Origin: a virus
DNA length: 39,567 nucleotides
Virus record (IMG/VR): IMGVR_UViG_3300020281_000054
Coordinates: 1-39,567 of that record
Strand: one strand, 5' to 3'
Positions 1 to 39,567 of the stretch are shown piece by piece (position 1 is the first letter of the stretch; each line of letters starts with the position of its first letter). The notes under the pieces were generated by a model. It was not told where the DNA came from, did not search any database, and saw only the letters and a list, made by a program, of their open reading frames with translations. The translations under genes and the position numbers were made by a program.

Positions 1-2591
1 TGACCTGACGCTCTAAGGATAGAGTATCGTCTCAGCTCTACTAGCAGAGGTTGGACGCTACTGTCAGCGTTAAGTTTTAGAGGAATCTTTCTTTCCTCTG
101 CATCGCCCAGACGTGCAGTAACTGAGATACCATTCAACACGTTAGATGCTGTAGTATATCCTAAGTTATTTTGTGACTCCTGTAGATAATACTGTGTTGT
201 TTCTTTTGTAATAGACAACTGTGTATTCTCGTTAGGTGTCGGTGATGCACCGTCGGTTGTCTTCACCAAGCCCAAGACTTCATTGTCTGCAATGGAGATA
301 GATGCTGCAGGATCTGCAACAGGATTATCTCTGTCAAATGCAGGGTAGAGATCCACTGTTTGTTGAGAGAAGAAGAAATCGTTGAAGTTGGTTGTTGTTG
401 GGCTGACTGAAGCATTAAGAAGAGTCAGATAGTATATACCATCAGTGACACCTCTTACAAACTCTTGATATGTCTCAACTGCATAGATGTAGTATGTCTT
501 TGAATATGCAGGAGAGTTAGTCTCGGATGATCTAGGCTGAATAACGAAACCAGTAATCGGTGTCCTAGGCACTGGGAATGCATCTTTGTCAAGGACGTAA
601 CGATAACGATAGATTCTATCGACAAGGTTTCTAGCATCAGGCACCCTACGAATGAATGTAGTAGGTGTGAATCCTAGATTTTGATATGTTGTATTAGACT
701 GTAGTGTAGTATAAATTGTATTCTGACTACCATCTACTTGGATATACCAGTTTTGTTGTGTAACATCCCACTTGAGTGGAGAATCATCATCACCAGGTGA
801 TGTGCCTGTTACTGTAGTACCTGAAGGAGATATCTCTGCATAGTGAGTTGTTGGCTCAGATGCACCAGATGCCACCAACAATACATAAACTCTGTCTGGG
901 GTGTTGACATCATCCCTTCTAGCACCAACTGTATAGCCTTGGACTTTTGATGGTGGTTTGCCAGTTTCTACTGAGTATCCATATAAAAATAGTTTTGTTG
1001 GATCCGCTGCTGCTCTGGTCTTGTTAATATCGATTGTTACCCAGTTTACTGATATTTCCTCTACGTCACTTAATCCCTTAGGAGGTACAACGTGCGTAAT
1101 TTGTCCTGCCTTATCTTTGGTGAAACTTGCTGACTTAAATCCAGTAGATCTGAGAGAGGTATTCCCGAAGTTACTGTTACTATTAGTGATAGATAGGTCA
1201 CCACCAGTATTGCTGAAGAAATGGTCACCAAATCCAACAGCAAACACAGAAACGACTTGAATAAATGCATCATTGGATGCTTTAATATGGCAGTTACGCC
1301 ATCCTTTACGATATTTTGCCAGACCATTAATGTGTGCACCAGACCCTGCTGCTTGTGCTTCATATTGACCTGTAGTTGGGTTATATAATACGAATGCTCT
1401 GTCGTCTTTTTGTAGTGATATACCTGTAAACTGGGCAACAACCATGGATTTAAAACCAGTTGCCTCTGCACCATCAGCATGCATACCATTTATACCCCAC
1501 ACTGATCTTAACGAGCAGTTGAATACATATGGAGACGCTGAGTCTACAGTATCAATCTCAACTTTAACTAATATATTACTACCAATAGCATTACCAGATG
1601 GCTCAGCTGACATTTGATATGTAAACTGGTTACCTTGTGCAGATGTAACAAAGAATGATCCGTTGTATAGTAATTGATCTTGCTCAGTAGGACCTGTTAC
1701 ACCAGAAATATTAACTGCCACTCCAACAGAGAAACCGTGGTTTTTGGGGTTACCCAATTCATCCACGGTAAATGCAGTAGCAGTCTGTCCGTTTCTAATG
1801 ATCTGTGATACAGCAAATTCATCAGAGATTGGACCTACAATTCTGTTTTCCTCAACTCTTGCCTGTAACTGGTCTTGTGCGATAATACCAGATGAGTCGG
1901 GGATTGTAGCGTATGCTTTAGAGATCTTCTGATAGTAGAGGTTTAGATCATCTGTATTAGCATATTCAAAACACGTTAGTTTATGATGTGAGAAGTTAGG
2001 TGCGATCTGTGAAAGGTCGTCTCTATAGAATACACCGTTGTTATCTCCATCAAAGAATGACATCTGCCAGAAGTATGTGGCACCAGTCAATCTAAAGATA
2101 GCAGTAGGATTAGGCTCGTTAGCAGCAGTTATACCAAGGGATCCTTGTACTGTGGGATACGGCACATATTTAGGTACAATCTTAGTTCTTCTGAGGTCGG
2201 ATCCCACGACGGAACAACCTCTGGGTACAATAATGCCACCACGAGTTGAATTGAATTTGTAAAGCTCATTCGATGCAGAAGTTATATCAAAGTTAGTATT
2301 CTCATTAAATGGTTGGATCTGGTTAAAATCTGATAAACCTGGTCTATTATCTAAAACATATTCTGACGGATATAGGTAGATACTAAATGCATCAAATTCG
2401 TCATTACTTAAACCAACTCTATATGAAAATCTTGATACTTCTAAAAATGCACGCTGCAACGTCTTAAACGGACGTAACGCTGAGTTACCTCTGTTATCAA
2501 ATGAATCTGAAGCATCAAAATCATCGGGGTTAACGTATATAATACGTCCAGTCCTCGATGTAATGATATTTTTAAGACGAGTTAGTGCCAT
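1..2591 (-). CDS. Large virion structural protein, 3' end outside window
   Basis: An open frame runs from an ATG at 2591 to the window edge with no stop: 863 codons visible and the C-terminus missing. The N-terminus carries the pattern D-x-F-D-x-x-NRGNSALRPFKTLQRA (about residues 28-48), which resembles the opening strand of right-handed beta-helix tailspike or fibre proteins ('NRG..PFKTLQ.A'). The rest is rich in Ser, Thr, Asn and Asp with little charge clustering, as in cyanomyovirus particle proteins. It lies 27 bases behind the 733-aa gene in a block of three fibre-like genes, with a TAAATA box 21 bases upstream of the start. Role in tail fibre or particle surface is inferred; no enzymatic motif was seen. 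Confidence 0.7.
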   Translation of the reverse strand, partial: MALTRLKNIITSRTGRIIYVNPDDFDASDSFDNRGNSALRPFKTLQRAFLEVSRFSYRVGLSNDEFDAFSIYLYPSEYVLDNRPGLSDFNQIQPFNENTNFDITSASNELYKFNSTRGGIIVPRGCSVVGSDLRRTKIVPKYVPYPTVQGSLGITAANEPNPTAIFRLTGATYFWQMSFFDGDNNGVFYRDDLSQIAPNFSHHKLTCFEYANTDDLNLYYQKISKAYATIPDSSGIIAQDQLQARVEENRIVGPISDEFAVSQIIRNGQTATAFTVDELGNPKNHGFSVGVAVNISGVTGPTEQDQLLYNGSFFVTSAQGNQFTYQMSAEPSGNAIGSNILVKVEIDTVDSASPYVFNCSLRSVWGINGMHADGAEATGFKSMVVAQFTGISLQKDDRAFVLYNPTTGQYEAQAAGSGAHINGLAKYRKGWRNCHIKASNDAFIQVVSVFAVGFGDHFFSNTGGDLSITNSNSNFGNTSLRSTGFKSASFTKDKAGQITHVVPPKGLSDVEEISVNWVTIDINKTRAAADPTKLFLYGYSVETGKPPSKVQGYTVGARRDDVNTPDRVYVLLVASGASEPTTHYAEISPSGTTVTGTSPGDDDSPLKWDVTQQNWYIQVDGSQNTIYTTLQSNTTYQNLGFTPTTFIRRVPDARNLVDRIYRYRYVLDKDAFPVPRTPITGFVIQPRSSETNSPAYSKTYYIYAVETYQEFVRGVTDGIYYLTLLNASVSPTTTNFNDFFFSQQTVDLYPAFDRDNPVADPAASISIADNEVLGLVKTTDGASPTPNENTQLSITKETTQYYLQESQNNLGYTTASNVLNGISVTARLGDAEERKIPLKLNADSSVQPLLVELRRYSILRASG

Positions 2592-2611
2592 TTAAGGATT
2601 GCCCACTGAGA

Positions 2612-2619
2612 TATTTAGT
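2612..2619 (-). promoter_or_regulatory. Late-promoter-like box (ACTAAATA)
   Basis: The minus strand reads ACTAAATA about 21 bases before the ATG at 2591. It matches the 3' half of the T4 late box TATAAATA and recurs at a similar distance before other genes here. Assignment is by motif and position only. Confidence 0.35.
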
Positions 2620-4820
2620 TAGGGTGCTGCTCCACCGCCACCACCTTCACTCGCTGATTTAGTCATATTAACTACTTCGTAATCAGAAGAGTTTGACTCA
2701 AATCCATTAACAATAAATGATACGTTTGTATTTGCTGCACGACAGATCAGGTTTTGACCTGGTCCGACGATAATAGATGAGTTTTTATCTGTTACATTTC
2801 CTGCGATTGCTTTATCATAGAAAACGTAATCACTGACATTATAAACTCCTGTAGCAGAAGTTTGAATACCAGATGAGATAGTCGCTACATTAAATGTTAG
2901 GTTTGCTGCTCCACCACCACCTAGATCACTGTCAAGGATAGTAATTGTGTTGCCTACTGAGTGATTCTTACCACCATTTAATATAGTTACACTCGCTGCA
3001 CCTGTAGATGCTGCGACTACAACCGAGAATGACTGACCAGTACCACTACCATTGGATGATCCTGATACTGTATATGTGCCTGCAGTCCTGCTTGCATCAG
3101 CACCGCCGATTGTGTCAACAGTTAAAATTTTACCATCGACAACCTCACATAAAGATCTTGTGCCATTAATTAAAGTTGGTGAATCGTAGAATGTATTTCC
3201 TACTGCAAATGCAGCAGAGTTTCTATCGATAGAAACTTTTAGATGATTAGTTGCGGGATCCCAGTCATGGACGTATCCATAAGGACCTGACCATACTCCG
3301 CTTGCTTGTATTGTTTGTGTAGTGCTTCCAACAGTAAATGTATCTGCTGCTGCAAGTGCTTCACCTGATACGTTGTATATGTAAATTCTTGTGTATGTTG
3401 GTGTCAACTGCACGTTAATAGTAAAACCACGACCACCAGTCCCCGAAGGATCAAGTCCATCCTCAGAATATACATTCAAGAGGTTAGAGGTAGATGATGT
3501 GATGTTGATAGTTACTGTGCAACCTGCTTGTCCTGCAGTACCTACCTTAGTAACACCTGTAGTATACTCAGTACCTGATCCATTAGGACCTTCACTATCA
3601 TCTGCTGAAAATCTGAAGGCATTGCCTGCGTTAGACGAATGACTTTGATCAAAGATATAAGTCCTATTAAGATCTAACTGCAGTGCTTGGTTAAAGATAT
3701 GATCTGTAGCACTTGCACCTGTTTCAGATAAAACAAACTTTGTGCTGATTGTTTGAGATGAAGTTGCACTGAATGATACAGTTGCAGCAGCACCACCTGC
3801 GAAAGTAAGTGCTTCGTCAGTTGTAAACCAGTTAAGTAAATATTGTCCGTTGTTAGTTAACAATGTGACAGTAGCACCATTGTTATGGTTAACATCAGAT
3901 GTACCGTAAGATCCACGAGTAACAGTTAAGTCATTACCTGCAACACCAGTGATTTCTAAGATTTCGTTGTCAACCAATACATATCCACCAGTCACAAAAC
4001 CAGTAGAATCAGCAACGGTGAGTGTTACATCACCTGCTGCATATGTGCCACCCTCGTCAATCGTTGTAACGGTAGCAGATGCTGACCACGCAACAGATAG
4101 ACGTCCTGCAGGAATTGGTGCAGGTGTAGTATTAAGTGCACCACGAGTAACAGTCAGGACGTTAGTTGTAGTGTTAATACCAGAGGCATCAATAGAAAGA
4201 ATTTCATTTGTGCTATCAGCGTTAGCAAAATCTCCAACAGTTAGATACATACCGTCAGCAAGACCAGTATTTCTATCCACGTTAACTGTAGTAGCTCCTG
4301 TAGCAACATCAGCAAGCTCAATATATGCTGAAGTACCTGCACCGATTAAACCACGATTAGATGCAGTAACCCCAGAAGTTGCCCCAGTAATAGTCTCACC
4401 ATTGACAGGAGTACCAGTCAGAGAGTCAGCAGCGAAACTAAGTTGGATGATTTCAGAAATCTTTGTGTAATATGTAACAGCAGTTGTAGGTTTGAATACA
4501 TCAAGTATGGTTGCTGTAGCACCATTAGTTGTAGTAAAGTTTGTGCCAGGCACTGCATCCAAATCAGTAAAACCTGGATTGATATTCAAGTAATAACTTG
4601 TTACAGGATTACCTCTTTGAAACTTATATGCACTAGAGTTTAATCCATCAAGGTGTAATACCTGATCGTAGTCTCTCAACGCTAATCTGTATGAGCTTGC
4701 ACCAGAATTCTGGTTACATACATTAACTACCGTTGATGCTGTGTCTGTTATATTCGCCTTATATAGCGACGTATCTGTGGTTGCTGCGGGTGATACGGCA
4801 GCTAATCGTCCTGCTGTCAT
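2619..4820 (-). CDS. Fibre-like virion structural protein (733 aa)
   Basis: Long Ser/Thr/Gly/Ala-rich protein of beta-structure type without catalytic motifs. Two copies of a module lie at about residues 176-230 and 263-308; each has the form G-x-Y-L/V-x-V/D followed by NEIL-x-I and ends in LTVTRG. Such modules are common in cyanophage fibre and particle-decoration proteins. The C-terminus is a short glycine run ending GGAAP. The ATG at 4820 lies 7 bases after the stop of the 446-aa gene, so the two are probably co-expressed. Most likely a tail-fibre, collar or capsid-surface protein; the exact location cannot be assigned. Confidence 0.65.
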   Translation of the reverse strand: MTAGRLAAVSPAATTDTSLYKANITDTASTVVNVCNQNSGASSYRLALRDYDQVLHLDGLNSSAYKFQRGNPVTSYYLNINPGFTDLDAVPGTNFTTTNGATATILDVFKPTTAVTYYTKISEIIQLSFAADSLTGTPVNGETITGATSGVTASNRGLIGAGTSAYIELADVATGATTVNVDRNTGLADGMYLTVGDFANADSTNEILSIDASGINTTTNVLTVTRGALNTTPAPIPAGRLSVAWSASATVTTIDEGGTYAAGDVTLTVADSTGFVTGGYVLVDNEILEITGVAGNDLTVTRGSYGTSDVNHNNGATVTLLTNNGQYLLNWFTTDEALTFAGGAAATVSFSATSSQTISTKFVLSETGASATDHIFNQALQLDLNRTYIFDQSHSSNAGNAFRFSADDSEGPNGSGTEYTTGVTKVGTAGQAGCTVTINITSSTSNLLNVYSEDGLDPSGTGGRGFTINVQLTPTYTRIYIYNVSGEALAAADTFTVGSTTQTIQASGVWSGPYGYVHDWDPATNHLKVSIDRNSAAFAVGNTFYDSPTLINGTRSLCEVVDGKILTVDTIGGADASRTAGTYTVSGSSNGSGTGQSFSVVVAASTGAASVTILNGGKNHSVGNTITILDSDLGGGGAANLTFNVATISSGIQTSATGVYNVSDYVFYDKAIAGNVTDKNSSIIVGPGQNLICRAANTNVSFIVNGFESNSSDYEVVNMTKSASEGGGGGAAP

Positions 4821-4827
4821 TTTTTAA

Positions 4828-6168
4828 TTACCATCCTGACTGGAAATGTGATTGTAGTCTAAGTTGACCACCTAGTACTGGTGCTGAAATAGGACCACCG
4901 AAACTAATACCTACCTCAGCAATGTTATTCGTTGAAAGTAACGTCGCATCCGCATTAGGGAATTGAATCGATACTGCCTCAGTGATATTAGAAACATCAA
5001 TAGTAACTAGACCGTTTAAATCGTTAGGGTTGTTAATCTTAGCGGATTCAAATGTCTTGTTGACTAGAGTTTGAGTCTTCAATTCAGTTACTAAAACTGA
5101 AGAGTCGGAAGTATTTAGCGGGGCAGAAGGATCATTATTAGGAAAACTGAAGGAATAGTTTTGATTATCTTCAATATTAGATAGATCAAATGTAACTTTC
5201 CTGTTAATACCTATAGAGTCCGAGTTATCTGCAAATATTGCACCCTGATATACTTTATTAGTTAGTGTTTGAGTAGAGTCTGTACCTACAAGTGTGGCAT
5301 TGAGGTCATCAAATATAATAGTGCGGTTTGCAGTTAGACCAGATGAATCAAAAATTACTTGTGGTGTAGGGTTTTGAGGATCGCCAGAGGGTGTATTTGA
5401 GAATGTGGGGTTAACCATATTCTTGTTGTAAATATTCTGCTCTGTGATATCATCAATCAAAGTAGATTGAGTTTGTGTAGCACCGAAATCTGGTAACCTG
5501 TATATATGTGTGCCTGGTGATTGCCATGCATCACACTCAAGTTTTGCTATCTTATCTGTTGATGTAGATCCAGTGATTGACAACTCACTATCCTTAATAA
5601 TGATAGTCTTATTTGTCAATGATTGGAATGTATCGTTAGCAACCAGTGTGGTAGATGTGCTTACACCTACGTCGGGTAAGTCAAATCTCTTTGTACCTGA
5701 CTGTGTAGAGATAGTATCAGCGTTAAAGAATGCTCTCTTAGCAGGGTTTTGATCACCTGTTAGATAGAATTCAACGTCTTTAAACTGAGTAAGACCTTGT
5801 ACAGTAAAATAACCACTACCCTGAGGAGTGATTTGTACATTACTATTGGAACTAGCAGTATCTATAGCAGTGATGTTGACCGTTGAAGATCCATCAGTGT
5901 TTGCTACTCTAGTGTTATAGATTGTCGCAGATCCAAAAGTTATACCAATCTCGTTTGCTTGTGCTTGATAGAGTCCTGTGTCCCTGTCCAAATCGAAACA
6001 TAGACCAGGCGTGGCTGCTGTACCTGCACTCACACCTCTATGCAACTGGTTTACTTTGGCTTTGCGGTTTGGTTGTAATGGATCAGAAATAACTACAGGG
6101 AGAATCGACTCGCCAGTAACCTCTGCATCCGTTATCGTACCTAATTGTGATATTCTTTTGGTTGCCAC
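4828..6168 (-). CDS. Tail-fibre-like protein with repeated LTNK modules (446 aa)
   Basis: Modular fibre-type protein. The motif Q-[ST]-L-[TV]-N-K occurs near residues 183, 301 and 367, with a degenerate copy (IYNKNMV) near 246, giving a period of about 55-66 residues. Each copy follows an 'ATLV..D' type segment, a pattern typical of cyanophage fibre proteins. The start is GTG at 6168, reading V-A-T-K-R-I-S; GAGCGG lies about 3 bases before it as a possible ribosome site, and a T4 late box lies 27 bases upstream. It is followed closely by the 733-aa and large edge genes. Function as a fibre or neck-whisker component is inferred from repeats and context. Confidence 0.65.
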   Translation of the reverse strand: MATKRISQLGTITDAEVTGESILPVVISDPLQPNRKAKVNQLHRGVSAGTAATPGLCFDLDRDTGLYQAQANEIGITFGSATIYNTRVANTDGSSTVNITAIDTASSNSNVQITPQGSGYFTVQGLTQFKDVEFYLTGDQNPAKRAFFNADTISTQSGTKRFDLPDVGVSTSTTLVANDTFQSLTNKTIIIKDSELSITGSTSTDKIAKLECDAWQSPGTHIYRLPDFGATQTQSTLIDDITEQNIYNKNMVNPTFSNTPSGDPQNPTPQVIFDSSGLTANRTIIFDDLNATLVGTDSTQTLTNKVYQGAIFADNSDSIGINRKVTFDLSNIEDNQNYSFSFPNNDPSAPLNTSDSSVLVTELKTQTLVNKTFESAKINNPNDLNGLVTIDVSNITEAVSIQFPNADATLLSTNNIAEVGISFGGPISAPVLGGQLRLQSHFQSGW

Positions 6169-6194
6169 AACCGCTCGCTATTTAGTTACAACTT

Positions 6195-6202
6195 TATTTA
6201 TA
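6195..6202 (-). promoter_or_regulatory. T4-type late promoter box TATAAATA
   Basis: Perfect TATAAATA on the minus strand, 27 bases before the GTG of the 446-aa fibre gene and in the short gap after the 94-aa gene. A second partial box (ACTAAATA) lies at 6179-6186. In T4 this element is read by the gp55 sigma factor with gp33. Confidence 0.6.
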
Positions 6203-6211
6203 CAATATCTA

Positions 6212-6496
6212 CTATGCGTCTGGGACTTCCTCGAAATTTTCGACATACCCCTCCAAATCCCACATTAATGGGTGCATTTCCTCGTCACAAAGATAACATG
6301 AATAGTTATACATTTGCTCCATGGTATATTCTGGTGATGTCTCTGCATCTAGAATAATGTCAGGGTCACCTTGCATAAATTCTGGCAATTCGTCAAATGT
6401 ATATGGTATGCCACCAATTTTATACATCTTAACGATTTGCTTCCCAACATCAGGTAATTCTAGATAACAAAAGTTTTCTGTTACCTTGATTGCCAT
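6212..6496 (-). CDS. Small hypothetical acidic protein (94 aa)
   Basis: Acidic protein with no recognised domain. It has a C-Y-L-C pair near residues 67-70 and a strongly acidic C-terminus. Its ATG at 6496 overlaps the stop of the Phd-like gene as TAATG, so it is probably translated by re-initiation. It is the last gene before the fibre block. A toxin role next to the Phd-like gene was considered, but no Doc-, RelE- or PIN-type motif is visible. Confidence 0.6.
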   Translation of the reverse strand: MAIKVTENFCYLELPDVGKQIVKMYKIGGIPYTFDELPEFMQGDPDIILDAETSPEYTMEQMYNYSCYLCDEEMHPLMWDLEGYVENFEEVPDA

Positions 6497-6750
6497 TAGA
6501 AGTCCTGTGTCATTTCTCGCATAGATTCTGCTACATATGCTCCCACAGCAGCAGGGTCAGGAGTAAACTCCTCAGCATCTGGAATATTCACATCATCAGG
6601 AAGTTGAGTGTATCCCATTACTGGTGTAAGCAAAACTGCTTTTTCATCTTTAGTTATAACTTTGATTGTGTGACCCTTTTCGCAAAGTTTCAACGCAAAA
6701 CCAAAGTTATCTTCAATCTCTTCTTGTGTAAGTGTAATGATGTTATTCAT
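6496..6750 (-). CDS. Phd/YefM-like protein (84 aa), possible orphan antitoxin
   Basis: The first 45 residues follow the Phd/YefM antitoxin pattern: a beta strand, then E-E-I-x-x-NF-x-x-A-L-x-L-C-E-K-G, then a strand pair ending A-V-L-L-T-P. In that family this half binds DNA as a dimer and the C-terminal half wraps the toxin; here the C-terminal half is acidic and probably disordered. Its ATG overlaps the preceding stop as ATGA, and its stop overlaps the next ATG as TAATG. No recognisable Doc or RelE partner is adjacent, so it may be a free-standing regulator or a neutraliser of a host toxin. The family assignment is pattern-based. Confidence 0.55.
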   Translation of the reverse strand: MNNIITLTQEEIEDNFGFALKLCEKGHTIKVITKDEKAVLLTPVMGYTQLPDDVNIPDAEEFTPDPAAVGAYVAESMREMTQDF

Positions 6751-6950
6751 GGTAAGAATGTGATTATATCCTTAGGGACTGTTGCTTGAAACATAGCAAT
6801 GGTTTCTGAAAAACCTTGACTACCTTCATCATCCCATTTGTATTTAACGATTTCCTCGTAACCTGCTTCGTCTAGGATTCTTACTTTCCTTTGACTCATC
6901 GTCACAAATATATGCTCTACGACATCACTGCCGTTTACATGTATTGGCAT
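6747..6950 (-). CDS. Small hypothetical protein (67 aa)
   Basis: Unrecognised small protein, rich in charged residues around a Y-K-W-D-D-E segment near residue 35. An in-frame ATG at 6977 would add nine residues, but those codons lie in a perfect inverted repeat just after gp5, so I prefer the ATG at 6950 (MPIHVNG). Neither start has a clear Shine-Dalgarno. Its stop overlaps the start of the Phd-like gene as ATGA, indicating coupling. Confidence 0.5.
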   Translation of the reverse strand: MPIHVNGSDVVEHIFVTMSQRKVRILDEAGYEEIVKYKWDDEGSQGFSETIAMFQATVPKDIITFLP

Positions 6951-6952
6951 AG

Positions 6953-6973
6953 TATGGGGTATAGATCCCCATA
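6953..6973 (-). other. Seven-base-pair hairpin between gp5 and the next gene
   Basis: TATGGGG (6953-6959) and CCCCATA (6967-6973) form a perfect 7-bp stem with a 7-base loop, starting 8 bases after the gp5 stop. It lacks a T-run, so it is not a classic intrinsic terminator. It could protect the 3' end of the gp5 message or mask the upstream start codon. Confidence 0.45.
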
Positions 6974-6980
6974 TCATACA

Positions 6981-9572
6981 TCAGTTTAACAAAACTGGCA
7001 AGCCATATATCTGAGTAGGACCTGCAGAGCATCCTGCAGCGAAGAATCCAGTATTCACACCATATGATGCGATACCATTATTTACTTGGTTGATAATTGC
7101 ACCACCTGCAGCATTGACAATCTCTGCAATACCACCCGAAGCTGTATTAACGAAAGTAAAGTGTGCTCCTGTTGTGCCACTTACTACGTCTGCCATACCA
7201 CCTACCAAAGTAGTAGCGTTGGAAATACGAATGTGAAGTGGGGGCATAGCAGGAGGAATACCTGGTTGGTCTACGCATGCATCAACAATAGATCCTTTGA
7301 CCATCTGGAATACACCTGAGATCTTAGGCATGATATCAAGACTAAACATATTAACAAATGACAATTCACCTGACCCTAGGAATTTACTGATCCAGTTTGC
7401 TTCCATAGTGATCTCACCATCAGCAACTAAATCAATAGCATTACCTTCAATCTTAGTTACCTGTGCTGCTACGTTGACTTTATCAGCCGCGGCTAGTTTT
7501 ATGTCAGCTGCTTGCATGGTTATAATGCCACTATATGCAATGGTATGGTCACCATGTTTCACTTCAACAGATGATTGCTCTTTATCACTACCTGACTTAG
7601 TAGGGACGGCTAGACTTGATCCACCAGGTCTACGTCCAAACCTATCACTACCTGGCTCCTTAGGGTATGCAGGATAATTTGCAGATCCATATACAGGTAT
7701 TGGAGGTTTATAGTAATTGTTTGCATCTGTATTGGTAACTGTGTTTTCACTAGTGCTACCATTAGTAGGTTTAGATGATCCAGTTGTTTCAGTTGGATCT
7801 CCGTTGCTCTGATTAATATTCATAGCACCGATAACTTCTATGTCAAAGTTACCCATAACCTTGAGATGATAGTCACCCTCTACAGTTAGAGTCTTATTAC
7901 CTTTTACAGTCTCACAGCAGTCTTTCGCAATGATTCTTGTGTCATTGTTAGGGACATTCTTATGGACGTTACCAAGTCTATCCTCAATAGTGGTTACACC
8001 ACCAGGACCTGAGTTAATACGTTTCTCTTTACCAGGCGTAGCATCTTCAATGATACTTGTGCCATTTAAGAATGTTTGAGTTGTTTGTCTATATGGATCT
8101 AAGTCGTTATACAAGTCATGGAAGAATCCTCTACCAGACTTATCATTATTATATTGTGATGCACTTGGAGCTGCTCCACTCGCTTTGAGTGTTTCACCAA
8201 ACGTATCGCATCGGGTAGTCCCCAGTAATGGAAACCACCCTTTCGTCTTGGTGACCTTCGTCGTTCGTCCACAGTCTTTTGCAAATAATGCTTTTAATAT
8301 ACCTAAGATAATACCTAATAGAGATCCCCAATCTAACTTAGAGAAATCAGTAGTAAGAATAGTCTTAACTGCACCTGCAAATTGTTGTATCTTTTTCCCA
8401 GCCTGTGCTACGCCCATGATACCAGTCATGATAGTACCTATGGTGTTCGCAGTATCTGCCATGGCTTTCTGTGCACCATTGAGCATACGATCAATAATAC
8501 CATCTACCTTACTGGTGACAGAATCAATTTTATCTGTAATCTTATCAACAATACCATTGACTAGACCGTTAGCAAAACTACTAATATCACCTAGTGCACC
8601 ATTGACTAAACCTAACCATGCAGGGACAGGGACGCAAAATATATCTAAGATCTGATCCAATGCAGCCATCAATACCTTGAGCACTGCTAGTGGCACAAAC
8701 TTTGCTAATAGTTTTACAAGTATATTAACTGCCTTTGCTACTGCCTCTGCCATTGCTTGCTTTAGAGGTGCAAGCATACCAGATAGACCACCACTTAAGA
8801 AGTTTGTGATCTTATTAAGTCTTTCCTTTATTGGGTCACCAGGCACAACCTTACCAGTAATCATAGACACATATGTGCCATCCTTACCTCTAGCAAGTTG
8901 AGTAGTCATGTTACCTAGCTCGTTTAACATACGAGATAAGTCAGTCTGGAATCCTTTACCCGCTGCACCATTTACACCATCAGCAACGCCTTCCATTTCG
9001 GATGGCACGATCATAGGGTTGGTTGTTGGGTCTCCATGTCCAGAGTTAGCAACTGCTGCTTTACCCATTGCACCCCTAGACTCATCCTCTTCGCCACCAG
9101 GACTTGAGGGTGCTGTAATTACTTTAGGGTTTGTATTACCTGAGTTTACCTTTTCACCTGTAAGAGTTTGTGCTTGGACAGGATTATCATCATCCTTTTT
9201 TGCTTCCTCAGGACTAGCAGCAAATGTATCACCTTTCTGGTCTTTATCCTTCACAGTATGGAATGCACCCATAACCATAGGCACTTGTCCTTCTTCTCCA
9301 TCCATGAAGAAACCTACCACCATAGCACCCTCTTGTAGTGCTGCAGCAGTACCTACTTGTTTTACCTGTGGTTTGTCGTTAGGGACGAGACATGTAGCCC
9401 ATGGCAATGCCTCAGTTGGTAACTTCTTGACGTAATCTTCCTTATCGTTACCACCTGTATGCCATCCATAGATACGCACTTTGACACGACCGAGCACCAT
9501 CGGGTCTTTGTTAGACTCGACTTCCCCGACCCACCAAGTGAATCCGTCCGATCCAGAATAATCTGTCTTCAT
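6981..9572 (-). CDS. 5: gp5-like baseplate hub / tail spike protein (863 aa), no lysozyme domain
   Basis: Central spike of the baseplate that pierces the host envelope. Residues 1-110 form the gp5 OB-fold type domain (W-W-V-G-E-V, then L-G-R-V-K-V-R-I-Y-G-W, then G-A-M-V-V-G-F-F with P-M-V-M-G). Residues about 520-860 carry short repeating beta segments (V-x-G-x-x-x-L-x-V-x-G-x-Y) of the trimeric beta-helix needle. The middle (about 215-440) is hydrophobic and helical and shows no T4-type lysozyme catalytic pattern, so the cell-wall enzyme has probably moved elsewhere (see the 929-aa protein). A TAAATA box lies 22 bases upstream of the ATG. Confidence 0.85.
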   Translation of the reverse strand: MKTDYSGSDGFTWWVGEVESNKDPMVLGRVKVRIYGWHTGGNDKEDYVKKLPTEALPWATCLVPNDKPQVKQVGTAAALQEGAMVVGFFMDGEEGQVPMVMGAFHTVKDKDQKGDTFAASPEEAKKDDDNPVQAQTLTGEKVNSGNTNPKVITAPSSPGGEEDESRGAMGKAAVANSGHGDPTTNPMIVPSEMEGVADGVNGAAGKGFQTDLSRMLNELGNMTTQLARGKDGTYVSMITGKVVPGDPIKERLNKITNFLSGGLSGMLAPLKQAMAEAVAKAVNILVKLLAKFVPLAVLKVLMAALDQILDIFCVPVPAWLGLVNGALGDISSFANGLVNGIVDKITDKIDSVTSKVDGIIDRMLNGAQKAMADTANTIGTIMTGIMGVAQAGKKIQQFAGAVKTILTTDFSKLDWGSLLGIILGILKALFAKDCGRTTKVTKTKGWFPLLGTTRCDTFGETLKASGAAPSASQYNNDKSGRGFFHDLYNDLDPYRQTTQTFLNGTSIIEDATPGKEKRINSGPGGVTTIEDRLGNVHKNVPNNDTRIIAKDCCETVKGNKTLTVEGDYHLKVMGNFDIEVIGAMNINQSNGDPTETTGSSKPTNGSTSENTVTNTDANNYYKPPIPVYGSANYPAYPKEPGSDRFGRRPGGSSLAVPTKSGSDKEQSSVEVKHGDHTIAYSGIITMQAADIKLAAADKVNVAAQVTKIEGNAIDLVADGEITMEANWISKFLGSGELSFVNMFSLDIMPKISGVFQMVKGSIVDACVDQPGIPPAMPPLHIRISNATTLVGGMADVVSGTTGAHFTFVNTASGGIAEIVNAAGGAIINQVNNGIASYGVNTGFFAAGCSAGPTQIYGLPVLLN

Positions 9573-9592
9573 AATATTAGTATGGATATAAG

Positions 9593-10090
9593 TTATTTAG
9601 CGAGTTTCTTGAAATGAAATTCTCCATCTTTTTCCTCTTTTCCCCAAACAAAAGCACCTGATCGTAGTCTTCGACCGTTATCGAATGACCAGTAATCGGT
9701 GCCATTGAATCTAGCAAGTGCAGTTATGTTTATATCATTGACAACACAAGGACCATTGGTTTCACCCCACCATGTGCCGTCGTCCATCTTTACAAAAACA
9801 AATCCACATCCTTTCTTATTTTTCTTAAGATCTAATGTGTCGCATTCAATGATGTCTTCATGAATTCGTTTTATCTTTGCTCTAAAATGTTTATAAGGTT
9901 TATTAGGACCTTCATACTCATACCAAGATTTACATTCTAAAATCTTACCCTTCTTTATCTCAGTCCATTCTATGTTGACCCATGGCCACTTCTGTGGATC
10001 TGATGTTGCTTGAGCTTTATTAGTATAATGTCCACATAATGCTTCTTCAAAACTAATCATTTTTAAGTGATTTCTTAACCATTTCAGCAT
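9593..10090 (-). CDS. cpeT: CpeT-like phycobiliprotein lyase family protein (165 aa)
   Basis: CpeT/CpcT lyases attach bilin chromophores to cysteines of phycobiliproteins; phage versions are auxiliary metabolic genes. The family pattern is visible: G-H-Y-T-N-K-A-Q-A near residue 20, Y-E-Y then a K-P-Y-K-H-F-R segment mid-protein, a W-W-G-E...C stretch, and a C-terminal D-N-G-R-x-x-R-S-G-A-F-V-W-G-K-E ending F-x-F. At 165 aa it is shorter than typical host CpeT (about 200 aa). The ATG at 10090 is chosen because GAGGTG lies about 5 bases upstream; an ATG at 10060 would instead overlap the preceding stop as ATGATTAG. Activity is inferred from family. Confidence 0.7.
   Translation of the reverse strand: MLKWLRNHLKMISFEEALCGHYTNKAQATSDPQKWPWVNIEWTEIKKGKILECKSWYEYEGPNKPYKHFRAKIKRIHEDIIECDTLDLKKNKKGCGFVFVKMDDGTWWGETNGPCVVNDINITALARFNGTDYWSFDNGRRLRSGAFVWGKEEKDGEFHFKKLAK
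9594..9601 (-). promoter_or_regulatory. Late-promoter-like box (GCTAAATA) before gp5
   Basis: Minus-strand GCTAAATA, 22 bases before the gp5 ATG and overlapping the end of the CpeT-like gene. It matches the TAAATA core of T4 late promoters at the usual distance. Confidence 0.4.
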
Positions 10091-10169
10091 ATGCCACCTC
10101 TGCGGGTGACCAGTCTTCCTTATTCTTTAAGATATGTTTTATTGCCTTTTTAGTTGTCTTTGTACGCAT
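10053..10169 (-). CDS. Small hypothetical protein (38 aa)
   Basis: Short, strongly basic N-terminus (MRTKTTKKAIKHILK) followed by W-S-P-A-E-V-A-Y-A-E-M and a lysine-rich tail. The frame is open from an ATG 31 bases downstream of a perfect T4 late box, and its last 38 bases overlap the CpeT-like gene in another frame. The amphipathic pattern and promoter distance argue that it is real. Function unknown. Confidence 0.6.
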   Translation of the reverse strand: MRTKTTKKAIKHILKNKEDWSPAEVAYAEMVKKSLKND

Positions 10170-10199
10170 TGTTACAATATTGTTAGTGTTTACTAACAG

Positions 10200-10207
10200 T
10201 ATTTATA
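10200..10207 (-). promoter_or_regulatory. T4-type late promoter box TATAAATA
   Basis: Perfect TATAAATA on the minus strand, 31 bases upstream of the 38-aa gene and just before the end of the 54-aa gene. It would drive the 38-aa gene and the CpeT-like gene late in infection. Confidence 0.6.
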
Positions 10208-10208
10208 A

Positions 10209-10373
10209 CTATTGCCAATACTCATCTAAAACATCAAAAACCCTATTGAGATACTCGTTAGCTCCATTACATTCCCACTCACCCTTCTCTCCGATCTCAC
10301 ACTTGTAGTGTAATTCTCTTTTGAGTTGCATAAGTCTGTTGGTCATTGCAACTTTGTCTAACCTACCATTCAT
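10209..10373 (-). CDS. Small hypothetical protein (54 aa)
   Basis: Helical, charged small protein with two cysteines (K-C-E-I and W-E-C-N). A longer frame from a TTG at 10391 exists, but the ATG at 10373 overlaps the upstream stop as TAATG, the coupling used repeatedly in this genome, so I choose it. No recognised family. Confidence 0.6.
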   Translation of the reverse strand: MNGRLDKVAMTNRLMQLKRELHYKCEIGEKGEWECNGANEYLNRVFDVLDEYWQ

Positions 10374-10708
10374 TAGTCTCTTTGCCTCCAATCGTCTGGT
10401 CTATCATTACGAAACCAATCAGCGATATCTCCTGCATCCGTGAAACCCCTTTTATGTTTACTTGAATCGGGGTCTCCTATATTCAAGTATTTAAGAAAAG
10501 ACGCTTCGTCTTCATTTCTACTCAACCTTCTTGCTGTTTGTAGCATTCCTCGTGCTGATGTATTTCTTTTGGATAATTTCTCTGCCCATATCATATCTTC
10601 GATTCCTACTTCTTGTCCTGCAGCGATGCTTTTGCATATGTCCTCAAGACGGAGACGATACTGGGTTGATAACATAAATCTACGGTTGCTTTTTTTTAAG
10701 TTGTTCAT
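10373..10708 (-). CDS. Hypothetical basic protein (111 aa)
   Basis: Basic, helix-rich protein with no recognised domain; the C-terminal half ends in an aromatic, acidic D-W-F-R-N-D-R-P-D-D-W segment. The frame could extend to a TTG at 10747, but that part lies inside the 43-aa gene, so I prefer the ATG at 10708. Its start overlaps the 3' end of the 43-aa gene by 29 bases and its stop overlaps the 54-aa gene as TAATG. Confidence 0.6.
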   Translation of the reverse strand: MNNLKKSNRRFMLSTQYRLRLEDICKSIAAGQEVGIEDMIWAEKLSKRNTSARGMLQTARRLSRNEDEASFLKYLNIGDPDSSKHKRGFTDAGDIADWFRNDRPDDWRQRD

Positions 10709-10811
10709 AGAGGATTGCTTGCATGAAGGACTTCGGTCCTTCTTCAAGTAACTTATCCTTCCATTTTGATGGGGGGTTTTTTAGTTTGTTTGTTTTTTTA
10801 CGATGTGCCAT
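10680..10811 (-). CDS. Small basic hypothetical protein (43 aa)
   Basis: Lysine-rich micro-protein opening MAHRKKTNKLKN, then P-P-S-K-W-K-D-K and an amphipathic helix F-M-Q-A-I-L-Y-E-Q-L. Its ATG overlaps the stop of the 27-aa gene as TAATG, and its end overlaps the 111-aa gene in another frame. The composition and TAATG coupling support a real gene. It may bind nucleic acid, given its charge, but that is a guess. Confidence 0.55.
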   Translation of the reverse strand: MAHRKKTNKLKNPPSKWKDKLLEEGPKSFMQAILYEQLKKKQP

Positions 10812-10894
10812 TATTTTTTAAATACACCTGCCTTTGCAAGCAAGTATACCGATAGGGTTGTCCAAAAGACAACTTCTAGTCCAATGTTATTCAT
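10811..10894 (-). CDS. Micro membrane peptide (27 aa)
   Basis: Reads MNNIGLEVVFWTTLSVYLLA and ends KAGVFKK: one hydrophobic helix with a positive C-terminal end, so probably a single-pass inner-membrane peptide. It starts 3 bases after the CP12 stop and its stop overlaps the next ATG as TAATG. Support is the hydrophobicity and tight packing; homology was not tested. Confidence 0.5.
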   Translation of the reverse strand: MNNIGLEVVFWTTLSVYLLAKAGVFKK

Positions 10895-10896
10895 AA

Positions 10897-11124
10897 TTAG
10901 TCATCGTATACTAAACACTCAGGCTCCTCTGGATGCTGATCGCAGAATAACTCAAGTGCATTTGGATCATGGTGATCCCCTGCTTCGATCTCTTCTTTAT
11001 GATGATCGACGTAATCTTCTAACTCATGCAATTCAACCTCAATATGGCGACGCATTTGTGGGTTAGTAGATGGATCGTCAAGGATGTCTTTATCCTTTGC
11101 GATGTGTGATTCGATTGTTTTCAT
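10897..11124 (-). CDS. cp12: CP12-like Calvin-cycle inhibitor (75 aa)
   Basis: CP12 is a small disordered protein that ties GAPDH and phosphoribulokinase into an inactive complex and so slows the Calvin cycle. The C-terminus has the CP12 signature: D-P-x-x-L-E-L-F-C (C61), eight residues, C (C70), then L-V-Y-D-D, matching the GAPDH-binding tail and its disulphide pair. The N-terminal half is charged and helical (E-L-H-E-L-E-D-Y) like the kinase-contact region, but the usual N-terminal cysteine pair is absent. Length fits CP12. It sits directly behind the gp27-like hub gene with a GATAAATA box 24 bases upstream. Confidence 0.8.
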   Translation of the reverse strand: MKTIESHIAKDKDILDDPSTNPQMRRHIEVELHELEDYVDHHKEEIEAGDHHDPNALELFCDQHPEEPECLVYDD

Positions 11125-11146
11125 TTTATTATACCTATGATTAATA

Positions 11147-12556
11147 CTATTTATCTTCTCGGATAGAGTCCTTAGTAAGATAAAGAGTGGTTGTCATACC
11201 TTCTTTACGATAGATGTGTTTCAAACTGGCAATCAAATACTTACCACTATATACACGATCTTGCTTCACATCTTTAGAATTATCAGTCCTAGATGCGGGA
11301 ATGCTGACTTTTACTATCTTTCCAACTGCTAAAGTTGTATTGCCAGGCACAACTATTGTCAACTGAATAGCGTTAAGTAATGCATATCTAGCAACAGCAT
11401 AACTTGATACGCTTAATGTGTCAAACTTTGTCTTCGTACCACCATCTGGATCACTACCTATACTAGACTGATGAGTCCAAGTTGGCATGATTCTAAACTT
11501 ATATCTTGTAGCAGGTTGTGTTTCTGTATCAAAACCTGTCTGTTGAAATGGTCTACCTCTATCGATAGTAGATGCTTTATCAAAAGTGCTCTCATAAGTG
11601 GTAGTAAAGTTATTACGTTTTACTTCTGTAGATTTCTCATTACCTTCACTTGATGATCCTGTAGGCATGTGACTTAAACTAACAGAGGGCACAGATATAC
11701 CTAACACTGATGTTTTATATAAACCTGATCTTAATTTTTCTAAATGATTAACTTTATCAGGGAAAGATATGGATTCTATCTTAAAATATTCCTTGATAGG
11801 ATCTGTCTCTACACCTGCCTGCATGTAGGTGTATGTGGGAATATTCAACGGCTCTTGTGAGCATAACTTATCGATAGATTGAAAGTTAAATCCATGTCTA
11901 TTTTCATAGAATAAGAAACCTGATTGCATTACAGATCTCTTACCACCACCCTCAAGTCTCAATACCTTGTCACCAAGATATGTAATAGCATCATAAGGTC
12001 TCCAATTAGGACAACTGAAGCATAATTTACTATGATTCTCAAAGTTTACTGCTTTTACTTTCTCTCCACCTTTCAATATATCTTTAGCAACATACTTAGG
12101 AAAATTTACTTTATCTTTATGTTTCTCACAAGGTCCGAATGCACCAAAGATTCTATTTGCCTCATTTAAAAATGCTTCATGAGATGTAAGATGTAAAATA
12201 TACATCGCTGCTCTCTCATTCTTGATAAAACTACCAAGTTTAAATACACGAAAGATAACTTCTAAAGGATCAGAATCTGAGCTTTCTGTTGTTACTTTTA
12301 TTTTAACAACCTCTTTACCACGAATCTGTTTGTATAGATCAATAGAGTCAACTATTGTCATGTCACATCTTAGAAATGGACTATCGATAGACTCCATGTA
12401 TTCCATAGACGCAACAAGATCACGGATATCGTATACCTCGTCTCCCTTATATCTTGCTTTAGGTGACAAAGCCTCCTGCCACTCCATCTTACCAGTTTCA
12501 CCAAAGGCAATGGATGCTTCATTCAGCTCTACAATTTTTGATCTTCTATTTGCCAT
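11147..12556 (-). CDS. 27: gp27-like baseplate hub protein (469 aa)
   Basis: Hub protein expected to form the ring linking the tail tube to the gp5 spike. The N-terminal third has the tube/hub-like pattern S-P-F-L-R-C-D-M-T-I-V-D-S, then E-V-V-K-I-K-V and V-F-K-L-G; the C-terminal third (about 385-465) ends in a beta-rich segment with G-K-I-V-K-V-S-I-P and Y-S-G-K-Y-L-I-A-S, typical of gp27-type hubs. It lies between the tape-measure genes and gp5, where T4-like cyanophages place the hub. Its ATG overlaps the upstream stop as TAATG. Assignment rests on pattern and synteny. Confidence 0.7.
   Translation of the reverse strand: MANRRSKIVELNEASIAFGETGKMEWQEALSPKARYKGDEVYDIRDLVASMEYMESIDSPFLRCDMTIVDSIDLYKQIRGKEVVKIKVTTESSDSDPLEVIFRVFKLGSFIKNERAAMYILHLTSHEAFLNEANRIFGAFGPCEKHKDKVNFPKYVAKDILKGGEKVKAVNFENHSKLCFSCPNWRPYDAITYLGDKVLRLEGGGKRSVMQSGFLFYENRHGFNFQSIDKLCSQEPLNIPTYTYMQAGVETDPIKEYFKIESISFPDKVNHLEKLRSGLYKTSVLGISVPSVSLSHMPTGSSSEGNEKSTEVKRNNFTTTYESTFDKASTIDRGRPFQQTGFDTETQPATRYKFRIMPTWTHQSSIGSDPDGGTKTKFDTLSVSSYAVARYALLNAIQLTIVVPGNTTLAVGKIVKVSIPASRTDNSKDVKQDRVYSGKYLIASLKHIYRKEGMTTTLYLTKDSIREDK
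11148..11155 (-). promoter_or_regulatory. Late-promoter-like box (GATAAATA) before CP12
   Basis: Minus-strand GATAAATA, one mismatch from the T4 late box, 24 bases before the CP12 start and inside the last codons of the hub gene. Confidence 0.45.
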
Positions 12557-15288
12557 TATTTAAGATTGTGTGTGCAGTGCATATCAGGTTTTGTGCTTCT
12601 AAATTGATCAAACTTAGAAACAAAGAATGGATCTGCTTCATTCCACTGGAAGAAGTTAGGTGTAATAATAGGAATGTCTTCTGGTTGTCCTCCACCTCCA
12701 TCTACTTGAGCATTTGCCATTGTTGATACTGCAGTATTTTGTTGCTCTATAGCAGATGCCATGGCTGCGTTGCTTTCAGTTACCATCTTTTGCAACTCAG
12801 CATTCTCTTGTATTCTATATTCATTTATTTTATCACCAACGAAATCTTTGATATCTTTAGCTTTCTCAACCACAGGATTCAAGAGTTTCTCTAGATCAGC
12901 GGGATCATTTCCCTTTTTAAAACGTGATATCTTTCTTGTATTTTCTCTATTCTTAAATGCATATTCACCTCTCTCATTGTCCTGTTGATCGCCACTAAAG
13001 TTACCACCCTCTCTACCTCTATCCTTGGCACCTGATCCTCTTAAATTTTTCTTTGTGCCATCCGCTTTAGTTATAGTTGCTTTTGAGTTAGTCTCATTCC
13101 ATCCCATCTTCATGTTAACATAATCAGCGATAGGCATCTGTGCTTCCTGATAGTTACCATCTGTATAGAATGTATTTTTCATTCTCCTCTTTCCTTTCTT
13201 CAATCCTAAGAAACCTGTCCTATAGTATTCCCAAGGTCCATAAATTGTAACACCTCTAAAATCACCCGCAGCAACATCGTCTACAGTCCCACCTGCTGCG
13301 ATTAACTCTTGATATGAATTATATTCACCACCTGCAGCGAAAGGTAAAGCATAACCTTTATTCGCTGCTTCTTTCATTCTTTGACCAGTTAGACCTGCAT
13401 TTGATTTTGTCTTAGGTGTATTAAATGGGACGATAAATGCTGATCCACCAGTTGCTTTCTTAGGATATCCAACCCACTCTAAACCGTGACCAATGAATGA
13501 AGTAGATTTACCACCATCTAAACTTACAGGATAACCAGACTGAGGACCATTGATCCATCCACCTAATTTACCACCACCTGCAAACCAGTTATTAGGGTTT
13601 AACCATCCACCACCGCCGTCTCCTTCCTTTAGGAGTCCGACCATCTTCTTCATATATCCTAAAACATTACCTAGTGCACCATTAACATCACTATCCTGAG
13701 ATGCTTCTCCTAAATCTGCAGCTTCTCCACCTTTTGCCATTTCTGGGACAACTACAATACCACCCTCTGCCTTTGGCTCAACACCATAATTAGAAAGTTT
13801 CTCAGCTCGACTCATGTTGTAGAAAGCAACATATTCATCTGTAGAAACTTCTTTATCGTTGATATATGCCTTACCAGTATCCATGTCGAATCGACCCGAT
13901 ACAGTTTTCTTAGTAGTAGTTTTTACTTCTTTGGCTTGTTTCTTAGCTACTTCCTTTTTCGGTTGCTTATCTTTATCTGATCCACCTGCAAAGAAACCTA
14001 ATACAAAAGTCAATGCTTTCATCAATCCAATCAAAGGTGCAAATGCTACTGTGCCAAAGAATGCACCAACTTTCTTGATAGTCGGCATTGCTGGCTCAAT
14101 AAAATCTAAGACCGCACTAAATGCACCACCAAGTGCCTTAAAGAAATCTCCTGCTGCCTCTTGTATAGGTGTAAAGACTGCTGAGAATATTTCACCAACT
14201 TGTGCGAAGAATTGCTTGAATGGTGCAATAATAGGCTCCATTGCTTTAGCAATACCTCCACCTGCTGCTCCACCAACAAATGCACCTGCTGCTTGACCTA
14301 ACATTGCTCCGCCAGGTATTCCAGTTGCTGCTCCAATAGCACCACCTATCTGTGATCCTGCTCCTGCTCCAATACCAGTACCTATTGCCTCTGCCTGATC
14401 CATGCCTGCTAGACGAGCCGTTGCATACGCTGCACCACCAAAGGCACTACCACGCAACAGATTACCACCTAGAGTTGTGCCTGCAAATTTCTTAAGTCTA
14501 CCACCTATTTTACCCGCTTTCATTAGGTTTTTCACCATGCCAAATAGCATGCCTACTACTGCCTTAATACCTTTGAGTGCTGCTAGTGGATTTGAGAGTA
14601 TAGCAAACCCTGCAAACAAAGGTGCTAATGATAAAGCAAATTGCATCACCCCAAAGAATCCTTTTAAACTTAATGGATTCTCTAAGAATTTCATAAGACC
14701 ATTTGCTGCAGATCCCCCAAGGAAACTAATTACACCAAACGCCCACTTACCTATCTCATATAAACCTTTTGCCAGTCGTTTGACTTTTTCTGGATTCTTC
14801 ATCAAGAAGTCAAATATTGCAAACTTAACTATACCTGAGAATAACCACTCAGCAATCTTAGCGAATGTCTGAAAGAATCCTCCAAACATTGCTTTAGTTA
14901 CTGCACCAAGTCTCTCAATGAATCTATTAGATTCTTTCTTTACATCTGCAGCTTCGTCTCTCTTTTCTCTTTGCTCTACTTTCTTCTTTGTTATTACCTC
15001 TCTATTTCTTTCACGTTTCTCTTCTTCATCTTTCCTCTTTCTATATCTCTCAGTTATACCTCTTTCTGATATCTGGAAATCTACTATCTCTTTCATAGTG
15101 CCTGCCATCTTATTAGCAACTATTGAAAGAGAGTTTACAGTAGCACCAAGACTATTGACAGCACTTAGATTTACCTTCAATCCCTCATTCATATCCTTGG
15201 TTTCTTTACTCGCACTCTTATCCACTCCCTTGAAAGATACCATCTTATAAAGGGCAGGTTTCTTAATAGTGGTCTTAGGTTTATCCAT
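12556..15288 (-). CDS. Tape-measure-like tail protein 2 (910 aa)
   Basis: Architecture of a tail tape-measure or inner-tube protein: N-terminal charged coiled coil (about 70-130, E-R-Y-R-K-R-K-D-E-E-E-K-R), hydrophobic helices (about 135-270), an Ala/Gly-rich glycine-zipper stretch (about 270-350), more hydrophobic helices to about 430, then a hydrophilic region with repeated F-A-A/A-A-G-G-E type motifs. The order and the glycine-zipper and E-P-I-I-A-P-F segments closely parallel the upstream 929-aa protein, so the two look like tandem paralogues. It lacks the transglycosylase-like domain. Both ends are coupled as TAATG. A role in setting tail length is inferred. Confidence 0.6.
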   Translation of the reverse strand: MDKPKTTIKKPALYKMVSFKGVDKSASKETKDMNEGLKVNLSAVNSLGATVNSLSIVANKMAGTMKEIVDFQISERGITERYRKRKDEEEKRERNREVITKKKVEQREKRDEAADVKKESNRFIERLGAVTKAMFGGFFQTFAKIAEWLFSGIVKFAIFDFLMKNPEKVKRLAKGLYEIGKWAFGVISFLGGSAANGLMKFLENPLSLKGFFGVMQFALSLAPLFAGFAILSNPLAALKGIKAVVGMLFGMVKNLMKAGKIGGRLKKFAGTTLGGNLLRGSAFGGAAYATARLAGMDQAEAIGTGIGAGAGSQIGGAIGAATGIPGGAMLGQAAGAFVGGAAGGGIAKAMEPIIAPFKQFFAQVGEIFSAVFTPIQEAAGDFFKALGGAFSAVLDFIEPAMPTIKKVGAFFGTVAFAPLIGLMKALTFVLGFFAGGSDKDKQPKKEVAKKQAKEVKTTTKKTVSGRFDMDTGKAYINDKEVSTDEYVAFYNMSRAEKLSNYGVEPKAEGGIVVVPEMAKGGEAADLGEASQDSDVNGALGNVLGYMKKMVGLLKEGDGGGGWLNPNNWFAGGGKLGGWINGPQSGYPVSLDGGKSTSFIGHGLEWVGYPKKATGGSAFIVPFNTPKTKSNAGLTGQRMKEAANKGYALPFAAGGEYNSYQELIAAGGTVDDVAAGDFRGVTIYGPWEYYRTGFLGLKKGKRRMKNTFYTDGNYQEAQMPIADYVNMKMGWNETNSKATITKADGTKKNLRGSGAKDRGREGGNFSGDQQDNERGEYAFKNRENTRKISRFKKGNDPADLEKLLNPVVEKAKDIKDFVGDKINEYRIQENAELQKMVTESNAAMASAIEQQNTAVSTMANAQVDGGGGQPEDIPIITPNFFQWNEADPFFVSKFDQFRSTKPDMHCTHNLK

Positions 15289-18077
15289 TACTTATGAATA
15301 GCTGGATGTAAAGGAGTAAAGATTTGTACAGGATTTTGTCCACCACCTTGTCCTCCACTATTTATTGGGACTGGGACAGAGACTGGGACTATGTTACCTG
15401 CCATGGCAGCACCACTTTCTAAATCTTTTTGTTGTTGTGCACTTGTTTTTATTTTATCACTGTAATCTGTGCTAGTACCTGCTGTTGGAGGAGGTGTAAG
15501 ATGAGGTTGAATCAGATCAATACCCTCTTGAAGCACATTCTTTGCCATTGATGCTAAGGTGTTAAGTAAATTTCCTTTCTTTGCTTGTGGTTTCGTCTCC
15601 TCTTTCGTCTCTACCTCTGAATCTGACTCCTCTTTTGACCCTTTCGCTGCAGGATCAGGGATAGATGTTGGTTTAGCACTAGATTCTGGTAACTCAATTT
15701 GATCTGCAAATGCTTTCTTTAATGCTTCATAGAATTTAGTGCTCTTTGTGCCAAATCCGTCTTCAGATACCTCACCTGACTGTAACCATTTCAATGCAGC
15801 ATTCCACCCTGTGTTGTGTGCATAACCCAAGATTGCCATCTGATCTAACTTAGGTCTCTCCATAAACTCTTTGTATGGAGATAAGTATGACATATTTGCA
15901 GCAGTATATCCTGCAAGTAGATTCTCCTGCAATTCCTTATTCCTTCTGAATATTATTCTCATTGGAAGACTATGACCAGGATCTTGGATACCAAACATCC
16001 TTGCACCATCAGTCTTTGCCATGGCACCCATTTGATATCTACCATCATATTTTCCTTCACTACCACCTATTGCAAGATAGTTATCACTAGATTCAATGCC
16101 AGCTAGTGTATTTCTATAGGTATCCCATACACTTGAATCTACACCTAACTTTGATTTTACAAAGTCATATGGGACTTTTACATCACCACCTAAATCTTTC
16201 TCTTCTGTTGGCACATCATTTCTTTCTAGTTTTGCTACTGCTTTTTTAAGGACAGCTATCATACCTGTTGCAAAGAAAACTAATGACTTTCTAAGAGCAA
16301 ATCTAAATATTCCACCTGCAGCAAATTCTTCTGGCTCTGCTACGTTTGGTTTCTGTATTATAACCTTTGGTTTTATCAACTGTTTGTTATCTACATTTCC
16401 TGTGATAACCTCAGCATTGAAGAATTTTCCAAAATATTTTCCACCCTTGTCAAACTGCTCAAGATCTGGTTTTTTCTCTGATCCTTTTGCATTTGCTACC
16501 TGATTTATATCTACGTTTCTGCCAGGATCCTTACGTCTTATAACATCCCATGCAAATCCTATGGGATTTAAGGTAAATGCGACAATATTCTTAATTAAAT
16601 TAAAGGTAAATGACAATACTTTAAAGATTGTCTTCATAGCACCACCCAATACTAGACCCACAAACTTCATGATAGGAGTAATTGCCTTCATGATAGTGCT
16701 AACAATATTACCCAATGCCTTGAAGAATGTGCCAAGTAACTCCTTCATTGGCTCAATCACTGGCATAAGTGGTGCTAGGAATACATCCTTAAACATGCCA
16801 AATGCTCGTGCCATAGGCTCAAAGATAGGTTGGACAATAGGTCCTATCTTACTACCAATAAATCCACCTAAAAAGTCACCAATAGCAGCACCTATCATAG
16901 GTCCGAAAGGTCCTAGGAATGGTAACAATGCACCACCTGCTGCTGCTCCTGCTACACCACCGATTGCTTTACCTACACCTGCTCCTACTGCTGTACCTGC
17001 TGCCTCTCCTTCTTGATCTCCTGCCAATGCTCTTGATAAACCACCAACTACAGATGTGGCACCTGCCAACATAGTAGCACCGCCACCAGGTATCCTTCCT
17101 TTTATTCCTTTGAATGCATTACTCATACGTCTGGTAGCACCCATTCTCATGCCACCAATCTTTGTGGTTGGTCTGACTCTATTCTCAAATGATTTTATAC
17201 CGCCAGGTTTCTTCCTAGCAGCTTTACGCATTGTGTTATATTCTTGCTTTGTATAGTAACGACCAGTCTTCTTATCATAATATCCACTCTTTACCCTTTG
17301 AGTTGCTTGATTTGCACCCTCCTCAGCTGTCTTAGCGTTTGAAAAAATATCTTGTAGTTTTTTAACATCACCAAATAATTTCCATGGCATAAGAATGTAT
17401 TGTGCACCTTTGAGAGCTGCAAGACCAACTAAGAATTGCAAACCACCTGTAAAGAATCTGAATACTCTCTGTATCTTATTTTCACCAGGTACTCCAGTCC
17501 CAAACATTCTGACCATGCCATTGAAGACCTGACCTATACCGAAACTAGTGATTTTAAATACAAACTTTACTAGTGATGCGACTATCTTAAATACTGTTTT
17601 TATTGCCTCTCCATTCTTTTGCATCCATGTAAGACCACCAAACAATGCAAACGCACCAAATAACGTGCCGAAGAAACCACCAATCCTTGCAAGCATTTTC
17701 TTGAAAGGTGATAGTATTTCCTTTGCTTCTTTCTTTTGTGCTTCTTGCTTTTCTTTAGCAAGTTGTTTTGCTAGTTTTGCAGAATCCTCACGTCTCTTAC
17801 GAAACGCAGCTCTTCTTTCTTGTACCTTTAAACGAGATGCAAGAAGTTTCTTTTCTCTATCTTTTGCTTGCTCATATACCCTATCTTTCTGCGACGTCTC
17901 TTGTATAAAAGTTTTCTGAAATTCGAGTAGTGTTAATGATGACTCAAATGATTTACCTATACTAGTAGTTGATCTACCAAGTCTGTTCAGGCTCAATCGA
18001 AGACCATTCATGTTGCGACCTACATCGGTCGAGGTCTTAAACGCTTTGACTCTTACAAATGAGCGAATTGCTGACAT
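15288..18077 (-). CDS. Tape-measure-like tail protein 1 with lytic transglycosylase-like domain (929 aa)
   Basis: N-terminal coiled coil (about 65-120), hydrophobic helices (125-230), glycine-zipper (335-410), hydrophobic helices (410-510), then a soluble domain at about 635-795. That domain has the lysozyme/SLT layout: A-G-I-E-S-S with likely catalytic E662, G-K-Y-D-G-R-Y-Q-M-G at 675-684, and G-Y-A-H-N-T-G-W at 751-758 in place of 'AYNxG'. It would cut peptidoglycan during DNA injection, a common job of a tape-measure C-terminal domain. The C-terminus is Pro/Gly-rich. It starts as TAATG on the frameshift ORF directly behind gp26, the canonical place for a tape measure. Enzyme activity is inferred from motif. 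Confidence 0.7.
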   Translation of the reverse strand: MSAIRSFVRVKAFKTSTDVGRNMNGLRLSLNRLGRSTTSIGKSFESSLTLLEFQKTFIQETSQKDRVYEQAKDREKKLLASRLKVQERRAAFRKRREDSAKLAKQLAKEKQEAQKKEAKEILSPFKKMLARIGGFFGTLFGAFALFGGLTWMQKNGEAIKTVFKIVASLVKFVFKITSFGIGQVFNGMVRMFGTGVPGENKIQRVFRFFTGGLQFLVGLAALKGAQYILMPWKLFGDVKKLQDIFSNAKTAEEGANQATQRVKSGYYDKKTGRYYTKQEYNTMRKAARKKPGGIKSFENRVRPTTKIGGMRMGATRRMSNAFKGIKGRIPGGGATMLAGATSVVGGLSRALAGDQEGEAAGTAVGAGVGKAIGGVAGAAAGGALLPFLGPFGPMIGAAIGDFLGGFIGSKIGPIVQPIFEPMARAFGMFKDVFLAPLMPVIEPMKELLGTFFKALGNIVSTIMKAITPIMKFVGLVLGGAMKTIFKVLSFTFNLIKNIVAFTLNPIGFAWDVIRRKDPGRNVDINQVANAKGSEKKPDLEQFDKGGKYFGKFFNAEVITGNVDNKQLIKPKVIIQKPNVAEPEEFAAGGIFRFALRKSLVFFATGMIAVLKKAVAKLERNDVPTEEKDLGGDVKVPYDFVKSKLGVDSSVWDTYRNTLAGIESSDNYLAIGGSEGKYDGRYQMGAMAKTDGARMFGIQDPGHSLPMRIIFRRNKELQENLLAGYTAANMSYLSPYKEFMERPKLDQMAILGYAHNTGWNAALKWLQSGEVSEDGFGTKSTKFYEALKKAFADQIELPESSAKPTSIPDPAAKGSKEESDSEVETKEETKPQAKKGNLLNTLASMAKNVLQEGIDLIQPHLTPPPTAGTSTDYSDKIKTSAQQQKDLESGAAMAGNIVPVSVPVPINSGGQGGGQNPVQIFTPLHPAIHK

Positions 18078-18280
18078 TAGAGATTAACTCGATTCCTGTT
18101 ATTCTCTGCTGCACGGCGTCTTTCCTCTTCTTGGAGGAAGGCGAGTAACAAATTAACATAAACATCACGCTCCCATGGGATCATATTCTCTAACTCGGTC
18201 AAAGAATATTTGTGATGTTGCATCAACGCAAAATTAGTCTTGTATAAGTTTTCAAGACTGTCATGCAACAGGGCTATGCG
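18077..18280 (-). CDS. -1 frame extension of gp26 (tail-assembly chaperone T-like domain)
   Basis: A 67-codon segment in the -1 frame of gp26 that begins at the slippery site and ends as TAATG with the tape-measure gene. It has no ATG near its beginning: the longest independent start is TTG at 18268 (63 aa), and the first in-frame ATG is 15 codons later. It reads H-H-K-Y-S-L-T-E-L-E-N-M-I-P-W-E-R-D-V-Y and then a charged helix, the pattern of the short downstream partner of phage tail-assembly chaperone pairs (lambda T in GT; possibly the gp51 counterpart). A frameshift would give a protein of about 302 aa (235 from gp26 plus 67). Confidence 0.65.
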   Translation of the reverse strand, partial: RIALLHDSLENLYKTNFALMQHHKYSLTELENMIPWERDVYVNLLLAFLQEEERRRAAENNRNRVNL

Positions 18281-18984
18281 AAAAAAGCTGCTAAACCCTC
18301 AAATGTTATATCATTATCTTTTTTGGTTTTAGGGTTTCGCACAGTCATAGTATATGAAAGTTTTGGAATAGTCTCAAAGAATGTCTGGATCTTAGCGAAT
18401 TGGTCTGAATTTAGACTTTCTAGAAAATCCACTGCTTCTTTCTTGGTGAAACTATCATAAACTTCATCACCATCGAAAGCTTGAGCAATACATCCTGCTG
18501 CTAATTGAAAAACATCATCAATGGTTTGCTCTCCTTCTGTCATATTTTGTTGGACGAAAATGTCAAGTGAAGGATACTTCATAAGGACTCCAACATCATC
18601 AGTAAACATGATCTTAGGGTCATGATCCTCAGGCACTTGAAGCTCCACTTTGTCTAGTGGGACTTTAACATCTACTTGTGTGACTTCATCGTCAGGGCAG
18701 GTTACCTTAAATTCGCTGACCTCACCGACCGCTTTCGAGCGGATCTTGAGGAAAACGTATTCAATTTCAAATGTCGCAAGTTTCTCAACGTCTTTATCAG
18801 AGAGTGAAGTGCAGTTTTTGATAATTGTTTTGACCGCCTTAACCATCTCCTTCTCATTCTTCGATTCCATCGCAAGGTATAGGAGTTTCTCCTCCTTGAC
18901 GAGGAATGGTCGGTAAGATAATTTCTTACCTGTAAGAGGGATTTTAAGGTCATGCTCAGGTAACGCAAGTTTAGGTAATGGCAT
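18274..18984 (-). CDS. 26: gp26 baseplate hub / tail-assembly chaperone (236 aa)
   Basis: Matches the T4 gp26 family (Pfam T4_baseplate): MPLPKL, then K-I-P-L-T-G-K-K-L-S-Y-R-P-F-L-V-K-E-E-K, then L-L-Y-L-A-M-E-S near residue 35-41. Length is close to T4 gp26 (208 aa). It acts in building the central baseplate hub. Position directly upstream of two tape-measure-like genes, with a frameshift cassette at its 3' end, suggests the lambda gpG-like chaperone role that keeps the tape measure soluble. The start at 18984 has a TAAATA box 20 bases upstream. Confidence 0.8.
   Translation of the reverse strand: MPLPKLALPEHDLKIPLTGKKLSYRPFLVKEEKLLYLAMESKNEKEMVKAVKTIIKNCTSLSDKDVEKLATFEIEYVFLKIRSKAVGEVSEFKVTCPDDEVTQVDVKVPLDKVELQVPEDHDPKIMFTDDVGVLMKYPSLDIFVQQNMTEGEQTIDDVFQLAAGCIAQAFDGDEVYDSFTKKEAVDFLESLNSDQFAKIQTFFETIPKLSYTMTVRNPKTKKDNDITFEGLAAFFA
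18280..18300 (-). promoter_or_regulatory. Candidate programmed -1 frameshift site
   Basis: On the minus strand, gp26 ends GAGGG-TTTAGCAGC-TTTTTTC-GCA-TAG. T TTT TTC in the gp26 frame is a canonical X XXY YYZ slippery heptamer (18280-18286), two codons before the stop. GAGGG (18296-18300), nine bases upstream, matches a Shine-Dalgarno stimulator at the spacing seen in E. coli dnaX. Only a weak downstream stem (CTGT/ACAG) is visible. The -1 frame is open across the site into the 63-aa ORF. Confidence 0.65.
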
Positions 18985-19003
18985 AATATACTCAATCTAA
19001 TTA

Positions 19004-19011
19004 TATTTAGA
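19004..19011 (-). promoter_or_regulatory. Late-promoter-like box (TCTAAATA) before gp26
   Basis: Minus-strand TCTAAATA 20 bases before the gp26 start, at the end of the upstream gene; same TAAATA core as the other candidate late boxes. Confidence 0.4.
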
Positions 19012-19822
19012 GACCAATTCCGACAAAATTGTCAAGACTGGAATCTATACTAAGTGATGATAGCACATCGTCGTTGTCAACTGGAATAGTGACATCTTTG
19101 AGTGCACCTTTAAACATCTTAGCATTATTCGGTGTATCCATACGGTATCTTTCATAGTAGAAAGAAATATCTAATTTGATTAGATCTGTAGGTCCATTAT
19201 TTAGCGTGATTGCAGACATGTCAAATGGGAATGCCCCATACAGTGTCCAACATGCAGATACACCATTAAATCTACGCAATAATGTCCTCTCGTCTCCTAA
19301 TACTTTTCTAGTCTGAGATCCAACGTAGTTAGACGCTAATTCCCATTTGATTAGACGCATTGTAGTTGTATATTGATCATACATACCTACTCTATTCTCA
19401 GAGTCAGATGCAGTAAAATTCATCCACCTCTCAAAATACTCTCTATGATACATGTCCTTAGGTAGCAAGAATGATACTTGCACTTCACTAAAGGTTGTAT
19501 CTGTAGCAAACCGTCTCATAGCACCTACGTCCCTTACTGTGCCAACAGTTATTCGTCTACCAGGTATAGACACTGTATCAGCAAAGTAATTCATCATATC
19601 AGCATGCTCACGATATCTTGTCATTATCTTATTCTGCTGCTCAACTTCATCTTCAAACTGTAGTCCATTTGCCTCTTTCGCATGAAAAAGACCACCAATG
19701 CTTGTCATCACTGGCGGGGGTTGCACTACTACTTGAAAAAGATTAGACCTTGCAGGCTCCTTGTTACCTGTATTGATCTGCTCTCTAAAGTTATTAAATG
19801 AATTGGGTTCGTAGTAACTCAT
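19007..19822 (-). CDS. Tail-tube-like baseplate protein (271 aa), gp54/gp19 type
   Basis: Shows the fold pattern shared by T4 tail-tube gp19 and the tube-initiating baseplate proteins gp54/gp48: N-S-N-L-F-Q-V-V-V-type entry (R-S-N-L-F-Q-V-V-V), F-A-D-T-V-S-I-P-G-R-R-I-T, a strand E-V-Q-V-S-F-L-L, then Y-F-E-R-W-M-N-F and M-Y-D-Q-Y-T-T-T-M-R-L. It probably begins polymerisation of the tail tube on the hub, which would make it the gp54 counterpart; a second gp19-like tube protein cannot be excluded. Its start overlaps the preceding gene as ATGA. Confidence 0.6.
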   Translation of the reverse strand: MSYYEPNSFNNFREQINTGNKEPARSNLFQVVVQPPPVMTSIGGLFHAKEANGLQFEDEVEQQNKIMTRYREHADMMNYFADTVSIPGRRITVGTVRDVGAMRRFATDTTFSEVQVSFLLPKDMYHREYFERWMNFTASDSENRVGMYDQYTTTMRLIKWELASNYVGSQTRKVLGDERTLLRRFNGVSACWTLYGAFPFDMSAITLNNGPTDLIKLDISFYYERYRMDTPNNAKMFKGALKDVTIPVDNDDVLSSLSIDSSLDNFVGIGL

Positions 19823-20286
19823 ACCTTACTCCATATAAAGCTGCTTGGGACTTCAACTTTGACTCCTGCTCGTGTAAACAGAAACTGCTCTAATGGCAGT
19901 GGCACATAATCTGTAAAGGATTCCTTAGGTACTAAGTATATATTCGATGCTGCCGACATAAAGTATTTATGGTAGCAGCGGGCAGGATACGTTTGTGCAC
20001 CTCCTGCCCATGCTTTTCCTATTCCTTGTCTAGCGGATGGACGTAAATAGTGTATATTACCACCACTAAACTGTCCAAACATCATATCTACGTCAGTAAC
20101 TAGTGTCAAAGGGTGCATATCATACCAATCTACGTCTGTTTGTGCTACATAGTCATAGAATAGTATATCACCTTCAGATGGTGGACGTCCTAAAGGCTCC
20201 AAACCACTTCTAACCTGTGATCGATACCAATCCTTTGATTTGGACGATCCTCTTGCCGAGTCTTTGACATCCTTAAATAAACTCAT
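19819..20286 (-). CDS. Conserved phage morphogenesis-type protein (155 aa), function unknown
   Basis: Unassigned protein with a distinctive core: G-D-I-L-F-Y-D-Y, then D-M-H-P-L-T-L-V-T-D, then N-I-H-Y-L-R-P, then Y-H-K-Y-F and I-Y-L-V-P-K-E. Similar 'D..PL......N.HYL.P' segments occur in uncharacterised proteins near baseplate genes of other tailed phages. Both ends overlap neighbours as ATGA (gp4 upstream, tube-like protein downstream), tying it to head-tail assembly. A structural or assembly role is inferred from context only. Confidence 0.55.
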   Translation of the reverse strand: MSLFKDVKDSARGSSKSKDWYRSQVRSGLEPLGRPPSEGDILFYDYVAQTDVDWYDMHPLTLVTDVDMMFGQFSGGNIHYLRPSARQGIGKAWAGGAQTYPARCYHKYFMSAASNIYLVPKESFTDYVPLPLEQFLFTRAGVKVEVPSSFIWSKV

Positions 20287-20717
20287 ACTTTTAGGTGTTT
20301 TTCGGTTAATATCATAAATTCCATATTCCTGTCTTTACAGTATTCAATCGCAGCTTTCCATTTTGCTTGATTGACACCGAAAGTCCTTACCTCAGTAATA
20401 TAATTCTTTGTTTGCCTTTTTGGTCGTTTTGGTGCCTGACACTGTTTTTCTGGTTTGACTTCGACGATATATTTCTTAATACGCTCGTCTCTAGTCTTCG
20501 CTTTTACATAAAAATCAGGGAAATATCGGTGCACACGACGATCAACAGGTGAAATATAGGGTATAACAATCTCTTCACTACCCCACTGTAGGACATTTTC
20601 ATTCTTATCACACCACACCATAAACTTTCTTTCCCACAAACTCCTATAAATAATATTTGTAGGATCACCTTTATATTTTTTCGGATGTGATGGTCTGTAC
20701 CTACCCGAGTAACTCAT
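20283..20717 (-). CDS. 4: gp4 head completion protein (144 aa), nuclease-like
   Basis: T4 gp4 (also called gp50) finishes the DNA-filled head before tail joining. Length fits (T4 150 aa). The sequence has a TnsA/PD-(D/E)XK-type nuclease layout: Y-R-S-L-W-E-R-K-F (E29), Y-F-P-D-F-Y-V (D68) and I-V-E-V-K-P-E (E86, K88), consistent with trimming DNA ends. The ATG at 20717 overlaps by two bases the ATG of gp48 on the other strand, so its ribosome site and promoter lie inside gp48; a minus-strand TATAAATA sits at 20917-20924. Confidence 0.85.
   Translation of the reverse strand: MSYSGRYRPSHPKKYKGDPTNIIYRSLWERKFMVWCDKNENVLQWGSEEIVIPYISPVDRRVHRYFPDFYVKAKTRDERIKKYIVEVKPEKQCQAPKRPKRQTKNYITEVRTFGVNQAKWKAAIEYCKDRNMEFMILTEKHLKV
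20645..20652 (+). promoter_or_regulatory. T4-type late promoter box TATAAATA for gp48-gp53
   Basis: Perfect plus-strand TATAAATA inside the gp4 coding region, 64 bases before the gp48 ATG. It is the only well-placed late box for the two plus-strand genes. Confidence 0.55.
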
Positions 20718-21729
20718 GTCAAATAGACTACTAGTATTTCCAAGATCAAAACCTTACGGTGCAAGTCGCTCTGAGAGTAGAGGCGATGTGTCTCATCATG
20801 ACGCATACCCTACTGAGGTTGTCGATTACCTAAAATTGGATATATTCGACAGTCAGAGTGGTAACCCCTATAATAATATAGGAGGAGAAACAACTGCGAC
20901 AGTAGGATCCTCAATTTATTTATACCTTCCACCCAAACTTTCTGAGCAAATTAGTGCTAACTACACTAATCACAAGATGGGTCAGACAGGTAATGCTGCA
21001 TTAGGCATTGCTGCTGAAGGAATTGGTGATGGATTTGAAGACAAAGTAAAAGCTGGTGCGTCTGCTGCAAAATCACAACTGGGATTTAAAATGGGATCCC
21101 AAGCGATAAATGCAATAGTTGGTGCAACAGGAGCACAGTCAAGTCTATCTGCTAACAGTCTTTCTGCTATAACTCAAAAAAGAGTCTTTAACCCCTACGA
21201 AGAGACTACTTTTGAGGGTATGAATTACAGGAAACATAATTTTAACTTTAAATTGGTGCCAAAGAGTGCGTCAGACGTAGAAATGATATCTACCATCATA
21301 AAAACACTTCGTGTTGCTATGTTGCCTGGCTCAAGTAAAAAAATGTGGTTAACTATACCTGATTACTTTAAAATTAGTATAATCAGATATACCGATGATG
21401 GCACAACTGAAAAAATACGCACACCTGACAGACATGGTGGTGTATTGCAAGATTTATACAAATTCCCAACAAAACTCGTGTTAACAGACATGGGTATTGA
21501 TTATTCACCTGACGGCAACTATGCCTCTCTTAAATCATTCTTTGGACAATCAAATAACTATAGTGACTATGATTTTGGTCCTGTGAGCTATAACTTATCA
21601 CTTACATTCAGTGAAACTGCACTTCTGGTGAAAAACTTCTACGATCCAGACTATCAATATAGTGAAAATGGTGAATTTAACTGGGATGATTTCAGTGGTG
21701 GTGATGAAGAAACTTCAACAGAGAGCTAA
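20716..21729 (+). CDS. 48: gp48-like baseplate tail-tube cap protein (337 aa)
   Basis: Baseplate protein that caps the hub and seeds the tail tube. The N-terminus has L-L-V-F-P-R-S-K-P-Y and Y-L-K-L-D-I-F, then S-S-I-Y-L-Y-L-P-P-K-L; the C-terminal half has Y-R-K-H-N-F-N-F-K-L-V-P-K-S, the tube-like strand pattern (P-T-K-L-V-L-T-D-M-G-I-D-Y) and an acidic tail. Length fits T4 gp48 (364 aa), and the pairing with gp53 is usual in cyanomyoviruses; gp54 is the main alternative. It is one of two plus-strand genes in the window. Its stop overlaps the gp53 start as TAATG. Confidence 0.75.
   Translation: MSNRLLVFPRSKPYGASRSESRGDVSHHDAYPTEVVDYLKLDIFDSQSGNPYNNIGGETTATVGSSIYLYLPPKLSEQISANYTNHKMGQTGNAALGIAAEGIGDGFEDKVKAGASAAKSQLGFKMGSQAINAIVGATGAQSSLSANSLSAITQKRVFNPYEETTFEGMNYRKHNFNFKLVPKSASDVEMISTIIKTLRVAMLPGSSKKMWLTIPDYFKISIIRYTDDGTTEKIRTPDRHGGVLQDLYKFPTKLVLTDMGIDYSPDGNYASLKSFFGQSNNYSDYDFGPVSYNLSLTFSETALLVKNFYDPDYQYSENGEFNWDDFSGGDEETSTES
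20917..20924 (-). promoter_or_regulatory. Possible late promoter box TATAAATA for gp4 operon
   Basis: Perfect minus-strand TATAAATA inside gp48, 200 bases before the gp4 start. It is farther away than usual, but gp4 has no intergenic space for a promoter. Could also be chance in AT-rich coding sequence. Confidence 0.35.
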
Positions 21730-22757
21730 TGTCTACTTATTTCTCATATCTACCTAATATTAACATAAGACAGACAGGTTATCGTCAAGATAGCGGGTCT
21801 CCATTTGTTAATGCAAAGAATATTTTCAGAAGAGTAAAAATTAGAGATGAGTTAGATGACATTATCTTAGGTTTTGAGAAGTATTACATTCAAAACGCTG
21901 AAAGACCAGATCAACTCGCTCAAAAGTTTTATGGCGATACCAAATATGATTGGGTTATTTTGCTATGCAACGAAATAACCAATTTATACCATGACTGGCC
22001 AATGAGTGAATATGAGTTGACTAATTATGTGATGAGAAAATACAATATGACGAATCCTAGTGATATTGGTATGACTAGGCACTGGGTAACACAAGAAGTC
22101 AAGAGAAATGGAAGAGTCCATTTAGAGGAAGGACTTGAAGTGCCCGAAAACTTTGAATATTCATTTCCTGACGGTGTAACAGTAGAAAAGGAAAATCTTG
22201 TAAGACCTGTTTCTTACTATCAACACGAAACTAAGGAAAATGAGCGAAAACGTCAAATATACATTTTACGCACAGAATACCTAGATGACTTTGTAGAGGA
22301 ATTCTTCAGTTTAGTCTCATATCTTCCAAATGACGAATTAGAGGTAGATGTCTTTGGTAAGGATACTAAGAAGACTTATCGCACAGTCACAGAAATCTTC
22401 AAACCAACGAAAAAGCAATATACGACCGAAATCGGAAAAACACCAAGTATCACATTCTTGGCACAACAGCAACTTACGTCCAGAGTCTATAATCCTAGCA
22501 CTGGCACATCTACCATTAGTGGTCAAAATGGTGTTGCTGCAACATTATCACCTTATGATTCAAGTGGATCCTTCTCAAGCACAAGTGGCAACACAGACAG
22601 CACAGGCACAGAGTCCTCATCAAGCAGTTCTAGTAGCTCAAGTAGTAGCAGCAGTAACACATCTAGTAGTAGCAGCTCTTCTTCTTCGTCTAGCAGTGGT
22701 AGCTCTAGTAGCGGTAGTAGTGGAAGTAGCGGATCTGGTTATGGAGGGGGTTACTAG
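21729..22757 (+). CDS. 53: gp53 baseplate wedge protein with poly-serine tail (342 aa)
   Basis: The first 200 residues match gp53: R-P-D-Q-L-A-Q-K-F-Y-G-D-x-x-Y-D-W-V-I-L-L-C-N (59-81) followed by D-W-P-M-S-E-Y-E-L, the LysM-like signature of this wedge protein, which joins neighbouring baseplate wedges. T4 gp53 is 196 aa, so the last 140 or so residues are extra. Residues 296-337 are almost pure Ser with a few Gly and Asn, ending G-Y-G-G-G-Y. The serines use a mix of tcN and agY codons, so the tract is kept at protein level and is not a simple DNA slippage repeat. Ends shortly before a terminator. Confidence 0.85.
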   Translation: MSTYFSYLPNINIRQTGYRQDSGSPFVNAKNIFRRVKIRDELDDIILGFEKYYIQNAERPDQLAQKFYGDTKYDWVILLCNEITNLYHDWPMSEYELTNYVMRKYNMTNPSDIGMTRHWVTQEVKRNGRVHLEEGLEVPENFEYSFPDGVTVEKENLVRPVSYYQHETKENERKRQIYILRTEYLDDFVEEFFSLVSYLPNDELEVDVFGKDTKKTYRTVTEIFKPTKKQYTTEIGKTPSITFLAQQQLTSRVYNPSTGTSTISGQNGVAATLSPYDSSGSFSSTSGNTDSTGTESSSSSSSSSSSSSSNTSSSSSSSSSSSSGSSSSGSSGSSGSGYGGGY

Positions 22758-22786
22758 GTATTTTTACTTATCGCGACCCTACAGAC

Positions 22787-22816
22787 AAAAAAATACCCCG
22801 AATTTTTTTTCGGGGT
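22787..22816 (-). terminator. Intrinsic terminator between convergent operons
   Basis: ACCCCGAA (22795-22802) pairs with TTCGGGGT (22809-22816) in a perfect 8-bp stem with a T6 loop. On the minus strand it is followed by TATTTTTTTG, so it ends the leftward operon. It may also stop rightward gp53 transcription, though the T-run on that side is missing. Confidence 0.8.
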
Positions 22817-22832
22817 CTCGGTGAACGAGAAG

Positions 22833-23156
22833 TCAATTTCGGTTTAGGTAACCATGCTCTTGTAGAAAGTGCAGTGCTTCCTTTAATGATCCAAGGTGCA
22901 CACCTTCCAATGTTATCTGTGGATAGGATGCATCACCACCGAATTCCATTTGGAATTGCTGCTTAGTAAAGTCATCGTCTAATTTATATTCTTTATGCTT
23001 ACCACCAAGTGCGGCTACTAGTTGGCATGCTCTTTCAGACTCCTGTCCTCCATCCGAGTAGATGGTGACAGGTTTTTCTTTTAGTGGAGGATACTCTGAG
23101 ATAAGTTTCTGTCCACTATCTACAAACTCTTGACTCTTGTCTACTTTAACTACCAT
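22833..23156 (-). CDS. Glutaredoxin-fold protein without active-site cysteines (107 aa)
   Basis: Residues about 28-105 follow the glutaredoxin pattern: V-T-I-Y-S, a loop where CxxC normally sits (here D-G-G-Q-E-S-E-R-A-C), helix, then Y-P-Q-I-T-L-E-G-V-H-L-G-S with the cis-proline, and a final helix K-E-A-L-H-F-L. The catalytic CxxC is missing, so redox activity is doubtful; only one cysteine remains just past the loop. The ATG at 23156 overlaps the upstream stop by 11 bases; an in-frame start at 23216 would overlap the neighbour much more. It is the last gene before the terminator. Confidence 0.6.
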   Translation of the reverse strand: MVVKVDKSQEFVDSGQKLISEYPPLKEKPVTIYSDGGQESERACQLVAALGGKHKEYKLDDDFTKQQFQMEFGGDASYPQITLEGVHLGSLKEALHFLQEHGYLNRN

Positions 23157-23379
23157 GGGGTTTGTGATCCTTGAATTTGTCGTGGTTACCGTCGCCTGGC
23201 ATTTTACCGTAGGCAACGTATTGAATTGCTTGCATTGATCCCTCTAGTCTTTTGAGATCAGTTTCATTTTTAACATACTCTTCATACCATCCTTTTATTT
23301 CATCTTGTCTGGATTGAAGTTGCATTGTACGCTTAGTGAAGCGTTGAATTAGTTGCTCGTATGATTCTACAGTTTTCAT
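23146..23379 (-). CDS. Small helical hypothetical protein (77 aa)
   Basis: Mostly helical, probably coiled coil over residues 5-55 (Q-L-I-Q-R-F-T-K-R-T-M-Q-L and E-T-D-L-K-R-L-E-G-S-M-Q-A-I), with a polar His/Lys/Asp tail. UvsY was considered but the length (about 140 aa expected) and sequence do not fit. Coupled to the cupin gene by ATGA. Function unknown. Confidence 0.6.
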   Translation of the reverse strand: MKTVESYEQLIQRFTKRTMQLQSRQDEIKGWYEEYVKNETDLKRLEGSMQAIQYVAYGKMPGDGNHDKFKDHKPHGS

Positions 23380-23849
23380 TCACCTAATGTATGGATGACA
23401 GGTTTTTCTGTCTTTAATATATTATATAGTTGCATATTCTCTGCACAAGATACAGGATAAAATTCTGCACTAGCATCAAACCCATCGTATCTCTTTGCCT
23501 GATTGATTACAATGCTACCTTTCTCTCCCGACTGTGACCTATGGAATGTGCCACGAGGTATGATTAATGCACCACTATGCACATTGAGATGCACTATATG
23601 ATATGGAAATCTCCAATCATAATTAACTAACTCAAAGATTCTAGTGCCAGAGATCACTCTGTTGTAATCATCTTGGAAAGAATGTATGTAGAATTGTTTG
23701 CCTCCTACACAATCTGGTGGAGGTGACTGAGCAGGACCTTCATGCACTACTAAGTCAGAAGCATTAGATTCTTCTACTGATATATCATAAAAAATAACAC
23801 CGTCTGTTTCTCTAAACACTCGGTGTCTTTTAAAATGTATGTCACTCAT
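23376..23849 (-). CDS. Cupin-like protein (157 aa)
   Basis: Small beta-barrel protein of the cupin type. Signs are alternating strands in the middle: Y-H-I-V-H-L-N, then G-A-L-I-I-P-R-G-T-F-H-R-S, then G-S-I-V-I-N-Q-A. The P-R-G-T-x-H-R segment is the second cupin motif with its histidine; the first motif is less clear, so metal binding is uncertain. The start at 23849 overlaps the DUF4385 stop by 8 bases. A sugar- or metabolite-related enzyme is possible, but the substrate cannot be read. Confidence 0.55.
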   Translation of the reverse strand: MSDIHFKRHRVFRETDGVIFYDISVEESNASDLVVHEGPAQSPPPDCVGGKQFYIHSFQDDYNRVISGTRIFELVNYDWRFPYHIVHLNVHSGALIIPRGTFHRSQSGEKGSIVINQAKRYDGFDASAEFYPVSCAENMQLYNILKTEKPVIHTLGE

Positions 23850-24303
23850 GTGACCTCCATTGTTTTCTCATTTCTTTATATGTAGCATTGTTTGCTACAA
23901 TATCTCTAACCTTTTTAAATATCTTTGCTGACTCTGCATACTTACTAGTAGCATGGTCTTCTTCTTGTGGACGTATGTTTCCGTCGTCGTCATACTTTTT
24001 ACCAGAGTTGTGGTTTGCATAACGTCTTGCTCTTGTGAAACCCATCTCCAAAAACTTACGACACATATCCATACCAATGAAGTCCTCTTCATCTTTGTAG
24101 TCTAGATACATTCCAAAGATATGGTTGGCAGATTCTACTGCAATCTCTGGTGTCTTAAATCTCCAATGAGCACAGATATCGTTAGTATAAGGGCGAACCA
24201 GTAAAACTCCTTGCTCTCCCCTTCCAATACGATAAAGTTGGCGAGTTTCCGTGTCTGTAAAGTCAAGAGTCTTATAAGGGAGGTCATAATTAAACTCCTT
24301 CAT
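23842..24303 (-). CDS. DUF4385 family protein (153 aa)
   Basis: Fits the DUF4385 pattern known from bacteria and cyanophages: F-N-Y-D-L-P-Y-K-T-L-D-F, Y-R-I-G-R-G-E-Q-G-V-L-L-V-R-P-Y, H-W-R-F-K-T-P-E-I-A, and M-G-F-T-R-A-R-R-Y-A-N-H-x-x-G-K-K-Y. No biochemical function is known for the family. The frame extends to 24345, but the ATG at 24303 (ATGAAGGAGTTTAA) overlaps the upstream stop and begins at the family's conserved N-terminus, so I use it. Confidence 0.75.
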   Translation of the reverse strand: MKEFNYDLPYKTLDFTDTETRQLYRIGRGEQGVLLVRPYTNDICAHWRFKTPEIAVESANHIFGMYLDYKDEEDFIGMDMCRKFLEMGFTRARRYANHNSGKKYDDDGNIRPQEEDHATSKYAESAKIFKKVRDIVANNATYKEMRKQWRSHE

Positions 24304-24517
24304 CTTCTTGCTTTTCTTTCTTTTTTTGCTCATCAATAGCATCATCTAATCGATCAAACATATCATCTATGTTGATAAGATTCTCAATTTGTGAGACCAT
24401 GGCACCTATCTCTCTAATGAGGTAGGGTCTCTCTGATCTTGCAGCAAATGCGAGTGCTTCCCGAAGATTATCTTCAGCACTCTTCAGACTCTCTTCAACT
24501 TGTTTAGATAATGCCAT
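24290..24517 (-). CDS. Small helical hypothetical protein (75 aa)
   Basis: Helical protein with the pattern K-S-A-E-D-N-L-R-E-A-L-A-F-A-A-R-S-E-R-P and a lysine/glutamate-rich C-terminus. No recognised function. The ATG overlaps the upstream stop as TAATG; its end overlaps DUF4385 by 14 bases. Confidence 0.65.
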   Translation of the reverse strand: MALSKQVEESLKSAEDNLREALAFAARSERPYLIREIGAMVSQIENLINIDDMFDRLDDAIDEQKKKEKQEDEGV

Positions 24518-24726
24518 TAATCTTTTTTGTGTGCTTGTCTATGTCCTTCTACTATAGCATCAACTATAATTTTTTTCAACTCTCTTGATTTCTTTCTACC
24601 AAGTCCTGCTCTGGTGTCAATCTTTACTTTGACCCAATAGAGTCCAATAAGAAATAGGGTAAATGGAATTGCATCTGCCCATGAGATTTCATTCCATGCC
24701 TCTACGACATTTAATACTCCAAACAT
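24517..24726 (-). CDS. Single-pass membrane protein (69 aa)
   Basis: One hydrophobic helix at about residues 19-36 (A-I-P-F-T-L-F-L-I-G-L-Y-W-V-K-V), then a basic cytoplasmic tail (G-L-G-R-K-K-S-R-E-L-K-K). The ATG at 24726 has GAGG 6 bases upstream and is chosen over a TTG at 24738. Function unknown; the positive tail suggests an inner-membrane protein with the C-terminus inside. Confidence 0.6.
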   Translation of the reverse strand: MFGVLNVVEAWNEISWADAIPFTLFLIGLYWVKVKIDTRAGLGRKKSRELKKIIVDAIVEGHRQAHKKD

Positions 24727-24734
24727 AATTAACC

Positions 24735-25181
24735 TCAATCAATTTGACATCCTGTAATTGCACCCGAAACAATACCGAGTGGTATTGACCACACCATTGC
24801 ATCAGGATCGGATATTCCTGCTGCTACACCACCACCTAGGATACCACCTAGGAATGCAGCATCTTCGTTGCACTCATCTGGTGCATTGTCGTCTCTATAT
24901 GTAGGAGGAGCAGAATACCTGCTCCATCCACAAGGCACTTCAACTGTAGTGCGATAAACATCAACGTAACCAGGACTATCTGCTGTGCCAGGTCTATAAA
25001 CCTCTTTATACTTCTTCTCATAACATTTACGAGAAGACCTCCACCCACCAGACCATCCTCTATATTCATAGTTGTCGTCTGTATATTCACGCTGACCAGT
25101 AGTAGGATTAATATATCCATTATGATGAGCGAATGCAGGGGTGGCAGCAAATAGTGCGACTGCAGTTACGATTGATTTCAT
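24735..25181 (-). CDS. Secreted glycine-rich protein (148 aa)
   Basis: Has a signal peptide (MKSIVTAVALFAATPAFA, cleavage after residue 18), so it should be exported by the host. The mature part is rich in Tyr, Arg and Gly with four cysteines (two disulphides possible) and ends in a glycine-zipper-like hydrophobic stretch G-G-I-L-G-G-G-V-A-A-G. That ending recalls small outer-membrane glycine-zipper proteins. Coupled to gp32 by TAATG. Role could be envelope modification or superinfection exclusion; this is inference. Confidence 0.65.
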   Translation of the reverse strand: MKSIVTAVALFAATPAFAHHNGYINPTTGQREYTDDNYEYRGWSGGWRSSRKCYEKKYKEVYRPGTADSPGYVDVYRTTVEVPCGWSRYSAPPTYRDDNAPDECNEDAAFLGGILGGGVAAGISDPDAMVWSIPLGIVSGAITGCQID

Positions 25182-26074
25182 TAGTCCTCTTCAGCGAGTT
25201 TTGCAAAGTAGGATAGATCTACATCATCATCCTTCTGTAATGATTCTACCTTATTTCCAAACCCTGTGCGTAAATCAGGGACACTTTGTGAAGTGTCTTC
25301 CTCTTCAAATGTTTCTGGGTCTGGTCTCTTAGGTGTTACCTTCAAGACTGAGTTGAGACGTGTCTCTAACTCTTCGTAGGTTTTAAACTGTGCTTGTGAT
25401 GTAAAGTCTTTAAGACTATAACATTGTTTCCAAGTTGCTTCCAACTCAGCGTCAGTTTTACCTGCTAGGGTAGATGGGTTTGCAAAACCACTCTTATCAT
25501 AATTCCAAAATCCTGCAACCTTACAGATCTTTAATCTAAAGTCTGCACCATTCCATAGATCGAATGGATTGATTGCCTGCTCATCCTCAAACTCTGGTTG
25601 AGCAGCAGCAACGATCTTGTCATGAATCTTTTTACCATACTTATAAAGGAAAACTTTTCCTTCATTCTCTGGATTCATTTCATCTTTAACGACATAGATG
25701 TTACTGTAGTAGGAGAGTTTTCTCTTCTGCTTCCTCGCAATTTCTTTGTCTGAATCCTTGCCACTATTCCACAACTCTCTGTTGAGGTCAGACACAGGAT
25801 CTTTCTGTCCTAAAGTCGTTAGACTATTTTCGATATACCATCCACCAGGACCTTGGAAGGCATGACTCCATACTTGTGCCCATGGTAACTCTTCACCTTC
25901 TGGCTCTGGTAGGAATCTAATAACAGCATACCCATTACCGCTCTTATCTAGAGACGGTTTCCATAAACGCTCATCAACTTGAGCACTGCCTGCAGGTTTC
26001 TGTAGTTTTTCAATCTCCTTTGTAAGTTTAGCAAAGGAAGATCCTGAGGCTTTCTTGAGTGATGCAAATGACAT
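25181..26074 (-). CDS. 32: gp32 single-stranded DNA-binding protein (297 aa)
   Basis: Binds single-stranded DNA in replication, recombination and repair. The N-terminus carries a basic LAST-type patch (S-L-K-K-A-S-G-S-S), the core has the aromatic OB-fold pattern (A-V-I-R-F-L-P-E-P-E-G, W-Y-I-E-N-S, Y-Y-S-N-I-Y-V-V-K-D, V-F-L-Y-K-Y-G-K-K-I), and the tail is acidic (D-D-D-V-D-L ending A-E-E-D), all as in cyanophage gp32. The T4 zinc-binding Cys/His cluster is not seen. The ATG at 26074 is preferred because GGAG lies about 8 bases upstream; in-frame ATGs at 26104 and 26116 would lengthen it. Confidence 0.9.
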   Translation of the reverse strand: MSFASLKKASGSSFAKLTKEIEKLQKPAGSAQVDERLWKPSLDKSGNGYAVIRFLPEPEGEELPWAQVWSHAFQGPGGWYIENSLTTLGQKDPVSDLNRELWNSGKDSDKEIARKQKRKLSYYSNIYVVKDEMNPENEGKVFLYKYGKKIHDKIVAAAQPEFEDEQAINPFDLWNGADFRLKICKVAGFWNYDKSGFANPSTLAGKTDAELEATWKQCYSLKDFTSQAQFKTYEELETRLNSVLKVTPKRPDPETFEEEDTSQSVPDLRTGFGNKVESLQKDDDVDLSYFAKLAEED

Positions 26075-26110
26075 CTTGTATTTCTCCGTATTTGTATTTG
26101 GCATTAGTGC

Positions 26111-26138
26111 CACCATTTATGGTGACATACTATTTATA
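26111..26138 (-). promoter_or_regulatory. T4-type late box and hairpin before gp32
   Basis: TATAAATA lies at 26131-26138 on the minus strand, overlapping the stop of the 50-aa gene and 57 bases before gp32. A 14-base inverted repeat (CACCAT/ATGGTG) at 26111-26124 falls in the leader. T4 gp32 represses its own translation through leader structure, so this hairpin could have a similar use, but that is untested. Confidence 0.5.
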
Positions 26139-26286
26139 ATTTGTCAAGGGATTGTGTCTTATTTTTAATGATAATATCAGTGCCATTGTGTGTGAATACT
26201 AACTCATCATCTGGATCCCAAAGCAACTCTTCCATGACGTCATTCAGACGCTTCATGTCTTCCCAAAGTTGCTCGTTATTCGGCAT
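26134..26286 (-). CDS. Small hypothetical protein (50 aa)
   Basis: Acidic micro-protein: MPNNEQLWEDMKRLNDVMEE, then L-L-W-D-P-D-D-E-L-V-F-T-H-N-G-T-D. The start overlaps DUF1825 by 11 bases in another frame. The regular helix-then-strand pattern and tight packing between DUF1825 and gp32 support a real gene. Function unknown. Confidence 0.6.
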   Translation of the reverse strand: MPNNEQLWEDMKRLNDVMEELLWDPDDELVFTHNGTDIIIKNKTQSLDKL

Positions 26287-26635
26287 CATTCATCTCCTTT
26301 TTCCATCCTAAAAGTTTGTCTTCCATAACTTGTAGGACTGACATGAGATCCATACCACCTGTTGTTTTGAATGAGAGTGTGTCAACTCTATCTTTAATAT
26401 ATTCTACTGCATCATCACTATCATCTTCATGTGATGCGAGTGCTAGTCGTGCATAAAATACTTTTTGTTTAGCAATCAACTCTAGTGTCTTGTCAATATG
26501 CTCTACTCTTTTCTTTATATCATACTCTGCAAATCCTGCAGACATCTTGAGTAACTCTGTGTATGTAGTCTGTATATCTTCTAGTGATTCTCTGACTACA
26601 TCACTCTTAAAAAAATCTTTTGATTCTTCTGTCAT
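26276..26635 (-). CDS. DUF1825 family protein (119 aa)
   Basis: Matches DUF1825, a family of all-helical proteins found in nearly all cyanobacteria and their phages: F-F-x-S-D-V-V-R-E-S-L-E-D-I-Q near the start, then Y-D-I-K-K-R-V-E-H-I-D-K, then Q-K-V-F-Y-A-R-L-A-L-A, and a C-terminal M-E-D-K-L-L-G-W-K-K-E-M helix. Function is not known. Coupled to gp33 by ATGA. Its presence points to a cyanobacterial host. Confidence 0.7.
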   Translation of the reverse strand: MTEESKDFFKSDVVRESLEDIQTTYTELLKMSAGFAEYDIKKRVEHIDKTLELIAKQKVFYARLALASHEDDSDDAVEYIKDRVDTLSFKTTGGMDLMSVLQVMEDKLLGWKKEMNDAE

Positions 26636-26877
26636 AATGGTAAGACTCCTCTACTAGTCCTTTTAACATAATTTAATTGTTGTGCGTCCCACTTAATCTT
26701 ATCCTTTAATGGACGTGAGATTAATTTGTTAACGACTTCAATCTCTATTCCATACTCTTCACAGACTGTGGTTACTGCTTCAATATAATTTAGTAGACCT
26801 TCACTTTCTTTGACAAGGTTTTCTACCAGAGAGGTAAATTTTCCTTGGGTCATAAATTCCTTTTCTATATCGTTCAT
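26632..26877 (-). CDS. 33: gp33-like late-transcription co-activator (81 aa)
   Basis: T4 gp33 bridges RNA polymerase and the sliding clamp for late transcription. The cyanophage version is shorter, and this one fits: M-T-Q-G-K-F-T-S-L-V-E-N-L-V, then Y-I-E-A-V-T-T-V-C-E-E-Y-G-I-E, then I-S-R-P-L-K-D-K-I and a conserved L-N-Y near the end, with a short hydrophobic C-terminus (V-L-P-L) that could touch the clamp. Its presence matches the TATAAATA boxes in this window. ATGA overlaps on both sides. Confidence 0.7.
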   Translation of the reverse strand: MNDIEKEFMTQGKFTSLVENLVKESEGLLNYIEAVTTVCEEYGIEIEVVNKLISRPLKDKIKWDAQQLNYVKRTSRGVLPL

Positions 26878-27497
26878 GAAACCTCCACCCTTAATCGAGA
26901 GACTCCACCCGATTCAATCAGTCCCGAGGGGAATGCGTTTGCTGCGATTGTCATGCGAGGTTTGTTTGTTGTGTTAGGTTGTGCATAGTGTCTGATATGA
27001 GGAGGGAAACAAATATATTTTCCTGGCTCAGTCTCTTCTTCATGCGTAATATGATACTTTGTATCAGTATAATCTCCGAAAGGGGAGATGTTACTATTAC
27101 TATACCATGGATTTGGTAAAAGCCAAACTGTTTTATCTTTATTGTGTCCAGATGCATAATAATTACTGCTCAAGAAACAATTAGGATGTGTATGATCAAA
27201 GAAATGATCGCCAGGATCATTCTTATTTGCCCATGATGAGCACAACTTTAGTGCTGTAGCATGGGGTGCTAGATCTTTTCTTACTTCTTCGAGGCACTCA
27301 TTGATCCATGCAAATAGATCAGCAAATACTGGCTCCTCATGTATGTTACGACCTGTGCCACGCTCATTGATACCTGCCCAGATCCAGTTGAAATCATTAC
27401 GTCTCCACTGTTGTTTTTCTAATTCATATGCAACCTTCTCTACATCACCAGGATAATAGAAACGGTAGAATGGTATGCCTAGAAAACTATCCTTCAC
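26874..27497 (-). CDS. 2-oxoglutarate/Fe(II)-dependent oxygenase (about 207 aa)
   Basis: Cyanophages commonly carry such oxygenases; they hydroxylate a protein, nucleotide or small molecule using 2-oxoglutarate. The fold marks are D-H-T-H-P-N-C-F-L-S-S-N-Y-Y (metal histidines about 102 and 104), then G-K-Y-I-C-F-P-P-H-I-R-H-Y-A-Q-P-N (distal histidine about 170) and R-M-T-I-A-A-N-A-F (Arg for 2-oxoglutarate, about 181). No ATG is well placed: a TTG at 27527 gives 217 aa, but I prefer GTG at 27497, which overlaps the exonuclease stop as GTGAAGGATAG. Substrate unknown. Confidence 0.75.
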   Translation of the reverse strand: MKDSFLGIPFYRFYYPGDVEKVAYELEKQQWRRNDFNWIWAGINERGTGRNIHEEPVFADLFAWINECLEEVRKDLAPHATALKLCSSWANKNDPGDHFFDHTHPNCFLSSNYYASGHNKDKTVWLLPNPWYSNSNISPFGDYTDTKYHITHEEETEPGKYICFPPHIRHYAQPNTTNKPRMTIAANAFPSGLIESGGVSRLRVEVS

Positions 27498-28164
27498 GAG
27501 ACTCAATAAACATTCTATACTCTTCAATATACTGAAGAAGTTTATTAATATACTTTTCTTTATCGTATCGTTGCTCTACTTGCATTTCACCAGACTCTGA
27601 TACAGATATGGTTACAAGTTTATCTACTTCGATACCTGTGTGCTCATAATACATGTATGCATAAGCACTACACTGCACAAAATAATTCTCCAACCACTCA
27701 GGTTTCTTTAATTCCTTTGTAGTTTTAAAATCTATTACAGCAAGCTCGTTATCAAAGTGAGCAAGGCAATCAACACGGCCAGCAAGGTATAACTTGCTAG
27801 AATAAAGAGGGGCTTCAATAAGATGGATATCAGTGATACGATCAAGATCCTTACGAGCAGACCTAAAAAGGTAGTTGGTAAGACCTTCGCTTTTCTGAGT
27901 TTTCTCAACATCTTCATTCCTCAAATACTTTTCAACGTGATTGTGATACTTAGTGCCTCTCCATGAAGACTTCATACGAATCTTTTCTGCCTCATGGAAA
28001 CCGACACGTTTCTGCCACTCCAAAATACCTGCCTTGGATTGGTGACCTATGACTGTTGTCACAGATGGCACCCACACCTTGTCAAGTTTATAGAATCTAC
28101 CCTGCTCTAGAGTGCGTGATTCTAACTCAGGAATCTCCACAGGAGGTCCTACATGATTAAACAT
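27487..28164 (-). CDS. PD-(D/E)XK exonuclease (225 aa)
   Basis: RecB/Cas4-type nuclease fold. E117 (I-E-A-P-L), D132 (A-G-R-V-D-C) and D145-F-K147 (V-I-D-F-K-T-T) form the catalytic set; an upstream S-W-R-G-T-K-Y-H-N-H-V-E segment is the usual motif I helix, and Q-C-S-A-Y-A-Y-M lies after the active site as in the family. No iron-sulphur cysteine cluster is seen. Likely role is DNA recombination or host-DNA breakdown. It lies between PhoH and the oxygenase. Confidence 0.8.
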   Translation of the reverse strand: MFNHVGPPVEIPELESRTLEQGRFYKLDKVWVPSVTTVIGHQSKAGILEWQKRVGFHEAEKIRMKSSWRGTKYHNHVEKYLRNEDVEKTQKSEGLTNYLFRSARKDLDRITDIHLIEAPLYSSKLYLAGRVDCLAHFDNELAVIDFKTTKELKKPEWLENYFVQCSAYAYMYYEHTGIEVDKLVTISVSESGEMQVEQRYDKEKYINKLLQYIEEYRMFIESREG

Positions 28165-28167
28165 AAT

Positions 28168-28905
28168 TTACATTCCAAGTTGTATTTTGCTCACGAGGTA
28201 TTCTTTTACAAGACCTGACCTCACGATGTCATCAATGCCAAACTCTACACAAGTAAAGGATGGCATTTGTTTTAGAATTCTTAGGAAATCTAGGAGTCCT
28301 TCTCTCTCATTAGACTTTACTAAGTCTGATTGGAAGTAGTCCCCACAGAATATAATCTTACAGTCTGTGCCTACACGAGTGATTATACTATCTAACTCGT
28401 GAAAATTCAAGTTACTAAACTCATCCACTAGTATGATTGAGTTATCAAATGTTGTCCCTCTAATAAATGAGGTAGACCAGAATGATATAGTCTCTTGTGC
28501 TCTAAGATTAGAATACAATGCTTCAAAACTATTATCGTCTGGCATCTCAAACATATACTTCACCATATTTTTGTATGGTATTTGATATAGGTTTGATTTA
28601 TCTTCGTGATCACCTGGCAAGAAACCAATCTCTCTTGTAGGCACAAGAGATCTGATCATGTATACCTTTTCATACTTAGACGATGGGTCTAAGCACTCCT
28701 GCAATGCAAGATACAAAGAAATGAAAGTCTTTCCTGTCCCTGCTGCTCCATGGAGCACAAGGTTTTGCCCCTCACCATATGCCTTCCAGATCTTCTCTTG
28801 ATTATCTGTGAGAGGTTCTATAGTTTTAAGGTGCTCGAGATTGATAGGTTTCTTTCTTCGCATGACCTTAGTTGGTATGTTTGCTAGTGTCTTTTTGCGT
28901 GGCAT
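28168..28905 (-). CDS. phoH: PhoH-like ATPase (245 aa)
   Basis: PhoH family P-loop protein, common in cyanophages. Walker A is G-A-A-G-T-G-K-T (53-60), Walker B I-I-L-V-D-E (157-162), followed by F-C-G-D-Y-F-Q-S-D, the sensor-type motif. The V-P-T-R-E-I-G-F-L-P-G segment (about 88-98) is diagnostic for the family. It has helicase-like or RNA-related ATPase activity in some members; its phosphate-stress link in phage is unproven. The ATG overlaps the 76-aa stop as TAATG. Confidence 0.9.
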   Translation of the reverse strand: MPRKKTLANIPTKVMRRKKPINLEHLKTIEPLTDNQEKIWKAYGEGQNLVLHGAAGTGKTFISLYLALQECLDPSSKYEKVYMIRSLVPTREIGFLPGDHEDKSNLYQIPYKNMVKYMFEMPDDNSFEALYSNLRAQETISFWSTSFIRGTTFDNSIILVDEFSNLNFHELDSIITRVGTDCKIIFCGDYFQSDLVKSNEREGLLDFLRILKQMPSFTCVEFGIDDIVRSGLVKEYLVSKIQLGM

Positions 28906-29135
28906 TAGGTGTATCGACTCAGATTTGCTTTAGGATGTGCTGCTTGGACTTTGGACATGACTTCTTTGAAACCGTCAGTTTGTTTAGGTAATCCATAGAT
29001 TGTGCCCCCGACACCTGCTGACCAGTCTTTATCCCAGTCTGGGTTTTCTTCTCTCCACTTTTCATATGAGGAGATAGACATCTGAAACTCCTGTTTCTCT
29101 CCTGTCTCTTTGTTTACGACATTGTAAATTGGCAT
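28905..29135 (-). CDS. Small hypothetical protein (76 aa)
   Basis: Begins MPIYNVVNKETGEKQEF, like phage proteins whose N-terminus resembles the FmdB-type beta hairpin 'MPIY.F.....G' but without the zinc cysteines. The middle has a W-x-x-x-N-P-D-W segment and the end G-F-K-E-V-M-S-K-V. The ATG at 29135 overlaps the ThyX stop as TAATG, so I use it over the in-frame start at 29171. Function unknown. Confidence 0.6.
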   Translation of the reverse strand: MPIYNVVNKETGEKQEFQMSISSYEKWREENPDWDKDWSAGVGGTIYGLPKQTDGFKEVMSKVQAAHPKANLSRYT

Positions 29136-29824
29136 TAGTCTATCCTCAAACACGGTTGTAAATCTTCCCACCCATCAGGGCATCCACAGTCTTCGCACCA
29201 CTCAAGTGCTTTAGACACGATAGGGAATTGACACATGAATACTTTCTTACAAGCATTTGCAATGTCCATGTGCTCTTTTTGCGTGCCATGTGCAGACCTC
29301 AAATCAATATAATGTATCCATGATCTCACTGATCCTGTCATGTAGATCTTGGTCGGAGTTGATAGAGGTAATACCATTCTAGCACACTCTTTAGCAATTC
29401 CGTGTCTCAATAATTCGTTATATAAATCTACTCCTTCATTAAAATACTGTGCGATCCTACCCTGTAAGAAATACTTTTCTTCTTGTGGCACATCATCAAT
29501 ACTATTCTGTCGATTCTTATCGTCTTGACGACGTAGATCAGGGACAGGAATCTCTTTCTCAACTGCTGCATAGCGTTGTGAGAATTCTTGAAATGTGAAT
29601 GACCTGTGTCTCAATATCTGTGCTGCCATAGCACGAGTGGTATTGATCTCCAATGTCAGGTGTGCCTGCTCAAACACAGACCAGTGCTGATGCTTGATAC
29701 AGTAGGACAGTAGTCCTGCTACGTTAGGATTGTCTTGGTTTTTTGGATTACTTACACGAGCAATGTAACCCATAGTTTTCTCTGCGTCAGGAGTGACACT
29801 GATGAGACAAACTTTATTAGTCAT
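29135..29824 (-). CDS. thyX: ThyX flavin-dependent thymidylate synthase (229 aa)
   Basis: Makes dTMP from dUMP with FAD and methylene-tetrahydrofolate for phage DNA synthesis. The ThyX signature RHRx7S is intact (R72-H73-R74 to S82, R-H-R-S-F-T-F-Q-E-F-S), with the substrate-side motif S-V-R-S-W-I-H-Y near residue 165 and a C-terminal Cys-rich end (C-E-D-C-G-C). Length fits. The start overlaps the 91-aa gene by 8 bases. Confidence 0.93.
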   Translation of the reverse strand: MTNKVCLISVTPDAEKTMGYIARVSNPKNQDNPNVAGLLSYCIKHQHWSVFEQAHLTLEINTTRAMAAQILRHRSFTFQEFSQRYAAVEKEIPVPDLRRQDDKNRQNSIDDVPQEEKYFLQGRIAQYFNEGVDLYNELLRHGIAKECARMVLPLSTPTKIYMTGSVRSWIHYIDLRSAHGTQKEHMDIANACKKVFMCQFPIVSKALEWCEDCGCPDGWEDLQPCLRID

Positions 29825-30092
29825 GCTTAAAAATTAGTCGTGCCATTACAAGTAGTCCAAGTGACTTCAAGTATCCTAGCGTTGCTAGTCCGAAGAGACT
29901 TGGCATAATCCAATTCCAGAAGAGCATAAAAACAAGCGGAGATATCAAGAGGTAACCGAGTCCTGATGCAATCTTGCGACCTAACTCTTCGTTATCCATC
30001 TGGTCAATCTTCGCCATCCACTCCTCCTTAGGAGCTTCTTTAACTTCAACTGTAGTTTCTTTAGTTTTTCTTGGATCAATATAGACGCTCAA
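29817..30092 (-). CDS. Two-helix membrane protein (91 aa)
   Basis: Charged N-terminal 40 residues rich in Lys and Glu, then two hydrophobic helices (about 45-65, L-L-I-S-P-L-V-F-M-L-F-W, and 70-86). Probable inner-membrane protein with a cytoplasmic N-terminus. The start is TTG at 30092, overlapping the DUF6433 stop as TTGA, the same geometry as ATGA elsewhere; the only in-frame ATG is 25 codons further in. Function unknown. Confidence 0.6.
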   Translation of the reverse strand: MSVYIDPRKTKETTVEVKEAPKEEWMAKIDQMDNEELGRKIASGLGYLLISPLVFMLFWNWIMPSLFGLATLGYLKSLGLLVMARLIFKHD

Positions 30093-30529
30093 GATCTGTT
30101 ACCCCAATTAATTTCTGGAAATGCTTCTTCAACGACCGCTTTTGTAATGCGATACTTCTTATGTAGAGACTTATTGACTGCCTTAATAAAGACTATGGCA
30201 TCGTCTCTGTATAATCCTTCAAGCATTCTGATAAACATAGATTCAATCTTCATGTTAGAAAGATTCTCTGCTCCACCTTTGAAGTAATAGTATGCCTTCT
30301 TCGCTTCAACTAACAAGTTAGTATGCTCAGTCCCCATTGGTGCCTCGTTAGGTGTGTAAGGAATGTCCTCACCGAGTGGCACTCGTGGCACAACTGATTC
30401 ATCAAAGTTAATAATAAAGATAGTGCGTAATGCTTGACTGTTATTATTACGAAGAATTTTAACTTTCTCTGCCTTAGTTTTAGCAGAGTGAGTCTTTTGC
30501 AAGATCTCACAAATCAATAATTTATTCAT
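30089..30529 (-). CDS. DUF6433-like protein (146 aa)
   Basis: Follows a pattern shared by T4-like phage proteins grouped as DUF6433: A-K-T-K-A-E-K-V-K-I-L-R-N-N-N-S-Q-A-L-R near the start, N-F-D-E-S-V, Y-x-P-N-E-A-P-x-G-T-E-H-T, A-Y-Y-Y-F-K-G-G and V-V-E-E-A-F-P-E-I-N-W at the end. The family has no proven function. Recalled family name, not searched. Confidence 0.6.
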   Translation of the reverse strand: MNKLLICEILQKTHSAKTKAEKVKILRNNNSQALRTIFIINFDESVVPRVPLGEDIPYTPNEAPMGTEHTNLLVEAKKAYYYFKGGAENLSNMKIESMFIRMLEGLYRDDAIVFIKAVNKSLHKKYRITKAVVEEAFPEINWGNRS

Positions 30530-30531
30530 TG

Positions 30532-30768
30532 TTAATCATCTTTGTCAGTAATTGTATCATCTTCCTCAGAATAACGCAAGTAGAAGAGGTCATCGTCTAC
30601 AAGATTACCGTCGCCATCATACATTTCTGGATGCATAACTATCTTAGCATAGTCTGCCTTAGATTGCCACTCATCAAATGCTGCTTTAATATTCCAAGAA
30701 ATTAAAAAACCAACAAGGAAACTTCCGATCGTGAGGAAGAAGGAGATGTATAGAAAAGAATAATCCAT
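30532..30768 (-). CDS. Single-pass membrane protein (78 aa)
   Basis: N-terminal hydrophobic helix (residues 4-25, F-L-Y-I-S-F-F-L-T-I-G-S-F-L-V-G-F) followed by a soluble acidic domain ending in an Asp/Glu-rich tail. The ATG at 30768 has GGAGG about 5 bases upstream, one of the strongest ribosome sites in the window, and a TAAATA box 27 bases upstream, suggesting high expression. Function unknown. Confidence 0.65.
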   Translation of the reverse strand: MDYSFLYISFFLTIGSFLVGFLISWNIKAAFDEWQSKADYAKIVMHPEMYDGDGNLVDDDLFYLRYSEEDDTITDKDD

Positions 30769-30793
30769 AGGTGCCTCCTAATACTGCTTAACA

Positions 30794-31141
30794 TTATTTA
30801 GCTCGTTTACGACCAGGTCTTCTTTCCTTTTCATAAGTCCATGCATCTTCTAGTATTTTATAAAGATACTTTCTGATCTTTCTTGCTTCTGGTTTAGGGA
30901 TGTGACCGTATGCTTCTCTCAAAACCTTGTCACCACCCTTGATATATGCATCAAGATCAAGTATCGTTTCATTAAGTGTGTTAGCAGTGCCAGATTCTAT
31001 GAATGCTGTAGTCTCCTTACGAGTATACTGTGCACCCTTTAGATATCCATACATGCTAAAGAGGAAACGCTTCGACACGAATGCTTCATCGATTGCTTTT
31101 TCAATCAACTCATACAATTCGTCGGTGCGTCTGATTTTCAT
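30794..31141 (-). CDS. Hypothetical basic protein (115 aa)
   Basis: Helical basic protein with a conserved-looking middle (R-F-L-F-S-M-Y-G-Y-L-K-G-A-Q-Y-T-R-K-E) and a strongly basic end (R-R-P-G-R-K-R-A-K) that could bind nucleic acid. A longer frame starts at 31186, but the ATG at 31141 overlaps the glutaredoxin stop as TAATG, so I use it. No recognised family. Confidence 0.6.
   Translation of the reverse strand: MKIRRTDELYELIEKAIDEAFVSKRFLFSMYGYLKGAQYTRKETTAFIESGTANTLNETILDLDAYIKGGDKVLREAYGHIPKPEARKIRKYLYKILEDAWTYEKERRPGRKRAK
30795..30802 (-). promoter_or_regulatory. Late-promoter-like box (GCTAAATA)
   Basis: Minus-strand GCTAAATA at the end of the 115-aa gene, 27 bases before the 78-aa membrane protein. 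Same core and spacing as the box before gp5. Confidence 0.4.
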
Positions 31142-31392
31142 TACAGGAATTTTCCTTCTCTCAAATATTTTACAGCGTCGGTGCACCCACCAACTTTTTG
31201 CCCACCAATGATTACCTGTGGGAAGGTAGCACCGTGACCAAACTCAGCATAGAATGCGTCACGACCGAAGTTAACATCAAGTTTCATCTCGTTGTAACTC
31301 CATCGATTCATATTATACACCTCTTTTATTTTTGTGCAATAGGGACAACCATTTCTTGTATAGATTGTCGTAGTAGCAGGAATTTTTGCCAT
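31141..31392 (-). CDS. grx: Glutaredoxin (83 aa)
   Basis: Classic glutaredoxin: T-I-Y-T-R-N-G-C-P-Y-C (C16, C19), T-F-P-Q-V-I-I-G-G with the cis-proline, and G-G-C-T-D-A-V-K-Y-L glutathione-binding end. Likely supplies electrons to ribonucleotide reductase (NrdC-like role) and protects against oxidative stress. It follows the barrel gene's terminator, so it probably has its own promoter; a TATAAT-like stretch lies before the terminator but without a convincing -35. Confidence 0.88.
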   Translation of the reverse strand: MAKIPATTTIYTRNGCPYCTKIKEVYNMNRWSYNEMKLDVNFGRDAFYAEFGHGATFPQVIIGGQKVGGCTDAVKYLREGKFL

Positions 31393-31400
31393 GATAATGT

Positions 31401-31430
31401 AAAGAAAAAGAAAGGGGTCATATGACCCCT
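31401..31430 (-). terminator. Intrinsic terminator after the barrel-like gene
   Basis: AGGGGTCATATGACCCCT (31413-31430) is a perfect palindrome, followed on the minus strand by TTTCTTTTTCTTT. It ends the 123-aa secreted-protein message. Confidence 0.75.
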
Positions 31431-31452
31431 AGTTTATTATATAGGATTTAAC

Positions 31453-31824
31453 TTAGAAAGTGTACTTAAGTCCTGCCTTTCCAGACCAGTCTACGTCATC
31501 AACGTTTGTTGCTGCAGATAACTCACCATATATTCCTACACTATCAGTAAGTGTCTTACCACCACCGATGTAACCGATAAGTTCAGTGTCACCAAACTCG
31601 TCAGCAGACTCTGTATGAGTTACTGTAGGACCACCTGATACATACCAGTCAATTCCATTAGGAGTTGTGCCTTCGTATCCAAGTTGGAATTCCCATGTGC
31701 CTGATGAATATGCTCCATCTGGATATGATCCACTTGCTTCAACATTAACGTAAGGACCAGCAAAAGCGGCTCCAGAGAATAGAAGAGGGGTTGCTGCTAA
31801 AGCAGCGATTGTTGATTTAATCAT
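31453..31824 (-). CDS. Small outer-membrane beta-barrel-like secreted protein (123 aa)
   Basis: Signal peptide at residues 1-22 (L-L-F-S-G-A-A-F-A, then G-P-Y-V). The mature 101 residues alternate as membrane strands (W-E-F-Q-L-G-Y-E-G, W-Y-V-S-G-G-P-T-V, E-L-I-G-Y-I-G-G-G, G-I-Y-G-E-L-S-A) and end in a terminal Phe (G-L-K-Y-T-F), the sorting signal of outer-membrane barrels. This suggests a small barrel of six to eight strands placed in the host envelope, perhaps blocking superinfection or altering permeability. It stands alone between a sigma70-type promoter with a structured leader and a terminator. Function is inferred. Confidence 0.7.
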   Translation of the reverse strand: MIKSTIAALAATPLLFSGAAFAGPYVNVEASGSYPDGAYSSGTWEFQLGYEGTTPNGIDWYVSGGPTVTHTESADEFGDTELIGYIGGGKTLTDSVGIYGELSAATNVDDVDWSGKAGLKYTF

Positions 31825-31841
31825 TTTTGTTTTTAGTTTCT

Positions 31842-31904
31842 CGCAGAAAAAAATCCTGCGGATGTTAGACCTCCCGACATGGAAGTCTTTTTAATCTACG
31901 CAGG
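31842..31904 (-). promoter_or_regulatory. Structured leader with competing hairpins
   Basis: The leader of the barrel-like gene contains three complementary parts in RNA order: CCTGCG (31899-31904), CGCAGG (31855-31860) and CTGCG (31842-31846). The first two can enclose a 7-bp hairpin (31868-31887) and are followed by A-T7, like an intrinsic terminator; the second can instead pair with the third. The two folds exclude each other, as in attenuators. Folding and function are predicted by eye. Confidence 0.45.
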
Positions 31905-31938
31905 GTTACGATCTTTCGAGTCCTTTGTAATGTTATTT

Positions 31939-31967
31939 AGTATACATTTTCTTCGGGATTGTGTCAA
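31939..31967 (-). promoter_or_regulatory. Sigma70-type promoter for the barrel-like gene
   Basis: Minus strand: TTGACA (31962-31967), 17 bases, TATACT (31939-31944). The -35 is perfect and the -10 has one mismatch at ideal spacing. ACTAAATA (a late-type box, 31933-31940) overlaps the -10, so early and late transcription could start almost at the same place. It overlaps the 3' end of the halogenase gene. Confidence 0.75.
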
Positions 31968-33109
31968 GCGTGTGTGCTTCCTGACAACCCCTCATGTAAT
32001 TGATACATGCAAGTGATACCAAAAATACCTGTGTGATCAGGTGCGTAGTAGTAGTCAGGATGTTTTGTGAGGTGAGAATTTTTACCCTCTCCCCATGAAG
32101 ATCTGACTGCGTGTATAAGCATACCATCATTCCACCACTTATGTCCGACCCTTGTGACACTTTTTTCACTGACCTCTTGCCAGTATTCTGAATCGTATTT
32201 ACTACCGTATTGATAGTGGAAGGCGAGGGCATCAATGTATGCCTCCACCATCCTACGATACCAGAGATTACCTAGCAATTTCTCCTCAGATGTTTGGCCA
32301 TTAACAATATAGTCGCAGATTCTTTTTGCAACCATGTCGTAATGAAGAAGTGAAAGTGCTTGAAGAGGCTCGAAGAATAGTAAAGCGTTACCATTCAGTG
32401 CCAACCTGTTGCCGACAATCATATCGGGTGCGTATGAAGGCACCCATTCATATAGATCTCCATGAGAGTAAAGTATCTCTGCATCTGCATGCTTCTGATA
32501 CTTCCTGTTGTAAAGGTAACCCGTTCTAGAAAGTCCCTTCTCAGGAAATGGAAGACTAAACTTCCATCCATACTCATGAGCAAGATGGTATGTATACTCT
32601 GGATGACCATGTATTTTATGATCATCAAAATATAATACACTATTAACGCATGGTATGTCAATCTCTTTTCTACGATTATCAAGAGCACCCGAGCAGTTAA
32701 TAACAAAATCGTATTCATTCTGCAATGCTTGGAGTGCAGTAATACGTTTGCCAATAAACTTAACCTTACAATATTTCTCTAGATTCTCTTGAAGAAATGG
32801 GTTAAGAGTCTTAGTGTAAAAGTGAATAGCATCTGCATGTAGAAATCTATGATAGAAATGCTTTGAGTTACCCCAGTCAACAAACTCTATCCCCTTCTTG
32901 CGTGATGCAAGACCAAGAGATATAAGATCATCAATGGTTAAACCTAATGTGCATTCTATTAGTGATGCAAATTGAGGTGTGGTTGACTCACCAACAGGAA
33001 GTTGTGAAGTTTCGGGATCATAATATACATCAACATTAATGTTGAAAGTCAGCAGATTCATAGCGGTAATTAAACCGCCACTACCTCTACCGATCACAGC
33101 AACCTTCAT
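31964..33109 (-). CDS. Flavin-dependent tryptophan-halogenase-like protein (381 aa)
   Basis: FAD-dependent halogenase family, reported in several cyanophages. It has the FAD-binding G-R-G-S-G-G (7-12), V-G-E-S-T-T-P (39-45) and R-K-K-G-I-E-F-V-D-W (70-79), where K71 would be the chloramine-forming lysine by analogy with PrnA. The family motif WxWxIP is altered to W-K-F-S-L-P (182-187). F-F-E-P-L-Q-A-L-S follows at about 245-253. At 381 aa it is shorter than PrnA (about 540 aa), so the C-terminal substrate lid may be reduced. Halogenation of free tryptophan is uncertain. The ATG overlaps the 122-aa gene as ATGA. Confidence 0.75.
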   Translation of the reverse strand: MKVAVIGRGSGGLITAMNLLTFNINVDVYYDPETSQLPVGESTTPQFASLIECTLGLTIDDLISLGLASRKKGIEFVDWGNSKHFYHRFLHADAIHFYTKTLNPFLQENLEKYCKVKFIGKRITALQALQNEYDFVINCSGALDNRRKEIDIPCVNSVLYFDDHKIHGHPEYTYHLAHEYGWKFSLPFPEKGLSRTGYLYNRKYQKHADAEILYSHGDLYEWVPSYAPDMIVGNRLALNGNALLFFEPLQALSLLHYDMVAKRICDYIVNGQTSEEKLLGNLWYRRMVEAYIDALAFHYQYGSKYDSEYWQEVSEKSVTRVGHKWWNDGMLIHAVRSSWGEGKNSHLTKHPDYYYAPDHTGIFGITCMYQLHEGLSGSTHA

Positions 33110-33474
33110 TTTCCTTCTAGATAATTTCTAATGTTTTCTGCCTCGTCTGTTGTAGTATCAACAGGGTCATGAGGTGAATCTATACCAACTTCTTCTCGAT
33201 AGTCTTCCACCATCTCATCATAGTTTACTTCTCTTAATTCGTCAACTATATTCTTTCCAGTAGGTTTCATATCCAGATCTCTGACAGTCTGGATAGGACT
33301 ATTCCATAACCTTTTCATCTTCTTGAGCATCTTATGACGACCATCAGGATCATCTTTGTATTTTTCAATGACCTCACGAAGCATTTTCAATTCTCTAGTT
33401 GTCTTTTGTAGTGACTTGTCTGCCCAGTCTTTATGACGTGTGCGACCTGGCTGCTCACCAAAACCTTTCATCAT
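33106..33474 (-). CDS. Hypothetical charged protein (122 aa)
   Basis: Highly charged, helical protein: basic first half (R-H-K-D-W-A-D-K-S-L-Q-K) and acidic second half (Y-D-E-M-V-E-D-Y-R-E-E-V). No recognised domain. Coupled on both sides by ATGA between the 1449-aa protein and the halogenase. Could be a small structural or adaptor protein. Confidence 0.55.
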   Translation of the reverse strand: MMKGFGEQPGRTRHKDWADKSLQKTTRELKMLREVIEKYKDDPDGRHKMLKKMKRLWNSPIQTVRDLDMKPTGKNIVDELREVNYDEMVEDYREEVGIDSPHDPVDTTTDEAENIRNYLEGK

Positions 33475-36400
33475 TGTACACCGTTGATTCGGACTTTAAA
33501 TTTGATCCTGTCCTTGTATTCTTTCTTATCTATAAACCAATACATAGACTCTTTGTTATGTGACTCTTGGAAGAATGCATCATAGACAGGTCTCTTAGTA
33601 TCTCTATAACCTCTACCAGTAGGCTCGTAGTTAATCTGGACAGAGGATGGTATCTCTTTACTTAAAGGATTGTATGTCCCAGAGGTTGACCTGTGCTCTG
33701 GAAGAGTAGGGTCATATGGTGAGACACCATTGGCAGTAGAATAATCAGTGACACGATCAGTATACTTAGGTGGCCAGTAGAATATAAACTCTTGACCCTC
33801 ACCATATCCGTCGCCCCAATCAAGGACTGATAGTATTTCTATTGTAGCATAGTAATTAGTCTTTCGTCTACCTCCACCTGATCCATATCCTTCTGCCTTT
33901 GCCCAGAAGGTTATACCAACACGAATCTTAGCAGTGTTAGCACCTATGCCATGGTCTTCTTGGTTTTCATCGTCCTCTGGTATCAACCAGTAATCTTGTA
34001 TGAAATAACCTGGCTCAATATTTGTATTCACCTCAGGATTTTGTTGCATACCATTGTATAGGTTATCAATCATCCATTGTGTATCAGTGTCATCAGCACC
34101 AACAGACATCTTTGATTCCCACCATGCAAATGTATCATCAGCATATTTTTGTAGTCTGGCATAGTGTGTCTCTGCCTGCATGTGTCTCTTCACACTACCA
34201 GGAGTATTGTATGTGCTTACATAATGGATACCTGTCTTACCATCTTTGAATAACATTCTGGTGACAAGTAAATTATAATTTTGTGGTTTGTCATCTGCAT
34301 GGAAACCATAGGTGTCTATGTATGAATTCCTATCAGTGCCATCCCAACCACGGAGGACTGACCCTTTACGATCTGTCCATGTCTGATACCTTGTATAGTT
34401 TGTGGTGTTATTATATGTGGTATCAGTATTAACTGCTGCCTGATTCTCCCATACCTTATAGAATTTCTGATCCTCTTCCAACTCTGCATTCTTATGTCTG
34501 TCTTCATTGTTAAAGACATAACAAATATCGAAACCAGTAATCTCACCACCAACTCCTTTCGCTGCTTCAGCTTCTGGATTTATAGTTGATGGGTATGGAA
34601 TAGACCTAGAGTCTCCTGACTGTGTTTGTAGACGTATAGAGAAGGAGCTCTCGAAGAGATATGATTCCTCATCAAGTATTGCTAGACGTGGTGTGACATT
34701 ACCTATCGCAGGTCCTCTCTTGATCTCTTCTACTTTAAATTTAATAGTGTCACCTTTAGTTACTTCAAAGAATTCTTCCTCATGTAACTTAGTCCCTATC
34801 TCTGGCCAATCACCTGCCTTAAACGTGCCTTCCCAAAGAGGATTAGCATTCTTATATAATTTTAGAATGAAGACGATGCAATCACCTGCTAGTCCCTGTG
34901 TAATACCACCCATACTACGAAGACTAAACTTACCACTGTTTGCAATCTTACTCTTCTGTGTCCTGTTAACTTGGAATAAATATTCTCCATCACATTTACC
35001 ACAACCTGCATCAGTAGGATCAATTCCAGTATCAACTACAGGAGATCCACAGTCAGATCTCATCAACATGATGTCTTTAAATTTCTTATAGAATAGATTT
35101 GGATCACAATCATTCTTATTAAGTAAAGGTTTAGTCACCTGTGGAGGTGAATCTTTACTCCACACATAACACTCAATACCCTCATAGATGTTTGATCCGC
35201 CTGCCCATATAACCTCATGCCAGAATTTACAATCATCAAAGTCACTATCACCACCGACTAGATCTTCCCACCATTGCCAGTGGTCACCCTTCCATACTGT
35301 GTAGTCTCTACTATCACTCACAGATCCTCTAGGATTCAATTCATCATTAGAGAAGAGTGCATAGTTAGATTCGGTTGATGCAACACCATCTATCCTCCAC
35401 CCATCAGCTAGTTGTGAGAATGATGTAAAGGTATCTCCCACATTGTATGAGTTGAGTTGAGCACCATTAGGTATGAGAGTAAATCCTATGTTGCCTCCTG
35501 CGTATTGTTGGAGGACAGTAAGAGGTATAGTATGTTGTGACATACCAGTCTGATTGGTTGCATCTACGACCAATAGTTGTGCCCATCTTGGCACACCATC
35601 TGTCTCAATGTATGCCATTAAAGTATTTCTATATCCTGCTTTCCCTTTTTCTAAATCAATATTCATTATTATCACATTACTTACATCATATGGAATGAGA
35701 TAATAATTTTTATTAGCGTCCTTAGTTGGCGGCTCTAATACAGTTTGCTTTCTATTACTGTAGTAGTGATCATCCATCTCTATTGTTTCTGTGTTTGCCA
35801 CATCAATACGAGAGATTCTTATCGTGCCATTGCAATCATCATGAGCACTATCCAATAGACAGATAGACTTACCATCATTGTATATTCTATTTGCTATTGG
35901 TGAGTTTCTACTGTTTAGATTCTGGAATGCAATAGGATATGTGCCTGCGGTTAATGTAAATGATTCAGTCTGTCTTCCTTTATAGTTATTGTTACGGACG
36001 AAAGTCCTATTAGCAATAGTAAATGAATCAAGGCAGACCCCTGCTGCTGATGGAGAATCTTTCCATGACCACTCGATAGTGAATGAGCATGTAGATGAAA
36101 CTACAATATCACTACCTACAAAAGTTACATCAGCAGGTGTGAATAGTTTACTGAAATATCTGTGCAGTGGCATTGCCTTCTCTTTGTTAGTAAGGAAGGG
36201 TGCCATAGCAGCAGGATCTTCGTATGCATATCCTAGGATCTCTACGAAACCATATCCTCCTGCATTCATGGTTGCTCTCTCACCTTCACCAAATGTATCA
36301 GGCTCACCAGGTTTTATTGTTAGAAGTGTATCTTGTCGTGATTCAGAATAGAATTTATATACTGCTACTGACCTATCATCTTTCTTTCTACTGTGTAGAT

Positions 36401-37820
36401 AGAATGCAGGTTTACTAGATGTCAAAGTATATCCTGCAGGTGCTGTAGGTGATGTGCCATAGTCATGGTTAGTGCCTACAGCATTACCTTCTATAACTGT
36501 AAGCAAGACATTAAACGAGGCAGTGTCACCAGTAAACGTTGCGGTGCTACTGGTGCCAACAGCAGGTAAGACACCAGTGTATGTTGCATACCACATACTA
36601 TCATATTCACCATTGTCATCGTATGGCTCAACAGTGATAGTTACTGTTGCTGCACCGAGAGATGCAGTGTATGTTTTAGTTGATGTGCTATTCCATATAT
36701 CATTACCGCCAGGATTCTCTATCTTATCTCCATTCCATGTCCCATCATAGTTTGTAGTCACACCCAACAGGTTGTGAAGTCCACTACCATATGGTTTGAA
36801 TGCAAGTATCTTACCCTTTCCTTTTACATACTCATAGATTCCAACTCTAGCAGGGTAGCAGTTAGCAATACAGAAAGACTTGATGTTACCATTGTATCCT
36901 CTAGGATAGAAAGTAACACACTCCTGACTAGGAGGTTTCCATGCACCCTCAACATATGGTTTGAATAGACAGTCAAGTGCATCCTCTACACACTTCGACC
37001 AACCACTGTTTGATTGCTCAGGTGGACAATAGAATGTCTCTCTTGTATCAGTCCTCTCCCAGTATCCATCACCAAGATCATTGACTAGATTATCTCTTTG
37101 AAACTCCCATAACTTATCACAATTCTTATTTCCTGTGCCAAGAGTCGGTGGGAATATACCGTCACCTATAGGAGGTAAACCCAATGGAAATTCTGTACAT
37201 GTCCTAGGATCTGTAGCATACTTCTCACACTCTGGACAGAATGGTAAGTATGGAAACATATCACAGATCATATCGATCGGTGGATCTGCCTGCAGTGCAG
37301 GTATAGATGGGGTAGGTATATCAACATCAGGTGCACCAATACCATCTACTGCAGTCTGTGATGGAGGATAACATCTACCTACCAGTGTCCTAATTATTGC
37401 TCTAGGATCTATATCATCTGTAGATGGAGGAGGTGTAGGAGGGACAGGTAGGTCAGGAGATTTACCTCGGTCTGGACTATTAGGTAGAGGGACAGGACCG
37501 TAGCATCTGTTGGCAGGATTCTCGGCAGGAGTTTGGTATGTCGGTTCGCCATTTGTCTCCGCTGCAGGGGGTGTAATTAATGTTATCTGGATAGGGTTAG
37601 ACGAATCCAGTGGGTTAGGTCGTAATGACTCTGATCTGTAAGGACCGTAGCACCTTCCATCAGCACCAACAATAGGATCACTTGCCTGTATGTTAGTGCG
37701 TGGGTCACTAGGCACATACCGAGTAATGTTTCTCGGGTTAGCAGCATCTAGTGCGTTAGGTTGTAGTTGTGGGATACTAGCAGAGTAACTTCCTCCGTAG
37801 CACCTAGGATCCGCTGTCAT
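33471..37820 (-). CDS. Giant modular, probably virion-associated protein (1449 aa)
   Basis: Three parts are visible. Residues 1-155 contain four repeats with R-C-Y-G/P (cysteines 7, 57, 106, 150) about 44-50 residues apart, two of them followed by N-A/P-L-D-x-x-N-P-x-x-I-T, then a Pro-rich linker. Residues about 200-330 are cysteine-rich. A segment near 475-555 (V-Y-K-F-Y-S, G-F-V-E-I-L-G-Y-A-Y) resembles DUF5648-type beta domains, and W-W-E-D-L-V-G-G-D-S-D-F-D-D at about 847-865 resembles DUF4114, a calcium-binding-type fold of surface adhesins. A fibre or adhesin role is likely. A late-type AATAAATA box lies 21 bases upstream. Confidence 0.6.
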   Translation of the reverse strand: MTADPRCYGGSYSASIPQLQPNALDAANPRNITRYVPSDPRTNIQASDPIVGADGRCYGPYRSESLRPNPLDSSNPIQITLITPPAAETNGEPTYQTPAENPANRCYGPVPLPNSPDRGKSPDLPVPPTPPPSTDDIDPRAIIRTLVGRCYPPSQTAVDGIGAPDVDIPTPSIPALQADPPIDMICDMFPYLPFCPECEKYATDPRTCTEFPLGLPPIGDGIFPPTLGTGNKNCDKLWEFQRDNLVNDLGDGYWERTDTRETFYCPPEQSNSGWSKCVEDALDCLFKPYVEGAWKPPSQECVTFYPRGYNGNIKSFCIANCYPARVGIYEYVKGKGKILAFKPYGSGLHNLLGVTTNYDGTWNGDKIENPGGNDIWNSTSTKTYTASLGAATVTITVEPYDDNGEYDSMWYATYTGVLPAVGTSSTATFTGDTASFNVLLTVIEGNAVGTNHDYGTSPTAPAGYTLTSSKPAFYLHSRKKDDRSVAVYKFYSESRQDTLLTIKPGEPDTFGEGERATMNAGGYGFVEILGYAYEDPAAMAPFLTNKEKAMPLHRYFSKLFTPADVTFVGSDIVVSSTCSFTIEWSWKDSPSAAGVCLDSFTIANRTFVRNNNYKGRQTESFTLTAGTYPIAFQNLNSRNSPIANRIYNDGKSICLLDSAHDDCNGTIRISRIDVANTETIEMDDHYYSNRKQTVLEPPTKDANKNYYLIPYDVSNVIIMNIDLEKGKAGYRNTLMAYIETDGVPRWAQLLVVDATNQTGMSQHTIPLTVLQQYAGGNIGFTLIPNGAQLNSYNVGDTFTSFSQLADGWRIDGVASTESNYALFSNDELNPRGSVSDSRDYTVWKGDHWQWWEDLVGGDSDFDDCKFWHEVIWAGGSNIYEGIECYVWSKDSPPQVTKPLLNKNDCDPNLFYKKFKDIMLMRSDCGSPVVDTGIDPTDAGCGKCDGEYLFQVNRTQKSKIANSGKFSLRSMGGITQGLAGDCIVFILKLYKNANPLWEGTFKAGDWPEIGTKLHEEEFFEVTKGDTIKFKVEEIKRGPAIGNVTPRLAILDEESYLFESSFSIRLQTQSGDSRSIPYPSTINPEAEAAKGVGGEITGFDICYVFNNEDRHKNAELEEDQKFYKVWENQAAVNTDTTYNNTTNYTRYQTWTDRKGSVLRGWDGTDRNSYIDTYGFHADDKPQNYNLLVTRMLFKDGKTGIHYVSTYNTPGSVKRHMQAETHYARLQKYADDTFAWWESKMSVGADDTDTQWMIDNLYNGMQQNPEVNTNIEPGYFIQDYWLIPEDDENQEDHGIGANTAKIRVGITFWAKAEGYGSGGGRRKTNYYATIEILSVLDWGDGYGEGQEFIFYWPPKYTDRVTDYSTANGVSPYDPTLPEHRSTSGTYNPLSKEIPSSVQINYEPTGRGYRDTKRPVYDAFFQESHNKESMYWFIDKKEYKDRIKFKVRINGVQ

Positions 37821-37829
37821 TACAACTAG

Positions 37830-38492
37830 TTAGGTATCTTTATTTATTTCCTCATCTTTAGTCTTATATGCCCACTCATCTGTGTGTCCGACTGACCACC
37901 ATTTAGGTAGTGTCTCTACTGCATAGTTTTGTGTGCAGACTTTAAAGTCAGGTTGTAGTAGAGCATCATTGTTTACCAAACTGTTGTCAAAGAATTGACA
38001 TCTGTTGTTAGGTTGTGCAGCAAACTGTCCGTTGTCTAGTGCAATAATATTAAATGTCTTATGCTCTGGATCATGCTCTGAGAAATTAGTATCTAATACA
38101 GAGAAGTCAGGGTGTGCTGTGTCAATAGTAAACTCATACTCGCCAGGATGCATCTTCTTATCTTTACCAAAGAAAGAGCAGCGACCAAGAATAGGTTTCT
38201 CTACAACTGTAATGTTATAGTCAAAACAATCCCACAATTCTAAGACATCTAACGGTAGTTGATTGTCTTTATCGTAGTCTTCTTTCCATACGAATGCACT
38301 AAGTGGTAACTTATCAAAGAGTGCACCGTAGTCAGTTAATAATGTCTCAAAGTATAATGCTTTCGCTTGTATACTTCTTACCGATATCCAAATGCCAGGT
38401 GTGATTTCTCCATGACCTTTCTCTAGGTCGTAGAGATATTCTTTCTTTACCCATACCTTTCTAGGAGGTAAAGGATGTACTAAATATGCCAT
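37830..38492 (-). CDS. Hypothetical protein (220 aa)
   Basis: Mixed alpha/beta protein rich in Asp, Phe and Trp. It opens with P-P-R-K-V-W-V-K-K-E-Y-L-Y-D-L and has a clear H-P-G-E-Y-E-F-T-I-D segment in the middle. No known domain or signal peptide. It precedes the 1449-aa gene by 9 bases, so the two may work together in the particle. The ATG is 16 bases past the T-run of the upstream terminator. Confidence 0.55.
   Translation of the reverse strand: MAYLVHPLPPRKVWVKKEYLYDLEKGHGEITPGIWISVRSIQAKALYFETLLTDYGALFDKLPLSAFVWKEDYDKDNQLPLDVLELWDCFDYNITVVEKPILGRCSFFGKDKKMHPGEYEFTIDTAHPDFSVLDTNFSEHDPEHKTFNIIALDNGQFAAQPNNRCQFFDNSLVNNDALLQPDFKVCTQNYAVETLPKWWSVGHTDEWAYKTKDEEINKDT
37841..37848 (-). promoter_or_regulatory. 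Late-promoter-like box (AATAAATA)
   Basis: Minus-strand AATAAATA, 21 bases before the 1449-aa gene; one mismatch from the T4 late box. It lies within the last codons of the 220-aa gene. Confidence 0.5.
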
Positions 38493-38507
38493 GACAAAAT
38501 TATACCA

Positions 38508-38532
38508 TAAAAAAAGGAGTCTTGCGACCCCT
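38508..38532 (-). terminator. Intrinsic terminator with GCAA tetraloop
   Basis: Minus-strand RNA AGGGGUC-GCAA-GACUCCU (38515-38532) forms a 7-bp stem with one G-U pair and a GNRA loop, followed by T7 (38508-38514). It ends the 48-aa gene's transcript. Confidence 0.8.
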
Positions 38533-38534
38533 GA

Positions 38535-38542
38535 TATTTATT
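38535..38542 (-). promoter_or_regulatory. Late-promoter-like box (AATAAATA) ahead of terminator
   Basis: Minus-strand AATAAATA three bases upstream of the terminator stem. Transcription from it would begin at about 38529, inside the first arm, which would weaken the hairpin and let RNA reach the 220-aa gene. Confidence 0.35.
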
Positions 38543-38556
38543 ATGTTTGATGGAAG

Positions 38557-38703
38557 TTAATCTAGCACTCCCTTACAAAGTCTTTTGCATGTGGAAGCAT
38601 CATCGTTACACTCAATGAGACACTCGTAGTAATCATCCTCTCGTGTTTGCGTATCGTATGGATGCCATGAATTGAGTTGATTGTAAGGCAGTAAATTTTT
38701 CAT
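38557..38703 (-). CDS. Twin CX3C micro-protein (48 aa)
   Basis: Acidic 48-aa protein starting MKNLLPYNQLNSW. Cysteines 28, 32, 39 and 43 form CX3C-X6-CX3C inside a helical region (Y-Y-E-C-L-I-E-C, then T-C-K-R-L-C-K), a layout like small disulphide-bridged or metal-binding helical hairpins. The ATG at 38703 has GGAG about 6 bases upstream, and a terminator follows. A real gene is likely; whether it binds metal or works in redox is not shown. Confidence 0.65.
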   Translation of the reverse strand: MKNLLPYNQLNSWHPYDTQTREDDYYECLIECNDDASTCKRLCKGVLD

Positions 38704-38775
38704 AGGTTTCTCCTATTAAGGACAATAATATAGACAAGTTTGGTTACATCTTGCTACACCTAATTCTACTACTAT

Positions 38776-38937
38776 TTAGATTAAAAAAGAAACCCTTTGG
38801 GGTCTCTCGTAATAAAAAGAAATGCCTACTTGCCGATCTTCTCGACTATGAAAATTAATATGTAATGCTTCGATGAAGACAAGAGACCCTACGATAATTA
38901 GATTACATACGGTCAGAGGATGGGTAAGATATTTCAC
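38776..38937 (-). CDS. Doubtful GTG-start ORF (53 aa) or untranslated RNA
   Basis: The stretch between two terminators has no ATG frame on the minus strand, but a GTG at 38937 opens 53 codons: MKYLTHPLTVCN, then a hydrophobic run L-I-I-V-G-S-L-V-F-I-E-A-L and a polar tail. It reads through the terminator hairpin at 38783-38806, which is unusual, and has no Shine-Dalgarno. A small membrane protein or a short non-coding RNA are both possible. Confidence 0.3.
   Translation of the reverse strand: MKYLTHPLTVCNLIIVGSLVFIEALHINFHSREDRQVGISFYYERPQRVSFLI
38783..38806 (-). terminator. Intrinsic terminator, minus strand only
   Basis: GAGACCC-CAAA-(G)GGUUUC type stem (38789-38806) with a G-U pair that exists only in the minus-strand RNA, followed by T6 (38783-38788). 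It ends whatever is transcribed after psbA. Confidence 0.65.
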
Positions 38938-38942
38938 GACAT

Positions 38943-38969
38943 AAAAAAGACCCCTACTATGTAGAGGTC
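38943..38969 (-). terminator. Intrinsic terminator of the psbA unit
   Basis: GACCTCTAC-ATA-GTAGGGGTC (38949-38969) makes a 9-bp stem with one G-U pair and a 3-base loop, followed by T6 (38943-38948). It lies 12 bases after the 32-aa ORF, so it should end the psbA message. Confidence 0.85.
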
Positions 38970-38980
38970 CTTGATACGGA

Positions 38981-39079
38981 TTATGTTAGGACTGGTCCTA
39001 ACGTGATACTTATTGCAACAAAGAATATGAATTCAAATATTGAGAAGTATCCTCCATACTTTACGAGAAATTGAGTCAT
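38981..39079 (-). CDS. Micro membrane peptide behind psbA (32 aa)
   Basis: Reads MTQFLVKYGGYFSIFEFIFF and then V-A-I-S-I-T-L-G-P-V-L-T, one transmembrane helix. It begins 27 bases after the psbA stop and ends just before the psbA terminator, so it shares that transcript. GGAG lies about 12 bases upstream of the ATG, a little far. Size and hydrophobicity recall single-helix photosystem subunits, but I cannot match it to a known Psb, Pet or Psa peptide. Confidence 0.5.
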   Translation of the reverse strand: MTQFLVKYGGYFSIFEFIFFVAISITLGPVLT

Positions 39080-39105
39080 TTGTGCTTGTGCTCCTCAGCA
39101 TTAAG

Positions 39106-39567
39106 TTAACCTATGGAAGGTGCTGTTAGTGCAACTTCAGTTGTCTCAGCAGATGCTAAGTCAAGTGGGAAGTTGTGAGCGTTACGCTCGTGCATTACTT
39201 CCATACCTAGGTTTGCTCTGTTAAGGACATCGCCCCATGTAGGAATGATCTTACCGTTTACATCAACAACTGATTGGTTGAAGTTGAAACCGTTTAAGTT
39301 AAATGCCATTGTGCATATACCCATGGATGTTAACCATACGCATACAACAGGGAAAACTGCTAGGAAGAAGTGAAGACTTCTTGAGTTGTTGAAAGAAGCA
39401 TACTGGAAGATAAGACGACCAAAGTAACCGTGTGCTGCTACTATGTTGTATGTTTCTTCTTCTTGTCCGAACTTATAGCCGTAGTTTTGACTCTCTGTTT
39501 CTGTAGTTTCCTTGATCAAAGATGAAGTAACTAAGCTACCGTGCATTGCACTGAAGAGACTACCACC
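39106..39567 (-). CDS. psbA: Photosystem II D1 protein, C-terminal part (5' end outside window)
   Basis: The C-terminal 153 residues of D1 are visible; the frame continues past the window edge ([16 protein letters not shown]). It keeps the ligands of the Mn cluster in [14 protein letters not shown] (H332, E333, D342, A344 in standard numbering) and the processing site after D-L-A, followed by a 15-residue extension ending A-P-S-I-G. Phage D1 replaces host D1 lost during infection and keeps light-driven electron flow going. The visible part is intact with no intron. Confidence 0.97.

Follow-up and report, generated by a model that had tools for sequence, protein, structure and literature searches.

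A probable programmed -1 ribosomal frameshift at the end of gene 26 would join gp26 and gp51 in cyanophages and related phages

Background

Several phages are known to derive both a short and a long tail chaperone from a single gene. The G/GT pair of phage lambda consists of a short form and a minor extension made by -1 frameshifting at the slippery sequence GGGAAAG, and it is encoded between the tail-tube and tape-measure genes. In E. coli dnaX, the frameshift signal comprises an A6G heptamer, an upstream SD-like element and a downstream hairpin, and the shift truncates the protein.

The tail chaperones of T4-like phages, gp26 and gp51, were described by Vladimirov, Gautam and Davidson (2022, Virology 566:9-15), as represented in two papers citing that work (PMC10885494, PMC12846349). 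According to the first of these, with reference to Vladimirov et al. 2022, some T4-like phages possess short and long fused chaperone genes in place of frameshifting (PMC10885494). The T4 proteins gp26 and gp51 are listed as hub assembly chaperones, and gp51 was reported to be required for hub assembly and to be absent from the finished virion (PMC3004832). In cyanophages gp51 was annotated as a truncated gene, and Aeh1 is the only genome described as being without gp51 (PMC3037559). In the tail chaperone locus of Pseudomonas phage Adele (Vandenendeviridae), which precedes the tape measure, the -1 frame remains open where the short form ends, and a T-rich motif is conserved (PMC12846349).

Results and discussion

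Organization of the gene 26 locus

The DNA under study, referred to as the window, comes from a marine cyanophage and comprises the 39.6 kb of one IMG/VR record (IMGVR_UViG_3300020281_000054; 39,567 nucleotides). Its closest annotated relative is the cyanophage P-TIM40 of the Kyanoviridae, to which a 4-kb query aligned over 82% of its length with 81% DNA identity. The locus lies on the minus strand, with the gene order tail tube, 26/51 and presumed tape measure:

19007..19822, minus strand: tail tube-like gene immediately preceding gene 26 (PHROG_45 tail tube, E 2.2e-42)
18274..18984, minus strand: gene 26, putative chaperone short form, 236 aa (PF12322, E 1.3e-65; PHROG_150, E 5.6e-70)
18296..18300, minus strand: GAGGG, SD-like element 9 nt 5' of the heptamer (read from sequence)
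18280..18286, minus strand: slippery heptamer T TTT TTC in the X XXY YYZ phase, one sense codon before the stop
18274..18276, minus strand: gp26 stop codon TAG, one codon past the heptamer (read from sequence)
18077..18280, minus strand: -1 extension with the gp51 domain, 67 codons plus TAA (PHROG_634, E 4.7e-29; PHROG_150 positions 237-276)
15288..18077, minus strand: 929-aa gene directly downstream, presumed tape measure (PHROG_90, E 4e-151; PHROG_167, E 2.7e-9)

The gp26 protein of the window scored 221.6 bits against PF12322 (cut-off 24.5), demonstrating the presence of the gp26-family domain. The 929-aa protein is presumed to be the tape measure from weak family matches: its best family, PHROG_90, is named endolysin, the tape-measure families matched more weakly (PHROG_167), and the counterpart in HTVC008M is annotated as putative tail tape measure.

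Gene 26 ends with GAG GGT TTA GCA GCT TTT TTC GCA TAG. An earlier note on this DNA had pointed to a T TTT TTC heptamer near this end, to a GAGGG nine bases upstream, and to a 63-aa ORF in the -1 frame starting with TTG and ending as TAATG. All of these elements were recovered: the heptamer at 18286-18280 is in phase and one codon before the stop, GAGGG is located at 18300-18296, the short ORF (18077-18268, 63 aa) has TTG as its start codon, and its TAA and the start codon ATG of the 929-aa gene together form TAATG. The -1 frame across the heptamer is open for 67 codons up to the TAA at 18079-18077, and the predicted fusion of 235 + 67 = 302 aa agrees with the length of about 302 aa that had been claimed. 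The first in-frame ATG of the -1 ORF is located 53 bases beyond the first base of the gp26 stop codon. The locus of the window displays dnaX-type features, namely an in-phase X XXY YYZ heptamer, an SD-like element within 9-14 nt upstream and a downstream stem-loop.

Conservation of the heptamer and codon constraint

A census of 202 non-redundant loci, sharing less than 95% identity with one another, drew on annotated records and on searches whose queries were the gp26 proteins of the window, Melnitz and Aeromonas P19 and the gp51 part by itself. Two loci judged to be defective or misassembled were left out, L238, in which the last codons of gp26 are absent, and L247, which carries a frame break. 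The heptamer is retained in L247 despite this frame break.

In a first set comprising 80 relatives and the window, NNT TTT TTC was found before the gp26 stop codon in all 81 sequences. An in-phase T TTT TTN, located zero to two codons before the stop, was detected in 200 of the 202 non-redundant loci, in the form of T6C (168 loci), T7 (16), T6A (14) or T6G (2); the conservation expected from the earlier note was thus borne out, with the -1 ORF retained. The two loci lacking the heptamer belong to Klebsiella UPM 2146 (Ackermannviridae) and Vibrio K351, and three further Ackermannviridae along with Vibrio D509 resemble them. In the Ackermannviridae and in the near-identical Vibrio phages K351 and D509, the -1 ORF is kept without a canonical heptamer. 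Loss of the heptamer with retention of the ORF, which had been named as an observation against frameshifting, was therefore encountered only marginally, in these phages.

The number of TTTTTTC copies alone is uninformative, as 9 copies are present in the window versus 9.5 expected; the heptamer exceeds chance because of its phase, position and conservation and not because of its copy number. Phenylalanine elsewhere in gp26 is encoded by TTT at 71% of the positions, and the 160 Phe-Phe pairs found elsewhere are specified by TTC TTT (95), TTT TTT (50), TTC TTC (11) and TTT TTC (4). TTT TTC was present in 163 of 163 loci of the main class, which is itself defined by the heptamer (T6C in 168 of 202 loci overall). 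The codon preceding TTT TTC always ends in T, although the codons for Ser, Ala and Gly elsewhere often do not. Likewise, the glutamate of the upstream element is encoded by GAG in 128 of 159 cases, whereas GAG accounts for 31% of the Glu codons elsewhere (Fisher p 8e-37, without correction for relatedness). In 150 of 200 loci, the 3' end of GAGG lies 10 nt ahead of the heptamer; conservation of this element had been named as a check in the earlier note. Judged by these sequence comparisons, the frameshift signal is constrained at the nucleotide level.

The -1 extension specifies a gp51 domain

The -1 extension comprises 56-69 aa and is open in every relative whose end is seen, never being short. 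The -1 ORF of the window matched PHROG_634 (gp51, baseplate hub assembly catalyst; E 5e-29) and also the C-terminus of the gp26 family PHROG_150. In T4 gp51, a match to PF12322, the gp26 family, covers residues 1-201 (E 4e-52), and a match to PHROG_634 covers residues 147-246 (E 1e-23). A direct alignment of T4 gp26 and gp51 revealed 20% identity (E 2e-6), and the cyanophage gp26 profile matched the gp51 profile with 96.5% probability (E 9.5e-10). The AlphaFold2 models of gp26 (pLDDT 85) and of a T4-type gp51 (pLDDT 88) resemble each other in the order of their elements, and in gp51 the last strand is followed by four helices. Because of the family matches, the direct alignment, the profile match and the models, we conclude that T4 gp51 is a paralogue of gp26 carrying in frame the C-terminus that the cyanophage gene would reach by a -1 shift.

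PF12322 was detected twice in five two-gene genomes (T4, RB43, phiAS4, KARL-1 and a Krischvirus) and a single time in each of 25 other records searched (18 + 7). The gp51 domain was found once in 21 of 23 records searched, and some IMG/VR records in these counts are fragments. The gp51 domain of Stenotrophomonas YB07 and Vibrio K351 remained below the profile threshold, yet the -1 ORF is present. The last 12 codons of the two-gene-type gp26 genes with readable ends contained neither a heptamer nor a gp51-like -1 frame; L101, which is cut off, and the gp26 gene of RB43 were left out of this check. The two arrangements, heptamer and two genes, never occurred together among the genomes searched.

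Programmed -1 frameshifting is well supported because of the heptamer conservation, the codon constraint, the homology to gp51 and the absence of the heptamer from two-gene genomes, and a -1 shift by ribosomes at gene 26 is regarded as highly probable. Ribosomes translating gene 26 would slip by -1 at T TTT TTC, so that most passes would yield gp26 of 236 aa and a minority the gp26-gp51 fusion of about 302 aa. Together, the products would constitute a tail assembly chaperone in a short and a long version that helps to build the hub and the tube around the tape measure; the T4 lineage obtains such a pair from two genes, 26 and 51. The chaperone role, suggested by the homology to T4 gp26 and gp51 and by the gene order, is less certain than the shift, and we infer that the ratio of short to long form is fixed. 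The complete reading, in which frameshifting at T TTT TTC provides a short and long chaperone pair, is very likely. It is further favoured by the gene order, by the Aeh1 locus and by excess, covarying RNA structure within 50 nt past the heptamer, and it is weakened by the frequent early ATGs of relatives, by the phages that retain the ORF without a heptamer and by the lack of a significant match between the gp26 model and solved tail chaperones.

RNA structures downstream of the heptamer

Two elements were recognized in the window downstream of the heptamer:

18236..18259, minus strand: inner stem-loop AGTCTTG/CAAGACT, 7 bp (94% of cells paired in 17 sequences; six of seven pairs changed on both sides)
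18216..18270, minus strand: predicted outer stem around the inner stem-loop, TGTTGCAT/ATGCAACA (minimum free energy fold -16.1 kcal/mol)

The outer stem is paired in 77% of cells within the clade when the register of the window is applied; relatives use another register. The structure of the window clade (17 sequences) scored above 500 of 500 shuffles in cells paired and covariation score as well as above all slid registers, statistics that are only indicative because the shuffles leave relatedness in place. The P-SSM2-like phages have a different hairpin of 11 bp, which begins 5 nt past the heptamer and is 93% paired, with covariation mainly at one pair. In the Melnitz-like clade, the heptamer is kept, the hairpin is absent and an ATG is mostly missing. 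A single downstream RNA structure common to all relatives was rejected, the hairpins varying by clade and being absent in some.

Stability was expressed as z relative to synonymous recodings that preserve the -1 protein. Over the initial 50 nt downstream of the heptamer, the mean z was -2.33 in 120 loci, with 62% of the loci below -2, compared with -0.40 and -0.65 in two stretches further downstream and 0.11 in the 51 nt upstream of the heptamer; the sliding profile rose from -2.2 to 0 by about +28. For the window, z over +1..+71 was -3.5 in one run and -2.4 with a different sample number and damping.

Excess structure was related to the presence of an early ATG in the -1 frame. The mean z over +1..+51 of P-SSM2-like loci was -2.70 with an early ATG (n=125) and -1.18 without (n=10), and that over +1..+71 of window-like loci was -2.95 (n=12) and 0.01 (n=9), respectively, an association that is confounded by clade. 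Strong structure accompanies the early ATG and is mostly absent without it, with the exceptions of the window and L002. Therefore, the hairpin may act as a stimulator of the shift, as a lid over the AUG or in both capacities. Hiding a cryptic gp51 AUG might be its main function, with stimulation of frameshifting being secondary, as the excess structure in P-SSM2-like and window-like loci would suggest. We consider this possible but unlikely: the window and L002 are structured without an early ATG, a hairpin start 5-9 nt past the heptamer is also the usual position of a stimulator, and the confounding by clade applies here as well. A more extended scheme is likewise offered only tentatively and may well not hold: in cyanophage lineages, a clade-specific covarying hairpin would co-evolve with the in-frame gp51 AUG, setting the frameshift rate and hiding the AUG such that gp51 is made only as a fusion, and lineages would have shifted among three means of setting the ratio of short to long form, namely the heptamer, a non-canonical signal as in Ackermannviridae, and gene duplication as in T4.

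Potential independent expression of gp51

Annotators enter the gp51 part as a separate gene, and an early ATG is present in the -1 ORF of 148 of 200 loci, encoding the fourth residue past the slip in 111 of them. It overlaps the gp26 stop codon in D480, nt-1, YB07, phiM9 and K351 (the Vibrio D480 protein gave zero matches as a query in IMG/VR). The lack of an ATG that the earlier note anticipated in relatives consequently did not hold in general; what stood is the scarcity of ribosome sites, as an SD-like 4-mer at a suitable distance was found before the early ATG in just 1 of 148 loci. These start codons would fit a separate small gp51 protein produced by re-initiation or translational coupling just past the gp26 stop, with the heptamer being incidental. 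Such a reading is improbable. The early ATG is absent from 52 of 200 loci, 17 with GTG or TTG only and 35 without any start codon, and the ORF is kept there; separate expression is therefore unnecessary for its retention. Moreover, separate expression leaves the in-phase T6N of 200 of 202 loci and the codon bias unexplained, and the homologous domain of T4 gp51 continues in frame from a gp26-like protein. In addition to the fusion made by frameshifting, some gp51 may be produced separately in the majority of loci, which possess an early ATG.

Slippage of the polymerase on the T run, six residues long and seven in one clade, could also generate a fusion but is very improbable, since six T are short for this process, the seventh base of the main class is always C although TTT predominates among Phe codons elsewhere, contrary to what selection for a longer run would produce, and the heptamer phase, the SD-like element and the hairpin point to the ribosome.

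Comparison with known frameshift and chaperone systems

The locus shares with the T4-like gp26/gp51 system the PF12322 family, the short and long forms and the C-terminal gp51 domain. T4 and its kin use two genes for the two forms, whereas the phage of the window has one gene and a heptamer. It resembles lambda G/GT in having a short form with a predicted minor -1 extension and in its position downstream of the tail tube and directly upstream of the presumed tape measure, but differs in the slippery sequence, and homology was not found by sequence or fold. A lambda-like chaperone fold was not recovered among the PDB matches of the gp26 and gp51 models, none of which was significant: HK97 gp13 (2ob9) ranked 8th for the gp26 model (E 2.1, probability 0.25) and was not among the 50 matches listed for the gp51 model. 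A sequence search for solved relatives of gp26 and gp51 found none.

The Vandenendeviridae phage Adele has in common with the window the open -1 frame at the end of the short form, the tape measure downstream and a T-rich motif, which is an invariant GTTTTT in contrast to TTTTTTN in the phage of the window and its kin. The likeness to dnaX consists of an SD-like element about 10 nt upstream, a homopolymeric heptamer and, in many gp26 clades, a downstream hairpin; the gp26 shift would, however, extend the protein, the heptamer is T6C instead of A6G, and the genes are unrelated.

The idea of frameshifting is not new, the tail chaperones of T4-like phages having been described in 2022. In the literature searched, which includes Vladimirov et al. 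2022 through citing papers only, no description of the cyanophage site was found, and novelty can be claimed only tentatively for the hairpin, the GAG constraint and the census. One gene with a frameshift and two duplicated genes form a simple pair for studying the proportion of short to long chaperone.

Annotation of gp51

Many cyanophage records contain gp51 as a short gene, and others leave it out. The suggestion that the missing gp51 of cyanomyoviruses is the fused tail domain was upheld insofar as the extension is homologous to gp51; the protein is not simply missing, being annotated as a short or truncated gene or left out. It would have looked truncated or absent as a probable frameshift extension of gp26 and not a gene of its own. 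This would explain the apparent loss of ~200 N-terminal residues from cyanophage gp51 and the seeming absence of gp51 from Aeh1 (PMC3037559), and many GenBank records with a truncated gp51 or none are open to correction. In Aeh1, gene 26 ends with GAT TTT TTC GAC TGA, and the -1 frame holds a gp51 domain that is unannotated in the record.

Slippery site and gp51 region in related phages

The gp51-like -1 ORF is retained without a canonical slippery heptamer in the Ackermannviridae (L089:2266-2350, L273, L274 and L276), where the sequence [A/G]TT TTC AT[T/C] TAA stands in its place, as well as in Vibrio K351 (L090) and D509 (L275), which carry CTT TTC AAG TAATG at this position. In both groups the gp51-like ORF would be reached either by a non-canonical slip at TTC or by re-initiation. 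Clade-specific hairpins located 3' of the heptamer (window 18205-18280, minus strand; L002-L081) tend to occur where the gp51 part has an early ATG in frame.

Among the annotated GenBank records (L082-L094, L278, L279 and L281), gp51 is assigned assorted internal starts, giving products of 45-57 aa, or is left unannotated in some cases, and a frameshift join is marked in none of the records examined.

Neighboring tail genes

Pelagiphage, methylophage and Sinorhizobium phages carry an additional gene of approximately 110-140 aa, absent from the window, that separates the gp51 extension from the following long gene:

L084:2403-2735, additional gene
L085:2411-2740, additional gene
L086:2365-2787, additional gene

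The product of window 15288-18077 (minus strand) is presumed to be the tape measure, a name based on weak matches. Both this protein and that of window 12556-15288 (minus strand) matched PHROG families named endolysin, which is probably due to lysozyme-like stretches in tail proteins. A gene encoding a CpeT-like antenna protein is also interspersed with the tail genes of the window:

9593-10090, minus strand, matching PHROG_488 at E 1e-38
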